Assembly (NCBI RefSeq): GCF_030490285.1
Contig: NZ_CP129884.1
Location: forward strand, 4,402,001-4,466,000
Length of the DNA stretch: 64,000 nt
Direction: 5' to 3'
DNA from: Methylomonas montana
Lineage (GTDB): Bacteria > Pseudomonadota > Gammaproteobacteria > Methylococcales > Methylomonadaceae
Shown here: one piece after another, positions 1 to 64,000 of the stretch
How the letters are laid out: every line of letters begins with the position of its first letter
Numbering within the stretch: position 1 is the stretch's first letter
The notes under the pieces: model-generated
Databases searched by the model: none
What the model saw: only the letters and a program-made list of their open reading frames with translations
Told to the model about the DNA's origin: nothing
Program-made: the position numbers and the translations under genes

Positions 1-437
1 TCTCCCCCGTGAACATGGAAAACAATGAGGCCAGGGAATACCTGGATAAAAGCGCGCACAAAACGCTTTTATCCAGGCAGGGATGATTTATCGCAATTCG
101 CTATTTTCCCCGCGACGTTTCGGTCTCGCTACTCACGACCAGTTTATCGCCTGCCATCCCCAAAACCGCGGAAGATATCGCCCAAGCGCACCCCCTTCAA
201 TAAAAGCGCACGCCCCCTGCCGCGTCAGATTATCAATAGATTTTGCGCAGAGATGCCCTCAAGGTCTATTTCAAGTAAACCAGGGAAATTCTAATCTGAA
301 GGGTAATTGGTTTAAGCAAGCGCTATCGCTTGAATTGATGCGCGGGTAGCAACTAACGTTGCCTAAAGGAGGAGAGTTGAACCAACGCGATCTTCATAAA
401 GAAAACGTTGGCTCAATGCGTCTGTTGGGAGCAGACT
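1..437. other. Non-coding stretch at window edge with hairpins
   Basis: I see no convincing gene here; two short overlapping plus-strand frames have no family resemblance and no clear ribosome binding site. The notable structure is a perfect 14-bp inverted repeat, positions 41-54 against 64-77 with a 9-nt loop. A smaller hairpin (CAAGCG/CGCTTG) lies at 316-331, and a CCAACG/CGTTGG pairing lies around 380-410. The 3' side is downstream of the ferredoxin gene, which runs towards it. It may be the tail of a longer intergenic region cut by the window edge. Confidence 0.5.
41..77. repeat. Perfect 14-bp inverted repeat (hairpin)
   Basis: CCTGGATAAAAGCG at 41-54 is followed after 9 nt by its exact reverse complement at 64-77. 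The five bases CCAGG at 32-36 could pair with the left arm as an alternative fold. There is no long T-run on either side, so a classical terminator is not certain. It could equally be a dispersed hairpin element or an RNA-processing site. Confidence 0.6.
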
Positions 438-761
438 TTATTTTTCCAATAACGCAAATTTTCCTGACTTGCCGTTCCATTCATCGGCATCCGGCAGCGC
501 GTCTTTCACTTCGGTGATGATAGGCCATTGTTTTGCCAGTTCCGCGTTCAGCGCCGCGAAGTGTTCTTGACCTTCGGGCAATTCGTCTTCGGCGTGGATA
601 GCGTTAGCAGGGCATTCGGGTTCGCACAGAGTGCAATCGATACATTCGTCGGGGTCTATAACCAGAAAATTTGGACCTTCATGAAAGCAATCGACTGGGC
701 AAACGTCAACACAGTCGGTAAATTTGCATTTGATGCAGTTTTCGGTGATTACAAAAGCCAT
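438..761 (-). CDS. fdxA: 7Fe ferredoxin FdxA ([3Fe-4S][4Fe-4S])
   Basis: Small soluble electron carrier of 107 residues, the usual length of Azotobacter FdI-type ferredoxins. Cys9, Cys17 and Cys50 match the ligands of the 3Fe-4S cluster, and Cys21, Cys40, Cys43 and Cys46 those of the 4Fe-4S cluster, with the spacing of the family. The acidic C-terminal extension typical of this type is present. The start is supported by a GGAAG ribosome binding site just upstream. It stands alone; the next gene upstream, EF-G, is on the same strand but is separated by a terminator. Its redox partner cannot be read from the context. Identification is firm, physiological role open. Confidence 0.95.
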
Positions 762-824
762 ATTGTTCTTCCAAGGTTAGGTAAATGAACAAGTTTTCGT
801 GCATGGCGAAAACTTTATGGTTAA

Positions 825-858
825 AAATGCACCTGCCGCTTAACGCGGCAGGTGGCTG
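825..858 (-). terminator. Rho-independent terminator of the EF-G gene
   Basis: A perfect 10-bp GC-rich stem (CACCTGCCGC at 830-839 with GCGGCAGGTG at 845-854, 5-nt loop) lies about 55 nt downstream of the EF-G stop. Read on the minus strand it is followed by a short run of T. This separates EF-G from fdxA. Confidence 0.8.
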
Positions 859-910
859 ATCGGCAATACTCAGTAGTGTCAGGGCCGAACATGGTCAGCC
901 CATGTACTGC

Positions 911-3016
911 TTATTTATCTTTGTTACGTTCTTTAACTTCTTTAATCACTTCTTCCGCCACATTGCGTGGGCAAGCGGTGTAGTGTGAAAATTCCATCGA
1001 GAACTGGCCGCGACCGGAGGTCATGGTGCGCAAATCGCCAATGTAACCGAACATGTCGCTCAGCGGTACGTCGGCTTTGATACGCACACCGGTAATGCCT
1101 GCATCTTGGGATTTGATCATGCCACGGCGACGGTTCAAGTCGCCGATCACGTCACCGACGTGCGCATCCGGGGTGAATACGTCAACTTTCATGATGGGTT
1201 CCAGCAATTGTGGATTACCTTTTGGGATCGATTGACGATACGCGGCGCGGGCGGCGATTTCGAAAGCGATGGACGAGGAGTCAACCGCGTGGAAAGCACC
1301 GTCGGTTAAGATAACTTTGAAGTCCAAGCAAGGGAAGCCTGCCAGAACACCTTTGTCGATACTGGCTTTAAAGCCTTTTTCAACCGCAGGCCAGTATTCG
1401 CGAGGTACGTTACCGCCGGTCACTTGCGATTCGAATATAAAACCGCTGCCTGGTTCGCCTGGCTCGATGATGTAATCGATTTTCGCGTATTGACCGGAAC
1501 CGCCCGATTGTTTTTTGTGGGTGTAGCTGTCTTCGATGCGTTGAGTAATCGTTTCGCGATAAGCTACCTGTGGTTTACCAACGTTAACATCTACACCGTG
1601 GGTACGGCGCAAAATGTCGACTTTGATGTCCAGATGCAACTCACCCATACCTTTGATGATGGTTTCGCCGGATTCTTGGTCGGTTTCGACGCGGAAAGAC
1701 GGATCTTCTTGTACCATCTTGCCGATCGCGATACCCATTTTTTCGTTGCTGCCTTTGTCTTTTGGCGAAATCGCAATCGAGATAACAGGGTCCGGGAATA
1801 CCATCGGTTCCAGTGTGGCCGGTTGGTCCGGGTCGCATAAGGTATGGCCGGTTTGCACGTTTTTCAAACCGATCAACGCCACGATGTCGCCGGCTTGCGC
1901 GGTTTCGATCTCGTTGCGGTCGTCGGCATGCATTTCCACCATACGACCGATACGCTCGGTTTTACCGGTAAAGGTGTTCAACAGAGTGTCGCCTTTTTTG
2001 ATGCGGCCGGAGTAGATGCGGACAAAGTTCAAAGCGCCGAAACGGTCATCCATGATTTTGAACACCAGCGCGCGCAATGGACGGTCGGCATCGACAATCG
2101 CGTGTTCGCCAGTTGGAACGCCTTCGAGGTCGGTCTCAGGTTGCGGATTGACTTCGGTAGGATTCGGCAAGTACTCGATAACGCCGTCCAGCACCAATTG
2201 CACGCCTTTGTTTTTGAAAGACGAACCGCAGAAAGTCGGGAAGAAATCCATCGCGATGGTACCTTTGCGGATGCAATGTTTGATTTCTTCGATGGTAGGC
2301 TCTTCGCCTTCCAGATATTTCTCCATGATTTCGTCGTCTTGATCGGCCACTTGATCGATCAGTTTCGCGCGCCATTCTTCGACTTGCTCTGCCATGTCCG
2401 CAGGCACGTCTTTAATTTCGTATTTCAATGGGTCGCCGGAGTTATCCCAAACCCAGGCTTTGCGGGTCAGCAAATCAACCACGCCGACAAAGTTTTCTTC
2501 GGTGCCGATAGGCAGGGTCATCACAACGGGTTTGGCACCCAATACTTCTTCGACTTGTTTGACGACGCGGTAGAAGTCCGCGCCCAGTCTGTCCAGTTTG
2601 TTGACGTAGATGACGCGAGAGACTTTGGAGTCGTTCGCATAGCGCCAGTTGGTTTCGGATTGCGGTTCAACGCCGCCGGAACCGCAGAATACGCCGATAC
2701 CGCCGTCCAACACTTTCAAGGAACGATAAACTTCGATCGTAAAGTCGACGTGGCCTGGGGTGTCGATGATATTGAAACGGTGTGGTTCAAATTGCTTGGT
2801 GCTACCCGGCCAAAAACAGGTGGTGGCAGCCGATTGAATGGTGATGCCGCGCTCTTGCTCCTGCACCATGAAGTCTGTAGTCGCCGCGCCATCGTGCACT
2901 TCGCCGATTTTGTGGATTTTTCCGGTCAGCTTCAAAATCCGCTCGGTGGTGGTGGTTTTACCGGCATCGACGTGAGCGAAGATGCCGATGTTTCTGTAAA
3001 GCGATAGATCAGTCAT
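911..3016 (-). CDS. fusA2: Elongation factor G, second-type stand-alone copy
   Basis: Translational GTPase that moves tRNA-mRNA through the ribosome. The 701-residue protein has P-loop AHVDAGKT (residues 14-21), DTPGH (85-89) and NKLD (139-142), then EF-G domains II-V to the C-terminus. It is not in a str operon: no rpsL, rpsG or tuf lie beside it, and it has its own terminator. That isolation, plus the insert-bearing G domain, fits the second EF-G group found in Pseudomonas and Vibrio (FusB/EF-G2), which can differ in function from the canonical factor. Whether another fusA exists in the genome cannot be seen here. The 219-nt upstream region should hold its promoter. Confidence 0.9.
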
Positions 3017-3235
3017 GGTTATACTCTAAAAATGGACATAAAAACTTTTAAACCCCAGCACCATTGCCACGGTTGGTTGTGGATCACATAGCTGCTAGCC
3101 TAGCGAAGTATGCGGCCGGTCTTCGCTTTGCAAGGTCTGAGGCGAAATTCACACGGCTTCTTCAAAGACAAGGTCAATGAAAATCTTCACATTCTAACCG
3201 AAAAATCAAAAAAAACAGAATGTCAATTGTGTGAT

Positions 3236-4174
3236 TTATTTAAGCGGGCTAATGGAACGGATTTGCAACTCCCTGAGTTGCATCAATGCGTAAAGCGATT
3301 GCAGGCAGGGACAGTCTACACCTTGCCGTTGCGCGGCGCGCACCGCGTTGCCGAGAATAGCTTCGGTTTCCATCGTGTGTCCGCGTTCGAAATCCAGTAG
3401 CATGCTGGTTTTGTAAGGTGGCATATCGCCTGTCAGGGCAATATTGGCTTCGACGATACCAGCCGGCAAGGCATGCCCGCAAGCTGCGGCAATACTACAG
3501 ACTTCTTGCATCACACGGCGAACAAAATTTTCCTGATTCTGCAAGATCGCCTGAGTCGCCAAGCCGCCGGACAGCACCGACAGCGGATTGAACGGCGCAT
3601 TCCAGACGCATTTTTGCCAGCGGCTAGTGACAATGTCGGCGCCGATCTCGCATTCGATCCCGGCTTTTTGGAATAAGTCGCGCAAATGCGGCGTTTCCGG
3701 CTCGTCCCGGTCCGCTAGATTGCCGAGCACCAATTTGCCGTAAGCCAAATGATCAATCACGCCTGGCGCCACCCGGTTGCAACAGATAAACGCCAAGCCG
3801 CTGATCAACAGATTATCGGGAAAAGCTTGTTGCAGCTCTGGTTCGATCTCGACGCCGTTCTGGATGAACACAATCGCGGTATTTTTCGAAGCAGCGGCGC
3901 GGATTAGCCCAACCCGATCAATGTCGGCCGTCAGCTTGGTGCACAACAGCAAATAATCGGCTTGGTCTTGGTATTCGCGGACATCCCGCAACACCTGGCC
4001 GGGCATGAATTGCCAATTGCCCAAAGCATGGCTTTCGATTCGATACCCTTGCCGTTTGACCACCTGGTAATCCGAGCGACACACCACCGCCACCTCGGCG
4101 CCGGCCCTAGCCAACAATGCCCCGTAAAATCCGCCGATCGCACCGGCCCCAACCACCAGAACCTTGTCGCTCAT
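3236..4174 (-). CDS. panE: 2-dehydropantoate 2-reductase
   Basis: NADPH-dependent ketopantoate reductase of pantothenate (vitamin B5) synthesis, 312 residues. The N-terminal Rossmann fold shows GAGAIGG at residues 9-15; the C-terminal ApbA/PanE helical domain follows, with the Lys-rich catalytic segment around SRWQKCVWNAPFNPLS. The start codon overlaps the stop of hda in an ATGA, so the two are co-translated from a DUF2069-hda-panE operon. Related ApbA-family enzymes exist, so the exact substrate is known only by family. Confidence 0.88.
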   Translation of the reverse strand: MSDKVLVVGAGAIGGFYGALLARAGAEVAVVCRSDYQVVKRQGYRIESHALGNWQFMPGQVLRDVREYQDQADYLLLCTKLTADIDRVGLIRAAASKNTAIVFIQNGVEIEPELQQAFPDNLLISGLAFICCNRVAPGVIDHLAYGKLVLGNLADRDEPETPHLRDLFQKAGIECEIGADIVTSRWQKCVWNAPFNPLSVLSGGLATQAILQNQENFVRRVMQEVCSIAAACGHALPAGIVEANIALTGDMPPYKTSMLLDFERGHTMETEAILGNAVRAAQRQGVDCPCLQSLYALMQLRELQIRSISPLK

Positions 4175-4863
4175 GTTTCGTCAGCCAAAATCTGTTTTAA
4201 GAACGGCACGGTCAGCTTACGCTGCGCGGCCAGCGTGGCACGGTCGATTTTTTCAAGCAACAACCATAATGCCGACAAATCGTGGACATAGTGATTCAGC
4301 AAAAAGCGGCCGACTTGCGGCGAAATATCGAAACCTAGGAAACGGGCTTTATAGGTCAGCGCCTCGATCAACTGATCGTCGCGCAAGGGCTGAATTTTTA
4401 AGGTCAACCCCCAAGCCATCCGGGTTTTCAGATCGGGCAAATCGAACCCTAAAAACTTCGGTGGGCAATCGGCGGCCAGCAGCAATTTATGATTGTTCTG
4501 TCTATGCGTATTATAAAAAGCGAACAGCGCGTGTTCCCAGTCGAGGTGGCCGGCGATCAGTTGAATATCATCGAAACAAACCAGTTCGACGTCTTCCAGA
4601 CCTTCCAATAAACCTGGAGCGGGCAAATTGTTCGCGTTAAACGCCAAATAAAAGGGATCTTTACCTGCCAGCTTGGCCTGCTGGCAACAAGCCTGGAGCA
4701 AATGACTCTTGCCGCTGCCGGCGTCGCCCCAGACAAAAATCTGCTGTTCGCCACCATTCGTGGCCAATGCCTGTAACTGAGCAACGATCTCGGCGTTATT
4801 GCCGGGAAAAAAGCTGGCAAAGGTCTGATCGCTCTGAAACTCGAACTGTAAGGGGACTTGCAT
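4171..4863 (-). CDS. hda: DnaA regulatory inactivator Hda
   Basis: AAA+ protein related to DnaA domain III. In gammaproteobacteria it binds the sliding clamp and stimulates hydrolysis of DnaA-bound ATP, preventing over-initiation. It has 230 residues, with Walker A GDAGSGKS at 46-53 and Walker B ending in Asp98-Asp99. The N-terminal QVPLQF (residues 2-7) fits the clamp-binding motif. The gene begins 11 nt after the DUF2069 gene and overlaps panE by 4 nt. Length and absence of a DNA-binding domain IV separate it from DnaA itself. Confidence 0.92.
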   Translation of the reverse strand: MQVPLQFEFQSDQTFASFFPGNNAEIVAQLQALATNGGEQQIFVWGDAGSGKSHLLQACCQQAKLAGKDPFYLAFNANNLPAPGLLEGLEDVELVCFDDIQLIAGHLDWEHALFAFYNTHRQNNHKLLLAADCPPKFLGFDLPDLKTRMAWGLTLKIQPLRDDQLIEALTYKARFLGFDISPQVGRFLLNHYVHDLSALWLLLEKIDRATLAAQRKLTVPFLKQILADET

Positions 4864-4874
4864 GCCGCTAACGC

Positions 4875-5219
4875 TCAGGCCTTTTCAGCCTTATAAACAT
4901 ACAATCCGGCGCCGAAACACAGCAGCAGGCTGAACAGCACTTCCAGCAACGCATAAGGCCGCTCGCTTTGATTGACATAGGCTTCGGCGACGCCATGGGC
5001 AAAATAAGGCAGGCTCAAATAACTCATCCAGGTGCAGCTTTTCAGATTCCGATTCAACAAGCCTTTAAACGGCAACAATAAAGGCCCGACCGAGATTAGC
5101 AGCAGCAATGCCGTGGGCAGTTTGCTCGATGGCGACAACAGCGTGTGCCAGGCCATCAATAATATAAACAGGCCGAAAAAGCCGAACAGGGCCGCGTAAT
5201 AGTAGTGGATTCGTTGCAT
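4875..5219 (-). CDS. DUF2069 inner-membrane protein
   Basis: A 114-residue protein with four probable transmembrane segments (about residues 7-25, 36-52, 62-82 and 90-108) and short loops. It belongs to the DUF2069 family of gammaproteobacterial inner-membrane proteins, which is often found beside hda; no biochemical function is known. It is the first gene of the operon with hda and panE. The divergent yceI-like gene starts about 100 bp away, so both promoters share that gap. Confidence 0.8.
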   Translation of the reverse strand: MQRIHYYYAALFGFFGLFILLMAWHTLLSPSSKLPTALLLLISVGPLLLPFKGLLNRNLKSCTWMSYLSLPYFAHGVAEAYVNQSERPYALLEVLFSLLLCFGAGLYVYKAEKA

Positions 5220-5326
5220 GAGAGCGGCTAATGGCCAGAGTGAAAGAATTGAAACCTAATCTATTATCACAAAGTCTCTGCAATAATGCAGTGCTGCCCG
5301 ATTTTTACCCGATACAGGAGATCATC

Positions 5327-5893
5327 ATGATCAGAAAGCTGAGTACTTTAACTGCCGCCAGCCTGGCGAGCTTTAGCGCATTGGCCGCCGACAGTTACAC
5401 TATCGATAGTCACCACACCTTTCCCAGCTTTGAAATCGGCCACCTGGGATTTTCCACGCAACGCGGCCGCTTTAATGAAACCAGCGGCAAGGTGACATTG
5501 GATGCGGCGGCAGCTAAAGGCAGCATAGCCATCAGCGTCAATACCGCTTCGATCAGTACCGGCTTGACGGAGCTGGAAGAGCATTTGCGCGGCAAGGAAT
5601 TTTTCGATAGCAGCCAATATCCGACGATGACTTTCAAGTCCGACAAACTCAGTTTTCAAGGCGATAAGCTGGTCGGCGCCGACGGCACTTTGACCTTGCA
5701 CGGCATCGGCAAACCCGTACACCTCAACGTCGAACACTTTTATTGCGGGATGAATGTCATCCGCTTGAAATACACCTGCGGCGCCGATGCCACGGCCAGC
5801 ATCAAACGCTCCGATTTTGGCATCGACAAATATACGCCGGCGGTTGCCGACGAGGTCAAGGTATTAATTCAAGTCGAGGCGACCAAGGACTGA
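5327..5893 (+). CDS. YceI-family periplasmic protein
   Basis: A 188-residue secreted protein of the YceI lipocalin-like family, which in structurally studied members binds a polyisoprenoid chain such as ubiquinone-8. The start at 5327 is chosen over the in-frame 5231 because it follows a CAGGAG ribosome binding site and begins a clear signal peptide (about 20 residues, ending SALAA). The mature protein starts at the family's YTIDSHHTFPSFEIGHLG segment and ends with the conserved DFGIDKYTPAVADEV region. It is monocistronic and convergent with the GGDEF-EAL gene. The ligand is unknown here. Confidence 0.88.
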   Translation: MIRKLSTLTAASLASFSALAADSYTIDSHHTFPSFEIGHLGFSTQRGRFNETSGKVTLDAAAAKGSIAISVNTASISTGLTELEEHLRGKEFFDSSQYPTMTFKSDKLSFQGDKLVGADGTLTLHGIGKPVHLNVEHFYCGMNVIRLKYTCGADATASIKRSDFGIDKYTPAVADEVKVLIQVEATKD

Positions 5894-5947
5894 TTTCATG
5901 CCCGGCGGCCCCGCTAGTTGAATAGCGCTGACCAACCAAGCCACGGA

Positions 5948-8083
5948 TTAGCGCTTCCAGGGAATCGAGTGATGTTGGAAGTTGTTGCAAAAATCGGCGA
6001 AATCCGTGGCCGGCATCGGCTTAGCGAGCAGATAGCCTTGCAGCAGATGGCAACCCGCTTCTTTCAGAAACGCCGCTTGTTCCTGGGTTTCCACGCCCTC
6101 GGCGATCACTTCCAATCCCAAGCCGCGCGCCATCGCGATGATCGCGCGGATGATGGTGGCATCGCTAGGGTCGTCGATACAATCGCGCACGAAAGATTGA
6201 TCGATCTTCAACACATCCAGCGGAAATTGTTTCAAGTAGCTGAGACTGGAATAACCGGTACCGAAATCGTCGATAGCGAAACGGACTCCGGCCTGGCTTA
6301 AGGTAGCGAAGGTGCGCTGAATATCCTCGTTGGGCCGCAACAAACAGCTTTCGGTCAGCTCCAACTCCAATGCACCCGGCGCATTTGGCAGCAGCCTGGC
6401 AACGGTCTCCAAGGTGCGCCGGGCAAAATCCGGATGCCAAAACTGTGGCGGCGCCACATTGATGCCGACATGGAAATCGGCATCGACGACACCGGTTTGC
6501 CGCCATTCGTTCAAACACTGCAACGCGGTTTCCAGCACCCATTCGCCGATGGGTAGAATCAAACCGGTCTCTTCCGCCAACGGGATAAATTCGATCGGCG
6601 ATATCCACATGTCCTTGAAATGCCAGCGCAGCAAAGCCTCGGCGCCGACCAGCCGGCCGCTGCGGCAATCGTATTTGGGTTGAAAATGCAACACCAATTC
6701 GTTTTGCTCCAAGGCGCGTTTCAGACCGGTTTCCAATGTCAGCAACCGGGCGCCGCGCTGCTGCAACGAGGGTTTGTAGAAGCGGTGGGTGTTGCGGCCT
6801 CGAGTCTTGGCTTCGTACATCGCGCAATCAGCGTTGCGGATCAGTGCTTCGCTATCGTCGGCGTCGTGAGGGCACAGCGCGATACCGATGCTAAAGCTGG
6901 TGCTGATCTCGTGGCCCCTGATTTCGAACGGCCGGCTCAGCACCTGGCCAATTTGTTCGGCCACCTGGCCGGCATCGTGCTCGGCCTGATCGCGGTCGCC
7001 GCTCAAATCGTTGAGTATCATCACAAACTCGTCGCCGCCCATCCGGGCTACCGTGTCGCACGCCCTGATCTGATGATGCAAGCGTTGCGCGACTTCCTGT
7101 AGCAATTGATCGCCAAAGGAATGCCCCAACGTGTCGTTGACGTATTTAAAGCGATCGAGATCGAGGAATAACAGCGCCGCGCTACATTGCCGGCGAGCGG
7201 TTTGCGTCAAAGTCAGGCGCAGATGATCCTTCAACAACGTGCGATTGGCCAGGCCGGTCAACTCGTCGTAATACGCCTGATGCTCGAGCATGGCCTGATA
7301 ACTCTCGACCTTGAGCCGATAGTCGCCCAGCCAGGTCGTCATCAAGTTAAAGGCTTGTCCCAGTTCGCGCATTTCCGGACCGCCGCTCTTTAAGTTGACC
7401 GGCTCGACCTGCCCTTGAATCACGCCATGCGCGGCCAACGCCAATTTCTTGAGCGGCAATGTGATGCGGGCGGTCATGGCCAGCGAAACGCCGAGGCCGA
7501 TGATCAAAATAGCCAGTGCGACCGCCACCCCCAACCACAAGGAATGCCGGACGATTTCCTCGAAATAAGTCAGGCTCATCGCCAAGCGCACCTGGCCGAT
7601 GATTTTAGGATCGGCGGACACATCCAAAAACAGCGCACCTTCCTCCTGAAAACCGCTGCTGGTAATAGGGTGCACGATTTCCACCAGAGCTTGCGGCCCG
7701 GCCTCGGTCCACCACTGCCAAAGGGTCAGGGGGCCTTGAGCCTGGATCGGCGGCGAGGTGAGCGGCACATCCAACACTTTCATTTGCGCCAATTGCCGGT
7801 CGCGTTCGTCCAGTATCTCCACATAGGCAAGGCCCGGCACGTCGCGCATGCGCGCCAACTGGCGGTCCAACACGCCACCCTGACGCGTGTAAACCGCATA
7901 CTCGCTAGTTTCCGCCAGTAAGCTGGCCAGCACCAGGCTTTGTTCATGGCGGGCCTCGAACTGCCGCGCCAATTGCACGTAAGAAACGATGAATCCCACG
8001 CTCAACGCCGTCACCAACACCAAGGCCGTATTCAGCAGATTGAAGCGGGCAGCCATCGGTAAGGCATTAAGCACTCTCTTCAT
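5948..8083 (-). CDS. Membrane GGDEF-EAL c-di-GMP enzyme with HAMP
   Basis: A 711-residue sensor. It has a TM segment at about 14-36, a periplasmic domain (about 40-178, CHASE8-like in position), a second TM at about 182-204 and a HAMP at about 204-258. A GGDEF domain follows with intact GGDEF at 349-353 and an inhibitory-site RxxD at 340-343, then an EAL domain with EAL at 482-484. The downstream catalytic motifs (DDFGTGYSSL, KIDQSFV, AEGVE) are also intact, so both cyclase and phosphodiesterase activities are possible. Its start overlaps the stop of the binding-protein gene (ATGA). With the TonB receptor ahead, the operon suggests that an imported or bound ligand sets c-di-GMP levels. The ligand is unknown. 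Confidence 0.9.
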   Translation of the reverse strand: MKRVLNALPMAARFNLLNTALVLVTALSVGFIVSYVQLARQFEARHEQSLVLASLLAETSEYAVYTRQGGVLDRQLARMRDVPGLAYVEILDERDRQLAQMKVLDVPLTSPPIQAQGPLTLWQWWTEAGPQALVEIVHPITSSGFQEEGALFLDVSADPKIIGQVRLAMSLTYFEEIVRHSLWLGVAVALAILIIGLGVSLAMTARITLPLKKLALAAHGVIQGQVEPVNLKSGGPEMRELGQAFNLMTTWLGDYRLKVESYQAMLEHQAYYDELTGLANRTLLKDHLRLTLTQTARRQCSAALLFLDLDRFKYVNDTLGHSFGDQLLQEVAQRLHHQIRACDTVARMGGDEFVMILNDLSGDRDQAEHDAGQVAEQIGQVLSRPFEIRGHEISTSFSIGIALCPHDADDSEALIRNADCAMYEAKTRGRNTHRFYKPSLQQRGARLLTLETGLKRALEQNELVLHFQPKYDCRSGRLVGAEALLRWHFKDMWISPIEFIPLAEETGLILPIGEWVLETALQCLNEWRQTGVVDADFHVGINVAPPQFWHPDFARRTLETVARLLPNAPGALELELTESCLLRPNEDIQRTFATLSQAGVRFAIDDFGTGYSSLSYLKQFPLDVLKIDQSFVRDCIDDPSDATIIRAIIAMARGLGLEVIAEGVETQEQAAFLKEAGCHLLQGYLLAKPMPATDFADFCNNFQHHSIPWKR

Positions 8084-9012
8084 TGAAATACCTCGGCGAT
8101 TTCCGGCAACCAGCGCTCGGAGAGCGGTAACTTCATGTGTTCGGCGGTTTTACTGTTAATGACGGCCCTCACCTTGCGCGGTTCCTGCGGCGTCAGCGCG
8201 GCGGGCGACATGCCTTTGCGCAGCACGTTCGACGCCAATTCCGCGACTTGATCGCCCAAATCGGCATAATCCCAGTCCAACGCATAAAACGCGCCGGCCT
8301 TAACCCACTGTGCCGACAGGCCGATCAGCGGCGTGCGATTACGAAAGGAATACAACAATAACTCCCGCACCGCCGCCGAATTGAATGGCGCGGTGCCGTC
8401 CGCCGCCCATATCGCATCCAGCTGCGGCGGCAGGCTTTGTAACAAAGACGGCAAATCCTCGGGTTCCATGGCCGGCGCCGCGATCAGCGTGGCATTTTCG
8501 GCGCGCGCTTGTTGTTGCAGCGCTTGAAACAAGGCGCTGCCGTGCCGAGGATCGTAAATCACCGCAATTTGTCTTGCCTCCGGAAGCAAGCGATGAAACC
8601 AATTCCATTGCAAGGCCGCCGGAAAATTCAAGCCCACCCCGCAGGCATTCTGGTTTTTCCGCAATTCCTCGGTGTCCAGCACCAAGCCGGCGACGACCGG
8701 AATGGTTCGCTCATTGGCCAGCACCGTCCGAGTGGCCGGCGTGCCGAGCGTGACGATCAGTTTCGGCGTCGGATTTTGCAACGGTTGCGAAAAGGCTTCC
8801 GTCCCCGCGTCGTTATGCAAAATATGGATTTGATAATCGGCCTCCACGCCGCGCGCGGCCAAGCCTGCTTTAAATCCGTCTAAAGTCTGTTGATAAGGTG
8901 GGCTGTCGTGGCTTTGGAATACTAGAATATCGGTTGCAGCCAAGGTTCGAGCGGAAAAACCGCAACCGATCAACACCGCACAGATCAAATCCAGCCGGCG
9001 CCGAAAAAGCAT
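8080..9012 (-). CDS. ABC-type substrate-binding-like periplasmic protein
   Basis: A 310-residue protein of the ABC_sub_bind (TrpX/YtfQ-unlike, uncharacterised) family: Rossmann-like halves with VTLGTPATRTVL and the AIWAADGTAPF region. The ATG at 9012 is preferred because it opens a signal peptide (residues about 1-25, ending SARTLAA). A TTG at 9162 gives a 50-residue Arg-rich leader that looks untranslated, although it has a GAGAG upstream. No ABC permease or ATPase gene is nearby. The protein is instead locked to the GGDEF-EAL gene by an ATGA overlap, so it probably presents a ligand to that sensor rather than feeding a transporter (inference). Confidence 0.8.
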   Translation of the reverse strand: MLFRRRLDLICAVLIGCGFSARTLAATDILVFQSHDSPPYQQTLDGFKAGLAARGVEADYQIHILHNDAGTEAFSQPLQNPTPKLIVTLGTPATRTVLANERTIPVVAGLVLDTEELRKNQNACGVGLNFPAALQWNWFHRLLPEARQIAVIYDPRHGSALFQALQQQARAENATLIAAPAMEPEDLPSLLQSLPPQLDAIWAADGTAPFNSAAVRELLLYSFRNRTPLIGLSAQWVKAGAFYALDWDYADLGDQVAELASNVLRKGMSPAALTPQEPRKVRAVINSKTAEHMKLPLSERWLPEIAEVFQ

Positions 9013-9220
9013 TTGCCATATACCTGCAGCCGTGACCGCATCGGTTCTCCGGCCCGCCAACGTCGGCCGGCCGGCATGGACCTTGGCGTACACGCCAGCC
9101 CCAGCCGATCCGCCCCGGCTGCCGGATATTCGCGTAGCGATGGATATGCGGTATTTATTCAATGTCAGTCTCTCGGCTCAAGCGAGTCCCTGATGACTGC
9201 TTTGGCGACTTTGCATTTCA

Positions 9221-11230
9221 TCAGAATTCAAGACTGGCTCGGACCCGAAAATTGCGTCCGTCCTGAGGCACTAAATTTGGCAAAGGTTTGCTGCTGTTGG
9301 GTGGAATGAAACGGGGGTCGGTGTAACCTTCATCAAACAGGTTATAAAGGCCGCCGCTCAATTCCACGCCGGGTAGCCATTTTCGGGAAAGCAGTACCAG
9401 ATTGGTCAGCACATAATCGTCGGCACTGCTGCCGCCGACGCTGGCACGAGCGGTCACATATTGCGTTTCAACGCTGGCAAACAATTTATCCTGCCACAAT
9501 GGCGCGCTAATATTTAGTTTGAACATATGGGTTGGCGAGTTCAAAGCCTGCTCGGCGCCAGCGATGCGAGTTTGCTGATAGGTGTAACTGAAACGACCTT
9601 CGAAATTGCGAAAACGGCCCTGCAACTGGGTTTCCAGGCCATGCGCTTCGGCGTTTCCCAAATTGCGAAATTGGGTCGTTCCGCCGTCGCTGACTTGGTT
9701 GATCAGGTCGCTAAGCTGGTTATAGTAGGGGCTGAGACGTAAATCCATATACTCGTTGAGCTTTTGTTCCAGCACGATTTCATAGGATTCTATCCGCTCC
9801 GGCTTCAGGGCCGGGTTGCCTAGCCACGCGCCTTGGCAACAGGTATAAACGCTTTCGAAAGCGTTGGGCGCGCGAAAGGCCGTGCCGTAAAGCAGTTTGA
9901 CGGTGGTGTCGGCATAGGGTTGATAGATCAGGCCCAGCCTCGGGTTAGCGGTATCGCCGAAATTATCGTAGCGATCATAACGCACACCGGCGTGCAAACT
10001 CAGGTTGTCCAGCAGGCTCCATTCGTCTTGCAGGAAAATGCCGGCAATGCTGCTGTTCAGCTTATTATCCGCCCAACTTTGATAGGGTTGAATATCGTAG
10101 TTCAGCATTTGCTGGTGATAATTGCGCCGATATTCGCTGCCCAGCGTTAGCCGATGACTCTCGAAAAAGGTGTGGCTCAAAAGCAGCTCGCCGCCGAACC
10201 AATTACCTTGCCAATAGTCTTGGTTGGTCAGTAATTGTGCGGAGATCATGCTATTGAGATCGTCGTCGAATTCATAGCCATCCCAGAACAGACGGCCGGT
10301 CAGCTCCCAATCGTCTGCGAAAGTGTGCCGGTAATTCAGATCGGCATAAGCCCGCCGGTCGTGGTAGTGGCTGCCTTGTACGCCCAGATCGGCGCCGACG
10401 CTACCGGCGGGAATGTATTTGTTGCGTTGCAGGTAAGCGCCGCTGAGCGTGAAATCGCCCCAGGCCAGTTTGCCGAACAGGCGTTCGATTTGTTCGCCGT
10501 CCAGATTGTTAACGTTACCCAAATCGCCGTAATTTAGCGTGTGGTGACCGTCGCTGTGATAAACGCTGGCCGACAACAGACCTTCCATGCCATTACTGAA
10601 CTTTTGTCCGTAACTCACCTGTCCTTGGTGGCTGTCGAAACTCGCTACTTCGGCGCCGAGCCGAGCGCCTTGCAAGTCGCGCCCTCGCTGGGTGATCACA
10701 TTGACGACTGCGAATACCGCGCTACTGCCGTATAGAGACGAAGCCGGTCCGCGCACCACTTCCACCCGCTCGATATTCTCCACATCCACCAGAAAATCGC
10801 GGCCCAAGCCGGCGTAATCCTGCAAACTTTCATTGACGCGATGACCGTCTATCATCACCAATATCCGGGTGTTGTAGTCGCCCGGTGGCGCAAAGCCGCG
10901 TACACCGACATGGTTATAAGCGCGGTCGTAAGTATTGAGAAAACCGGGCAGGCTGCCCAGTATCGCGGCCATGGTACGCCAACCGTAACGTTTGATTTGT
11001 TCGGAGCTAATGATGTCGACCGATGCCGGTGCCTTGGTCACCGGTTGTTCGTGACGCGAAGCGCTGAATACCGAGGGCAACTCGCCGAACAACAAAGCCT
11101 GTTCATCGGCCGCTTCGAAGGATGGCTCGCCATCTTCCTGGGCATGGGGCAATCCGGGCAATACTAGCAAGGCGATAGCCAAGACCAGGCGGGGGCGAAC
11201 TAGTAACAGGGAATTTGGCATGAGTGGCAA
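9221..11230 (-). CDS. TonB-dependent outer-membrane receptor
   Basis: A 669-residue outer-membrane receptor: signal peptide (about 1-30), a plug domain (about 55-170, with VRGFAPPGDYNTRILVMIDG and VEVVRGPASSLYGSSAVFAVVNVITQ), then a 22-strand-type beta-barrel ending in Phe (RVRASLEF). Plug wording resembles the colicin I receptor/vitamin receptor group, but the substrate cannot be deduced. It is the first gene of the operon with the binding protein and the GGDEF-EAL sensor. No Fur box or B12 riboswitch is evident in the 167 nt before the arsenic operon end. Confidence 0.88.
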   Translation of the reverse strand: MPLMPNSLLLVRPRLVLAIALLVLPGLPHAQEDGEPSFEAADEQALLFGELPSVFSASRHEQPVTKAPASVDIISSEQIKRYGWRTMAAILGSLPGFLNTYDRAYNHVGVRGFAPPGDYNTRILVMIDGHRVNESLQDYAGLGRDFLVDVENIERVEVVRGPASSLYGSSAVFAVVNVITQRGRDLQGARLGAEVASFDSHQGQVSYGQKFSNGMEGLLSASVYHSDGHHTLNYGDLGNVNNLDGEQIERLFGKLAWGDFTLSGAYLQRNKYIPAGSVGADLGVQGSHYHDRRAYADLNYRHTFADDWELTGRLFWDGYEFDDDLNSMISAQLLTNQDYWQGNWFGGELLLSHTFFESHRLTLGSEYRRNYHQQMLNYDIQPYQSWADNKLNSSIAGIFLQDEWSLLDNLSLHAGVRYDRYDNFGDTANPRLGLIYQPYADTTVKLLYGTAFRAPNAFESVYTCCQGAWLGNPALKPERIESYEIVLEQKLNEYMDLRLSPYYNQLSDLINQVSDGGTTQFRNLGNAEAHGLETQLQGRFRNFEGRFSYTYQQTRIAGAEQALNSPTHMFKLNISAPLWQDKLFASVETQYVTARASVGGSSADDYVLTNLVLLSRKWLPGVELSGGLYNLFDEGYTDPRFIPPNSSKPLPNLVPQDGRNFRVRASLEF

Positions 11231-11397
11231 GGTGGTAAAAATTCCTGGTTGGACTTTAATCTACCCTCTTTTCGGGGTATCGACGTTGCCGAATCGGTCT
11301 GGCGTCGATACTTTAGCTAGTTTCCATGCAAACTCAAAACAAGACGACAAGTTATGTGGGAATTCACCCAGGATTTAATTGAAATATCTGCTAGAGG

Positions 11398-12453
11398 TCA
11401 CGGTTTTGGCAATCCCCCGCCAAACCAAAATGCGACATTCACCAGCCCTATCATCACCGGTACCTCGATTAACGGCCCGATCACGGCCGCAAAAGCCGCG
11501 CCGCTATTGATACCAAACACCGCCACGGCCACCGCGATCGCCAGTTCGAAGTTGTTGCTGGCAGCAGTGAACGCCAGCGTGACGGTCTTGCCGTAATCCG
11601 CGCCGATGGCTTTACCCATCGCAAAACTCAGCAAAAACATCACCACGAAATAAATCAGCAGTGGCATAGCAATCCGTACCACATCCATGGGCAGTTGCAC
11701 GATCAAATCGCCTTTCAGCGAGAACATCACCACGATGGTAAACAGCAAGGCGATCAAGGTCAGCGGGCTGATCTTCGGTACGAATTTTTGGCCGTACCAG
11801 TCCTGTCCCTTGGCGCGCACCAACACAAAACGCGTGGTGAAACCGGCAATGAAAGGAATACCCAGATAAATAAAGACACTCTTGGCGATCTCGACTATGG
11901 TAATGTCTACCAAACTGCCTGGCATCCCGAACAGCGGCGGCAGCACGGTGATAAACAGCCAGGCATAAACGCTGTAAAACAACACCTGAAACACGCTGTT
12001 GAACGCTACCAGGCCGGCCGCGTATTCGTTGTCGCCGCGCGCCAGTTCGTTCCAGACGATCACCATCGCGATGCAACGGGCCAGACCGATAAGAATCAGG
12101 CCGGTCATATATTCGGGATAATCGCGCAAGAAAATTATGGCCAGCGCAAACATCAACAGCGGGCCGACGATCCAGTTTTGCAACAAGGAAATCCCCAGTA
12201 TTCGCCAATTGCGGAACACATCGCCCAGTTCCTCGTAACGCACCTTCGCCAACGGCGGGTACATCATCACGATCAGACCGATGGCAATCGGGATATTGGT
12301 GGTGCCGACCGACACCGCGCTATTAATTTGATTGACTGCGGCCGGCCAGGCAAAGCCGATAGCCACGCCAACAGCCATCGCGATAAAAATCCACAAGGTC
12401 AAATAACGGTCGAGAAAGGACAGGCCGGTTTTTGCACAATTTGGCGGGGTCAT
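11398..12453 (-). CDS. acr3: Arsenite efflux permease ACR3
   Basis: Inner-membrane As(III) exporter of the ACR3 (bile/arsenite/riboflavin transporter) family: 351 residues and about ten TM segments. The family's conserved Cys is in [19 protein letters not shown], and the [19 protein letters not shown] segment is also present. It is the last gene of the arsRCDA-arsI-acr3 operon, 30 nt after arsI. With ArsA in the same operon, export may be ATP-driven, but ACR3 can also work alone. An older name, arsB, is used for both ACR3 and an unrelated permease. Confidence 0.93.
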
Positions 12454-12483
12454 GGTGGTCTCCTGCGAGGTGGCGGCGAACCT

Positions 12484-12918
12484 TTAGGTATTATCCGATG
12501 GCTGGCAACAGGACGAGACCGATTCGAGCTGAATCACATCGTCTTCACCAAACATCGGAATGCGGTTCAAAGAGTGAAACGCTTCCCAGGCTATGCCTTG
12601 CGGATCGACCGTCCAGTATTTATCGGACGTCGCGTAACAACAGGCGGCCTGTTTTTGGGCCGCGATCGGCAAGGCTGCCGCAGCCAAGCCTTGTTGCACC
12701 GACTCGAGCTCCTCGGCCGAGTCCACTTGCAATCCCAGATGATCCAGTCCCGGTTTCCGCCCGCGATGGGAGATGGCGAAATTGATGCGCGGATCGTCGA
12801 GCATCCACTTGGCGTAATCTGTCTCGCGCACCGACGGCTCGGTCTGGAATAAGCCGCTGTAGAAAGCGATGTTTTTTTCGAGATCGTCGACGGCGATGTG
12901 AATATGAAAGCGTTTCAC
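12484..12918 (-). CDS. arsI: ArsI-type glyoxalase-fold protein (C-As lyase/CadI family)
   Basis: A 144-residue vicinal-oxygen-chelate protein. The GTG start at 12918 follows GGAG at good spacing and begins the fold directly (KRFHIHIAVDDLEKNI). An ATG further upstream would run through arsA. The signature around Cys-Cys (AACCYATSDKYW, then VDPQGIAWE) matches the ArsI/CadI group, whose studied members cleave the carbon-arsenic bond of methylarsenite with Fe(II) and O2. Metal-ligand candidates are His5 or His7, the His of LDHLGLQV and the Glu of AWE. The C-terminus has an extra CC pair. It starts 19 nt after arsA. A role in organoarsenical detoxification is inferred. Confidence 0.85.
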   Translation of the reverse strand: MKRFHIHIAVDDLEKNIAFYSGLFQTEPSVRETDYAKWMLDDPRINFAISHRGRKPGLDHLGLQVDSAEELESVQQGLAAAALPIAAQKQAACCYATSDKYWTVDPQGIAWEAFHSLNRIPMFGEDDVIQLESVSSCCQPSDNT

Positions 12919-12937
12919 GGCGATTGCTCCGGCCAGG

Positions 12938-14716
12938 TTAATGGGATATTGATGCGTCGATTCGATGGCCGCCGGCCAATACCAGTAAACGGGCGACACC
13001 CACCGGCTCTTCTGCCAATAAAGGCACCAGCGCATAACGTTGTGCATGCCGTTGGGCGACAGCCTCGATTTCCGGCAATTCGTTGGCGGCGCGTTGCCGC
13101 AGCAAGGGGGAATGTACCGCGGTCGCGGCAATGCTGTTATTGATCACCCAAGCCCAAGGCTCAATGCCGGCCCGGCGCAGATCGGCTTGCAGATTGGCCG
13201 CCTCCAATACCGGCGTGGTTTCCGCCAGCGTGACCAATAGCACCTTGGTTTGCTTGGGGTCTTGCAGCTGCATCATCGGCGTCAGGTAATGCGTGCCGCT
13301 CGCCATCTGCCGGCTGACTTCGCGGTGGTAAGCGCCGGTAGCATCCAGCAACAGCAGGGTATGCCCGGTTGGTGCGGTGTCCATCACCACGAACTTTTTA
13401 CCGGCCTCGCGAATGATGTGCGAAAAGGCCTGGAACACCGCGATTTCCTCGGTACAAGGCGAGCGCAAATCTTCTTCCAGCAGCGCCCGGCCTTGCGCAT
13501 CCAACTGCGCGCCTTTGGTTTGTAAAACATGCTGGCGATAGCGCTCGGTTTCGGCTTGCGGATCGATGCGGCTGACGTTCAGATTATCCAGCGCACCATC
13601 CAAGGTTTCGCTCAAATGTGCGGCCGGATCGGAAGTCGTCAGATGCACCGGCAGACCGCGCCGAGCCAGTTCCACCGCCACGGCGGCGGCCAGCGTGGTT
13701 TTACCGACGCCGCCCTTGCCCATCAACATCACCAGACCATGACCGTCGGCGGCAATCTCATCGACCAGTTTTGCCAAGTTAGGCGCCTGAATGGCGCTGG
13801 TCATCGCATCGCTATGCAGCGATACCGGCTCGGCGCGAGTCAGCAATTGCCGCAACGCAGCCAGACCGACCAGATTAAACGGTTTCAATTCGATGTAATC
13901 GGCGGGCATGGCGCGCAACGCTGCCGGTATTTCCGCCAACGCCCGTTGTTCCCGTTGATAAATGGCGGTCGCCAACGCGTCTTGCGCTGTTTCGGTTTCC
14001 GGCAAAATGCCGTTGACCAGCAAGTATTGCCGCGACAAGCCGATGGCATCCAATTCTTCATGGGTACGCGCCACTTCCCGCAAGCTGGATGCTTGGGCGC
14101 GAGCCACCAGAATCAAGCGGCTACGCGCCGGATCGGCCAGCGCATCGACCGCTGTTTTGTATTGGCTGCGCTGCTTTTCCAGGCCGGCGAGCGGGCCGAG
14201 ACAAGACGCATCGCCCTTGCCGGCTTCCAGAAAACCGCTCCAGGCGCCGGGTAGTTGCAGTAAGCGGATGGTGTGGCCGGTGGGTGCGGTATCGAAGACG
14301 ATATGGTCGTAGCCGGCGGTCAATGCCGAATCGGTCAGCAAAGCGGTGAATTCGTCGAACGCGGCGATTTCGGTGGTGCAGGCGCCGGAGAGTTGTTCCT
14401 CAATGCCTTTCACCACCGCTTCCGGCAATAGCCCCCGCACCGGGCCGACGATGCGGTCGCGGTAGGCTTGCGCGGCCGCTTGCGGGTCGATTTCCAATGC
14501 CGCCAAGCCAGCCACGGCCGGAATCGCGGTCACCTGGTTACCGATGGTGATGCCAAGCACCTGACCGACATTGGACGCGGGATCGGTACTGACCAGCAAC
14601 ACCTGGCGCCCGCCATCCGCCAATTGTATGGCTGTGGCGCAGGCGATTGAAGTCTTGCCGACGCCGCCCTTGCCGGTAAAAAACAGGAAGCGCGGCGGCT
14701 GGTCGAGGAATTTCAT
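12938..14716 (-). CDS. arsA: Arsenite-stimulated ATPase ArsA (two-domain)
   Basis: Soluble ATPase of 592 residues made of two homologous halves, each with a deviant Walker A GKGGVGKT: the first at residues 15-22, the second near residue 330. Cys residues in GACTTEIAAFDEF and SPCTEEIAVFQAF correspond to family As(III)-binding positions, and each half has a DTAPTGHTLRLL-type signal. It takes arsenite from ArsD and energises export. The ATG at 14716 overlaps the end of arsD by a few bases; the longer frame to 14845 lies inside arsD and is discarded. ACR3 rather than classical ArsB is the permease in this operon. Confidence 0.93.
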   Translation of the reverse strand: MKFLDQPPRFLFFTGKGGVGKTSIACATAIQLADGGRQVLLVSTDPASNVGQVLGITIGNQVTAIPAVAGLAALEIDPQAAAQAYRDRIVGPVRGLLPEAVVKGIEEQLSGACTTEIAAFDEFTALLTDSALTAGYDHIVFDTAPTGHTIRLLQLPGAWSGFLEAGKGDASCLGPLAGLEKQRSQYKTAVDALADPARSRLILVARAQASSLREVARTHEELDAIGLSRQYLLVNGILPETETAQDALATAIYQREQRALAEIPAALRAMPADYIELKPFNLVGLAALRQLLTRAEPVSLHSDAMTSAIQAPNLAKLVDEIAADGHGLVMLMGKGGVGKTTLAAAVAVELARRGLPVHLTTSDPAAHLSETLDGALDNLNVSRIDPQAETERYRQHVLQTKGAQLDAQGRALLEEDLRSPCTEEIAVFQAFSHIIREAGKKFVVMDTAPTGHTLLLLDATGAYHREVSRQMASGTHYLTPMMQLQDPKQTKVLLVTLAETTPVLEAANLQADLRRAGIEPWAWVINNSIAATAVHSPLLRQRAANELPEIEAVAQRHAQRYALVPLLAEEPVGVARLLVLAGGHRIDASISH

Positions 14717-14723
14717 GGGCGGG

Positions 14724-15080
14724 TTAACAGCAACTACTGCCGCTGCAACAGCCGGACTGCGGCTTTTCCGCCGCATCGACGACCCCCACCCAACGGGCCA
14801 GTTCGGCGCGGCTGGGATAACGGCCCGCCAAAGCGATTTCGCCATCGACCAGTATCAAAGGCAATCCTTCCGCACCGGAGCGCTCCAGAAAACTTTTAGC
14901 TAGCTGGTTTTCGGCAAACGCCAGCGGTTGCTGAGCCAGGTTGTAGCGGTCGATATGTGCACCGTGTTGCTTGGCCCAATCGACATCGGCGGAAAAGCCG
15001 ACCAATTGCTGATCGACATCGACGCCGCACACGCCGGTACTGCAACACAAGGCGGGGTCGAATACTTGAATCGTGGTCAT
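14724..15080 (-). CDS. arsD: Arsenic metallochaperone ArsD
   Basis: A 118-residue thioredoxin-fold chaperone that hands As(III) to ArsA and also acts as a weak repressor in studied systems. The N-terminal CCSTGVCG provides the Cys12-Cys13-Cys18 arsenite site, and a C-terminal CC-x4-CC (SGCCSGSSCC) supplies the second vicinal pairs. It sits between arsC and arsA and slightly overlaps arsA, matching the functional pair ArsD-ArsA. Confidence 0.93.
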   Translation of the reverse strand: MTTIQVFDPALCCSTGVCGVDVDQQLVGFSADVDWAKQHGAHIDRYNLAQQPLAFAENQLAKSFLERSGAEGLPLILVDGEIALAGRYPSRAELARWVGVVDAAEKPQSGCCSGSSCC

Positions 15081-15099
15081 AACATAAGCTCCTGACTGT

Positions 15100-15579
15100 T
15101 TAAGGCAATAAAACGCCGATCCTGTCCAACTCGGCTTTCAGTTGTGCTGGCCGGTTTTTTAATTCGTCCAGCGGCAACGCTAAAAATTGTTCGATGCGGT
15201 GGCGCAAGATACGGTAAGCGGCCATGAACGAGGCATTGATTTCTGCTTCCGTACCGGTAACGTGAGCGGGATCGTCGACCCCCCAATGACTGCGCAATAC
15301 CGGCCCCAGATAAGCCGGGCAGGTTTCGTTGGCGGCATTACCGCAGACGCTGAGCACGATATCCGGCGTCACCGGCAAATCGTTCCAGGACTTGCTGTAA
15401 TAACCCTCGGTGGCAATCCCTTCCCGCTCCAGCAAAGCCAGCGAGCGCGGATGCACTTGACCGGTGGGCTTGCTGCCGGCGCTCAAGGCCCGCCAGCCGG
15501 CCGGTGCCAGATGGTTGAAAGTCGCTTCGCCGAGAATGGATCGGCAGGAATTGCCGGTACAAAGAAACAGCACGTTCAT
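15100..15579 (-). CDS. arsC: Arsenate reductase ArsC (LMW-phosphatase type)
   Basis: Reduces arsenate to arsenite for export. The 159-residue protein begins MNVLFLCTGNSCRS, the P-loop CX5R of the low-molecular-weight tyrosine phosphatase fold used by thioredoxin-coupled ArsC enzymes, with further Cys in LSVCGNAANETCPAY for the redox relay. The start at 15579 overlaps the arsR stop in an ATGA; the longer frame to 15681 is inside arsR and is rejected. Confidence 0.93.
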   Translation of the reverse strand: MNVLFLCTGNSCRSILGEATFNHLAPAGWRALSAGSKPTGQVHPRSLALLEREGIATEGYYSKSWNDLPVTPDIVLSVCGNAANETCPAYLGPVLRSHWGVDDPAHVTGTEAEINASFMAAYRILRHRIEQFLALPLDELKNRPAQLKAELDRIGVLLP

Positions 15580-15950
15580 GATGGTGAGTCCGTTTGAGTC
15601 GATGAAAGAGAAAGTGTCGGTTCGCAGCAAGCGTTTACCGCATCGGCATCGAAGCACTGCTCGGGATGGCCGGTGCAGCATTCGGCGGTCAGATAAGCGA
15701 TCAGATCGTGCATTAACAGCAGATTAGCTCGATAGCGCTGATAGCGGCCCTCGGCGGTGACGTTGATCAAGCCGGAATAGGTCATCGCCTTGAGATGAAA
15801 AGACAGATTGGTGGGCGGCAAGCCCAGTTGCGCGGCAATTTCGCCGGCGACCAAACCGTCGGGCGCGTTTTTAACCAGCAGCCGGTACACGTCCAGCCTG
15901 ACAGCGGAAGCGAGCGATTCGAAGATGGTGGTGGCAAGTTGGGTATCCAT
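15576..15950 (-). CDS. arsR: ArsR-family As(III)-responsive repressor
   Basis: A 124-residue winged-helix regulator (HTH about 10-80, with LGLPPTNLSFHLKAM as recognition helix) heading the arsenic operon. The Met at 15950 (MDTQLATTIFESL) fits family N-termini better than the in-frame 15968. The canonical CVC pair of the R773 repressor is not seen in the recognition helix. Instead, cysteines cluster in the C-terminal third (ECCTGHPEQC and NACC), as in ArsR proteins whose arsenite site is C-terminal. It probably autoregulates from the operator candidate just upstream. Confidence 0.92.
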   Translation of the reverse strand: MDTQLATTIFESLASAVRLDVYRLLVKNAPDGLVAGEIAAQLGLPPTNLSFHLKAMTYSGLINVTAEGRYQRYRANLLLMHDLIAYLTAECCTGHPEQCFDADAVNACCEPTLSLSSTQTDSPS

Positions 15951-15990
15951 TGGGCAACTATACAACAATTATTGAAATATCAAAACAAAT
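15951..15990 (-). promoter_or_regulatory. Candidate ArsR operator/promoter
   Basis: An AT-rich stretch directly upstream of arsR carries a TTGA-N4-TCAA dyad (TTGAAATATCAA at 15972-15983) and a second short dyad CAATAATTG about 15966-15974. Overlapping dyads in an AT-rich leader are typical for ArsR operators. The assignment rests on position and symmetry only. Confidence 0.4.
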
Positions 15991-16199
15991 AGTTCAGGGC
16001 GATCCTCAGCGTGTGTTGTTTAAAGTAATCAGGGATAATATAAGGAAACTTTACTTATTCGTTAGGCTCTAGACTGAAAGCCCGCGTATCGTCGTATTGA
16101 GATTACGAAAGGCAATAATCGGGCCGCTTCCGCCCAGATTTTGTGGCATTTCTTTCGGACAGGCTAGCTTGCGTAATCAGTTGAAATATGGAGAGAATC

Positions 16200-16730
16200 A
16201 TGCCTCACATTGCGAGTTGTATGTTCCGTTTGAATAGTCAGTTGTTTACCCAATTTACCTATGATGGCGTGCATTGCACGGCCTTTTCAGGAAATGGACC
16301 GCATCGAAACAATCCCACATCTGGCAATGTCCCAAATGATGGCTCCATTCCGCCTGGACGCTACCATATCGTTGATCGTCAAAGTGGCGGGAGGCTGGGA
16401 CCAATTTTGGACTGGATCACCGACCGTGATATTTGGTTTGCGCTGTGGCGTGATGACGGGACGATCGACGACTCGACCTTTGTGGAAGGCGTCCGACGTG
16501 GTGAATTTCGACTTCATCCAAAGGGACCGCGCGGCATCAGCCTCGGTTGCATCACTATCGAATACCATGGCGAGTTCGATGCCCTGCGCACTTATTTGCT
16601 GGCGCAGCCTACCATGCATATTCCTCATACCAAGACCCGGACCTACGGAACCGTCGATGTCGGCTATTTGACCGACACGCTCGACCAGCGCTACCGCCCA
16701 AGCGGACCGGGCGCTACAAGGGTTGCCTGA
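16200..16730 (+). CDS. Tlde1-like DUF2778 protein (putative T6SS peptidoglycan effector)
   Basis: A 176-residue protein without signal peptide. The C-terminal half shows the DUF2778/Tlde1 L,D-transpeptidase-like pattern: PPGRYHIVDRQSGG, then His106 and Ser114-x-Gly116-Cys117 in HPKGPRGISLGC, the expected His/Cys catalytic pair. Studied Tlde1 proteins are type VI effectors that cleave or exchange peptidoglycan tetrapeptides in the target periplasm. The start at 16200 follows GAGAGA; an ATG at 16188 is possible. A two-TM protein follows by 3 nt, in the position of an immunity gene. No T6SS structural gene, VgrG or PAAR is in the window, so delivery is unproven. Confidence 0.72.
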   Translation: MPHIASCMFRLNSQLFTQFTYDGVHCTAFSGNGPHRNNPTSGNVPNDGSIPPGRYHIVDRQSGGRLGPILDWITDRDIWFALWRDDGTIDDSTFVEGVRRGEFRLHPKGPRGISLGCITIEYHGEFDALRTYLLAQPTMHIPHTKTRTYGTVDVGYLTDTLDQRYRPSGPGATRVA

Positions 16731-16733
16731 TTT

Positions 16734-17039
16734 GTGAGTAGCGACAAAGTGAAGCATCCAATCGGGCTGGCCATCTGGATTCTGAAGCTCGCGATCATCG
16801 TCTCAGGAACGCTACTCCTTGCCCGTGCCCTTTATGCGACCGAAATCGGTAATCGCATACTCCGCGTCATACCAAATAGCGCCTGGAATACGTTCTATGC
16901 GTTTTTAAGACTCGAAGGCGCCGAGACCACGGCAAATGCCGAACTTGCAGTGTGGCTGGCCGCCTGTTTCGCGGTATCCGTAATGCTCGTGCTGGGAGGA
17001 AGCTTGTTGCTTCGGCACATTTTTTTCCATCGACGATAA
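16734..17039 (+). CDS. Small two-TM protein, candidate immunity protein
   Basis: A 101-residue protein from a GTG start 3 nt after the DUF2778 gene. It has two hydrophobic helices (about residues 11-33 and 72-95) separated by a roughly 35-residue hydrophilic loop. No family is recognised. Its tight coupling to a putative peptidoglycan-attacking effector and its membrane/periplasm location fit an immunity partner, but this is inference from context. The ribosome binding site is weak, suggesting translational coupling. Confidence 0.55.
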   Translation: MSSDKVKHPIGLAIWILKLAIIVSGTLLLARALYATEIGNRILRVIPNSAWNTFYAFLRLEGAETTANAELAVWLAACFAVSVMLVLGGSLLLRHIFFHRR

Positions 17040-17153
17040 CCCGCGCCTTTGTGGATGGGGGCTTTTTGCTTTGCGGTGATTAGCCTGTTGCTGATTAAAT
17101 GTCTCGTCTTTAATGTTTTCGAGGGCACACCACTTGCATTCCGCGTTTGCATC

Positions 17154-17633
17154 ATGAAAAAGACCACAGCCATATTCCTTATTGCAATTCCAGTGCTGTC
17201 TCACGCCGAGTTTGCAGACCTAATTACGATTAGTAAATCCGAAAAAGTGTTGTACTTGCAAAAACAAGGTCGAGTTTTCGCCGCTTATCCTGTGGCGTTT
17301 GGCCGTAACCCGATTGGACACAAGGAAAAACAGGGTGACAACCGTACTCCGGAGGGTGCTTACACAATAGACGCGAGAAACGAAAACTCGTCGTACTTCA
17401 AAGCGCTACATATTTCCTATCCAAACTCAAAAGACATCGACCAAGCTAGGGTTAAAGGCGTTTCTGCAGGTGGCGATATCATGATCCATGGGCAGAAAAA
17501 TGGTTTCGGCTGGGCGTCTTTCTTAGTTCAGCACTTCAACTGGACTAGGGGTTGTGTAGCACTCTCCAATGACAATATGGAAAAAGTTTGGCAATCGGTT
17601 AATGTCGGCGCCAAGATTGAAATCAAACCTTAG
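17154..17633 (+). CDS. Secreted YkuD-family L,D-transpeptidase
   Basis: A 159-residue periplasmic enzyme: signal peptide (about 1-18, ending LSHA), then a YkuD catalytic domain. The HG motif is at His112-Gly113 and the RGC motif contains catalytic Cys134 (TRGCVALSN). The start at 17154 is taken because the frame to 17049 adds an unrelated 35-residue hydrophobic leader. The family cross-links or anchors peptidoglycan peptides, or is regulatory. It lies about 110 nt after the DUF2778/immunity pair on the same strand, so the three genes may be one unit acting on peptidoglycan peptides. Confidence 0.85.
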   Translation: MKKTTAIFLIAIPVLSHAEFADLITISKSEKVLYLQKQGRVFAAYPVAFGRNPIGHKEKQGDNRTPEGAYTIDARNENSSYFKALHISYPNSKDIDQARVKGVSAGGDIMIHGQKNGFGWASFLVQHFNWTRGCVALSNDNMEKVWQSVNVGAKIEIKP

Positions 17634-17638
17634 AAGCT

Positions 17639-17662
17639 GTTAAAAAACTACGAGTTTTTAAC
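17639..17662. terminator. Hairpin between convergent genes
   Basis: GTTAAAAA (17639-17646) pairs with TTTTTAAC (17655-17662) just after the YkuD gene, ending in T-rich sequence on both strands. It could terminate transcription from the plus strand; the stem is AT-rich and so weaker than a classical terminator. Confidence 0.45.
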
Positions 17663-17734
17663 CAACTTCATGGCATATAACAAGGCACTCAGCCGGCCTG
17701 TTCACTAGTAGGATTTGGCCGCCCCTAGCCGCGC

Positions 17735-18696
<962 letters not shown>

Positions 18697-18697
18697 C

Positions 18698-20518
18698 TTA
18701 TTCGACAAAACCCGACGATACCGGCACACCGGCTTTGAACTCGGCGCAGACCAGTTTGCGAGCGACACGGTTCTCGCCGCTTAGCGACAAACGGCCGGTG
18801 GCGCCGGCGTAAGGCGCGTTCGCCAATTGGCCCAGTTGCCCCATCAAGTTGTAGGCGTCTATACCCAAGGCCACCAGTTTAACCTGACTGTCGCTCAGGC
18901 CTTGCCACGTATGTTGCACGGCTTGTTGGCTGAGCGGGCCGCTATAGGCGTCGGCGAATAGCCAGGGAATATCGCAGAACTGAACCTTACCCAGTTCGGT
19001 ATCCCGCACCGGATTTTGCCGGCCGCTGTAGATGTTGGGCATTGCATACACCCCCAACGCATTGCTTTGCTGGTATTTCAACTGCGGTGCCAGCTCCCGA
19101 GCCAATTCCGGCGTGGCGCTGACGAACAAGGCCAACGCCTGTTTCTGGCCATTGACGCTAACGCTGGCACCGAGCAAGCTTTTCATGATGGCCGCGAAAT
19201 CGTGTTGTTTCGGATCGTAGCTCTCCATGCCGATTACCGCGCCGCCACCCGCCTGCCAGGCAGACATCAGATAATGACGAATTCGCGTGCCCTGGGTGCT
19301 GTCCGGCGTCAGCAGCACGGCGTTTTGGTAGCCGTCGCGTCTGGCTTTCAGCACCAATTGTTCGGCATCGTCGATCGGACTCAAGCCAAATTGATACAGA
19401 TTGGCTTTACTGAGGTTTTCGACATGATTCAAGGCCAACACCGGCACCGTTAATTCGCTGGTTTGCGCCAGGCTTTGGATTTGCTCTTTCACCAGCGGCC
19501 CTATCACCTGTTTGGCACCATCGGCCAGCGCTTGCTGATAGAGGCTGGCGACATCAGCCTTCTCGCTGTCGTAAAACTTCAAAGGCAGTTGCGGCGCGGC
19601 GCTGGCGGCCAGCCGGTGCGCAACCAGTAGACCGTCCTTAATGGCTTTAGCGGCCGTGGCGTAAGGCCCGGAACTGGGCAGTAATACCGCGACAGTCGCT
19701 CCCGGCGTTGGCGTCAGACCTTGTGCGGGCATCTCAGGCACCGGCTGCGGGGCGACTTGCGGTGCGCTCAAATACGCCTGCAAATAATCGGCATTAGCCG
19801 GATGCCCCGGAAAAGTCCGCCGCCATTGCTGAATTTGCCCGGCGGTATCGAAACCGGGTAACTCTCTCTGCTTCAGGATTTTAGCCAGGGCCATCCAGCC
19901 GCTCAGTTCGTCGGCGACAGACGCGGATGAACTGAGTTTTTCCAGCGGCAAGATGCTAAGCGCGTCGAGAATCGCGATGATGTTTTGCTTTTGCTGTTCC
20001 GGCGCGAGCAACAAGCGGCCGAGTTTCAGGCGCGCCCTGACGCTGGGCACCACATCGCCCAGCAGCGCGTGGACGAAGGCCAGCGACTGGTAATAATTGA
20101 TCTGATCGGCATCGACCAACACGGCAGGACGGGCACCTTCCAGTTTTTTCAGGGCCTGTTCGGCATCGCCGATACTCAAAGCAATTTGCGCTTCGATTAA
20201 TTTGAATTTACTGAATTGTTCCGGCGGCAATTCGGTGGGGTTGATTTTGTCCAGCGCTCTTTGCGCGGCTTGGCTGTCGCCGGATTGAATCCGAGTGTCG
20301 GCGTCCAGCAAATGCAGACTGTTTTGATTATCCGGCATCCGGTAGCTGCGCGCCGGTTCGACGGGTTTGGGCTTGCGGACGGCGGCCTGCGGCCGTACTT
20401 CCAGCTGTGCCTTGTTTTTGGTGGGTTCGTTACTGCAAGCGGCTAACAACAGCAAGCCGAAAAACCAGCAGCTTAAAACACGACGCGGCATAATGGCGGC
20501 TAATTTGCGATCAGACAT
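18698..20518 (-). CDS. lpoA: LpoA/LppC family outer-membrane lipoprotein
   Basis: A 606-residue lipoprotein: signal with lipobox LLAAC about 28 residues in, an N-terminal TPR-like helical domain (about 60-280) and a C-terminal periplasmic-binding-protein fold (about 290-600). In E. coli LpoA activates penicillin-binding protein PBP1A from the outer membrane. The start is uncertain between 20518 and an internal Met at 20491; the longer frame to 20572 runs into rsmI on the other strand. The divergent rsmI start is only about 20 bp away, so promoters of both must overlap coding sequence. Confidence 0.88.
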   Translation of the reverse strand: MSDRKLAAIMPRRVLSCWFFGLLLLAACSNEPTKNKAQLEVRPQAAVRKPKPVEPARSYRMPDNQNSLHLLDADTRIQSGDSQAAQRALDKINPTELPPEQFSKFKLIEAQIALSIGDAEQALKKLEGARPAVLVDADQINYYQSLAFVHALLGDVVPSVRARLKLGRLLLAPEQQKQNIIAILDALSILPLEKLSSSASVADELSGWMALAKILKQRELPGFDTAGQIQQWRRTFPGHPANADYLQAYLSAPQVAPQPVPEMPAQGLTPTPGATVAVLLPSSGPYATAAKAIKDGLLVAHRLAASAAPQLPLKFYDSEKADVASLYQQALADGAKQVIGPLVKEQIQSLAQTSELTVPVLALNHVENLSKANLYQFGLSPIDDAEQLVLKARRDGYQNAVLLTPDSTQGTRIRHYLMSAWQAGGGAVIGMESYDPKQHDFAAIMKSLLGASVSVNGQKQALALFVSATPELARELAPQLKYQQSNALGVYAMPNIYSGRQNPVRDTELGKVQFCDIPWLFADAYSGPLSQQAVQHTWQGLSDSQVKLVALGIDAYNLMGQLGQLANAPYAGATGRLSLSGENRVARKLVCAEFKAGVPVSSGFVE

Positions 20519-20538
20519 AGATAGGGCCTGAGAAATAG

Positions 20539-21390
20539 ATGTACGGAAAATTATACGTGGTTGCCACCCCAATAGGTAATCTGGCCGATTTCAGCTTCCG
20601 GGCGGTCGAAATATTGAAGCAGGTGGACTTAATCGCGGCCGAAGATACCCGCCATGTCAGAATGCTGTTGCAACATTACGGCATCAATAAACCTCTGCAA
20701 TCCTTGCATCAGCACAACGAAGACCATGCCTCGCAAGGCCTGGTAGACAAAATCCGCGACGGCCAGTCGCTGGCACTGGTATCCGACGCTGGCACGCCGA
20801 TGATTAGCGATCCCGGCCTGCCGCTGGTGAAACTGGCCAGACAGCACGGCATCGAAGTTAGCCCCATCCCAGGCGCTTGCGCGTTGATCGCCGCCTTATC
20901 GGTGGCCGGGCTGCCGACCAGCCGTTTCAGTTTCGAAGGTTTTCTACCGCGCACCGGCTCGGCTCGGCGCAGTTTTTTCGAACACAAGCTGGCTGACAGT
21001 TCGACTTGGGCGTTTTACGAATCCAGCCATCGCATCCAGGCCGCCTTGGAAGACATGCTGACGGTATTTCCGGCCGAGCATCAAATTGTCGTCGCCCGGG
21101 AAATCACCAAATTGCACGAAACCATCGTCAACGACCAATTAGCTAAGGTCTTGGAGAAAGTTCAGACCGACGAGAACATGCGCAAGGGCGAATTCGTCGT
21201 CATCGTCGCCGGCCGGGAGATCGACACAAAGGAAGACGATCTGAGCGAGGAGCAACAACGCATTTTGAGTTTGCTGTTAAAGGAATGTTCGATCAAAACC
21301 GCCGTGGCCTTGGCGGTGGAGATTACCGGCCAACGCAAGAAGCTGTTGTATCAGGCAGCGCTGGCGATGCAGGACGCGGGCCGAGCCTAA
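20539..21390 (+). CDS. rsmI: 16S rRNA 2'-O-ribose C1402 methyltransferase RsmI
   Basis: A 283-residue tetrapyrrole-methylase-fold enzyme that uses SAM to methylate the ribose of C1402 in the decoding centre. It shows the N-terminal LYVVATPIGNLADFSFRA, the EDTR of LIAAEDTRH, and SDAGTPMISDPG, all diagnostic for RsmI. It diverges from lpoA, as in E. coli, and its end overlaps the convergent glutaredoxin-like gene by 4 nt. Confidence 0.95.
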   Translation: MYGKLYVVATPIGNLADFSFRAVEILKQVDLIAAEDTRHVRMLLQHYGINKPLQSLHQHNEDHASQGLVDKIRDGQSLALVSDAGTPMISDPGLPLVKLARQHGIEVSPIPGACALIAALSVAGLPTSRFSFEGFLPRTGSARRSFFEHKLADSSTWAFYESSHRIQAALEDMLTVFPAEHQIVVAREITKLHETIVNDQLAKVLEKVQTDENMRKGEFVVIVAGREIDTKEDDLSEEQQRILSLLLKECSIKTAVALAVEITGQRKKLLYQAALAMQDAGRA

Positions 21391-21620
21391 CCGGTTTGCC
21401 GGACAAAATCAGTCAATTGTATCCGATCGAACGGCCAATTGAGCTGCTGCCCGCTAGCCTGATGCAGCAGCACGGGAATCAGCAAGCCGTATTGTTGTTG
21501 GCATTGCTCATCGTCGATGATGTCTTTGCTGTCGAAACCAATTCCAGCCGCAGTCAGCAAAGCCTCGGCTTCCTCGCATAAATGGCAACCGGCGGTGCCG
21601 AACAGGATGAAATCGACCAT
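21387..21620 (-). CDS. Glutaredoxin-like (DUF836) protein
   Basis: A 77-residue thioredoxin-fold protein with CHLC at Cys12-Cys15 and the cis-proline segment IPVLL. DUF836/YbbN-like glutaredoxins of this size are common in proteobacteria, with unclear partners. Its start overlaps the preceding YqhA-type gene by one base (TGATG), so the two are translationally coupled downstream of metH. Confidence 0.82.
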   Translation of the reverse strand: MVDFILFGTAGCHLCEEAEALLTAAGIGFDSKDIIDDEQCQQQYGLLIPVLLHQASGQQLNWPFDRIQLTDFVRQTG

Positions 21621-22120
21621 CAGTGTTTGGAAATTTTATCCAGATAGCCCATGAAAAATGCGGATACCACCAAGGTTAGATGGATGATCACATACCATTG
21701 CAATTTGTCGGTTTCGGCAGCATGCAGATTCATGAATATTTTTAGTAGATGAATCGAGGAAATGGCGACGATCGATGAAGTGACCTTGGTTTTCAGCGAA
21801 CCGTAATCGTGGGTGCCCAGCCATTCCAATTTTTCGGTATCCGATTCGATGTCCATTCGGGACACGAAATTTTCATAGCCGCTGAACATCACGATCACAG
21901 TCAGGCTGCCGACCAAGGCCAGATCGATGAAGGTCAATAGCTTAAGGATGATGTCGGTATCAGGCAGCTCGAGGATATGCGGCACAAAATGATAAAGCTC
22001 TTGAAAGAACTTGACCGCCAACACCATCAAAATCACGGTCATACCCAGATAAATCGGCGCCATGATCCAGCGACTGGCGTACATGGTACGTTCCAGCAGA
22101 TATTCGACGCGTTTTTGCAT
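21620..22120 (-). CDS. YqhA/UPF0114 family membrane protein
   Basis: A 166-residue inner-membrane protein with about four TM helices and the family's N-terminal [17 protein letters not shown] segment and [10 protein letters not shown] motif. The TIGR00645/UPF0114 family is widespread and of unknown function. It begins 7 nt after metH and overlaps the glutaredoxin-like gene, so all three are probably one transcript. Confidence 0.85.
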
Positions 22121-22127
22121 GTTGATC

Positions 22128-25802
<3,675 letters not shown>

Positions 25803-25877
25803 GCTGCCTGATAGTCGAAAGGGTGAATTTACGGCTAGCTAGGCCGCATTATTATCAAACCAAATTTTGAGGAAAAC

Positions 25878-26069
25878 ATGTCTAAACCCAGTCTGTTGCA
25901 TGTGGTAAAAAGCGTCTTTGCCGCCGCGATTGGCGTGCAAAGCAATAAAAACCGGGAAGAGGATTTCAAGCATGGCTCGTTGCCTGCCTATATTGCCGTG
26001 GGATTGGTTGCGGTCGCGTTATTTATATTTACGATAGTCAGTATCGTATCGGCTGTTACCGGGGGTTGA
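25878..26069 (+). CDS. DUF2970 small membrane protein
   Basis: A 63-residue protein: a basic N-terminal amphipathic part (LLHVVKSVFAAAIGVQSNKNREEDF) and one TM helix at about 37-59. This is the DUF2970 pattern common in beta- and gammaproteobacteria; the function is unknown. GAGGAAAAC upstream supports the start. It diverges from metH and ends at a terminator shared with the convergent 139-residue membrane protein. Confidence 0.8.
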   Translation: MSKPSLLHVVKSVFAAAIGVQSNKNREEDFKHGSLPAYIAVGLVAVALFIFTIVSIVSAVTGG

Positions 26070-26090
26070 GCAAAACGCCTCGGCAAGACC

Positions 26091-26118
26091 TAAAGCCCAA
26101 ACATTGGCTTGGGCTTTA
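26091..26118. terminator. Bidirectional terminator
   Basis: A perfect 10-bp stem, TAAAGCCCAA (26091-26100) with TTGGGCTTTA (26109-26118), between two convergent small genes. A/T-rich ends on both sides allow termination in both directions. Confidence 0.75.
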
Positions 26119-26132
26119 GATTTGCCGAACGT

Positions 26133-26552
26133 TTAGTTGCTGGAAGTTTTGAAGCTGTTAACAATGCTGGAGAACATCTCTTTAATGCCGCTGAACAGAT
26201 TGGCCGGTGTCAGCGCTTCTTTCAGAATGAACTGGGTCCGAATCAACGCAACAGCGAAGACGCCCGCGAAAGGCGGCAACAATTCGAAGAAAACCGGCAT
26301 AAACCAGCCGCCCGCGCCTTCCTGAGTTTTTCTGTCGCCGACACTGGTCAGGTCGCGATCATACTCGCCGCCAACGTCTTTGCCGTCTATACCATCAATA
26401 ATCATGATGTTGATGTTGTAGAACAGTACCTGAATCACCAGAAATACTATCGCGCAGCCCGCAACCCACAACAAAACATTACCTTTCTTGGCTTTGATCA
26501 GGGTTTGATAAACCCAGATTGCCGTCAAAATCATTACTACGCCACCGATCAT
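26133..26552 (-). CDS. Hypothetical three-TM membrane protein
   Basis: A 139-residue protein with hydrophobic segments at about 2-18, 26-45 and 89-106, and a hydrophilic stretch at about 52-84 rich in Asp and Gly. No family is recognised. It is monocistronic and ends at the shared terminator. The 220 bp between it and the 42-residue TM protein gene must contain both divergent promoters, so the two small membrane-protein genes may be co-regulated. Confidence 0.65.
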   Translation of the reverse strand: MIGGVVMILTAIWVYQTLIKAKKGNVLLWVAGCAIVFLVIQVLFYNINIMIIDGIDGKDVGGEYDRDLTSVGDRKTQEGAGGWFMPVFFELLPPFAGVFAVALIRTQFILKEALTPANLFSGIKEMFSSIVNSFKTSSN

Positions 26553-26680
26553 ATCTATTCCCCTTGTAGCTGTTTAACTATTTTTTATTGTTCTAAAAAT
26601 TCAGGTTGAAATGGCATACTACTCACATTCCACCAAGATGGCAATTGCGGTGCGATGTTTATCGTTTAGCCATGAATTGC

Positions 26681-26708
26681 TTGACTTTGAAGGTGGCTAA
26701 AGTAACAT
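26681..26708 (+). promoter_or_regulatory. Candidate sigma-70 promoter of the 42-residue protein gene
   Basis: TTGACT (26681-26686) and TAACAT (26703-26708) with a 16-bp spacer, about 65 bp before the start codon. The -35 is near consensus and the -10 matches at four of six positions. Prediction by eye. Confidence 0.4.
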
Positions 26709-26772
26709 ATGAACTTCGACCGCCAACGAAATGGCACATTTTATAACAACTAACTAAAGGTAGGAGGCACCC

Positions 26773-26901
26773 ATGGGAGCAATCTTAGATTTAACAGAAA
26801 TGTTGAAAGAACCGTCGGGCATGATTGGAGCGGTAGTAATCATCGCTGCAGGTTACTTCTTCGTAAAATGGGTTTTTGCTGAGCCTAAAGACGAAGAATA
26901 A
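26773..26901 (+). CDS. 42-residue single-TM protein
   Basis: A short gene with an excellent TAGGAGG ribosome binding site 7 nt before the ATG and a strong terminator after it, both signs of real, probably high expression. The protein has an acidic N-terminal amphipathic segment (LDLTEMLKEPSG), one TM helix at about 17-35 and a charged tail AEPKDEE. No family is recognised. It is monocistronic. A small subunit or regulator of a membrane complex is one possibility, but nothing in the context says which. Confidence 0.75.
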   Translation: MGAILDLTEMLKEPSGMIGAVVIIAAGYFFVKWVFAEPKDEE

Positions 26902-26932
26902 GCTATACCCCCCGCTTACAAAGCTTTTCTGG

Positions 26933-26972
26933 AAAAAGCGGCTACGGATAGATCCCGTAGCCGCTTTTTTTT
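26933..26972 (+). terminator. Strong Rho-independent terminator
   Basis: A 15-bp perfect stem (26933-26947 with 26955-26969, 7-nt loop), beginning in an A-run and ending in nine T. It closes the 42-residue protein gene. Confidence 0.92.
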
Positions 26973-27035
26973 TGCCTAAAGCGGGCCTAACTGAAATACC
27001 TTATAATCCGTGACCTTTTGGCCTGCTGACGCGAT

Positions 27036-28943
27036 ATGTACAAACTGTTAGTTCTGAAAATCAATTCGCTTTATTCGAAAAAAGTCCCGGCGACCGGCGT
27101 AGGCTTGTTCAGGTTACTGTTCGGACTGGTAACGCTACAGGAAGTGTTCTTCCTGATTTATTTCAATCACCTGATTTTCGACCCGATTCCTTTTCTGGAT
27201 GTCGAATTTCCGATGATCCCGTTTTTTCTGTGCTTGTGGGCAGTGGTGGCATTTTGTTTGGCCATCGGTTATCGCTGTCAGGCCGCCAGTATTGCGAATT
27301 ATCTGTTTTGGCTGGTGTTCGTCAATTTCACGCCGATGCAGCGCGATTTCGACGGCGGCTTTGATTTGTTCATGATTGGCGCCAACTTCTTCCTGATTTT
27401 CATGCCGATCGATAAAGCATTTTCGGTCGACAATCTCAGAAGAAAACTGCTCAGCCCCTTCGTGCATTATTCCCAGTACCAAGCTGCCGAAGTGTCGGCG
27501 CTGGTTTATCACTTGCCGGTGATTATTTGTCTGGGTTTTCTGTATTTCGACTCGGCGATACACAAGATGTTTGCCGAGCATTGGCGCAACGGTCTGGGAG
27601 CTTGGCTGCCGTCATCGATTCCGTATTACATTTCTGCAATCGATATGTCGTGGCTGTTGAACATCGAGATTTTGCAGAAATTCATCGGCTACACCATCAT
27701 CGTTTTTCAATTCAGCTTTTTATTTTTTTACTATCGCCGCCACTTTAGGTGGTTGTTTTTTCTGATCGGTATTTCGCTACATATTGGCATCACGTTGTCC
27801 TTCAACATTTATCCTTTTGGGATGGGCATGCTGATTTTCTATACCTTGGTGATACCGTTTGCTTGGTATAAGCGGATTGGTCGCTTCCTCAAGGCAAAGC
27901 AGCCGGTATTGAGGGTATTTTACGACCAACAATGTCCGTTGTGTAACCGCACCGTGTTGACGCTGAATCATTTCGACATATTGCGTCGCGTCGATTTTAA
28001 GCCGGCGCAAGTCTTTGCGATAGATTATCCGGCCTTAGCCGAGCTGGGTGAAAAGCAATTACTGACCGATCTCTATGCGCTGGACGATGACGGTCGCGTC
28101 TACGCGGGTATCGATACCTATGCGCAAATTCTAATCGCGATGCGCTATACCGCAATAATTGGTTGGCTGATGAAAATGCCGCTGATTTATTCATGGGTTT
28201 GCAGGCGCTACCGGACCATCGCCGATTCTCGCTCCAGATTGGTCTGCGATACCAGCTGTTTACCTGCGTCCAGCGAAAGCCTGTCGCCAAGTCTGTACGA
28301 ACGAATTTTCGAAGCGGAGCATGCTTTGCCAGCCCGCAGCCATGTCCATAAAATCAGTAAAGTGTTGTTGGTGCTGATCTTGTTTCAATTCAACAGCAGT
28401 TTCCATTATGGCTTGCTATATCGACTGCATGTCGACACACGCCAGTCGCCAATAACCAGCATGCTGGCGGATATGAGCAATGCCTTGCTGATGATGTCGC
28501 ATACCTTTTTGGGCATCACGCCGCATGCCCTGTACCTGCACGATCATTTCGAGGGATACGACCATTTGCTGGCGATTACCTATTTGGATGCCAACGGCGA
28601 AGAACATTGGCTACCGTTCGTCGACCGTCAAGGCCGGCTGTTGGCGCCTAATTGGGGACGAGTGCATTCGATGTGGGCCAACATTGCGGTGACGCCGAAT
28701 ATCGATGAGATCCGGTTGAAAAAATTCATCATGAAGGTGACGGCGTTCTGGGGAAAAAAGACCGGTCTGACCCTGGAAGACACCCAGTTTATCGTCAAAA
28801 TGAAAAAAATCAGGGCGCCGCTCGTATGGGAAAAGGATCTACGAAACAGCAACTTGTCTGGAGAATGGCAGGCGATAGGCAGCGCGCAATGGGTCGGCAA
28901 GGAAGTGAAGATTAATCTACCGAAAGACATCGATGTTTTGTGA
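27036..28943 (+). CDS. HTTM membrane protein fused to DCC1-type thiol-disulfide domain
   Basis: A 635-residue protein. Residues about 20-285 form a multi-TM HTTM domain, the bacterial relative of vitamin K-dependent gamma-carboxylase. Residues about 291-400 form a DCC1/DUF393 thiol-disulfide oxidoreductase-like domain with CPLC at Cys300-Cys303 (VFYDQQCPLC). A further hydrophobic helix and a soluble C-terminal part (about 435-635) follow. HTTM and DCC1 domains are often neighbours or fused; substrates are unknown. It is monocistronic, with a weak ribosome binding site. The domain order is seen directly, the redox role is from the family only. Confidence 0.8.
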   Translation: MYKLLVLKINSLYSKKVPATGVGLFRLLFGLVTLQEVFFLIYFNHLIFDPIPFLDVEFPMIPFFLCLWAVVAFCLAIGYRCQAASIANYLFWLVFVNFTPMQRDFDGGFDLFMIGANFFLIFMPIDKAFSVDNLRRKLLSPFVHYSQYQAAEVSALVYHLPVIICLGFLYFDSAIHKMFAEHWRNGLGAWLPSSIPYYISAIDMSWLLNIEILQKFIGYTIIVFQFSFLFFYYRRHFRWLFFLIGISLHIGITLSFNIYPFGMGMLIFYTLVIPFAWYKRIGRFLKAKQPVLRVFYDQQCPLCNRTVLTLNHFDILRRVDFKPAQVFAIDYPALAELGEKQLLTDLYALDDDGRVYAGIDTYAQILIAMRYTAIIGWLMKMPLIYSWVCRRYRTIADSRSRLVCDTSCLPASSESLSPSLYERIFEAEHALPARSHVHKISKVLLVLILFQFNSSFHYGLLYRLHVDTRQSPITSMLADMSNALLMMSHTFLGITPHALYLHDHFEGYDHLLAITYLDANGEEHWLPFVDRQGRLLAPNWGRVHSMWANIAVTPNIDEIRLKKFIMKVTAFWGKKTGLTLEDTQFIVKMKKIRAPLVWEKDLRNSNLSGEWQAIGSAQWVGKEVKINLPKDIDVL

Positions 28944-28955
28944 GTAAATAGGGTA

Positions 28956-28984
28956 TTGCATGAGCCGAATTGTCATGCTATAAA
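28956..28984 (+). promoter_or_regulatory. Candidate sigma-70 promoter of first small lipoprotein
   Basis: TTGCAT (28956-28961), 17-bp spacer, TATAAA (28979-28984), about 60 bp before the first lipoprotein start. Spacing is ideal and both hexamers are close to consensus. Confidence 0.5.
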
Positions 28985-29044
28985 TTTTACGTGCTTGAAT
29001 TTGAGTACACACAAAAATAAAAAACCTTTAATTCGGAGGATGTT

Positions 29045-29182
29045 ATGAAAAAAGTATTTTCTGTCTTGGCTATGGTAATGATGATTCTGAGCTTGAGCGG
29101 TTGCATGGACGATCCAGACCAAGGCAACCCTAAACCAAAAGGCTATGGTTCTCCTGCCCAACAAGGTTCAGGGGTTAACTAA
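29045..29182 (+). CDS. Small lipoprotein, tandem copy 1 (45 residues)
   Basis: A 45-residue protein with a basic start, a hydrophobic stretch and lipobox LSGC (Cys20), followed by Met-Asp-Asp-Pro-Asp. The mature peptide would be about 26 residues, rich in Gly, Pro and Gln. Asp at +3 (not +2) after the Cys does not give an inner-membrane retention signal of the E. coli type. GGAGG lies 7 nt before the ATG. It has its own promoter candidate and terminator. The leader and first half nearly match the second copy 330 bp downstream. No function is known. Confidence 0.78.
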   Translation: MKKVFSVLAMVMMILSLSGCMDDPDQGNPKPKGYGSPAQQGSGVN

Positions 29183-29215
29183 TCCTAGCGTTGGCAGGAC
29201 TTTTACATTCCTGAG

Positions 29216-29239
29216 TAAGGCCCACGCGAGTGGGCCTTA
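29216..29239 (+). terminator. Terminator of lipoprotein copy 1
   Basis: Perfect 10-bp stem TAAGGCCCAC/GTGGGCCTTA with a GCGA loop. The T-run is short. Its core GGCCCAC/GTGGGCC is the same as in the terminator of copy 2. Confidence 0.8.
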
Positions 29240-29375
29240 TGCGTTAAAACCCCTCCTCCAAACAGATTTCGTTTGCGCTACATGGCTTTGCCATGTTTAA
29301 ATCCCGCCGTGCTTAATTTTCTGTTTAGATTCAGTACACGAAAAAATATAAAAAAACTTTTATTTGGAGGATGTT

Positions 29376-29495
29376 ATGAAAAAAGTATTATCTCTTTTAG
29401 CGATGACCCTGATGATTGTTGGTTTGAGCGGTTGCATGGACGATCCAGATGCATCAAAACAAAAAGTTTCTAGCTCTACTTCTGTAGCTCTTTAA
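29376..29495 (+). CDS. Small lipoprotein, tandem copy 2 (39 residues)
   Basis: A 39-residue paralogue of the preceding gene: the same MKKV start, lipobox LSGC (Cys20) and CMDDPD after it. The tail is different and Ser/Lys-rich. The 5' leader shares the stretch from GTACAC through the A-rich run to GGAGGATGTT with copy 1, so the duplication included the untranslated region. An out-of-frame ATG at 29371 overlaps the ribosome binding site and leads to an immediate stop, so 29376 is the start. Confidence 0.76.
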   Translation: MKKVLSLLAMTLMIVGLSGCMDDPDASKQKVSSSTSVAL

Positions 29496-29507
29496 GCTTG
29501 AAGCTTT

Positions 29508-29538
29508 AAAAAAAGGCCCACGAAAGTGGGCCTTTTTT
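29508..29538 (+). terminator. Terminator of lipoprotein copy 2
   Basis: AAAAGGCCCAC (29511-29521), GAAA tetraloop, GTGGGCCTTTT (29526-29536), then more T. A strong intrinsic terminator. It also lies at the end of the convergent plsC gene. Confidence 0.92.
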
Positions 29539-29565
29539 ATGTCCGCTGATTAAGTATCGCTCAAG

Positions 29566-30330
29566 CTACCTTTCAGCGCGCTCCGCCTCAATCTCGGCCA
29601 TAGCTTGCGCAATCCAGATCTCGGCCTCGGCATTAATATCCTTCGACTTTTTATCGATGCTGCTAATCGGCGGCCCGATCTTCACCCTAATCACGCCCGG
29701 ATATTTCAAAAAACTGTTGCGCGGCCAAAATTCGCCGGCATTATGCGCTAACGGAATCACCGGGAAACCCGATTTTTGCGCCAACATCGCGCCACCCGCA
29801 TTAAACTTTTTATGAGCGCCAGGCGCGACTCGGGTTCCTTCCGGAAACACCACCACAAACAAGCCTTCCTGCAAACGCTCGGTACCTTGATCGATCAGCA
29901 TTTTTAGCGCTTCTTTTTGATTTTGCCGATCGATGGCAATCGGCTTTAAGGTAGCCAATGCCCAACCGCCGAACGGGATTTGCAGCAGCGATTTTTTCAA
30001 CACAGCGGTTTGCGGCGAAATAAACTGCCGCAATGCCACCGTTTCCCAAGCCGATTGATGTTTGCTGAGAATAATGGCTGCCTGGTCGCGTGGAATATTT
30101 TCCAGTCCTTCCACTTTATAGCTCAAACGGCAACACAGCTTCAGCATGAACAACAGGCAATCGATCCAGATATCGGCAATTTTGTAGCGTGTTTTAAACG
30201 GTAGAAAAGTACCACCCAAAATGGCCACGCCGACGATCAGCGTCGAGAATACAATGTAAATAAATAACAGTGTCGAGCCCAGGTAAACCCTGAAATCAGC
30301 TTTTCGAGACGATGTGCGTGGCTGCTTCAT
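29566..30330 (-). CDS. plsC: 1-acyl-sn-glycerol-3-phosphate acyltransferase
   Basis: Inner-membrane enzyme that acylates lysophosphatidic acid to phosphatidic acid. It has 254 residues, an N-terminal TM segment (about 17-42) and acyltransferase motifs: HQSAWE as the catalytic box, with Glu where the textbook HX4D has Asp, and FPEGTR. The Glu variant is common in this branch of the family. The gene overlaps the end of gmhB by 35 nt and closes the glyQ-glyS-gmhB-plsC operon. Confidence 0.9.
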   Translation of the reverse strand: MKQPRTSSRKADFRVYLGSTLLFIYIVFSTLIVGVAILGGTFLPFKTRYKIADIWIDCLLFMLKLCCRLSYKVEGLENIPRDQAAIILSKHQSAWETVALRQFISPQTAVLKKSLLQIPFGGWALATLKPIAIDRQNQKEALKMLIDQGTERLQEGLFVVVFPEGTRVAPGAHKKFNAGGAMLAQKSGFPVIPLAHNAGEFWPRNSFLKYPGVIRVKIGPPISSIDKKSKDINAEAEIWIAQAMAEIEAERAER

Positions 30331-30838
30331 AAAGATTATCGAAAATAGGAACGTTGAGTTGGGGATGGTTAAGCAAGGTTTTTTCGCCCTTGCCGGTTCT
30401 GACCAGGATCGCTTTAGCGCCGGCCGATTCGCTCGCCTGGATGTCGCGCAAGGAATCGCCGACCGAATAGGTCTGGCTCAAATCGGTCTGGGTATCGGCG
30501 GCAAAACGCCGAAACAGGCCATCCTTGGGCTTACGGCAAGCGCAGGCGTCGTTCGGCCCGTGCGGACAAAAATAAATGGCCTCGATGTCGCCGCCAGCGG
30601 CTTTCGTCAACTGGCGCATTTTGGCGTGGATAGCTTCCAACGCCGCCAATCCGAGCAAGCCTCTGGCGATGCCGGATTGATTGCTGATCACCACGACTTT
30701 GTAACCATGCCGGTTCAGCAAGGCGATGGCTTCCAGGCTGCCGGGGATCGGCAGCCATTCCTCCGGCGACTTGATGAAGGCATCGGAATCGATATTAATC
30801 GTGCCGTCGCGGTCCAGAATAACGTAGCGATCGGTCAC
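30296..30838 (-). CDS. gmhB: D-glycero-beta-D-manno-heptose 1,7-bisphosphate 7-phosphatase
   Basis: HAD-superfamily phosphatase of ADP-heptose synthesis for lipopolysaccharide, 180 residues. It shows the nucleophile motif DRDGT (residues 9-13), the SNQSG motif, the zinc-binding loop CPHGPNDACACRKP and the late Asp pair in VGDSLRDIQ. The start overlaps the glyS stop (ATGA), an arrangement known in several gammaproteobacteria. Confidence 0.93.
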   Translation of the reverse strand: MTDRYVILDRDGTINIDSDAFIKSPEEWLPIPGSLEAIALLNRHGYKVVVISNQSGIARGLLGLAALEAIHAKMRQLTKAAGGDIEAIYFCPHGPNDACACRKPKDGLFRRFAADTQTDLSQTYSVGDSLRDIQASESAGAKAILVRTGKGEKTLLNHPQLNVPIFDNLYEAATHIVSKS

Positions 30839-32904
30839 GCTTGCAGTTTGGAAATATCGGCGATTTTCAGGAATTGGTTGGACAACATTGCCAGCAAAGC
30901 CAATCGGCTGTTACGCAATGTTACGTCGTCGGTATTGACCATCACGTTATCGAAAAACGCATCGACCGTGTCGCGCAACTGCGCCAGACGACTCAAAGCC
31001 AGCGGATAATTCTGTTCGGCCAACAACGGTAGAATGTCGGCTTCCGATTGCTCGGCTGCCACCAGCAAATTCTTCTCGGCGGCTTCCACTAATGTGCCGA
31101 TGCTGTCCGCGATGGGTTGATCCGATTTTTTCAGGATGTTGATGATGCGCTTGTTGGCGGCCGCCAGACTTTCGGCTTCCGGCAATTGCCGGAAAGCCTG
31201 CACGGCGCGAATCCGCAGCATGAAATCCAGCGGCCGGGTCGGGCCCACCGCTAACACCGCTTCGAATTCGTCCGCACTGTAACCTTGATCCAAACAATAA
31301 CCTTTCAAGCGGTCGAAAATAAAGTCGATTACTCGCTGCCGGGTTTCGGCTTTGTTGAAGGCATGGCTGAATTGATCCAGCGCGGCATCCAATAGCTCGA
31401 CGACATCCAGCGCAATACCGTTTTCGATCAAAATCCGTAAAATGCCTAGCGTCGCCCGACGCAATGCGTAAGGGTCTCGGTCGCCGGTCGGAATCAAGCC
31501 GGCGCTGAAAATTCCGCTCAAGGTGTCAATTTTTTCCGCCAGCGCCAGAATCCGGCCGATTTGGCCGCTGGGCGTCGCGCCGCCCGATTGTTTGGGGTAA
31601 TACTGCTCTTCCAATGCCAGCGCTACATCCGCATTTTCGCCATCGGCCAGCGCGTAATAACGGCCCATCGTGCCTTGCAGGTTGGCGAATTCGCCGACCA
31701 TGTTGGTCATTAAATCGGTCTTCGCCAGCAAAGCCGCGCGTTTCGCCAATGTGACATCGGTAGCCAATTTCTCCGCGATCAATGTCGCCAGTTTGCCGAC
31801 CCGGTCTGTCTTCTCCAGTAAGGTGCCGAGGTCTTTCTGAAATACGATTGTCCCAAGGCTTTCGACGCGATCGGCCAGCGATTGTTTTCTATCCTGTTTC
31901 CAGAAAAATTCGGCGTCGGACAGGCGCGGCAACACCACTCGCTCGTTGCCGTGTTGAATCGAAGCCGGGTTGGAGCTTTCGATATTGGCGAAGGTGATGA
32001 AATGCGGCAACAATCCGCCTTGGGCGTTTTTCACCGGGAAATATTTCTGATTGGCCTGCATCGTGGTAATCAACACTTCCTGGGGTAACTCCAAAAAGCG
32101 GGCGTCGAAATTACCGACCACCGGCACCGGCCACTCGTTCAGCGCCGCGACTTCTTCCAGCAAATCCTCTTCGATATACGCAGCGCCGCCGACTTTGCTG
32201 GCGGCCTGATTGGCGGCGTCGCGGATCCGGGTCATGCGTTGTTCGAAATCGGCGATCACCTTGCCTTCTTGCAACAAGGTTTCCAGATAATCGTGCGGAA
32301 CGCCGATGCGTAAATCCAAGGGGGCATGAAAACGATGACCACGGCTGTTCCGGCCGCTAACTACGCCCAGGATTTCGGTTTCTATGACTTCCTGGCCAAA
32401 CAATAACACCGCCCAATGCACCGGACGGGCGAATTCGCTATCGAAATTGCCCCAGCGCATGCGTTTGGCAATCGGCAAATTCCCCAGGCTTTTCCGGATG
32501 ATGTCCGGGATCAATTCGGCGGTAGCTTGACCTTTAACAGCTTGTTTGAAGATCAGCCAAGCGCCTTTGTCGGTTTCAAGCTTTTCCAATTGCTCGAAGC
32601 TGGCGCCGCAACTGGACGCAAAACCCAGTGCCGCCTTGCTCGGCGTGCCGTCAGGTCCGTAAGCGGCTTGCAAAGCCGGACCGCGCTTTTCGACGACTTT
32701 GTCGGCTTGAAAAGTCTCCAAGTCGTCGATCAATACCGCTAGACGACGAGGCGTTGCGTAGGCACGGGCTTGGTTATAACTGAGGCCAGCTTCTTTCAAA
32801 CCGGCCAGCATGTTGTCCAGCAAAGCCTGGCTGAGTTTTTTTAACGACTTCGGCGGCAATTCCTCACAGCCCAGTTCGAACAATAAATGATTGGTCGCAG
32901 TCAT
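30835..32904 (-). CDS. glyS: Glycyl-tRNA synthetase beta subunit
   Basis: Subunit of the alpha2-beta2 glycyl-tRNA synthetase, 689 residues, usual length. The N-terminus (LLFELGCEELPPKSL) and the conserved AKTDLMTNMVGEFANLQGTMGRYYA and DRDPYALRR segments are present, and the C-terminus carries the DALR-type anticodon-binding part. It begins 2 nt after glyQ and overlaps gmhB. Confidence 0.96.
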   Translation of the reverse strand: MTATNHLLFELGCEELPPKSLKKLSQALLDNMLAGLKEAGLSYNQARAYATPRRLAVLIDDLETFQADKVVEKRGPALQAAYGPDGTPSKAALGFASSCGASFEQLEKLETDKGAWLIFKQAVKGQATAELIPDIIRKSLGNLPIAKRMRWGNFDSEFARPVHWAVLLFGQEVIETEILGVVSGRNSRGHRFHAPLDLRIGVPHDYLETLLQEGKVIADFEQRMTRIRDAANQAASKVGGAAYIEEDLLEEVAALNEWPVPVVGNFDARFLELPQEVLITTMQANQKYFPVKNAQGGLLPHFITFANIESSNPASIQHGNERVVLPRLSDAEFFWKQDRKQSLADRVESLGTIVFQKDLGTLLEKTDRVGKLATLIAEKLATDVTLAKRAALLAKTDLMTNMVGEFANLQGTMGRYYALADGENADVALALEEQYYPKQSGGATPSGQIGRILALAEKIDTLSGIFSAGLIPTGDRDPYALRRATLGILRILIENGIALDVVELLDAALDQFSHAFNKAETRQRVIDFIFDRLKGYCLDQGYSADEFEAVLAVGPTRPLDFMLRIRAVQAFRQLPEAESLAAANKRIINILKKSDQPIADSIGTLVEAAEKNLLVAAEQSEADILPLLAEQNYPLALSRLAQLRDTVDAFFDNVMVNTDDVTLRNSRLALLAMLSNQFLKIADISKLQA

Positions 32905-32906
32905 GA

Positions 32907-33833
32907 TTACGCTCCCTGTCTGGCGAGAATCGGAAAGCCCAGCGCTTCCCGGCGGTTGTAATAGGCTTCGGCGACCGATTTGGCCATGTTGCGTACCCTT
33001 AGGATGAAACGTTGACGCTCGGTGACCGAGATGGCATGGCGGGCGTCGAGCAGGTTAAAAGAATGCGAGGCTTTCAACACCATCTCGTAAGCCGGCAGCG
33101 GCAGGTTTTTCTCCAGCAGCATCAGGCATTCGCGCTCGTAGGTGTCGAAGCAATTGAACAGGAAATCGACATTGGCATGGTCGAAGTTAAACTCCGACAT
33201 TTCCACTTCGTTTTGGTGGAACACGTCGCCGTAAGTGACCACGCCTTGCGGGCCGCGGGTCCAGACCAAGTCGTACACGCTCTCCACGCCTTGCAGATAC
33301 ATGGCGATCCGTTCCAGACCGTAGGTGATTTCGCCAGTGACCGGCTTGCATTCGAGACCGCCGACTTGTTGGAAATAGGTGAACTGGGTGACTTCCATGC
33401 CATTCAGCCAGACTTCCCAGCCTAATCCCCAGGCGCCCAGCGTAGGCGATTCCCAGTTATCCTCGACGAAACGAATATCGTGTTCCAGCAAATCCAGGCC
33501 GAGATGCCGCAACGAACCCAGATACAATTCCTGAATATTGGCCGGCGACGGTTTCATCACCACCTGAAACTGATAATAATGCTGCAAGCGGTTGGGGTTT
33601 TCGCCGTAACGGCCGTCGGTCGGGCGACGCGAAGGCTGCACATACGCCGAGTTCCATGGCTCCGGGCCGATGGCGCGCAAGAACGTCGCGGGGTGAAAGG
33701 TCCCGGCGCCCACTTCCTGATCCAAAGGCTGCAACAACACACAACCCTGATTCGACCAGTATTCCTGTAAGGTCAGAATCAGGCCCTGAAAAGTAGAGAC
33801 ATCGTTTTTGCTAATCGACACGTCGGGAGCCAC
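32907..33833 (-). CDS. glyQ: Glycyl-tRNA synthetase alpha subunit
   Basis: Catalytic subunit that activates glycine and charges tRNA-Gly together with GlyS; 308 residues. The class II aminoacylation core includes [25 protein letters not shown] and [19 protein letters not shown]. It is the first gene of the glyQ-glyS-gmhB-plsC operon; the 165-nt upstream gap to the divergent acetyltransferase should hold the promoter. I see no T-box, as expected for a proteobacterium. Confidence 0.96.
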
Positions 33834-33998
33834 TTGATTGATAAAAAATACGCGGATTATACCCGAAAAGTCCCTGTCAAGCAGACGCGGCCAGGGCCTT
33901 AAGTGTGACGGACAGGCCGCCGAATCGGCAGCTTTATCGGCGACAAATTTCCGCTTACACTGGTCCGCACGGCATTTGGCCGGAATGAGGAGATCAAG

Positions 33999-34469
33999 AT
34001 GGAAATCAATTTAGCCGGCGAGGCCGACATTCCAGCGCTGTGCCGGTTATTAAACGAGTTGTTCAGTCAGGAAGTGGAATTCCAGCCGGATGACGCCGCT
34101 CAGAGCCGGGGTTTGGCTCGTATCGTCGTCGACCCAGCCGTCGGCCATATTTTTGTGGCGCGCCGGGAAGGACGAATTCTGGGCATGGTCAGCCTGCTGT
34201 ATACCGTCTCCACCGCGCTGGGCGAACGAGTGGCCTGGCTGGAAGACATGGTGGTAGCCGGCGATGTGCGCGGTTCGGGCGTTGGATCGGCGCTGCTGGA
34301 GCATGCGCTGGCATTTGCCCAACAGCATGGCTGCCGACGAATTACCCTGCTAACCGATGGCGACAATCTGAATGCGCAGCGGTTTTACGGGCGGCAAGGC
34401 TTTGAGGTATCGGCGATGGTGCCGATGCGGCTGATGCTTTTCAAGCGGACAAGCTGCGCTCCAGGTTAA
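33999..34469 (+). CDS. GNAT-family N-acetyltransferase
   Basis: A 156-residue acetyltransferase with the acetyl-CoA loop [15 protein letters not shown] (about 85-99) and the C-terminal [12 protein letters not shown] segment. A GAGGAG ribosome binding site precedes the start. The substrate is not deducible. Its last 29 nt overlap the 3' end of the convergent icd gene. Confidence 0.82.
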
Positions 34470-35670
34470 ACCGCAAGGCCTCCAAAAAATCCTCGGTGGT
34501 TAAATAGTGCGAGTCGTTCAGATCGTCGCCGTAGATGCACAGGGCCAAGTCCTTGGTCATTTTTCCCGATTCGACGGTATCGACGCAGACTTTTTCCAGG
34601 GTTTCGCAGAAGTGAATCAACTCGACGTTGCCGTCCAATTTGCCGCGAAACGCCAGGCCACGGGTCCAGGCAAAGATCGACGCAATCGGATTGGTCGATG
34701 TCTTCTTGCCTTGTTGATGCATGCGGTAATGGCGGGTGACGGTGCCGTGAGCGGCTTCTGCTTCCATGGTTTTGCCGTCCGGCGTGACCAGCGTGGAAGT
34801 CATCAAACCCAGCGAACCAAAGCCCTGGGCGACGGTGTCGGATTGCACGTCGCCGTCGTAGTTCTTGCACGCCCAGACGAAGGCGCCGTTCCATTTCAAC
34901 GCAGACGCGACCATATCGTCGATCAGCTTATGCTCGTAGACGATACCTTTAGCTTGGTACAGGTCTTTGTATTCGGCTTGGTAAATGGCTTCGAAGATGT
35001 CTTTGAAGCGGCCGTCGTATTTTTTCAGGATGGTGTTTTTGGTGGACAAATACAGCGGCCAGCCACGATCCAGCGCCACGTTGAAACAACTGCGGGCGAA
35101 GCCGGCGATGGACTCGTCGGTGTTATACATCGCCAGGGCCACACCGTCGCCTTCGAAGTGATACACCTCAAAGCTTTGCTCCGGGCCGCCGTCGTCCGGG
35201 CTAAAGCTGATCTTCAATTTCCCCTTGCCCTTGGTGACGAAGTCGGTGGCACGGTATTGGTCGCCGAACGCATGCCGGCCGATGCAGATCGGCTGGGTCC
35301 AGTTCGGCACCAGCCGCGGCACGTTTTTACAGATAATCGGTTCGCGGAATACGGTGCCGTCGAGGATGTTACGAATCGTGCCGTTCGGCGATTTGTACAT
35401 CTTCTTCAATTTGAATTCTTCCACCCGCGCTTCGTCCGGGGTGATGGTCGCGCATTTGATGCCGACACCGTGCTTTTTGATGGCGTTGGCGGCGTCTATG
35501 GTGATTTGGTCGTCGCTGGCGTCGCGATGTTCGATACTCAGATCGTAATAATCGATTGGCAGATCCAGATAAGGCAGGATCAATTTAGCTTTAATGAAAT
35601 GCCAGATGATGCGGGTCATTTCGTCGCCGTCGATTTCCACCACCGGATTTTTGACGGATATTTTTTGCAT
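34441..35670 (-). CDS. icd: NADP-dependent isocitrate dehydrogenase (eukaryote-like type)
   Basis: TCA-cycle enzyme converting isocitrate to 2-oxoglutarate and CO2. The 409-residue sequence belongs to the dimeric subfamily that includes mitochondrial and cytosolic IDH ([12 protein letters not shown], the SPNGTIRN substrate loop, [16 protein letters not shown]), not the E. coli-type enzyme. Met at 35670 is chosen because GGGGAG lies just upstream; the ATG at 35682 falls within that site. It is monocistronic and convergent with the acetyltransferase gene, overlapping it at the 3' end. Confidence 0.94.
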
Positions 35671-35961
35671 AACGCTCCCCATCTATCGCTGAAAATGACT
35701 GTCAGTATAGCTTGCCTGACCGTGAACCACCGCATACCCACCGGGTAAAGCCGACCGGCCGCCAAGACGGAATCCATTCATCGAAGTGATGCAGGAACTG
35801 GTCTATACTGCGATGGCGCAGTCGGCGGATTGCGCTGCAAGGCATTGTTCCGTACAGGGTTTTAGCGATTATGTTAGCCTGACGGCGTAACATTTCGTTA
35901 GCTTTCCAAGAACGGATCAATGAACCAATAATAATAAAATGTCTTTTTTGAGGAGGTGTAA

Positions 35962-37719
35962 ATGGCTGATCAGATCTTCGATTACGAGGCGATCGTCATC
36001 GGTAGCGGCTTCGGCGGTTCCATCAGTTTTTGCCGATTGGCGCAGAAGTGGGGCAATAAGGTGCTATTGCTGGAGCGCGGCCGGCGTTATCCGATGGCAT
36101 CGTTCGCCCGCTCGCCCAAGCAGATTGCTGACAGTTTCTGGAGCATAGGCGGCGAGGCCGTCAACCGTCCGCGGCATATCCGCGACAAAAACCTGCGCGG
36201 CCTGTTCGACATCCGCAATTATCAGAAAATGGACGCGATCGTGTCGGCTGGTTTGGGCGGCGGCTCTTTGATCTACGCCAACGTGTTCCTGGAGCCGCCC
36301 GATGCGGTGTTCGAGCAGGGCTGGCCAAGCGGTTTGGATAAAGCCACCCTCGCACCTTATTATCAAGTCGCTAAACAGGTATTGGGCGCCCGCCCGGTGC
36401 CGTCCTGGCAAAACGACGAACGCCGACAAATCGTCCGTACCGAACTGTTTCAGGAATTTGCCGCCAGCGAAAACCGCAACAGCACGCTGGCCGACATCTG
36501 CGTATTCTTCGGCAACGACTACAGCTATAAAGGCCAAGATGCGCCGTTAGCGATTGGTTTGCAGGAGAAAAACCGCTACGGCGCCACGCAAACCTCCTGC
36601 ACCTACTGTGGCGAATGCGACGTCGGTTGCAACACCCATTCCAAAAACACCCTCGATCTGAATTACATCCATGCCGGCGAACACCAACACGGCGGCCAGG
36701 TGCTCACCGACTGCCAAGCCGAAAAAATCGTCCCGCTCAACCAACACGGCGACGACGACAGCTCGGCCAGCGGCGAATTCGGTTATCGGATCGAATTTCA
36801 AAACTTCGCATCGGGCCAACTGGAAAGCCTGAAAACCCGCCGGGTAGTGGTTTCGGCGGGCACATTCGGCAGCAACGAGTTGTTGCTGCGCTGCCGCGAC
36901 GTGCATCGCAGCCTGCCCAAACTCAGCGAGCAATTGGGCCGCTGGTTCTCCGGTAACGGCGATTTTCTATCGTTTGCGGTGGAAGGCAAAAAACCGGCCG
37001 ATCCCAACTACGGCCCGGTGATTACCCAATATACCGATTACAACCTGTTCGACCGCTTTAATCGACAACAGGCTTTCGTGCTGGAAGACGCTTCCTATCC
37101 GGCTTCGCTGGCCTGGTATATCGAAGGCGCTTTCCCGACCAGCACCTTGCGCAAACTGATCCGCGCGCTGAAAGCCTTGATCGCATGGCTGAAAAAATAT
37201 TTGAGCAGCGGGGTATGGAACGGTTCCTTGGGTTTTTCCTTGCACGAAATTTTAAAAGACGATCTGTCATCCAAAACCGCGGTGCTGCTGTGCATGGGCC
37301 TGGATCACGGCGACGGTACGCTGAGCTTGAATGCGGACGGCCGCATCGATTTGGATTGGCCGCAAGATACCAGCATGAGCTTGTATCAAGCCATCCTCGC
37401 CGCTGGCGAACGCTTCAAAAAGTTTGTCAAATCCGACTGGTTTTTTCCGCTGCCGACCTGGGAATTACCAATTCGCCATAACGTGACTGTGCATCCTCTG
37501 GGCGGCTGCATCCTGGCCGACTCGCCGGACAAAGGCGTGGTCAGTGGCCATCCCGAGCAACGCGGCCAAGCTTTCGGTTACCAAGGCTTGTATGTGGTGG
37601 ACGGTTCTATCTTGCCGAGCGCAGTTGGCGCCAATCCAATTGCGACGATCTCCGCGACGGCCGAATGGATTGCGGAAGGCATCACCGGCATCAAGCCCGA
37701 TGCCAGCCTGGGCGTGTAA
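35962..37719 (+). CDS. GMC-family (cholesterol-oxidase-like) FAD oxidoreductase
   Basis: A 585-residue flavoprotein: Rossmann motif GSGFGGS at residues 14-20, LGGGSLIYANVF (about 98-110) and the C-terminal VHPLGGC...YVVDGSILPSAVGANPIATI substrate/FAD segment with the active-site His. A CxxCxxCxxxC cluster (Cys213, 216, 219, 223) in the middle could bind metal. The start follows GAGGAGG. It heads an operon with the Cys-type alpha/beta hydrolase (23 nt gap) and the metallophosphoesterase. Oxidation of a hydroxylated lipid is plausible from the family; no substrate is shown. No signal peptide is seen. Confidence 0.83.
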   Translation: MADQIFDYEAIVIGSGFGGSISFCRLAQKWGNKVLLLERGRRYPMASFARSPKQIADSFWSIGGEAVNRPRHIRDKNLRGLFDIRNYQKMDAIVSAGLGGGSLIYANVFLEPPDAVFEQGWPSGLDKATLAPYYQVAKQVLGARPVPSWQNDERRQIVRTELFQEFAASENRNSTLADICVFFGNDYSYKGQDAPLAIGLQEKNRYGATQTSCTYCGECDVGCNTHSKNTLDLNYIHAGEHQHGGQVLTDCQAEKIVPLNQHGDDDSSASGEFGYRIEFQNFASGQLESLKTRRVVVSAGTFGSNELLLRCRDVHRSLPKLSEQLGRWFSGNGDFLSFAVEGKKPADPNYGPVITQYTDYNLFDRFNRQQAFVLEDASYPASLAWYIEGAFPTSTLRKLIRALKALIAWLKKYLSSGVWNGSLGFSLHEILKDDLSSKTAVLLCMGLDHGDGTLSLNADGRIDLDWPQDTSMSLYQAILAAGERFKKFVKSDWFFPLPTWELPIRHNVTVHPLGGCILADSPDKGVVSGHPEQRGQAFGYQGLYVVDGSILPSAVGANPIATISATAEWIAEGITGIKPDASLGV

Positions 37720-37742
37720 ACCTAATTCACAGGAATACTGAC

Positions 37743-39482
37743 ATGACAAATACCAACAAAACCTCGTTCGAATTTACCGAAGAAATGAAAGGCTATCTCA
37801 GTCTGGGCCAAACCGCTTTCGAAGACGGTTATAAGCAAGGCAAGGAAGATAACCATTACTTCATGTTTCATCTGACCATCCAAAGCGACGATCTGGATAC
37901 TTTTTTGGAGTCCGACGCCCACCAATCGGCGGCGATAGGCTATGTGGAGGGCGACTTGATCGGCGGCCGTCGCACGGTGGATAAAGGCGTGTTCAATCTA
38001 TTCGTCGATAGCGCCGACGCCGACCGCAAACAAATGCTCTATCGACTGTTTTTTACCGACGCCAACGGCCAGGCCTTGACCTTGAGCGGCCGCAAGCAGA
38101 TTCAAAACAATGTCGGTCCGGATTTGTGGGCCGACACCACCACCTTGTTCACCAATTTGTTCAAGGGTCATGTGGAAGCCGATAAAGAAGCCAAAGCCAA
38201 GGTCTACGCCACCGGCCTGCTGTATATCGAGATAATGGATTTTGCCAAGCAGCTAACCACCATACGCGCCAGCGGCGAGACTTTAAAAGACCGCCTGCAC
38301 GCGGTGGAACGCTTCGGCGGCTTCTTTTTGGGCGCGTTGTGGGAAGTCTACAAACCGTCGCTGACGCCGAAGATGGGCGGTTTCGAACGAGAAATTCCGT
38401 TGTTTACCACCGAGGGCGTCAAGGACGCCGAGATCAGTACCCACCCGTTCACCACCACCGACCGACTGGGCCTGAGCTTGTTGCGCTTCAAGCGCGCGGT
38501 CTGCGACGATGTAGTAGTTCTGGTGCCGGGCCTGACCGCCGCCAGCGATATGTTCATCATGCCGGAACATTACAACCTGACCAGCTATTTGCTGGATCAC
38601 GGTTTCAGCGACGTCTGGACGCTCGATGGCCGGATCAGCAACCGTTATTCCTATAATCTGCATCGGCACAATTACAATGTCGACGATCTGGCGCTCTACG
38701 ACATGCCGGCGGCCATCGCCACCGTGCGCGCGGCAGTCGGGCCTTCCGCCCGCATCCATGTCATCAGTCATTGCTTTGGGGCACTGGCATTTACCATGGG
38801 CCTGTTCGGCAAGGCGGTGACCGGCGTGCGCAGCCTGATTGCCAACGGTGTGGCGCTGACGCCTTGTGTGCCGCTGCCGGCCAAGATCAAGCTGTATCTG
38901 GGGCCGTTGGCCGCCGATTATATTTTAGGCGTGGATTATCTGAACCCCTACTGGCGGCGCGAACCGGGGCTGGGCGCAGGCAAATTATTGGCGATGGCGA
39001 TTTCAGCCTTCCATCGCGAATGCGATTCGCCCGAGTGCCATATGCTGAGTTTCATGTGGGGTTGGGGTTTTCCGGTGTTGTACAAACACGAAAACCTGCA
39101 CGATGTGACTCACCGCCGCTGCGGCGACTTGTTCGGCGGTTGCAGCGTCAATTATTACCGACACGTGTTGAAAATGGTCAATGCCAACAATACCGCCGTC
39201 AAATATCTGCCCAACGAGCCGCGTTACCGCAGCTTGCCGGACAATTATTTCCAGCATGCCGCCGAGATCGACACCCCGTGTCTATTCGTCGCCGGCCAGG
39301 ACAATGCTTTGTTCCGCAACTCCAATATCGTCTGTCACCAACGCCTGGAGCAAATCGTGCCGGGCCGCCATGAACTGCATCTGTTCCCCGATTACGGCCA
39401 TGCCGATGTGATCATGGGCAAAAACGCCGCCCAGGACATCTTTCCGCGCTTCGTGGAATTTTTGCAAAAACACCGGAATTGA
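37743..39482 (+). CDS. Alpha/beta hydrolase with N-terminal lipocalin-like domain
   Basis: A 579-residue protein. Residues about 12-160 resemble the N-terminal domain seen with GMC/cholesterol-oxidase-linked hydrolases (FMFHLTIQSDDLDTFL and VDKGVFNLFVD). Residues about 255-575 are an alpha/beta hydrolase with VVLVPGLTAASD (oxyanion) and the nucleophile elbow ISHCFGAL, where Cys344 replaces Ser. The late His is in DYGHADVIMG. A Cys nucleophile is also used by PHA synthases and dienelactone hydrolase, so the reaction may be acyl transfer or hydrolysis. Start at 37743 follows AGGA. It lies between the GMC oxidoreductase and the metallophosphoesterase. Confidence 0.75.
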   Translation: MTNTNKTSFEFTEEMKGYLSLGQTAFEDGYKQGKEDNHYFMFHLTIQSDDLDTFLESDAHQSAAIGYVEGDLIGGRRTVDKGVFNLFVDSADADRKQMLYRLFFTDANGQALTLSGRKQIQNNVGPDLWADTTTLFTNLFKGHVEADKEAKAKVYATGLLYIEIMDFAKQLTTIRASGETLKDRLHAVERFGGFFLGALWEVYKPSLTPKMGGFEREIPLFTTEGVKDAEISTHPFTTTDRLGLSLLRFKRAVCDDVVVLVPGLTAASDMFIMPEHYNLTSYLLDHGFSDVWTLDGRISNRYSYNLHRHNYNVDDLALYDMPAAIATVRAAVGPSARIHVISHCFGALAFTMGLFGKAVTGVRSLIANGVALTPCVPLPAKIKLYLGPLAADYILGVDYLNPYWRREPGLGAGKLLAMAISAFHRECDSPECHMLSFMWGWGFPVLYKHENLHDVTHRRCGDLFGGCSVNYYRHVLKMVNANNTAVKYLPNEPRYRSLPDNYFQHAAEIDTPCLFVAGQDNALFRNSNIVCHQRLEQIVPGRHELHLFPDYGHADVIMGKNAAQDIFPRFVEFLQKHRN

Positions 39483-39493
39483 GGAGCGCAATC

Positions 39494-41080
39494 ATGGCCA
39501 GTACCCAAGAAGATTTACAACTGACGCTGGATACTCTGCAACCGGAGCGTGGCGATCCGATACCGCAAAACCGCTTGTGCGTCTGCATCAGCGACGTGCA
39601 TTTCACCGACGACAGTGCCGGCGATCAAAGCCCGGAGAAAACGGTTTGGCCGACCTTCTTCGATGACATCGTCAGGGCCTGCGAGATGCAAAAGATCGAC
39701 GAACTAGTCTTTATTTTGGATGGTGACGTGGTGGATATGATCCGTAGCGCGGAATGGGCCAAAAGCCAGGTGTATCCCTGGCAGCGCCATCATCCCGAGT
39801 TCGCGCCCTGTTTAACCCGGATCATGACCAAGATCGTTGACATACACACCCGAGCGCCTAGCGAGAACAAGCCCGCGGGATTTTTCTATCTTCTGCAGCA
39901 AACCGCCAAGGCGTTGCGCGGCGAAGGTGTAGCGGTGGAAATACTGACCTTGCTGGGCAACCATGACAAGGAGATTTTCGCTGTTCCCGAGGTGTTGAAG
40001 ACTTTTTACGAGCAATGCCTGGGACAGAACATCGCAGAACTGCCGCCGGCTTATCGAAAGTGGGTAGGGCGGATGTACTTCGACAACGACCAGCATTTTG
40101 CCGCGCCCGATAGCGTGCCCTGGTTGCCGTTTTATTGGGGAGACGCCGGGCTACGGGTGTTTATCACCCACGGCCAATGGCGGGATCGCGACAATTGCCT
40201 CAGTTTCGCCGCCGGCAACGGCCAAGCAGGCTGGACCACCAAGGACGGCTGGCGCGCCAAGGCCTGGCAACAGCTGAATTACCAGCCATTCACCGCGCCC
40301 TGCTTCGGCGACACCGTCGCGGCCGGCGCGTTGTCGACCTTTATCTATCGTAGCTATGTGGCACTAGATCAATACGAAAGCCAAACTCAACCCAAACCGG
40401 ATTTGACCCGCATCCGGCGTATTTTGGCCGAATTGGATCTCTATCGACCGACGTCGGCCGCCGTCAGCCGGATCTTGGAGGAAACGCGTAACAAGTCTAC
40501 CGAGATCGTGCGCGACATCATCGAAACTGAGCTATACAAAGCCTTATACGAATGGTTGAAAGACGATTTTGTACTGGAAAGCTCGCCGACGGCCAGGCGC
40601 CTTGGTTTGAGAGTCGCCAGGGTTTGGTTGATGCTGACCGGCCCTTTCAATATGTTCCGCATTCAATTGCAATTGGTGCGCGGCATTTTGTTATTGGCCG
40701 ACATGCTGGAAAAACTGCTGCCGATCTCGGTTTACAGCGAGGACGGCGCCAGTTTTAAAAACCTGCAAAGCTTTCCGACCTTTCAAGACGCTTTTCTGGC
40801 AAAAGGCTTTCATTTGCATGGCGAGGGCCACACCCACATACCGATCGAAGCGGAAGCCGATATGGATTATCCGCCCAGCGGTTCGTATAAAAACCTTACT
40901 TATATCAACTTCGGTGCCTGGCGCGATCAGGTTGTGGACAAGGAAAAGGGTGGTTATCGGCGGCGCGGTATCGGACGTACGCTATACGTGTTGAACCTGC
41001 AAAAGCAAGCGCCGGCGCAGTACCGTTACTTCGTCAGAGACAATCTCAGTTGGGGCGACCATATGGACAGCTTGGGCTAA
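39494..41080 (+). CDS. Calcineurin-like metallophosphoesterase
   Basis: A 528-residue protein with metallophosphoesterase motifs: Asp-x-His in ISDVHF, Gly-Asp in ILDGDVVD, GNHD in LLGNHDKE, and the late His pairs THGQWRD and GEGHTHIP. A long helical insert with a hydrophobic segment around residues 385-415 is unusual and could touch membranes. GAGGAG supports the start, 11 nt after the hydrolase. Its substrate is unknown; context suggests work on the same lipid-like molecule as its two operon partners. Confidence 0.8.
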   Translation: MASTQEDLQLTLDTLQPERGDPIPQNRLCVCISDVHFTDDSAGDQSPEKTVWPTFFDDIVRACEMQKIDELVFILDGDVVDMIRSAEWAKSQVYPWQRHHPEFAPCLTRIMTKIVDIHTRAPSENKPAGFFYLLQQTAKALRGEGVAVEILTLLGNHDKEIFAVPEVLKTFYEQCLGQNIAELPPAYRKWVGRMYFDNDQHFAAPDSVPWLPFYWGDAGLRVFITHGQWRDRDNCLSFAAGNGQAGWTTKDGWRAKAWQQLNYQPFTAPCFGDTVAAGALSTFIYRSYVALDQYESQTQPKPDLTRIRRILAELDLYRPTSAAVSRILEETRNKSTEIVRDIIETELYKALYEWLKDDFVLESSPTARRLGLRVARVWLMLTGPFNMFRIQLQLVRGILLLADMLEKLLPISVYSEDGASFKNLQSFPTFQDAFLAKGFHLHGEGHTHIPIEAEADMDYPPSGSYKNLTYINFGAWRDQVVDKEKGGYRRRGIGRTLYVLNLQKQAPAQYRYFVRDNLSWGDHMDSLG

Positions 41081-41154
41081 GTCCAGCCGATTTCTATGCC
41101 AGTACCGGCCGCTCCATTCATGTCAGGCGGCCGGCCTGTGTTAGAATCGCGCTG

Positions 41155-41739
41155 ATGCAGGAATTAGAAACATTCAAGCTGATCGAGCGGATCAGCGCCT
41201 TATTGCGTTCGGAAGAGCGAAAAAAATATGCCACGATCGGTCTACAGCCGGTGCATGGCCAAGTGCTGGAATATCTGGCCAAGTGCAATAAATACAGCAA
41301 CACCCATGCCGCGGTCGCGGAATATCTGGGCTTGACCAAGGGCACCGTGTCGCAGACCATCCAGATTCTGGAGCGCAAGCATTATCTGGATAAAACCACC
41401 GACAGCCTGGACGGCCGGGTAGTGCATCTGAGTCTGACCGAAGCCGGCATACGCCTGATAGATGAACTAAAGCCGCTGGATTTATTCAAGCAGGCGGAAA
41501 CCAAGGTCAGCCGCCAGGAATTCGATACCATCGGTCAGGCTTTGCAAACCACGCTGGGCGTGTTGCAAAAAGTCAATCAGTCCAAGAGCTTTGGTTTATG
41601 CCGTTCCTGCCGTTATTTTTCGGTCGAACAGCATCACTATCAATGCGGCCTGACCGAACAACCTTTAGATCGCGAGGATACTGATAAGATATGCCGCGAT
41701 CATCTACCCGTACCCAATCCATTCATAGACCAAGAGTAA
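41155..41739 (+). CDS. MarR-family regulator with C-terminal Cys4 motif
   Basis: A 194-residue winged-helix regulator. HTH residues are about 46-75 (AAVAEYLGLTKGTVSQTIQILE), followed by the wing with DGRVVHLSLTEAG. After the dimerisation helices comes a tail with Cys149, Cys152, Cys164 and Cys180 (CRSC, QCG, ICRD), which could hold Zn or an Fe-S cluster. I start at 41155; there is no ribosome binding site, but TAGAAT at 41142-41147 lies at -10 distance from the ATG, so a leaderless mRNA is possible. Ubik follows after 5 nt. It may regulate the GMC/hydrolase operon just upstream (inference). Confidence 0.8.
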   Translation: MQELETFKLIERISALLRSEERKKYATIGLQPVHGQVLEYLAKCNKYSNTHAAVAEYLGLTKGTVSQTIQILERKHYLDKTTDSLDGRVVHLSLTEAGIRLIDELKPLDLFKQAETKVSRQEFDTIGQALQTTLGVLQKVNQSKSFGLCRSCRYFSVEQHHYQCGLTEQPLDREDTDKICRDHLPVPNPFIDQE

Positions 41740-41744
41740 TCATC

Positions 41745-41996
41745 ATGTTCGATCCCAAAGCCATTGACAACCTCGCCGACCGTATCGCCAACGCCATTCC
41801 GCCGGGCTTGCATAATCTGAAAGACGACGTCGAAAAAAACGTGCACGCCTTGTTGCAAAGCGGGCTGTCCAAGCTGGACCTGGTCAGCCGCGAAGAATTT
41901 GAAGTGCAAAAAGCGGTATTGGCGAAAACCCGCGCCCGCCTGGAAGAACTGGAAAAACGCGTCGCCGAACTGGAACAGCGGATTTTAAAAGACTAA
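41745..41996 (+). CDS. ubiK: Ubiquinone biosynthesis accessory factor UbiK
   Basis: An 83-residue protein of the YqiC/UbiK family: N-terminal amphipathic helix (DPKAIDNLADRIANAIPPG) and a C-terminal coiled coil (about 48-80). In E. coli and Salmonella it helps ubiquinone synthesis under air, with UbiJ. The start at 41745 sits 5 nt after the MarR stop, and comM follows after 6 nt. Confidence 0.88.
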   Translation: MFDPKAIDNLADRIANAIPPGLHNLKDDVEKNVHALLQSGLSKLDLVSREEFEVQKAVLAKTRARLEELEKRVAELEQRILKD

Positions 41997-42002
41997 ACCG
42001 CC

Positions 42003-43511
42003 ATGTCGCTGGCCGTCGTTTACAGCCGAGGCCGTTCCGGCATAGACGCCCCGCAAGTGACGGTGGAAGTGCATGTCAGCAATGGCTTGCCGGCGCTCAA
42101 TATCGTCGGTTTGCCCGAGACGGCGGTGAAGGAAAGCAAGGATAGAGTGCGTGGGGCGATCATCAATTCGCACTTCGAGTTCCCGTTCCAGCGCATTACC
42201 ATCAATCTGGCCCCCGCCGACCTGCCCAAGGAAGGCGGCCGCTTCGACCTGGCCATTGCGCTAGGCATCCTCGCCGCCTCCGGGCAAATTCCCAAGGATG
42301 CCTTGCACGAGTACGAATGCATAGGCGAGCTGTCGCTAGGTGGTGAGCTGCGGCCGATTCCCGGCGCGCTGCCGGTGGCGATTCATTGCCGAAATGCTCA
42401 CAGGCAACTGATTCTGCCAGTTGGTTGCGCGCCGGAGGCGGCTTTAATCAAGGATGCGCAATTGTTGCCGGCCCGAAACCTGTTGGAAGTCTGCGCCCAT
42501 TTAAGCGGCCAACAACGTATCCCGCCGCCGTCGATTAACGTCGGCTTTGAACAAGCGGTCTTCACCGTGGACTTCGCCGACGTGCACGGTCAGTTTCATG
42601 TCAAACGAGCGATGGAAATCGCCGCGGCCGGCAAACATAATTTATTGATGCTCGGGCCGCCGGGTACCGGCAAATCGATGTTGGCGGCGCGTTTGCCGAC
42701 TATTTTGCCGGAGCTTAGCGAACAGCAAGCCCAGGAAACCGCCGCACTGGCCTCGATCAGTGACCACGGCCTGGATGTCAGTCGTTGGCGGCAGCCGCCT
42801 TACCGGGCACCGCACCATACCGCTTCGGCGGCGGCGCTGGTCGGCGGTGGCAGCAATCCCAAACCGGGCGAAATCTCCTTGTCGCATCACGGCGCCCTGT
42901 TCCTCGATGAATTGCCTGAATTCGACAGAAAAGTGCTGGAAGTGCTGCGCGAACCGTTAGAAACCGGCCATATCACCATTTCTCGCGCCAACCGCCAAGC
43001 CGATTTTCCGGCCAGCTTTCAGTTGATCGCGGCGATGAATCCCTGCCCGTGCGGCTATTTGGGGGACGCCTCCGGCCGCTGCCGCTGTACCTCCGAACAA
43101 GTCGCCCGTTACCGCGCCAGAGTGTCCGGGCCCTTGCTGGACAGGATAGACATGCATTTGGAAGTACCGCGCGTCGCGCTGGAAGTGTTGCGTAAAGGCT
43201 CTGCCGGCGGCGAGGAACGTAGCGAGACCATCCGCCAACGCGTAGTAGCGGCCAGAGAAATCGCTTACCAGCGCCACGGCAAAACCAATGCCGCGCTGAC
43301 CGCCGCCGAGGTCAAAGCTTTTTGCACCTTGTCGGAAGCTGGTCATCAACTATTGGAACAGGCCATGGAAAAATTCGGCCTGTCGCATCGGGCTTACCAC
43401 CGGATTCTGAAACTCGCGCGCACCATCGCCGATCTGGCCGATTCCAAAAATATCGAAATTCCTCACCTCAGCGAAGCTATAGGCTATCGCAAATTGGATC
43501 GCAGCCGTTAA
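42003..43511 (+). CDS. comM: ComM/YifB Mg-chelatase-like AAA+ ATPase
   Basis: A 502-residue protein with an N-terminal Lon-like domain (about 1-170, MSLAVVYSRG and FQRITINLAPADLPKEG), an AAA+ module with Walker A GPPGTGKS and Walker B ALFLDELPEF, and a C-terminal Mg_chelatase domain with Cys residues CPCGYLGD and CRC. ComM of Vibrio is a hexameric helicase that aids branch migration in natural transformation; others are uncharacterised. The ubiK-comM neighbourhood is normal for gammaproteobacteria. Confidence 0.92.
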   Translation: MSLAVVYSRGRSGIDAPQVTVEVHVSNGLPALNIVGLPETAVKESKDRVRGAIINSHFEFPFQRITINLAPADLPKEGGRFDLAIALGILAASGQIPKDALHEYECIGELSLGGELRPIPGALPVAIHCRNAHRQLILPVGCAPEAALIKDAQLLPARNLLEVCAHLSGQQRIPPPSINVGFEQAVFTVDFADVHGQFHVKRAMEIAAAGKHNLLMLGPPGTGKSMLAARLPTILPELSEQQAQETAALASISDHGLDVSRWRQPPYRAPHHTASAAALVGGGSNPKPGEISLSHHGALFLDELPEFDRKVLEVLREPLETGHITISRANRQADFPASFQLIAAMNPCPCGYLGDASGRCRCTSEQVARYRARVSGPLLDRIDMHLEVPRVALEVLRKGSAGGEERSETIRQRVVAAREIAYQRHGKTNAALTAAEVKAFCTLSEAGHQLLEQAMEKFGLSHRAYHRILKLARTIADLADSKNIEIPHLSEAIGYRKLDRSR

Positions 43512-43545
43512 TACTTCGACATTAACCGCTTACCAATCGCCAGGC

Positions 43546-45900
43546 TCAATCCTTCCGCAACTGGTCGCGAATCGGCAGTTGGCGGATGCGCTGACCGGTC
43601 GCAGCGAAAATCGCATTGCATAAGGCCGGGGCAATCGGCGGCACGCCCGGCTCGCCGACGCCACCCAAGGGTGTGTCGAAATCGGCGGCCGGTAGTAAGT
43701 GCACCCGAATTTCGCGCGGCGCATCGTCCATGCGCGTTAACAGATAAGCGTGAAAGTTGTCCTGCTCGACTGCGCCGGCCTTAAAGCTGATTTCGCCTAG
43801 CGTCGCCAGGCTGAGCCCCATAATGCAAGCTCCCTCCAACTGCGAACGGATCCGTTCCGGATTAACCTGCGGACCGCAATCCACCGCAATGTCGATGCGC
43901 GGCACGCTGAGCTTGCCGGCTTCGTCGATAACCACTTCCACCACCACCGCAATATAGGTGACGAAACTGTAATGCGCGGCGATGCCCAGGCCACGGCCCT
44001 TGCTGAGTTCGCGGCCCCAGCCGGCCTCGCGGGCGGCAGTTTCGGTCACGCGCCGCAAGCGGCCGGTGTCGACCGGATACAGCTCCGGCGATTCGCCGTG
44101 ATTCCAACTATCTCCCAAGCTGCGCGGATCGATGCGGCGCGGCGGACCGATCAGCTCCAGCAGGTAGTCCTTGGGATCGCGTCCGGCCGCTGCGGCCAGT
44201 TCGGCGACGAAAGATTGCACGGCGAAGGCATGCGGGATATTGGATACCGAACGGAACCAGCCGATACGGGTATGGGCTTCGGCTTCCGGATTTTCGATAC
44301 GCAGATGGGGGATGGCGAACGGTATATTGATGACGCCCATCCCCAACTCGACCGGCATTTGGTGTTTGCTGTCGGGACCGAAGGTCGAGGAAATGCTGGG
44401 CGCAACGGTCCGATGCAGCCAGGCTTGCGGCTGGCCCTGGGCGTCGAGTCCCGCTTCCAGGCGTTCGACGGACACCGTATGAAAATAACTGTGACGCAAA
44501 TCGTCCTCGCGGGTCCAGGTCAGTTTGACCGGCTTGCCGTTCATCGCCTGCGACAACAATGCCGCTTCGACGACGTAGTCCGGTTTGGATTTACGCCCGA
44601 AGCCGCCACCCAGCAGCGTGACGTGCACCGTCACCTTATCCTCGGGCAGTTTCAACCATTTGGCCACGCTGTCGCGAGACAGTTGCGGCGCCTGGGTGCA
44701 AGCCCACACTTCGCAATGCCCTTTCACAATACGCGCAGTCGCTGCCGGCGGTTCCATCGGCGATTGCGCCAGATGCGGCAAATAATATTCGGCTTCCACC
44801 CGTTTAGCGGCGGTTTGCAGCGCGGTATCGACGTCGCCTTGGTTGCGGACCACCTTACCGGGCGCGCGCGCGGCCTTTTCCAGTTCCAGTTTATAGGCGC
44901 TGGAATCGTAACCGGCGTGCGGCCCGTTATCCCATTCTATCTTCAGTGCTCTGCGTCCCTGAATGGCGGCCCAAGTGTTGCGGGCAATCACCGCGACGCC
45001 GCCGAGCGGATTAAAGGCAGCGGGCGGCGGACTGCTCGGCAGCTCGACGACCTTAAGCACGCCCGGCACTTTTAGCGCTTCGCCGGCATCGTAACTCGCC
45101 AGCTTACCGCCGAATACCGGCGGACGGGCCACCACTGCGTACAACATGTCTTTTAGGCGGGTGTCAATGCCGTACTGGGCGCGGCCCGAGACGATAGCTT
45201 CGCCGTCGTAGACGCCTTGCCGGCCTTTGCCGATATAGCGAAAATCGGCGGTTTTTTTCAGGCGCAGGCTGTCGCGGGCGGGCACCGGCAACTTCGCCGC
45301 AGCCTTGGCCAATTCGCCGTAGCTCAGCGTTCTGCCGCTGGCGGGATGGACGACATGATGTTGCTCGGCGCGCACCTCCTCGACCGCTACCCGCCAGCGC
45401 GCGGCGGCAGCCGTTTCCAGCATTTGCCGGGCCGCCGCACCGACCCGGCGCATCGGCAGGAAAAAATGGCGCATGCTGCGCGAGCCGTCGGTATCTTGAT
45501 TGCCGTAACGCACTTCGTCGCCGGGCGCTTGCTGCACCTGTACCCGCGCCCAATCGGCTTCCATCTCATCGGCCACCACCATCGGCAGACTGGTGCGCAC
45601 GCCCTGGCCCATTTCCGAGCGGTGGCAAACGATGGTCACCGCGCCGTCGGCCGCTATCGCGACGAACACCAAGGGATTATCCACCCAGCCGTGTGGCATG
45701 CCGTCGGCACCGTATTTTTGCGGATCGGCGGGCGAGGCGGTTTCGTCGGCCATGACCAGGGCCGGAAATCCGGCCGCCAGTACGAATCCGGCTAAAGCCA
45801 GATCCTTGAGAAAGTCACGGCGGCTGATGTTGGCGATGTACAAGCCGTCGTCGGCGTGACGATTATCCACGCTAGTGAGTTGCTCCGGCGACTGGTTCAT
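43546..45900 (-). CDS. iorB: Molybdenum hydroxylase large subunit (IorB/aldehyde-oxidase type)
   Basis: A 784-residue molybdopterin-cytosine-dinucleotide subunit of the isoquinoline 1-oxidoreductase/aldehyde dehydrogenase group. A twin-arginine signal ([19 protein letters not shown], about 22-40) targets it to the periplasm. It shows [24 protein letters not shown] and a C-terminal [20 protein letters not shown] with the catalytic Glu. Start at 45900 overlaps the iorA stop (ATGA); the longer frame to 46077 lies in iorA. The usual third cytochrome c subunit is absent here. Substrate (aldehyde or N-heterocycle) cannot be told. Confidence 0.87.
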
Positions 45901-46364
45901 GGCTTCAGCTCCGTTGACTCGGCGACTTGCTTGATGGCTGCGCGTATCCGTGGGTAGGTGCCGCAACGGCAAATATTGCCGCTCATGGCTTTGTCGATAT
46001 CGGCATCGGTAGGATGGGATTTTTGTTTGAGCAAGGCCGTGGCGGCCATCACTTGCCCAGGCTGGCAATAGCCGCATTGCGGCACGGCCAGCGCTAACCA
46101 GGCTTCTTGAATCTGCTTCCCGGTTGCATCCTGGTCGATGGCTTCGATCGTGACGATTTGTTTACCGACGACGGCCGAAATCGGCGTGACGCAGGCGCGG
46201 GTCGCTTCGCCATCGACATGCACCGTGCAGGCACCGCACAAGGCAATGCCGCAACCGAATTTGGCGCCGGTCAGGCCCAAATGATCGCGCAAGACCCAGA
46301 GCAGCGGCGTGTCGGCCGGCAAGTCGATTTTACGGCGCTTGCCGTTGATGGTGAGTGTGGTCAT
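45897..46364 (-). CDS. iorA: Molybdenum hydroxylase [2Fe-2S] small subunit
   Basis: A 155-residue subunit with two [2Fe-2S] clusters: plant-type ferredoxin motif [16 protein letters not shown] near residues 37-52 and the helical-domain motif QCGYCQPGQ with CRCGTYPRI. It shuttles electrons from the Mo site of IorB. The start at 46364 follows GGAG; the frame to 46400 is rejected. It has no signal peptide and is presumably exported together with the Tat-signalled large subunit. Confidence 0.9.
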
Positions 46365-46514
46365 CGGGCGGTTCTCCCTGCATCGGTGGGTACAAAGCAT
46401 TCGCGCCGGATCGTCAATCTGGCGCGAGTATCGGTCGGCATCTTACTCGGAGGCTATCCGGCAAGTAAATAGGCCTAAGCAGTGTGCACTTACCGATGCG
46501 ACTGGCGGCTTAAT

Positions 46515-46765
46515 TCATCGGTCGATAAGGCAAGCGGGCATCATCGTCACCACATCCCATAATGGTTTGTTGATATTTGTCACCTGCGCACCTTCGTGCC
46601 GTAATTGGGACGCACCACGGCCACCACCTTATCGGTTCCGGCCAAAAGATTGCGGCAGGCACGCACCGCGACCAAATCGCCATCCCGCAAGGTTTGGGTG
46701 AGTTTGTTCGCACCGAAGCGCCGACTGGCGCCAGCCGCCAGCAAAATGCCGACAATCGAACTCAT
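46515..46765 (-). pseudogene. Truncated/frameshifted MobA/MocA-like nucleotidyltransferase
   Basis: The first 61 codons (46765 to the stop at 46580) encode the N-terminal signature of molybdenum cofactor nucleotidyltransferases, ILLAAGASRRFGANKL, and continue to VVAVVRPNYG before a premature stop. Family members are about 190-200 residues. In another frame, at 46578-46595 and just before it, LRHEGAQVT resembles the expected continuation, so a frameshift plus 3' deletion is likely. It lies upstream of iorA-iorB, on the same strand, where a MocA-type cytosine-transfer gene would be expected. Another copy elsewhere would have to mature the enzyme. Confidence 0.65.
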
Positions 46766-46892
46766 TCGATTAAAGCAGTGTGTTTTGAGGGCAAGGGAAC
46801 CTTGATGGGGCAGTTAAGGCGCGATTTCATCGCTCGCCACGGCTTAGCAAGATGAGTAGCGCCGCGACAGCGGATGCCAAGCAGCCAGGCAA

Positions 46893-46931
46893 AAAAAAGG
46901 CGTATTGCCTAAGCAATACGCCTTTTTTCCA
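46893..46931 (-). terminator. Terminator of the peroxiredoxin gene
   Basis: AAAAAGGCGTATTGC and GCAATACGCCTTTTTT form a long perfect stem with a small loop just after the ahpC stop, ending in T on the minus strand (and also on the plus strand). Confidence 0.92.
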
Positions 46932-46945
46932 AAGACGGTTAATGC

Positions 46946-47548
46946 TTACAGTTTGTCAGCATTTTTGCTCAGATATTCGGCCACACCTTGTGGGTTGGCG
47001 TTCATACCGGCGTCGCCTTTGTTCCAGCCGGCAGGGCAAACTTCGCCATGCTCTTCGTGGAATTGCAGTGCATCCACCATACGCAGCATTTCGTCGAAGT
47101 TACGGCCCAACGGCAGATCGTTAACCACTTGGTGACGAACGACACCGGCTTTATCGATCAAAAAGCTGCCACGGAAAGCAACGCCGCCCGCTGACTCAAC
47201 ATCATAGTCTTGAGCGATGGTGTGTTTCAGGTCGGCTGCCAGGGTGTAACGAACAGGGCCGATACCGCCTTGGTTAACCGGGGTGTTACGCCAGGCATTG
47301 TGAGTGAAATGCGAGTCGATAGACACGCCGACCACTTCCACGCCGCGGCTTTTGAATTCGTCGATACGGTGATCCAATGCGATCAATTCGCTTGGACAAA
47401 CGAAGGTGAAATCCAATGGATAGAAGAAAAGTACCGCATATTTGCCACTAGTCGCTTCGGAAAAACTGTAAGAATCAACTATCTGACCGTCACCCAATAC
47501 TGCAGGAACTGTAAAATCAGGGGCTTGCTTACCAACTAAAACGCTCAT
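46946..47548 (-). CDS. ahpC: Typical 2-Cys peroxiredoxin (AhpC/Prx)
   Basis: A 200-residue peroxidase that reduces H2O2 and organic peroxides. Peroxidatic Cys is in DFTFVCPSEL (about residue 51), and resolving Cys is in GEVCPAGW near the C-terminus. It is monocistronic, with its own terminator and a possible operator next to the -10. No AhpF or OxyR gene lies near, so the reductant is probably thioredoxin. The exact subfamily name (AhpC or Prx1/Tsa) is uncertain. Confidence 0.93.
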   Translation of the reverse strand: MSVLVGKQAPDFTVPAVLGDGQIVDSYSFSEATSGKYAVLFFYPLDFTFVCPSELIALDHRIDEFKSRGVEVVGVSIDSHFTHNAWRNTPVNQGGIGPVRYTLAADLKHTIAQDYDVESAGGVAFRGSFLIDKAGVVRHQVVNDLPLGRNFDEMLRMVDALQFHEEHGEVCPAGWNKGDAGMNANPQGVAEYLSKNADKL

Positions 47549-47623
47549 CGATTTTTCTCCAAAATTATTTATAAAACAAAAGGTTAAGAGGGTGTTAGCG
47601 CCTCCGCGAAAAGGCTGATTCTT

Positions 47624-47642
47624 ATTCTACACTAAATTAGTG
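47624..47642 (-). promoter_or_regulatory. Candidate ahpC -10 with adjacent palindrome
   Basis: On the minus strand a -10-like TAGAAT (47624-47629) is immediately preceded by a perfect palindrome CACTAAATTAGTG (47630-47642, centre base A/T). It lies about 80 bp before ahpC. A repressor or activator bound there would meet the promoter spacer. The -35 is weak, which fits an activated promoter. Confidence 0.35.
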
Positions 47643-47799
47643 GGTAATCGCCTAATAATCCCCGTAAATTCCGCTTGCAAGACGACGAAATTCGCGCTAA
47701 TTTGTAAGCCATGGCTTACACAATTAACAGGCGGTCTGCGTATTTCGCGCTTTTTAAATTCACCATGCAGACATCATGTGAATTTTCTGGTAACGACAT

Positions 47800-48312
47800 A
47801 TGGCAAAAGTAAAACACATCACAGAGCCCGACACCTTCGGTTTTCAAGTTCGCATCGTTAGACGCGGCAAAGAAAGCAGCCGTTATTTTTCTCATAAATT
47901 ATGGGGCAGCAAAACCAAGTCGCTGAAAGCCGCCATTACCTGGCGCGATCAGATGTTGGTCGTGCTGAAAGGCAGCAAGACCCGCTTCCTGAAACCGCCG
48001 AAAAACAAAACCACGACCGGTGTGACCGGGGTGTCCCGAACGATTAAGTTCGATCACCGCAAAGATAAAAGCTATCTCTGCTATACGGTGTTTTGGGTAA
48101 AAGACGGCAAATCCCGTAATAAAACCTTCCAAGTCGGTAATGTCGATACTGTGACTGCTGACGACGAATTACATGCGTTTAGAACCGCGCGCTTGTTCCG
48201 CAGTTGCTACGAACACGCTATCGATCACGACGCACCGTTCGACGACAGCAAATTTGCCAACTGGAAAAAATTGCGGCTTTACGAAAACGAAAACCTGAAC
48301 GCAGTTAACTAA
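47800..48312 (+). CDS. Protein with two AP2-like DNA-binding repeats
   Basis: A 170-residue basic protein. The first half (about 12-55) has FGFQVRIVRRGK, YFSHKLWGSK and SLKAAITWRDQ. The second half (about 70-140) has TGVTGVSRTIK, YLCYTVFWVKDGKSRNKTFQVG and AFRTARLFRS. Each follows the AP2 fold pattern of three strands (aromatic/basic residues) and one helix. Bacterial AP2-like domains occur in homing endonucleases and phage integrases, but no nuclease or integrase domain is visible here. Probably DNA-binding; target unknown. It is monocistronic, between ahpC and nadC, with a weak ribosome binding site. Confidence 0.6.
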   Translation: MAKVKHITEPDTFGFQVRIVRRGKESSRYFSHKLWGSKTKSLKAAITWRDQMLVVLKGSKTRFLKPPKNKTTTGVTGVSRTIKFDHRKDKSYLCYTVFWVKDGKSRNKTFQVGNVDTVTADDELHAFRTARLFRSCYEHAIDHDAPFDDSKFANWKKLRLYENENLNAVN

Positions 48313-48328
48313 GCGCCTGCAGATGAGA

Positions 48329-49156
48329 TCAGTCGATACGCATTTCGATGCGCATCGACAGGTCGACGGCCGTCAGATTTTTAGTCAAGGCGCCGATGGA
48401 TATATAATCCACACCCGTTTCGGCGACCGAGCGGATATTATCCAAGGTAATGTTACCGGAGGCTTCCAGCTCGACCCTACCGCGATTGACCGCGACCGCA
48501 GCCCGCATATCCGTTAACGAAAAATTATCCAGCATAATCCGATTCGGTTGCGCGGCTAACGCCTGTGAAAATTCGTCAAGGTTTTCGACTTCCACCTCTA
48601 CCGGCACATCACCACAGTGCCTGGCCAATCTGACCGCTTCGGCGATAGAGCCAGCGGCGATAATGTGGTTTTCCTTGATCAAAATCGCGTCGAACAAACC
48701 GATACGGTGATTAAAACAACCGCCGCATTTCACCGCATATTTTTGCGCTAAACGCAGACCGGGTATGGTCTTACGGGTGTCCAACACCTTGCAGCCGGTA
48801 CCGGCCACCGCATCGGCATAGTGGCGGGCAATAGTGGCAGTCGCGGATAAGGTTTGCAGCAGATTCAACGCAGTACGCTCGCCAGTCAACAAGGCGCGCG
48901 CCGGGCCATTAAGCCGGCATAGCAACGTGCCGGCCGCCACACTATCGCCCTCATCACACAACCATTCGATCACAATTTCGGGACTTAGCTGCTTAAACAC
49001 CGCATCGAACCAGGCTTGCCCGCACAAAACCATGGGGTCGCGAGTCAGCATATTGGCCCTGGCCAGCGTCCCAATGGGAATAATGTTAGCGGTAATATCG
49101 CCAGTACCGATGTCTTCGGAGAGATAACGCGCGATTTCTGCGGAGCTTGGTTGCAT
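48329..49156 (-). CDS. nadC: Nicotinate-nucleotide (quinolinate) pyrophosphorylase
   Basis: Makes nicotinate mononucleotide from quinolinate and PRPP in NAD synthesis. The 275-residue protein has the N-terminal EDIGTGDITAN, ERTALNLLQTLSATAT, DTRKTIPGLRLAQKYAVKCGGC and the C-terminal VDYISIGALTKN. It is divergent from ampD, as in several pseudomonads and enterics. nadA and nadB are not in the window. Confidence 0.96.
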   Translation of the reverse strand: MQPSSAEIARYLSEDIGTGDITANIIPIGTLARANMLTRDPMVLCGQAWFDAVFKQLSPEIVIEWLCDEGDSVAAGTLLCRLNGPARALLTGERTALNLLQTLSATATIARHYADAVAGTGCKVLDTRKTIPGLRLAQKYAVKCGGCFNHRIGLFDAILIKENHIIAAGSIAEAVRLARHCGDVPVEVEVENLDEFSQALAAQPNRIMLDNFSLTDMRAAVAVNRGRVELEASGNITLDNIRSVAETGVDYISIGALTKNLTAVDLSMRIEMRID

Positions 49157-49337
49157 GAGCGTGATGGAGTCGGACGATTAAAAGACTTTTATTATAAACC
49201 GCAAGCGGCGGCAACCGAACGATGATCAAACTAACGCTTGTCAGCGACGTTAGATAAAAGCTGGCACGTTAATGGAAAAACTTAGGCAAAACGGGTAAAG
49301 CTTATAGAATACCCAGCTACCTACTGAGTTTAAATCT

Positions 49338-49901
49338 ATGATCATTCGCGACCATTACCTTAGCAGCGCCTGTCAGGTTGCTTCGCCGAACTGCGACGAC
49401 AGGCCCGACGTGGACGATATTTCGCTACTGGTGATTCATTGCATTAGCTTGCCGCCGGAACGGTTCGACGGCGCCTATATCGATCAGTTGTTTTGCAATC
49501 GTCTTGATCCTAGCGCCCACCCCTATTTCCAGGAAATTTACCAGCTTAAGGTATCGGCGCATTTGCTGATTCGCCGCGACGGTAGTATCAGGCAATATGT
49601 GCCATTCAATCGCCGAGCGTGGCATGCCGGTGTTTCCAGATACCAAGGAAGAGAGCGCTGCAATGATTTTTCGATTGGCATTGAGCTGGAAGGCGCGGTC
49701 ACGTTAGCTTACACTGAGACTCAGTATCGTCAGCTGGCTAATGTGGTTAAGGTGCTGCTGGCAAATTATCCTATGCTGTCCAGCCAGCGCATCGCAGGGC
49801 ACAGTGAGGTCGCGCCTGAGCGGAAAACCGATCCCGGCCCCCTATTCGATTGGCAACACTTTTACAGTTTGCTTGCCTTATCCAACGCTGACTTAGCTTA
49901 A
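49338..49901 (+). CDS. ampD: 1,6-anhydro-N-acetylmuramyl-L-alanine amidase AmpD
   Basis: Cytoplasmic zinc amidase of muropeptide recycling, 187 residues, no signal peptide. Zinc ligands are expected at the His of LLVIHCISLPP, the His of IAGHSEVAPERKTDPGP and the Asp of TDPGP. SAHLLIRRDGSIRQYVPF and AWHAGVS are characteristic. Convergent with the dynamin-like gene. No ampE or ampR is in the window. Confidence 0.92.
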   Translation: MIIRDHYLSSACQVASPNCDDRPDVDDISLLVIHCISLPPERFDGAYIDQLFCNRLDPSAHPYFQEIYQLKVSAHLLIRRDGSIRQYVPFNRRAWHAGVSRYQGRERCNDFSIGIELEGAVTLAYTETQYRQLANVVKVLLANYPMLSSQRIAGHSEVAPERKTDPGPLFDWQHFYSLLALSNADLA

Positions 49902-49943
49902 AGCGGCTCAATCAGCGTTGTTGCCAGGACGGGCAAAGCCGAG

Positions 49944-51875
49944 TTAATCGGCTTTAACCTCCAAATGCATGGCCTTGACGATAGTCAGCAACTCTTGATA
50001 CTGCTTTTGCAACGGCCCCAGTTCCGCTTCCAACTGCGCGATGCTTTCGTTGACATTACCCTTGGATTCGTTGATTTTCCTGAGCATGATCAAGCGGCTT
50101 TCAATTTGCTTTTTGTGATCCTTGATTTGGTGCATTAACGGCGTCAACACACTGTTACTCCAGGTCACAGCGTCCTTTTGCGCCTGTTGCAAGATGTTTC
50201 TAGCCTTGGCGATCAAGGTGCTGTAAAGCTTGTTCACCACAATACTTTGTTCGGTCATCGTGGTCTTGGCGCTATTACGAAACGCCTCGCCTTCCTCAAA
50301 AATCTGTTCTAATTCAAACTGATGTTGCTTGATCGAAAACAGTTGCGGCTCGATTTCCTTAAAGCCGTATTCGTCCTGAAATTTTTTATGAATGGCTTTG
50401 ATCAGGCGCCGGGTTTCCTCAGTCATATCCACCGAATCTTGCAGCAGATCACGCAGTTCGTCGAATAACTTACGCATATTTTGTTTCATGCCGTAAGTGG
50501 TCAGACTCTTACTCATGTCTTCCTTGGTGCGAGTAATGATCTCGTCGATTTTTTCCTTGGCAAACGAGTCAATCAACATTTTCGCCTGCACCGCAAACAC
50601 TTTGCGGCTAGCCTGGAAGTTTTCGATATTGGCCATGTAAGCATTTTGACGGTCGCGGGTTTCGGCCATCAATTTGCCGGTCAATTCGTGATTTTGAAAA
50701 TCGACTTGTTTAAACTCATCAAGCTGCTTTTGGGCATTACTGATCTTGGATGCCATCAGTTTGACCGATTCGGTGGCGAGAAAACCGATTTCCTTATCGA
50801 CTACGCCCTTAAGAATGTCGCGACGCTGATCGAGAATGTCATCCGACAAGTAGTTTTCCAGCAGTTTCAAGCGACTTTTATGCAGTAACTCATTGTCGCC
50901 TTTGACTTTGGCCAACAGCGCTTGTTTGGCGGAAACCGGGAAAATCACCTCTTTATTCAGATTCAGAATCATCGCCGAGGTTTCGATCTGCTTTTGAATA
51001 GCGGCTTCATAACCGGTTTCCCCGGCCAAATCGTCCCACATCGAGTCGATTTTATTCATCACCACCGCTAAACCTTGGCGGCGATTGCCTCTGGAACTAC
51101 AGACGTGACTTTTCCACATTTCCAGATCGCTCTTGGTCACGCCGGTGTCGGCGGCCAATACGAAAATAATCGCCTGGGCGCTGGGCAACATGCTCAAGGT
51201 CAGCTCAGGCTCTGTACCCAATGCGTTCAGACCCGGCGTGTCCAGAATGCAGAGCCCCTCTTTCAACAAGGGGTGCGGAAAACTGATCATCGCGTGCCGC
51301 CAACAGGGCACTTCGACGGTTTCCGGGTTGATGATGCCTTGCTCGGCGGCCTCGCGCTCGTTCCATAGCCCCAGTTTATCGGCCATCTCCTTGGACACCC
51401 GCTTGGTGGCAATCAGCTCCTTAAACGCTTCCTGCATTTGTGTTGGCGAATCGCAGTTCAGTTCGATTTGGGTCCAACGATCAGGATTACGCTTGTAATC
51501 CATCAAGGAAATATCTTCCAAGCGGCTTTCGATATTGAGCAGACGAATATAGCTGCCGCCTTGTTCGTCCCAGAATAATTCGGTCGGCGACATCGTGGTC
51601 CGCCCCGGAGAGGACGGCAACAAGCGCACGCCGGTTTCCGCGAAAAATAAAGAGTTGATCAGCTCGGTTTTGCCTCTGGAAAACTCGGCAACAAATGCCA
51701 GCGTGACGCGGTCGTTGTGCAAGCCTTGCAGAATATTGAGCAAGGTATCGGTACTCTGCGGGTCGTTAAAACGATAACGACCGCGCCAGTCCCGATACAT
51801 TTCGATACCCTGAATCAGTTGTTCGCGCCAATGCGTGTATTCGTGCAACTGTTCTTTAAATTCCAGATTTCTCAT
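49944..51875 (-). CDS. Dynamin-family GTPase (bacterial dynamin-like protein)
   Basis: A 643-residue protein with an N-terminal GTPase domain: G1 AEFSRGKT (Ala where GxxxxGKS/T has Gly), Thr of TTMSPTE, G3 LDTPG and G4 NKID. A long helical stalk follows (about 330-640) with heptad-rich coiled coils (LRKINESKGNVNESIAQLEAELG). No TM helix is clear. Bacterial dynamin-like proteins remodel or protect membranes and sometimes resist phage; this one has no defence neighbours. It is monocistronic. Confidence 0.82.
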   Translation of the reverse strand: MRNLEFKEQLHEYTHWREQLIQGIEMYRDWRGRYRFNDPQSTDTLLNILQGLHNDRVTLAFVAEFSRGKTELINSLFFAETGVRLLPSSPGRTTMSPTELFWDEQGGSYIRLLNIESRLEDISLMDYKRNPDRWTQIELNCDSPTQMQEAFKELIATKRVSKEMADKLGLWNEREAAEQGIINPETVEVPCWRHAMISFPHPLLKEGLCILDTPGLNALGTEPELTLSMLPSAQAIIFVLAADTGVTKSDLEMWKSHVCSSRGNRRQGLAVVMNKIDSMWDDLAGETGYEAAIQKQIETSAMILNLNKEVIFPVSAKQALLAKVKGDNELLHKSRLKLLENYLSDDILDQRRDILKGVVDKEIGFLATESVKLMASKISNAQKQLDEFKQVDFQNHELTGKLMAETRDRQNAYMANIENFQASRKVFAVQAKMLIDSFAKEKIDEIITRTKEDMSKSLTTYGMKQNMRKLFDELRDLLQDSVDMTEETRRLIKAIHKKFQDEYGFKEIEPQLFSIKQHQFELEQIFEEGEAFRNSAKTTMTEQSIVVNKLYSTLIAKARNILQQAQKDAVTWSNSVLTPLMHQIKDHKKQIESRLIMLRKINESKGNVNESIAQLEAELGPLQKQYQELLTIVKAMHLEVKAD

Positions 51876-51977
51876 GGCTCGCCTTTGTGCTAACTGTACT
51901 CAATATAAGGGGCAAATAGTAACGGCTAAGTGTAGACCAATAATTCATAAGCAAAAGCCCAAGGCTCGCATAGCTAC

Positions 51978-52616
51978 TCAAATGCCGTAATGCCGACGAT
52001 AGTCCTGAATGATCGCCAACTTGTCGGTGCAGGTACTATCTTGGGCAATAAATTCAATAATGTCGGTCAAACCGATAATTGCAATCACCGGAATACCGAA
52101 CTGGGCCGATACATCTTGTACCGCCGATAATTGGTTGGGGCCTTTTTCCTGACGGTCCAACGCAATCACCACGCCGGCCACCGTCGCGCCGGCCGCGCGA
52201 ATGATGTCGACCGATTCCCGCACCGACGTGCCGGCGGTAATCACATCGTCCAGAATCCAGACCTTGCCTTGCAACGGCGCGCCCACCAGTACGCCACCCT
52301 CGCCATGATCCTTGGCCTCCTTGCGATTGAAGGCAAACGGAATATCGCGCTGCAAGCGGGAATAAGCAATCGAAGTGGTACTGACCAAAGGGATGCCTTT
52401 GTAGGCAGGGCCGTACAACACATCAACCTCGACGCCGGCGTTGATTAAGGCCTGCGCATAAAATTGCCCGAGCTTATCGAGTTTGGCGCCGCTGTCGAAC
52501 AAACCGGTATTGAAAAAATAAGGACTGATCCGTCCCGACTTTAATTGGAATTCGCCGAACTTGAGTACACCGCAATCCAAGGCGTATTGGATAAACTGTT
52601 TCTGATAATCGAACAT
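51978..52616 (-). CDS. pyrE: Orotate phosphoribosyltransferase
   Basis: Pyrimidine synthesis enzyme, 212 residues, with [39 protein letters not shown] (catalytic loop Lys) and the PRPP-binding motif [13 protein letters not shown]. The closeness to E. coli PyrE in these motifs makes the call firm. The 48-nt gap after hemW leaves open whether the genes share a transcript; no attenuator is obvious. Confidence 0.96.
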
Positions 52617-52664
52617 GCTGGAATATTACAAATATAAAATAGCGCTAATTATACCCGTGCGCAT

Positions 52665-53840
52665 TTAATCGACGAATTTTTCTAGGACCACATCCAAAAA
52701 GTCCCAGCCTTTTTCAGAGCACATGTAAGCCAATCCTTCCCGGTGCAGTAGGCCTTGTTCCAGACACACCGATAAACCCGGCTGCAAGCTGTCCGCTGCC
52801 AGACCGGTAACCGCCAGGTAGTCCTCCAGGCTAAAACCGGTTTTTAAACGCAATTGGTTCATCACGTACTCCAAAGGCAATTGTTCGACGCTAATGGCTT
52901 CCGAATGGGAACGATCGGGTTGGCGCAGATAGTGTTCCGGGCTTCTCGGTTTAACGGTGCGGATAATATCGTGGGGCAACGCTCGGCTGATCTTGCCATG
53001 CGCGCCTGCGCCTATCCCTAAATAATCCCCAAACTGCCAGTAATTGAGATTGTGCCGGCATTGCCTGCCTGGCTTTGCATAAGCCGACACTTCGTACTGC
53101 TGGTAGCCGTGATCCGCCAATATTTGCTGGCAATGCTTTTGCGCGCCGAAAATCAAATCGTCTTCCGGCAGTTTCGGCGGAAACTTATGAAAATAAGTGT
53201 TGGGTTCTAAGGTTAACTGGTAAAAGGAAATATGGGTCGGCGCCAAGCCGATGGCGGTTTGTACATCGCTGATCGCCTCGATTTCGCTCTGATCCGGCAA
53301 GCCGAACATCAAATCCAGATTGAAATTATCGAAACCGGCCGTGACGGCAATCTCCACCGCTGCTAACGCTTCGCCGGCCGAATGTACCCGTCCTAATTTT
53401 TGCAAATGCCTATCCTGGAAACTCTGAATACCTATCGATAGCCGATTGATCCCCAGTGCCCGAAACTCATGAAATTTCGCGCTTTCAAAAGTGCCGGGAT
53501 TGGCTTCCAGGGTTATTTCACAATCGGCAGCCAACGGTGCCAACTGTTTAATGCCCAGCAACAAGCGATTCAGCGCGGCTGGCGAAAACAGGCTGGGCGT
53601 ACCGCCGCCCATGAAAATGCTGTTGATCGGTCGCGGAACGCCCAGCAAGCCCAAGTCCGCCCTTAAGTCTGTCAATAAGGCGTCGATATAAGCGTCTTCC
53701 GGTATCGGGTTTTTAACCGCGTGAGAATTAAAGTCGCAATACGGACATTTCTGTATACACCACGGAAAATGGATATAAAGGCTGAGCGGCAACAAACTCA
53801 ACGGTCTTACCAAACGCCGGTGTTGGTCATCGAAACCCAA
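52665..53840 (-). CDS. hemW: Radical-SAM heme chaperone HemW
   Basis: A 391-residue radical SAM protein with [10 protein letters not shown] (CxxxCxxC for the 4Fe-4S cluster, about residues 28-35) and [27 protein letters not shown] and a HemN_C-like domain at the C-terminus. HemW delivers heme rather than acting as coproporphyrinogen oxidase. It slightly overlaps the end of gloA upstream. The start is uncertain within the first 19 residues; a later Met is not available, so the ATG at 53840 is kept. Confidence 0.9.
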
Positions 53841-54247
53841 GGCTCCTGCGGCTCCAGCGCATCACCTTTTTGCAGCAGTTCTATCGATATTTGATCCGGC
53901 GAACGGATAAACGCCATCCAGCCGTCACGCGGCGGCCGGTTAATGGTCACGCCTTGTTTCATCAAATTTTCGCAAACCGCGTAAATATCATCCACTTCAA
54001 AAGCCAAATGGCCGAAATTGCGGCCGCCGGCATAATCCTCGGTATCCCAGTTATAGGTCAGCTCCAGCAACGGCGCGTCGGTCTCGACCGCGCCTAGTCT
54101 GTCGCCGGGAGCGGCCAGATAAACCAGCGTAAAACGGCCGGCCTCGCTGTCCATCCGCCTTACTTCGCTCAAGCCCAATTTGTTGCAATAAAAATCCAGC
54201 GACTCCTCCAGATTTTTCACGCGCACCATGGTGTGTAAATAACGCAT
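53807..54247 (-). CDS. gloA: Lactoylglutathione lyase (glyoxalase I)
   Basis: Converts the methylglyoxal-glutathione adduct to S-lactoylglutathione. The 146-residue protein has metal ligands His5 ([10 protein letters not shown]), Glu in LLELTYNWD, His in [10 protein letters not shown] and Glu in ISIELLQ. This points to the Ni/Co-type bacterial enzyme of about this length. Met at 54247 begins the fold directly and is preferred to 54262. It is cotranscribed with hemW, overlapping by about 34 nt. Confidence 0.93.
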
Positions 54248-54484
54248 ATTTGCAGTCTCCACCGATAAAAAAGCGCAATTATGAACGAGTTTGGCTGCCG
54301 GTCATAAGTTTTGCGGCCGTTCGTGTGACCTACGCATCAATCGCCTTAAAACAGAAGCTGAAAACTTAAGCGGCTCAATGGCAGACCTGTTTGTAGCCAA
54401 TTGACGAATGGCGCTTGCTTTGCGTATCCAAGACTTTTAAAGTGCCGAGCTATTTTAGCCAGTCTTGCAAGGACATTAGCATTT

Positions 54485-54811
54485 ATGAATCACTACCCCG
54501 AAAAAAACTGCAGCATCGACCGCCTGCTGACACATCCCAAATTGGTGGCGGCGGCGCTGGCTGGCCAGAAAACTCAGCAACGCCGCGACGGATTGTATGC
54601 CTATCCGGGCGAAATCTTTATGCTGGAACAGGTGGAGTTCGAGGTGACCGATGTGGAACGCCAACGCTTGGGCGATATTAGCGATGCGGACGCCCGCGCC
54701 GAAGGTTATCCAAGTCTGGCGATGTATAAGGATTTAATTCTGAAAATGCACAGCGGCATGGAATGGAACGAAGACGGCCTGGTTTGGGTGCACAGCTTCA
54801 AGCGTCGGTAG
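54485..54811 (+). CDS. ASCH-domain protein
   Basis: A 108-residue protein: QKTQQRRDGLYAYPGEIFML and the C-terminal LGDISDADARAEGYPSLAMYKD, which is the GDI/AxxEGY pattern of ASCH (PUA-like RNA-binding) domains. Start at 54485 is chosen over 54401 because the added leader has no family match. It converges on, and overlaps by 14 nt, the DUF2063 gene of the bufferin operon. RNA ligand or role unknown. Confidence 0.75.
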   Translation: MNHYPEKNCSIDRLLTHPKLVAAALAGQKTQQRRDGLYAYPGEIFMLEQVEFEVTDVERQRLGDISDADARAEGYPSLAMYKDLILKMHSGMEWNEDGLVWVHSFKRR

Positions 54812-55559
54812 CCGGAATAAGAATGCCTTTTTCGGCCAATTCCCGCAGGATAGTAAAGCCGTTAGTCATCAAGGCTTGCAGATCAATTTGCGGGAACTCG
54901 GCGGCCACTGCTTGCAGGCACGCTTCGCCGCTCATGGCGCCTTGATCCTGCAAGATTTGCAGCAAGCGTATGGTCAATCCGGTGGTTTTAAGAAAATGCA
55001 CCTGATCCAGCTCATCGCGATAAACGATCAGACAAGTAGGCTGTTCCGGCGCCTCCAGCGGTAAAAAACCAGGGCCTATCGCTTGTACCGGATATCGGTA
55101 CAGCAAAGGCCAAGCCAAGGGCGACAGGGCGATGCGCTGCCGCAACAGCTTTTCCAGAAAATCGCCGTCGCCTAAAGCCGGTGCCTCCTTGGCGATCGAC
55201 AAGGCCATTTCCACCCACTCGTAATGCGCCAATTCCAGCAGAAACGGATAATCGTCCGGATTGCTGCGTTCGTTTTGCAAATACGCTAAAAACTCTTCGG
55301 CAATTTCCGAGAAATACGGGGTGTCGCAGCGATGCCGAGCGTAAAAATCCTGGGTCAACTCCAGCCATTGCCCATCGCTGAGAATAGTCCGCAACACCGG
55401 GAAGTTGCTGGCAATAAAACTGTCGATATTATTAAAAAACAACTCGCGGTACATCGCCATGCGCCGCGACTCGACATCGACGGGCGGCGGATTGCTATCC
55501 GGATCGCGGATATAAGCGGCAAACCGGCTCTGCGTGGTTTTGAAATCGACGGCCATCAA
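54798..55559 (-). CDS. bufC: DUF2063 partner protein of MNIO enzyme (BufC/HvfC type)
   Basis: A 253-residue protein with the DUF2063 N-terminal part (TTQSRFAAYIRDP, RRMAMYRELFFNNIDSFIASNFPVL) and a C-terminal winged-helix-like RRE-type part (about 180-253, LKTTGLTIRLLQILQD). In studied bufferin/Hvf systems this protein binds the precursor leader and presents it to the DUF692 oxygenase. The start overlaps the bufB stop (ATGA), giving tight coupling. It is the last gene of the bufA-dedA-bufB-bufC operon. Confidence 0.85.
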   Translation of the reverse strand: MMAVDFKTTQSRFAAYIRDPDSNPPPVDVESRRMAMYRELFFNNIDSFIASNFPVLRTILSDGQWLELTQDFYARHRCDTPYFSEIAEEFLAYLQNERSNPDDYPFLLELAHYEWVEMALSIAKEAPALGDGDFLEKLLRQRIALSPLAWPLLYRYPVQAIGPGFLPLEAPEQPTCLIVYRDELDQVHFLKTTGLTIRLLQILQDQGAMSGEACLQAVAAEFPQIDLQALMTNGFTILRELAEKGILIPATDA

Positions 55560-56407
55560 GCCACCCGTTGCTGGCGGTCGGCCGAATAATGCTGCTGAAT
55601 AGCTTGGATGGTGCCCACTTCTTTTAATAATTCGGCCAGCGGCGGAATGTTGAAATCCCGTTCCAACAGGGTCGGGAACACACCGAACAATTCATAAGCC
55701 TTGCCCAATAGCGTCCAGACCGGATCGATCACCGGTGCGCCATGGGTATCGACCAGAAAATCCTCGGCTTCGACGTAGTGGCCGGCGATATGCGCATAAG
55801 CGACGCGCTCGGCAGGCATGGCCCGCAGAAAAGCTTCGGCATCGTAACCATGATTGACGCTGTTGACATAGATGTTGTTGATGTCGATCAGCACATCGCA
55901 GTCGGCTTCTGCCACCACTGTGTTGAAAAAATCGATCTCGGTCATTTCCTGGCCCGGCGCGGCATAATAGGAAATATTTTCGATAGCCATGCGCTGCTCC
56001 AGGATGTCCTGCACCCGGCGGATGCGGGCAGCGACATGTTGGGCAGCCTCTTCGGTAAACGGCATCGGCATCAGATCGTACAAATGCCCGCCGTGGCTGC
56101 AATAACTGAGATGTTCGCTGTAAAACTTGATGCCGTGTTCGTGCATGAAGGTTTTTAAATCGCGCACGAATTGCTCGTCGAGCGGATCGCTGCTGCCTAT
56201 CGATAAGGACAAGCCGTGACAAACGAAATCGAAACGTTCGGTCATCGCCCGAAACTGTTTGCCGAACTTACCGCCGATGGTCATCCAGTTTTCAGGCGCC
56301 ACTTCGTAAAAACCGACGTTGCCGGGGGGCTGTTCGACAATCTCGTTCAGGAACGAACGCCGCAAACCCAAGCCGGCACCGTGAACAAGATTGAGAACAC
56401 TGTCCAT
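55556..56407 (-). CDS. bufB: MNIO (DUF692) multinuclear non-heme iron oxygenase, BufB/HvfB/MbnB type
   Basis: A 283-residue TIM-barrel iron enzyme. Likely metal ligands by family pattern are His64 (FVCHGLS), Glu98/His99 (YSEHLSY), Glu143 (IENIS), Asp175 and Asn177 (DINNIYVN), His206/His210 (AHIAGH), Asp220/His222 (DTHG) and Glu249 (LLERD). MNIOs convert Cys in ribosomally made peptides to oxazolone/thioamide, 5-thiooxazole or related groups, which bind copper. It lies 3 nt after dedA and overlaps bufC. The precursor in the same operon has eight candidate Cys. Chemistry on this precursor is inferred. Confidence 0.9.
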   Translation of the reverse strand: MDSVLNLVHGAGLGLRRSFLNEIVEQPPGNVGFYEVAPENWMTIGGKFGKQFRAMTERFDFVCHGLSLSIGSSDPLDEQFVRDLKTFMHEHGIKFYSEHLSYCSHGGHLYDLMPMPFTEEAAQHVAARIRRVQDILEQRMAIENISYYAAPGQEMTEIDFFNTVVAEADCDVLIDINNIYVNSVNHGYDAEAFLRAMPAERVAYAHIAGHYVEAEDFLVDTHGAPVIDPVWTLLGKAYELFGVFPTLLERDFNIPPLAELLKEVGTIQAIQQHYSADRQQRVA

Positions 56408-56410
56408 GAC

Positions 56411-56983
56411 TTATTCCTCCGGCGTTTCCGGCTTATGCGTAGACCGCCAAAACAGCGCCAAACCGATGACAATCAAGACCACCAGAATATAGGTTTCGTA
56501 TTCCTTAATCTTACCCAAAAACGTTTCGGCCAGATCGCCGAACTCATACCCCAGATAAGCGACCGCTATCGCCCAAATCGCCGCACCGAGAAAGTTCAAA
56601 GCAAAAAACTTCAAGGGATGGATCTTGCTGGCACCGATCACGAACGGCGTGACGTTACGCACGCCGTAAAGGAAACGGAACCCAAGTATCACCGGTATCT
56701 GATGCTTGTGCAGCATCTCGAATACCTTGTCGGTTTTACTATGCCAGAGCGGTCGTTTCTCGAGGAAGGCGATGCCTTTCCAACGGCCCAAATAGAAAAA
56801 AGTCTGATCACCGGCAAATGTCCCGAGAAACGCAGTCACCATTACCCATTGCAATTCCAAGTAACCGCTGTGAGCCAAAAAGCCGGCGATAACCAGAATA
56901 GTTTCACCTTCCAGGTAAGTGCCAATAAAAAGCGCCAGATAGCCGTAATCGACGACGAGCTGCTGTAAAGCCTGAAAATCCAT
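56411..56983 (-). CDS. DedA-family membrane protein inside the bufferin operon
   Basis: A 190-residue protein with DedA/SNARE-associated features: FIGTYLEGETILVIAGFLAHSG (acidic Glu25/Glu27), GTFAGDQTFFYLGRWKG, GFRFLYGVRNVTPFVIGAS (conserved Arg) and about five TM segments. DedA proteins move undecaprenyl- or other phospholipids or support proton-dependent membrane functions. It sits between the precursor gene and the MNIO gene, where related operons often encode a DoxX-type membrane protein. So a membrane role in bufferin maturation or export is possible, but not shown. Confidence 0.88.
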   Translation of the reverse strand: MDFQALQQLVVDYGYLALFIGTYLEGETILVIAGFLAHSGYLELQWVMVTAFLGTFAGDQTFFYLGRWKGIAFLEKRPLWHSKTDKVFEMLHKHQIPVILGFRFLYGVRNVTPFVIGASKIHPLKFFALNFLGAAIWAIAVAYLGYEFGDLAETFLGKIKEYETYILVVLIVIGLALFWRSTHKPETPEE

Positions 56984-57014
56984 AGTTCGGTCTAATCGGG
57001 TATTGATAACAGGG

Positions 57015-57566
57015 TTAATGACCGGCGGCTTTGTCGGCGTCGACTTTGCTGCCGCAACTGCCTTCTTCGCCTTTCATCATCGCGCCACAGCTGTGTTCGC
57101 CGGCTTTTTTATCGCCACCCATCATCGCACCACAACTGCCTTCTTCGGCTTTTTTAGGCTGATCGGCATTGCCGTGTTCCATACCGCCCATTCCACCCAT
57201 CATGCCCATGCCGCAGGCACCTTCCTTGCCTTTCATCATCGCGCCGCAAGAACTTTCCATGCCTTTTTTCATTTTGCCGCCGCTCATCATGCCGCCGCAC
57301 ATGCCTTCGCCGCAGGAACCTTCGGTTTTCTTGGCGTCGGCTTTCTTGGCTTCGCCCTTCTTAACGCCATTGGCGTCCATCGCATTGGAACCGCAGGCGC
57401 CTTGGCTGATTTTGCCGTTCGAATGATTATCGGCGACTTGCATATAGCCGCTGGACAATTCGGATAGCACAAACGGATTGGTATCGGCTTGGACATTGAC
57501 AGCCATGCCGGACAAAATAGCGCTGCCCATCGCGGCGGCCAACGGAGATTTATTGAATTTTTTCAT
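57015..57566 (-). CDS. bufA: Bufferin-type (BufA2/HvfA-like) precursor peptide with eight Cys
   Basis: A 183-residue low-complexity secreted precursor. Residues 1-27 form a signal peptide, followed by DTNPFVLSELSSGYMQVADN (28-47), the conserved leader-like segment of Hvf/BufA2 proteins. Then Gly-, Lys- and Met-rich repeats carry Cys58, 85, 90, 107, 118, 145, 160 and 171. Contexts are GACG, EGSCG, EGMCG, ESSCG, EGACG, EGSCG, EHSCG and EGSCG, close to the EGKCG sites modified by MNIOs. A GAGAGGATAAG ribosome binding site precedes the ATG at 57566; the frame to 57608 is rejected. The product is probably a copper-binding buffer peptide in the periplasm. Confidence 0.85.
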   Translation of the reverse strand: MKKFNKSPLAAAMGSAILSGMAVNVQADTNPFVLSELSSGYMQVADNHSNGKISQGACGSNAMDANGVKKGEAKKADAKKTEGSCGEGMCGGMMSGGKMKKGMESSCGAMMKGKEGACGMGMMGGMGGMEHGNADQPKKAEEGSCGAMMGGDKKAGEHSCGAMMKGEEGSCGSKVDADKAAGH

Positions 57567-57623
57567 GTTGCTTATCCTCTCGTGTGTTTTTTTAATTATG
57601 AAAACCAATGCAGTGAGCTCGGC

Positions 57624-57652
57624 TTACGACCCAAGGTAGTCGCTCTAGTTCA
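57624..57652 (-). promoter_or_regulatory. Candidate ECF-sigma promoter of the bufferin operon
   Basis: Read on the minus strand: TGAACT (57652-57647), 16-bp spacer, GTCGTAA (57630-57624), ending about 58 bp before the bufA ATG. This resembles the GAACT-N16-GTC pattern of ECF-type promoters. A TGAACC-N17-GTCATTA arrangement at about the same distance precedes the SmbP-like gene. Sequence pattern only; no sigma or anti-sigma gene lies in the window. Confidence 0.4.
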
Positions 57653-57670
57653 GTCCTGATTATTGCATAT

Positions 57671-58306
57671 TCAGGCTAAATTCTTTTCCTTAAATTCGCA
57701 GACATCGGCGATGCAACACGCACCACAACGCGGCTTTCTGGCCACGCAGATATAGCGGCCATGCAGAATCAGCAAATGATGCGCGTCCTTTTTGTATTGT
57801 TTGGGCACGGTTTTGTCCAGCTTTCGCTCCACTTCCAATACATTCTTGCCCGGCGCCAAACCAATACGGTTGGCAACCCGAAAAATATGGGTATCGACGG
57901 CGATGGTCGGCTGATCGAATGCGGTATTCAAAATCACATTCGCGGTCTTGCGGCCCACGCCAGCCAGTGCTTCCAGTGCCGCCCGCTCGCGCGGTACTTC
58001 GCCGCCGTGCTTTTCGAGCAAAGTCTGGCAGAGTTTTATGACATTTGCCGCCTTGCTATTGAATAAGCCGATAGTTTTGATGTGCGCCTTCAAGCCATCC
58101 TCTCCCAAGGCCAGTATTGCTTGCGGCGTATTGGCTACCGGAAACAATTTAGCAGTCGCCTTGTTGACGCCCTTATCGGTCGCTTGCGCGGACAACACTA
58201 CCGCGACCAGCAATTCGAACGGCGTGCTGTAATTCAACTCAGTAGTCGGATCTGGCGTGGCGGCAGCCAGCCGCTCGAAGATAATCAGGCGTTTTTCGTT
58301 ATTCAT
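57671..58306 (-). CDS. nth: Endonuclease III (DNA glycosylase/AP lyase)
   Basis: Removes oxidised pyrimidines and nicks abasic sites. The 211-residue protein has the helix-hairpin-helix LEALAGVGRKTANVILN with catalytic Lys in GRKTAN, Asp in AVDTHIFRVANRIGL, and the [4Fe-4S] loop CVARKPRCGACCIADVC near the C-terminus. It is upstream of bufA on the same strand, but about 100 nt with its own promoter candidate separate them. Confidence 0.96.
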   Translation of the reverse strand: MNNEKRLIIFERLAAATPDPTTELNYSTPFELLVAVVLSAQATDKGVNKATAKLFPVANTPQAILALGEDGLKAHIKTIGLFNSKAANVIKLCQTLLEKHGGEVPRERAALEALAGVGRKTANVILNTAFDQPTIAVDTHIFRVANRIGLAPGKNVLEVERKLDKTVPKQYKKDAHHLLILHGRYICVARKPRCGACCIADVCEFKEKNLA

Positions 58307-58479
58307 ACTCTATAGGATCAGTGTATCGAAGCCGTTTTTCCATGACGGCGCCGGCTAGCCAAGTTAGTCATTAAGTTTCGCTTCGGCAAAGTCTCATCGC
58401 CGCTAATGCTGCTCAATCAAACACGGCGAGCTCCAGACACTGTTCTTCGGCGAAATATTCTTCTCAAAAAATTTAAATC

Positions 58480-58509
58480 TGAACCAATTAGCCGCGCATC
58501 AGGTCATTA
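58480..58509 (+). promoter_or_regulatory. Candidate ECF-sigma promoter of the SmbP-like gene
   Basis: TGAACC (58480-58485), 17-bp spacer, GTCATTA (58503-58509), ending about 52 bp before the ATG at 58562. It parallels the pattern before bufA in motif and distance. Low certainty. Confidence 0.3.
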
Positions 58510-58561
58510 GCTAGCACCAGGAATTGGTGCAAAAACACAATAACTTTAATTCGGGGGATTT

Positions 58562-58897
58562 ATGAAAAAAATTACAGCTCTTACTATCAGTGCATTGCTA
58601 TTCGCCAGCGCCGGCGTATTTGCCGAAGAACATGCCGCTGCGGCACTTGAACACGCTAACCAAGCCGTTACCCATGGCAAAGCCGGCCATAGTCCGGTTT
58701 TGGTGGAACATGCGGAAGCGGCGTTAACCCATGCCAAAAAAGGCGCCGAAGTCGCCAAAGGCGAGGCTAAAACCCATCTCGATGCCGGTGTAAAATCCTT
58801 GGAAAGCGCCATTGAACATGGCAAACAAGGTCATGCCGATGTCGCCACCAAAGCCGCCGAGGAAGCGGTCGGGCACATCAAAGCAGGCAATAAATAA
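58562..58897 (+). CDS. SmbP-like small His-rich metal-binding protein
   Basis: A 111-residue secreted protein: signal peptide (about 1-21, ending VFAEE), then a helical hairpin built of two imperfect repeats rich in His, Ala, Glu and Lys (LEHANQAVTHGKAGHS, VEHAEAALTHAKKGAE, LESAIEHGKQGHADV). About ten His lie at helical spacing. It is related to SmbP of Nitrosomonas europaea, which binds several divalent metals. A GGGGG ribosome binding site precedes the ATG. The neighbouring bufferin operon makes a role in periplasmic copper or metal handling likely. Confidence 0.8.
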   Translation: MKKITALTISALLFASAGVFAEEHAAAALEHANQAVTHGKAGHSPVLVEHAEAALTHAKKGAEVAKGEAKTHLDAGVKSLESAIEHGKQGHADVATKAAEEAVGHIKAGNK

Positions 58898-58962
58898 TCC
58901 CTAGACTATCAACTATTCTTGGGCGGAGTAATCCGCCGGCTCATCTTCGAGCCTGACGAAAT

Positions 58963-58985
58963 GTCCTCTCCCGACGGGAGAGGAC
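58963..58985. terminator. Hairpin between smbP-like gene and thyA
   Basis: GTCCTCTCCCG and CGGGAGAGGAC (58963-58985) pair over 11 bp around a one-base loop. No T-run follows, so it may be a weak or factor-dependent stop for both convergent genes. Confidence 0.4.
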
Positions 58986-58992
58986 CCATCGG

Positions 58993-59826
58993 TTAAACCG
59001 AAACCTTGCCGGCAATATGCCGGTGCGCCTGATAATCGACCAACTCGAAGTCGCTAAAATCGTAGTCAAAAATGGAATCCGGCCGGCGCTTGAACCGTAA
59101 CTGCGGCGGCGCCAGCGGCTGGCGGCTCAATTGCAATTCGACTTGTTCGAAATGATTGCGGTAGATATGCACATCGCCGAACGACATGATCAACTCGCCC
59201 ATTTCCAATTCGCATTGCTGGGCCAGCATATGCGTCAGCAAAGCTACACTGGTCTGATTGTACGGCACGCCCAGAAAGCAATCGGCACTGCGCTGAGTCA
59301 TCATGCAGGACAGTTTGCCATTGGCGACATAAAACTGATACAACACATGACAAGGCGGCAGAGCCATTCGCCCGGCGGCGGCGTTCTCGCGCGGCCCTAT
59401 GGTTTCGTCCGGCAGGAAGGCCACATTCCAGCCGCTGACGATATGCCGGCGTGAATCAGGTTTATTTCGCAAGCCGTCGATCAATATCTGTATCTGATCG
59501 TAACTCGTACTGTCCGGGCCTCGCCAATTACGCCATTGCGCGCCGTACACCGGCCCCAGCTCGCCTTCCGCCGTCGCCCACTCGTCCCAAATCGTCACAC
59601 CATGATCGTTCAGATATTTAATATTGGTATCGCCACGCAAGAACCACAGCAATTCGTAAGCGATGGATTTGAAATGCAGTTTTTTGGTGGTCAGCAACGG
59701 AAAACCGGCGGCCAAATCGTAACGTATCTGCCTGCCGAATACCGAGCGGGTACCGGTGCCAGTCCGGTCACGTTTGTCGATACCGTTGGCCATAATGTCG
59801 GCGAGGAGATCTAGGTAGGGCTGCAT
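58993..59826 (-). CDS. thyA: Thymidylate synthase ThyA
   Basis: Makes dTMP from dUMP using methylenetetrahydrofolate. The 277-residue protein has the conserved N-terminus [15 protein letters not shown], active-site Cys in [12 protein letters not shown], folate/dUMP motifs [15 protein letters not shown] and GDVHIYRNH. It is convergent with the SmbP-like gene. The left end of the insertion sequence is about 100 bp upstream of its start, so its native promoter may be partly displaced. Confidence 0.96.
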
Positions 59827-59924
59827 AGTTGGTCGGAATTTAAAATGGCGAGCAGTATACCGGACAGTCCGAGCGCTTTGGCATATTTGCCATATAAAAT
59901 GGTGTCGCTATTACGACGGCTTAA

Positions 59925-61712
59925 TTAGAGTCTGCTCAGAAAATATAACCCATTGATTAAGCGTAGTTATTGAGGAATTTTGGTATAATTGCTGCACGAA
60001 AAACATGCCATTAGCCTCAAAAACCGTGCAGCCATGATTCGAACCACGAGCTCAAAACAACTGACGATAGCTGAATTCGACTGGCCGTTCGAGACAGCCC
60101 TGGATAAACACAATCGCTGGGTAAAACTGAGTGAGTGCATCCCGTGGGACGAACTGGCGGAATGCTATTACCAAGGGATGAGGGCGGACCGGGGCCGGCC
60201 GTTGAAAGACGCGCGGCGCGTAATCGGCGCGGTGATCATCAAGCACAAACTGTGTTTGTCAGACGTGGAAACCGTCCAGCAAATCCAGGAAAACCCGTAC
60301 CTGCAATACTTCGTCGGCTTGCCCGGCTACCAAGCGGCGGCGCCGTTTGCGCCGTCGTTATTGGTCGAAGTGCGCAAGCGCATGGGCGAAGCCGTGTTCG
60401 AAGGCTTTCACCGCGCCATCATCGAGGCGCACGAGGGGCAAAAGCCGACCCCGACCAAACTGGAAACGCCGCCGGCCGCGGCAACGCCCGCTGCGTCTGA
60501 GCCGAAGGCCGCGGCTAGCGTGACCGCGCCTGAAGCTGAGGTTCAGCCCGAGGCGGCCGAAGCGGCCTTGGATTTTGCCGATAAAGACGGTGTCCCATCG
60601 GCACCGGAGCCGGAAGCACCGGCCGCCCCGCGCGGCCAATTGATTCTGGATGCCACCGTGGTCGAACAAGCCATCCGCTTTCCCACCGATTTGAGCCTGT
60701 TGAACGAAGCGCGGGAATTAACGGAACGGATCATCGACACCCTGTGCAAGCGCCTGAAGGTCACGGACAAACCCAGGACTTATCGCCACAAAGCCCGCAG
60801 TGCGTATCTGGCCGTCGCCAAACAAAAGCGCCCCGGCCGGAAAGTGCTACGCCGAGGCATCAAGCAACAGTGGCAATATCTGCGCCGCAACCTGAGCCAC
60901 ATCGAACAACTCTTGGCGCCCATCCCTCAGGGTTCGCCGCTGCCGTTGCCGGGTTGGCTGCTGCATCGCTACTGGGTGATTCAGCATCTGTACCAGCAAC
61001 AATGGGACATGTATCGAAACCAGACCCGCCGCTGCGACCGCCGCATCGTCAGTATCAGTCAACCCTATGTGCGGCCGATGGTGCGCGGCAAGTTGGACAA
61101 GCCGGTCGAATTCGGCGCCAAACTCAGCGTCAGCCTGAGCGGCGAAGGCCTAGCTCATGTCGATCACCTGCGATGGGATGCCTTTCACGAAGGACTGGAT
61201 CTGGTCTCGCAAGTCGAAGCGTACTTGGCGCGCTACGGCCACTATCCGGAACGGGTGCTCGCCGATCCGATCTACGGCACGCGCGCCAACCGCGACTACC
61301 TGAAGCAACACGGTATCCGCTTTGCCGGCAAACCGCTCGGCCGCCCCAAACGCGAAACCGAGGCCAACCGGGAGCAACTCAAACACGACAAAGAACAGCG
61401 CCGGCAGGAATACCTGCAGCGCATCCCCATCGAAGGCAAATTCGACCAAGGTAAAAACGGCTATCGTCTCAACGACATCCGCGCCAAGCGCGCCAACACC
61501 TCGTTCGCCTGGTTCAACACCATCTTCTTGGTGATGAACCTGCTGGTCCTGCAAGGGATCTTTTTTGCCCTCGGTCAATGCCGCCTGGTCGGGTTACTGC
61601 AAATGATCGTGCGCGCCTGGAAACAAAAGATTTGGAATCTGCGCACCCATTCTAACTTGGCCGACCCGATTTGCTCGTCATTGCCACAGCTGATTTACTG
61701 AGCAGACTCTAA
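59925..61712. mobile_element. Complete insertion sequence (IS5/IS1182-like), TTAA-flanked
   Basis: Perfect terminal inverted repeats TTAGAGTCTGCTCAG (59925-59939) and CTGAGCAGACTCTAA (61698-61712) enclose one transposase gene. TTAA flanks both ends (59921-59924, 61713-61716), fitting a 4-bp palindromic target duplication, though TTAA itself could extend the repeats to 19 bp. The element is about 1.79 kb and appears intact. It separates thyA from the nfeD gene. Confidence 0.9.
60034..61701 (+). CDS. DDE transposase (DUF772/IS1182-like)
   Basis: A 555-residue transposase. Residues about 1-140 form the N-terminal DNA-binding part (DUF772-type, VIIKHKLCLSDVETVQQI and NPYLQYFVGL). Residues about 150-215 form an Ala/Pro/Glu-rich linker. 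The DDE core follows with first Asp in LILDATVVEQ, PTDLSLLNEARE, Asp in VLADPIYGTRANRDYL, and the C-terminal IPIEGKFDQGKNGYRLNDIRAK with the Glu. The start at 60034 is chosen as the first ATG; a TTG at 59989 is possible. The reading frame ends inside the right inverted repeat. Confidence 0.88.
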   Translation: MIRTTSSKQLTIAEFDWPFETALDKHNRWVKLSECIPWDELAECYYQGMRADRGRPLKDARRVIGAVIIKHKLCLSDVETVQQIQENPYLQYFVGLPGYQAAAPFAPSLLVEVRKRMGEAVFEGFHRAIIEAHEGQKPTPTKLETPPAAATPAASEPKAAASVTAPEAEVQPEAAEAALDFADKDGVPSAPEPEAPAAPRGQLILDATVVEQAIRFPTDLSLLNEARELTERIIDTLCKRLKVTDKPRTYRHKARSAYLAVAKQKRPGRKVLRRGIKQQWQYLRRNLSHIEQLLAPIPQGSPLPLPGWLLHRYWVIQHLYQQQWDMYRNQTRRCDRRIVSISQPYVRPMVRGKLDKPVEFGAKLSVSLSGEGLAHVDHLRWDAFHEGLDLVSQVEAYLARYGHYPERVLADPIYGTRANRDYLKQHGIRFAGKPLGRPKRETEANREQLKHDKEQRRQEYLQRIPIEGKFDQGKNGYRLNDIRAKRANTSFAWFNTIFLVMNLLVLQGIFFALGQCRLVGLLQMIVRAWKQKIWNLRTHSNLADPICSSLPQLIY

Positions 61713-62039
61713 TTAAATCTGGCCCTCCTGCCTGAAAGCACTCCACGCCGTCGCCGAAGGCTACTGAAAGCTCCGGTGCTCGGCACAGAAGATAGGCGTA
61801 ACGTTATTGCGACTAAGGCGGTATTTTCTACAATTCATTAGTATTATTCTCGTATACTTTTCCAAGTAGTGCTGAATCATTGAAATAATCAAAATCGCGA
61901 CAACTTAAATATTGCTTGTTGTATTCATAACTCAGTATTTGGTAAGTGTCCTAGAAAAAACGAAAGCATAATTCAGGCATTAAGACCATCAACCCCAGAA
62001 TGCACCAAGCTAAAAGTTCAAACCTAGCCAAATGCACAA
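61713..62039. other. AT-rich gap after the IS, no gene seen
   Basis: About 330 bp with higher A+T than its neighbours. No ribosome binding site, plausible small gene, tRNA or clear hairpin could be recognised. Together with the sequence before thyA it may be what is left of a former intergenic region split by the IS. Confidence 0.5.
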
Positions 62040-62486
62040 TCACCGGCAAACCTCCACCTCAAACACCGTCCCCTTTATCGCTACCACCTTAACTTTCGCC
62101 CCCATTGGACTATCCTCGCCATGTACTTTCCAGAACGTGTCGTCAACCTTGATCTTGCCCTGGCCGTTTTCGATAGGTGCAATTAGATTAAAAGTCCGGC
62201 CGATGTATTGCGCGCCGCGCTTGTTCAATAAGGGATGATCGGTGGCCTCGACTGCGCGGGTGCGGGCATATTTACGCCAACCCAATACCGATAATACCGC
62301 CAGCAAGGAAAACAACAGCAGTTGCACATTGAACGGCGTGACCGGGATTAACAAGACTACCGCGCCGACGATAAACGCCGATACCGCCAGCCACAGGAAA
62401 AAGAAGCCGGTTACGACGATTTCCAAAGCCAAAAAGCCGACCGCCAGCACCCACCAATACCAAAACAGCACATCTTGTTCCGCCAT
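62040..62486 (-). CDS. NfeD-family membrane protein
   Basis: A 148-residue protein with two to three TM helices (about 8-28, 30-50 and 52-70) and a C-terminal OB-fold domain (about 85-147, GRTFNLIAPIENGQGKIKV). NfeD-short proteins pair with SPFH/stomatin proteins in membrane microdomains; the SPFH gene is directly upstream by 3 nt. No serine-protease domain is present, so this is the short form. Confidence 0.88.
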   Translation of the reverse strand: MAEQDVLFWYWWVLAVGFLALEIVVTGFFFLWLAVSAFIVGAVVLLIPVTPFNVQLLLFSLLAVLSVLGWRKYARTRAVEATDHPLLNKRGAQYIGRTFNLIAPIENGQGKIKVDDTFWKVHGEDSPMGAKVKVVAIKGTVFEVEVCR

Positions 62487-62489
62487 GGC

Positions 62490-63410
62490 TTATCCCTTTT
62501 TGCCCAGCGCTTCTTTAGCCAGTTCGCCGATACCGCCCAGCGCGCCGATCACGCTGGAAGCTTCCAGCGGCATGAAGATCAGCTTACTGTTGTTGGCCGA
62601 GGCCACTTCTTTCAGAGACTCGATATATTTTTGGGCAACGAAGTAGTTGATGGCCTGCACATCGCCTTTGGCGATCGCTTCGGAGACCATCTGCGTCGCT
62701 CTGGCTTCGGCTTCTGCCAGCCGTTCGCGGGCTTCCGCATCGCGAAACGCGGCTTCCTTCCTGCCTTCGGCATCCAGAATCGCGCCTTGTTTCAAGCCTT
62801 CGGCTTTCAAAATTTCCGCTTGGCGCAAGCCTTCGGCTTCCAGAATCTGCGCGCGCTTTTCCCGTTCGGCTTTCATTTGCCGGGCCATGGAGTCGACCAA
62901 ATCTTTGGGCGGCGCGATGTCCTTGATTTCGATCCGGGTAACTTTAATCCCCCACGGTGAGGTCGCCTCGTCGACCACGTTCAACAGGCGGGCATTGATC
63001 TCGTCACGGCGCGATAACAGTTCGTCCAGGTCCATCGATCCCATCACGGTGCGGATATTGGTCATCACCAGATTGATGATCGCCATATCCAGGTAAGTAA
63101 TCTCATAAGCGGCCTTGGCGGCATCCATGATCTGGTAAAACACCACGCCGTCGACCCGGACCATGGCATTGTCTTTGGTAATCACCTCCTGCGAAGGCAC
63201 ATCCAGCACTTGCTCCATCATATTCAGCTTGCGGCCGATGCGATCGATGATCGGCATGATGATGTTAAGGCCCGGAGTCAACGTATTGGTGTATTTACCA
63301 AAACGCTCGACGGTGTATTCCATGCCTTGCGGCACGGACTTGACGCTCATGAACACCATCAAAATGGCGAACACCAACAACACTGTTACGAATAAACCAA
63401 AGCCGCCCAT
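62490..63410 (-). CDS. SPFH/stomatin (QmcA/slipin-like) protein
   Basis: A 306-residue membrane-anchored protein: N-terminal hydrophobic helix (about 5-22), SPFH domain (about 25-200, [15 protein letters not shown] and [18 protein letters not shown]) and an Ala/Glu-rich coiled coil (about 190-260) with repeats of [19 protein letters not shown] type. It forms an operon with the NfeD-like gene. Such pairs scaffold membrane proteases or microdomains; no client is indicated. Confidence 0.9.
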
Positions 63411-63511
63411 AGCGCCTCCTAAATGGTGAATATGAATTGTTTATTGCCAACGGTCACGTCGCTAATAATAATGTATGTCTCTTTAACTTGCTGGAAACAG
63501 GGTTCCGATTC

Positions 63512-63772
63512 ATGAATACTTTGATCTACTACAGTTTTAACGTGATGATATTGGCGGTGGTTATATTGATCGTCGGTCTGATCAAGCCCAAGTGGATACT
63601 GCTGTGGATGGACAAACCCGGCCGCTTGCCTGTCATGGCCATTGCCGGCGCTATTTTCATGGCCGGCGCGGTGATGTTCGGCGAAGGCAATAAACAGTTG
63701 CAACAGCAAAAAACCGAACAAGCCCAGAAAGCTCCGCAAAAACCGGGTGCCGAGGTGCCGGATTTACATTGA
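63512..63772 (+). CDS. Hypothetical two-TM protein (86 residues)
   Basis: An 86-residue protein with TM segments at about 5-25 and 39-58 and a Gln/Lys/Pro-rich tail. The central PKWILLWMDKPGRLP loop is typical of a small uncharacterised membrane-protein group in proteobacteria; no function is known. The start at 63512 begins the first TM helix; the longer frame to 63437 has no support. Divergent from the SPFH gene. Confidence 0.65.
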   Translation: MNTLIYYSFNVMILAVVILIVGLIKPKWILLWMDKPGRLPVMAIAGAIFMAGAVMFGEGNKQLQQQKTEQAQKAPQKPGAEVPDLH

Positions 63773-63785
63773 TAGCCCGTAGCTT

Positions 63786-64000
63786 TTAAACGCGCAGGCC
63801 GGCGATCAGGGTTTTTAAGGCCTGCAAATCGTTTGCTTGGGCGAGGGATTCATAGCGCAAACGCACAAAAATAGCGGTAATCCGTTCGATCTGCTCCGCC
63901 AAATCCGGGCGCAGGCTTTTGGCGCGTTCCGCCAAGGTGTTGGGGCCGTCGCCCACAGCAATGTCAATACCGGCCTTGCTCAGCTTACGACAAAACTGCC
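63786..64000 (-). CDS. C-terminal end of TgpA-type transglutaminase (DUF3488/DUF4129), partial
   Basis: The window ends inside this minus-strand gene. The last about 71 codons (complete codons from 63998 down to the TAA at 63786) encode QFCRKLSKAGIDIAVGDGP, TLAERAKSLRPDLAEQ, IFVRLRYESLAQ and LIAGLRV. This is the pattern of the DUF4129 tail of TgpA (FCRKLxxxGxxxxxxEGPxxYAERAxxxxP). The family is a membrane protein with a periplasmic transglutaminase domain. The call rests on the tail alone. Confidence 0.65.
   Translation of the reverse strand, partial: QFCRKLSKAGIDIAVGDGPNTLAERAKSLRPDLAEQIERITAIFVRLRYESLAQANDLQALKTLIAGLRV

Follow-up and report, generated by a model that had tools for sequence, protein, structure and literature searches.

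The window, a stretch of 64,000 nucleotides from Methylomonas montana, carries on its minus strand a closely spaced four-gene operon consisting of a precursor gene, dedA, an MNIO gene and hvfC. Re-examination of positions 54798..57608, together with the gap upstream of them, yielded the following features.

57567..57670, minus strand: presumed promoter region, 104 bp separating nth from the precursor gene (upstream alignment, sigma-70 scan)
57015..57566, minus strand: hvfA-like precursor, 183 aa, 8 Cys; the presumed mature part has 156 residues, 18 of them Met (31-member alignment)
57486..57566, minus strand: putative Sec signal peptide, residues 1-27, with the cleavage site placed by eye between VQA and DTNPF; conserved in the 31-member alignment
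57441..57485, minus strand: conserved leader DTNPFVLSELSSGYM, common to HvfA-type precursors of other Gammaproteobacteria
57210..57299, minus strand: core module CGGMMSGGKMKKGMESSCGAMMKGKEGACG, residues 90-119, with three Cys and fixed Met positions
56411..56983, minus strand: DedA/VTT membrane protein, 190 aa (PF09335, E=4.4e-20), motifs FYLGR at 63-67 and GASKIHPLKF at 117-126
55556..56407, minus strand: MNIO of the HvfB family, 283 aa (PF05114, E=1.3e-107)
54798..55556, minus strand: HvfC/PME1 partner (DUF2063, E=2.1e-26; NGO1945_C, E=8.2e-28)

The precursor gene and dedA are separated by 31 bp and dedA and the MNIO gene by 3 bp, and the MNIO gene and hvfC overlap by one base. A first, sequence-only reading of this DNA had described four tightly packed minus-strand genes; their places, strand and packing were retained, and two start codons were moved. 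The precursor starts at the ATG at 57566, and position 57608 is merely the first TTG of its open frame. HvfC translation most likely begins not at the TTG at 55559 but at 55556, where an ATG overlaps the stop codon of the MNIO gene (TGATG). In an alignment of 15 upstream regions, a purine-rich stretch just before the precursor ATG and a second stretch at the nth end were conserved in most Methylomonas. A sigma-70 scan of the 104-bp gap returned no sigma-70-like site, and from the 15 sequences no operator could be named and no metal regulator was identified, which counts against reading the operon as a copper RiPP cluster.

The class of the operon was assessed with family profiles. The MNIO scored 437 bits with the HvfB model NF003818 (cut-off 360) and the partner 311 bits with the HvfC model NF050145 (cut-off 142); the PDB match of the partner by sequence was 3dee (E=4.7e-12). 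The precursor matched the HvfA model NF050188 weakly (20.1 bits, E=7e-4), below the equivalog threshold of 95. Because this cut-off was reached in none of 274 genomes of the class, NF050188 is a very narrow model. No Pfam family matched the precursor at E<=0.01, hence no DUF2282. A bufferin in the strict sense was set aside because the precursor is not DUF2282 and the score with the BufB model NF050167 (277 bits) lies below its cut-off of 310, and methanobactin was set aside with 50 bits for the MbnB model TIGR04159 against a cut-off of 325. Judged by its sequences, the operon appears to be an HvfA/oxazolin ('captophorin')-type RiPP cluster of an unusual branch, that is, a Met-rich variant of a recently described peptide family. 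The profile scores thus support the earlier proposal of an MNIO RiPP operon with a Cys-rich precursor bearing a signal-like N-terminus, a DUF2063 partner and a DedA protein, and its Methylococcales setting was correctly recognized. The term 'variant bufferin' was too loose, since the HvfA/oxazolin type fits and DUF2282 and the BufB cut-off do not.

As the same reading had stated, the precursor sites differ from EGKCG: this motif surrounds 0/8 Cys, EGxCG surrounds 5/8, and none of the eight is preceded by Lys. The Cys are irregularly spaced (27, 5, 17, 11, 27, 15 and 11), and Met makes up 11.5% of the presumed mature precursor. The missing EGKCG, the missing Lys and the 20.1-bit HvfA score count against a copper RiPP. 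To place these sites in context, we compared the best 80 of 490 Methylococcales loci found with the window MNIO, plus the window itself (81 in total), calling as precursor an open frame <=2.5 kb upstream with >=3 CG and >=4 Cys; by these criteria 11 of the 81 loci lacked a precursor, two of them being cut by contig ends, and this too counts against a copper RiPP. A first control set, the 30 best HvfA-profile matches, had EGKCG at 207/248 Cys. Because it was biased to EGKCG, we used as a fairer control the precursors beside the 27 best-matching MNIOs of the class outside Methylococcales, of which 25 were found. Lys precedes Cys at 115/611 sites in 70 Methylococcales loci versus 190/200 sites in the 25 other gammaproteobacterial precursors. 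Mann-Whitney values for this comparison were left out of the evidence because the sequences are related.

The sequence-only reading had proposed a search of Methylococcales neighbourhoods and an alignment of the precursors. We aligned 31 precursors, across which the signal-peptide-like N-terminus is conserved, and found a Cys-Met module in 65 of the 70 loci (window included) and in none of the 25 controls. Five positions of the module are fixed: in copies retrieved with a Met-blind pattern, Met occupied them in 75/75 cases (from 72 related precursor rows, 71 of them distinct), and several intervening positions vary. AlphaFold, run with the 31-row alignment, returned a pLDDT of 47 and a pTM of 0.17, with residues 91-110 predicted best, so no fold is claimed for the precursor. 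The fixed Met positions and the clade-wide conservation, like the orphan second precursor described below, go beyond the earlier text.

The loss of family iron ligands, named in the sequence-only reading as evidence that would speak against it, was looked for in the MNIO, and all ligands (H64, H99, E143, D175, N178, H206, D220, H222 and E249) and the base D251 are present. H64 was assigned by alignment to 3bww and the other positions were mapped from VcMbnB as described in PMC8888699. The iron ligands and the catalytic Asp are intact in 82/82 Methylococcales and 27/27 control MNIOs. R16, R17 and F252, which by motif are the counterparts of FonB Arg15, Arg16 and Phe250, the residues tied to Lys-Cys-group specificity, are likewise kept in all 82 Methylococcales MNIOs. 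The AlphaFold model of the MNIO (pTM 0.83) had 3bww as its best PDB match. MNIO positions 73, 74 and 105 are changed in the same clade as the precursor sites and lie in loops after two iron ligands; because they closely follow H64 and H99 in sequence, they may be near the substrate. Because the co-variation sets one clade against another, it reflects no more than a single evolutionary event, with one intermediate row (L242) in addition.

The oxazolone/thioamide groups invoked earlier are outdated, the assignment for HvfA products having been replaced by 5-thiooxazole (PMC12668002, PMC13419390). According to PMC12668002, all characterised MNIO+PME1 cases install 5-thiooxazole and the products generally bind Cu. 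In our view, the operon probably makes a periplasmic RiPP of the HvfA/oxazolin ('captophorin') type that uses thiooxazole and Met as ligands for Cu(I) and acts as a buffer in a pMMO methanotroph. The HvfB and HvfC scores, the conserved iron ligands and FonB-type residues, the HvfA-like leader and the fixed Met positions speak for this reading. The precursor would be translated with a Sec signal peptide, and HvfC would bind its conserved N-terminal part and deliver it to the MNIO. There, a mixed-valent iron centre would catalyse the four-electron oxidation of each Cys to 5-thiooxazole (-4.03 Da per Cys). The modified product would be exported and would bind Cu(I), with thiooxazole and Met thioether probably acting as joint ligands; we propose this mixed ligation because most sites in this branch have lost the Lys before Cys and the Met residues are set at fixed distances. 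It could thereby provide a high-capacity Cu(I) buffer in cells in which pMMO, the main enzyme, requires copper in the membrane. DedA would be a further membrane component, added in the genus Methylomonas, that may have an envelope role. The computed monoisotopic mass of the presumed mature form is 15526.68, or 15494.43 with all 8 Cys modified, and the computed tryptic masses shift from 1130.42 to 1126.39 for GMESSCGAMMK and from 1677.59 to 1669.53 for TEGSCGEGMCGGMMSGGK.

It is almost an even call whether DedA is a mere passenger, placed in the operon without significance for the peptide. The protein has the VTT domain and carries the two DedA motifs at a spacing of about 50 residues (motif definitions in PMC8679861). 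The gene adjoins the MNIO gene in just 10 of the best 80 (of 490) Methylococcales loci, which also counts against a copper RiPP, and one Methylomonas clade has it next to genes for ion transport, the 11-14 kb read there containing no precursor. DoxX, which is frequent but not universal in hvf clusters, is not encoded between nth and the hvfC end; the genome encodes an hvf-type DoxX elsewhere (G000:C1:3354588-3355262), which shares about 42-66% identity with the DoxX proteins encoded close to the MNIO gene in 17/28 loci of the class, and a DoxX closely related to the hvf-operon type is encoded in 27/37 Methylomonas genomes. DedA therefore need not replace DoxX, and the notion of a plain replacement is weakened. 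Against a passenger stand the 3-bp spacing to the MNIO gene and the adjacency of the two genes in 26/36 Methylomonas genomes from both main branches of the genus, as well as a DedA protein reported to lower indium accumulation (PMC8679861). The word 'DedA' is absent from the main texts of PMC12452194, PMC12668002 and PMC12538549, and 'VTT' from that of PMC12452194.

A function in copper supply rather than detoxification, in which the peptide, as the methanotroph's counterpart of methanobactin or Csp proteins, would be a periplasmic copper reservoir or a chaperone supplying pMMO or its membranes, seems possible but somewhat unlikely. An MNIO Pfam match (any PF05114 member) occurs in 145/151 genomes of the taxonomic family and the genome itself encodes a pMMO subunit, two points that also speak for the Cu(I)-buffer proposal; because its single MNIO is of the HvfB type, the genome has no MbnB, and ordered Met/Cys sites would moreover suit exchangeable Cu(I). 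Excess metal, on the other hand, is a frequent inducer of such pathways (PMC12668002), and no uptake receptor or pmo gene lies within the operon.

We regard as unlikely a product in which Met- or Ser-preceded Cys remain free thiols, giving a hybrid of thiooxazoles, thiols and thioethers. The precursor sites are heterogeneous in sequence and spacing, and FonB, which works with Ala, Arg or Thr at the Lys position before Cys, left one of the two sites unmodified in several variant motifs (PMC12668002). Neither Ser nor Met before Cys is among the FonB variants named in sections 10-13 of that paper; this absence and the partial turnover also count against a copper RiPP. Against such a hybrid, the enzyme is changed at 73, 74 and 105 in the clade of its substrate, which would be expected of an enzyme that acts on the new sites. 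These fixed changes in loops after two iron ligands could also be taken to favour a clade-specific MNIO that installs a group other than 5-thiooxazole, which we hold to be very improbable: because all ten ligand and base positions are intact, as are the residues with which known 5-thiooxazole enzymes read their substrate, and all of these are unchanged in 82/82 MNIOs, new chemistry is not indicated. The earlier suggestion of a new modification or metal is likewise unsupported, as the FonB-type substrate contacts Arg-Arg and Asp-Phe are unchanged and FonB tolerates residues other than Lys. Unselected drift of a Met/Cys-rich sequence is scarcely credible: the 31-member alignment does show a low-complexity, repeat-like composition with frequent length change, yet the five Met are invariant while positions between them vary.

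To our knowledge, it is not settled how copper is stored and transferred to pMMO in gammaproteobacterial methanotrophs without methanobactin. The Cu(I)-buffer peptide proposed here is a candidate for this copper handling, being probably modified and recurrent through the order, with Met as fixed as the adjacent Cys. It leads to the prediction that Cu(I) sites of MNIO products need not depend on thiooxazole alone. The locus also offers a natural enzyme-substrate co-variation for MNIO specificity, between Lys before Cys and MNIO positions 73, 74 and 105, and adds DedA to the list of candidate MNIO-cluster partners. This genome, which has a single MNIO, also encodes an orphan second precursor, located next to Fe-S genes and with relatives in 35/37 Methylomonas genomes. 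At a speculative level, which we do not expect to hold in full, type I methanotrophs might carry a copper-peptide class of their own, a Cu(I) protein with mixed thiooxazole/Met ligands and an ordered, conserved binding module that stores or hands over copper for pMMO, and a single MNIO, co-evolved with the new sites, might serve both the precursor of the operon and the one next to the Fe-S cluster genes.

Among papers on MNIO or copper in methanotrophs in open PMC, none dealt with this operon by title or start of abstract. The closest known systems are oxazolin/HvfABCD of Haemophilus and fontiphorin FonABC (EGKCG 'captophorins', 'Buf_EGKCG'), which share with the operon an NPF..SGYM-type leader behind a signal-peptide-like start, an HvfB-family MNIO, an HvfC/PME1 partner and Cys-Gly sites mostly with Glu at -3. 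Unlike these systems, the precursor described here has Lys before 0/8 Cys, irregular Cys spacing and a fixed Met module, and its operon has dedA and no doxX. The 17-residue EGKCG repeats have been modelled as a beta-helix (PMC12452194), whereas AlphaFold gives no fold for this precursor. Bulbicupramide (mmrABC, Microbulbifer) likewise combines an MNIO and DUF2063 with a Cys-rich precursor conserved across a genus; it binds copper and loses 4 H per Cys, and it differs in its EGKCG units and in coming from another organism group (PMC12538549). The bufferins Buf1 (DUF2282) and Buf2 (6/12-Cys), secreted MNIO substrates tied to copper stress (PMC12452194), resemble the precursor as a putatively secreted MNIO substrate. 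With methanobactin (MbnABC) the operon shares the MNIO superfamily, the same iron ligands and the setting of copper in methanotrophs, and it differs from it in its large, putatively secreted precursor and its HvfC/PME1 partner.

The operon is real and intact, and its surroundings are old. The window, G000:C1:4402001-4466000 in the 4.63-Mb single-contig genome of M. montana (G000), carries the following elements:

58306-57671, minus strand: nth (endonuclease III)
between 57671 and 57566, minus strand: 104-bp gap between nth and the precursor gene
57566-57015, minus strand: precursor
56983-56411, minus strand: dedA
56407-55556, minus strand: MNIO
55556-54798, minus strand: hvfC, its ATG overlapping the stop codon of the MNIO gene

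Gene calls in 110 loci, many of them short, gave nth-like genes in 59 and hvfC in 101, and tblastn recovered hvfC in 80/80 of the best 80 of 490 loci (L002-L081). Among the matches listed, the closest named MNIOs come from M. methanica NCIMB 11130 and M. fluvii (92% identity). G000 also encodes a particulate methane monooxygenase subunit (PF02461, E=3.6e-127), and PF05114 of any kind occurs in 145 of the 151 genomes of the taxonomic family. MNIO and HvfC without a precursor by our criteria (≤2.5 kb upstream) were found in L048, L055, L060, L065, L068-L070, L078 and L079, mostly from Methyloprofundus and mussel symbionts; their precursor may lie elsewhere or be different in kind.

Near the operon, beyond nth, lies a gene for a small metal-binding protein (SMBP; PF16785, E=8e-38; 58562-58897, plus strand). 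In five Methylomonas loci (L003, L004, L005, L008 and L064), gene calls place SMBP some 2.0-2.5 kb ahead of the MNIO; L071 has a single distant match at another position. A 570-aa transposase (DDE_Tnp_1_2, DUF772; 59989-61701, plus strand) adjoins thyA. In 31/110 loci the minus strand carries a recurring lipoprotein-like gene some 1.6-2.4 kb past the MNIO start; a Pfam search gave no match for it, and its 154-aa product in L012 contains HNPFDHSHDG and has four Cys following the presumed lipobox.

The MNIO scores above the curated HvfB cut-off and HvfC above that of its own family, and in the curated-model search the models for bufferin, methanobactin, ApyH and ChrH all stayed below their own cut-offs at this operon. 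The AlphaFold model of the MNIO (pLDDT 81, pTM 0.83) best matches 3bww, TglH and MbnB. Mapping onto VcMbnB, with its ligands as given in PMC8888699, placed ligands at H99, E143, D175, N178, H206, D220, H222 and E249 and the base at D251, and alignment to 3bww added the ligand H64. All ten positions are invariant in 82/82 Methylococcales MNIOs and in 27/27 control MNIOs from outside the order, and loss of the residues matching N178, D220 and H222 by motif abolishes HvfB activity (PMC13419390).

The earlier oxazolone/thioamide assignment, which the sequence-only reading gives for known family members, is superseded by 5-thiooxazole, to which HvfA-type Cys are reported to be converted (PMC12668002, PMC13419390). 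The characterised 5-thiooxazole MNIO FonB reads its substrate through Arg15, Arg16 and Phe250 (PMC12668002), which the window MNIO keeps as R16, R17 and F252. FonB tolerates Ala, Arg or Thr before Cys and needs a small residue after it; Pro is not tolerated, and Phe or Glu before Cys causes severe impairment (PMC12668002). The window precursor has, in order, QGACG, EGSCG, EGMCG, ESSCG, EGACG, EGSCG, EHSCG and EGSCG, that is, Gly after every Cys, Ala, Ser or Met before it, and Lys before Cys at 0/8 sites. Ala is covered by the FonB variant test; Ser and Met are absent from the variants named in the available text of PMC12668002. We hold the pathway type as assigned with high confidence, copper as its metal with moderate confidence and the exact physiological role with low confidence.

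We compared 71 distinct precursors from 70/81 Methylococcales loci (the best 80 of 490 plus the window) with 25 control precursors beside the closest MNIOs outside the order, from 27 loci inspected. Among 611 Methylococcales Cys, the preceding residue is Ala in 216, Ser in 172 and Lys in 115, EGKCG occurs 71 times, Met stands at C+4 in 367 and Met makes up 11.9% of residues; the corresponding values for 200 control Cys are Lys 190, EGKCG 176, Met at C+4 33 and Met 7.1%. An alignment of 31 precursors revealed a block with invariant Cys, Gly, Lys and Glu and several Met, which we described by the pattern CG.MM.{2,3}KM..G.E..CG.MM...[ED]G.CG. This pattern is present in 65/70 of these Methylococcales loci versus 0/25 controls, the loci without a match being L042, L043 and L045 (Methylotuvimicrobium, Methylomicrobium and a relative), L076 and L081, and it is absent from 30 class HvfA loci, 28 class MNIO loci and 30 orphan-precursor loci. 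To guard against circularity, we repeated the search with all Met positions unspecified, and 75/75 matches had Met at C+3, C+4, after Lys, C'+3 and C'+4; Met followed Gly in 66/75, and several in-between positions vary. Fixed to the same degree as the Cys, the module Met point to selection on the thioethers.

Three MNIO positions, chosen by their place soon after iron ligands out of about 25 discriminating columns, differ between the 82 Methylococcales MNIOs and the 27 controls. Position 73 is Pro in 26/27 controls versus 3/82 Methylococcales, position 74 is Ala or Ser in 25/27 controls and Asp in 82/82 Methylococcales, and position 105 is Asp in 27/27 controls versus 2/82 Methylococcales, which mostly have Lys or His there. 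L242, from another family of the order, retains P73, A74 and D105, and each of its three Cys seen follows a Lys. Because this is a single split in the tree, co-variation with the pre-Cys Lys is suggestive only. Position 105 alone is disfavoured as the explanation, since L008 and L014 have Asp105 and no Lys before Cys, and in L080 and L030 up to two thirds of the sites carry Lys although Asp105 is absent.

The HvfA-model search that scored the operon precursor at 24.6 bits gave 34.7 bits at G000:C1:3424781-3425053, within a second gene:

L204:6725-7063 (G000:C1:3424724-3425062), plus strand: orphan HvfA-like precursor, 113 aa, found with the HvfA model

It has four Cys, two preceded by Lys, and is flanked by a deformylase gene on one side and Fe-S genes (iscA-like, iscS-like, Rrf2) on the other; among 30 orphan-precursor loci, the deformylase gene is kept in 29 and the iscA- and iscS-like genes in 25. 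Relatives (≥65% identity) occur in 35/37 Methylomonas genomes (missing from G166 and G170), with stop codons in the match in G154 and G173, and none of them adjoins a listed MNIO match in those 35 genomes. The orphan is carried by 13 of the 15 Methylomonas genomes with a single MNIO match, so it is probable that both precursors share one MNIO. MNIO precursors that stand alone have been described before (PMC12452194). G094, G135, G151, G165 and other Methylomonas genomes have further MNIOs that share about 55-58% and 33-40% identity with the window MNIO, some directly preceded by an HvfA-like precursor (e.g. G165:C1:2852601-2852906, MNIO 2852964-2853767).

DedA is a regular member with a VTT domain and both motifs. 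Of 37 Methylomonas genomes, 33 encode DedA (E≤1e-10) and 36 the MNIO, and in these 36 dedA is adjacent to the MNIO in 26, elsewhere in 7 and absent in 3. In the six "elsewhere" genomes with inspected surroundings (L163-L168, one Methylomonas clade), dedA lies beside ion-transport genes, namely CNNM and TrkH (Pfam, in those scanned) and, in L163, a CitMHS/NhaD-like transporter, with the remaining genes judged by eye; no precursor was found within these six stretches. In a tree of 32 Methylomonas MNIOs and four outgroups, several forks of which are weak, dedA adjacency occurs in both branches around the outgroup and eight "elsewhere or none" rows group in one clade (99/95), so this arrangement is probably of long standing in the genus, with one or two losses. 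Across the family, DedA matches at E≤1e-25 occur in 24/151 genomes, comprising 12 Methylomonas (≥79% identity) and 12 others (37-43%).

Using the DoxX of G000 in tblastn, we found DoxX, the partner known from such operons elsewhere, near the MNIO in at least 17/28 class loci, a lower bound as these loci are short, and in only 2/80 Methylococcales loci (best 80 of 490). G000 encodes DoxX, a close relative of that in other hvf operons, as a stand-alone gene (G000:C1:3354588-3355262; L271:1213-1887, minus strand), and 27/37 Methylomonas genomes have relatives of it. Because DoxX is rare beside Methylococcales MNIOs yet encoded alone in G000, doxX seems to have been moved out by the clade and dedA put in by the genus. 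For one member of the DedA family, lowered indium accumulation has been reported (PMC8679861), which makes a metal link possible without demonstrating it. That DedA is a mere passenger in the operon has slightly less than an even chance, a little raised by the stand-alone DoxX. In G079, G155, G156, G158 and G161, some 12-20 kb separate this orphan doxX from the orphan precursor.

Because the 95-bit cut-off of the HvfA equivalog NF050188 is reached in 0/274 Gammaproteobacteria genomes versus 72 with a match at E≤0.001, most such precursors will escape automatic annotation. The available parts of the published MNIO-RiPP literature yielded no mention of the Met module, the Lys loss or the DedA link. 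The family link to HvfA-type RiPPs is not new, since a Methyloprofundus relative (P0116) is already labelled a copper-binding HvfA-type RiPP in NCBI and UniRef.
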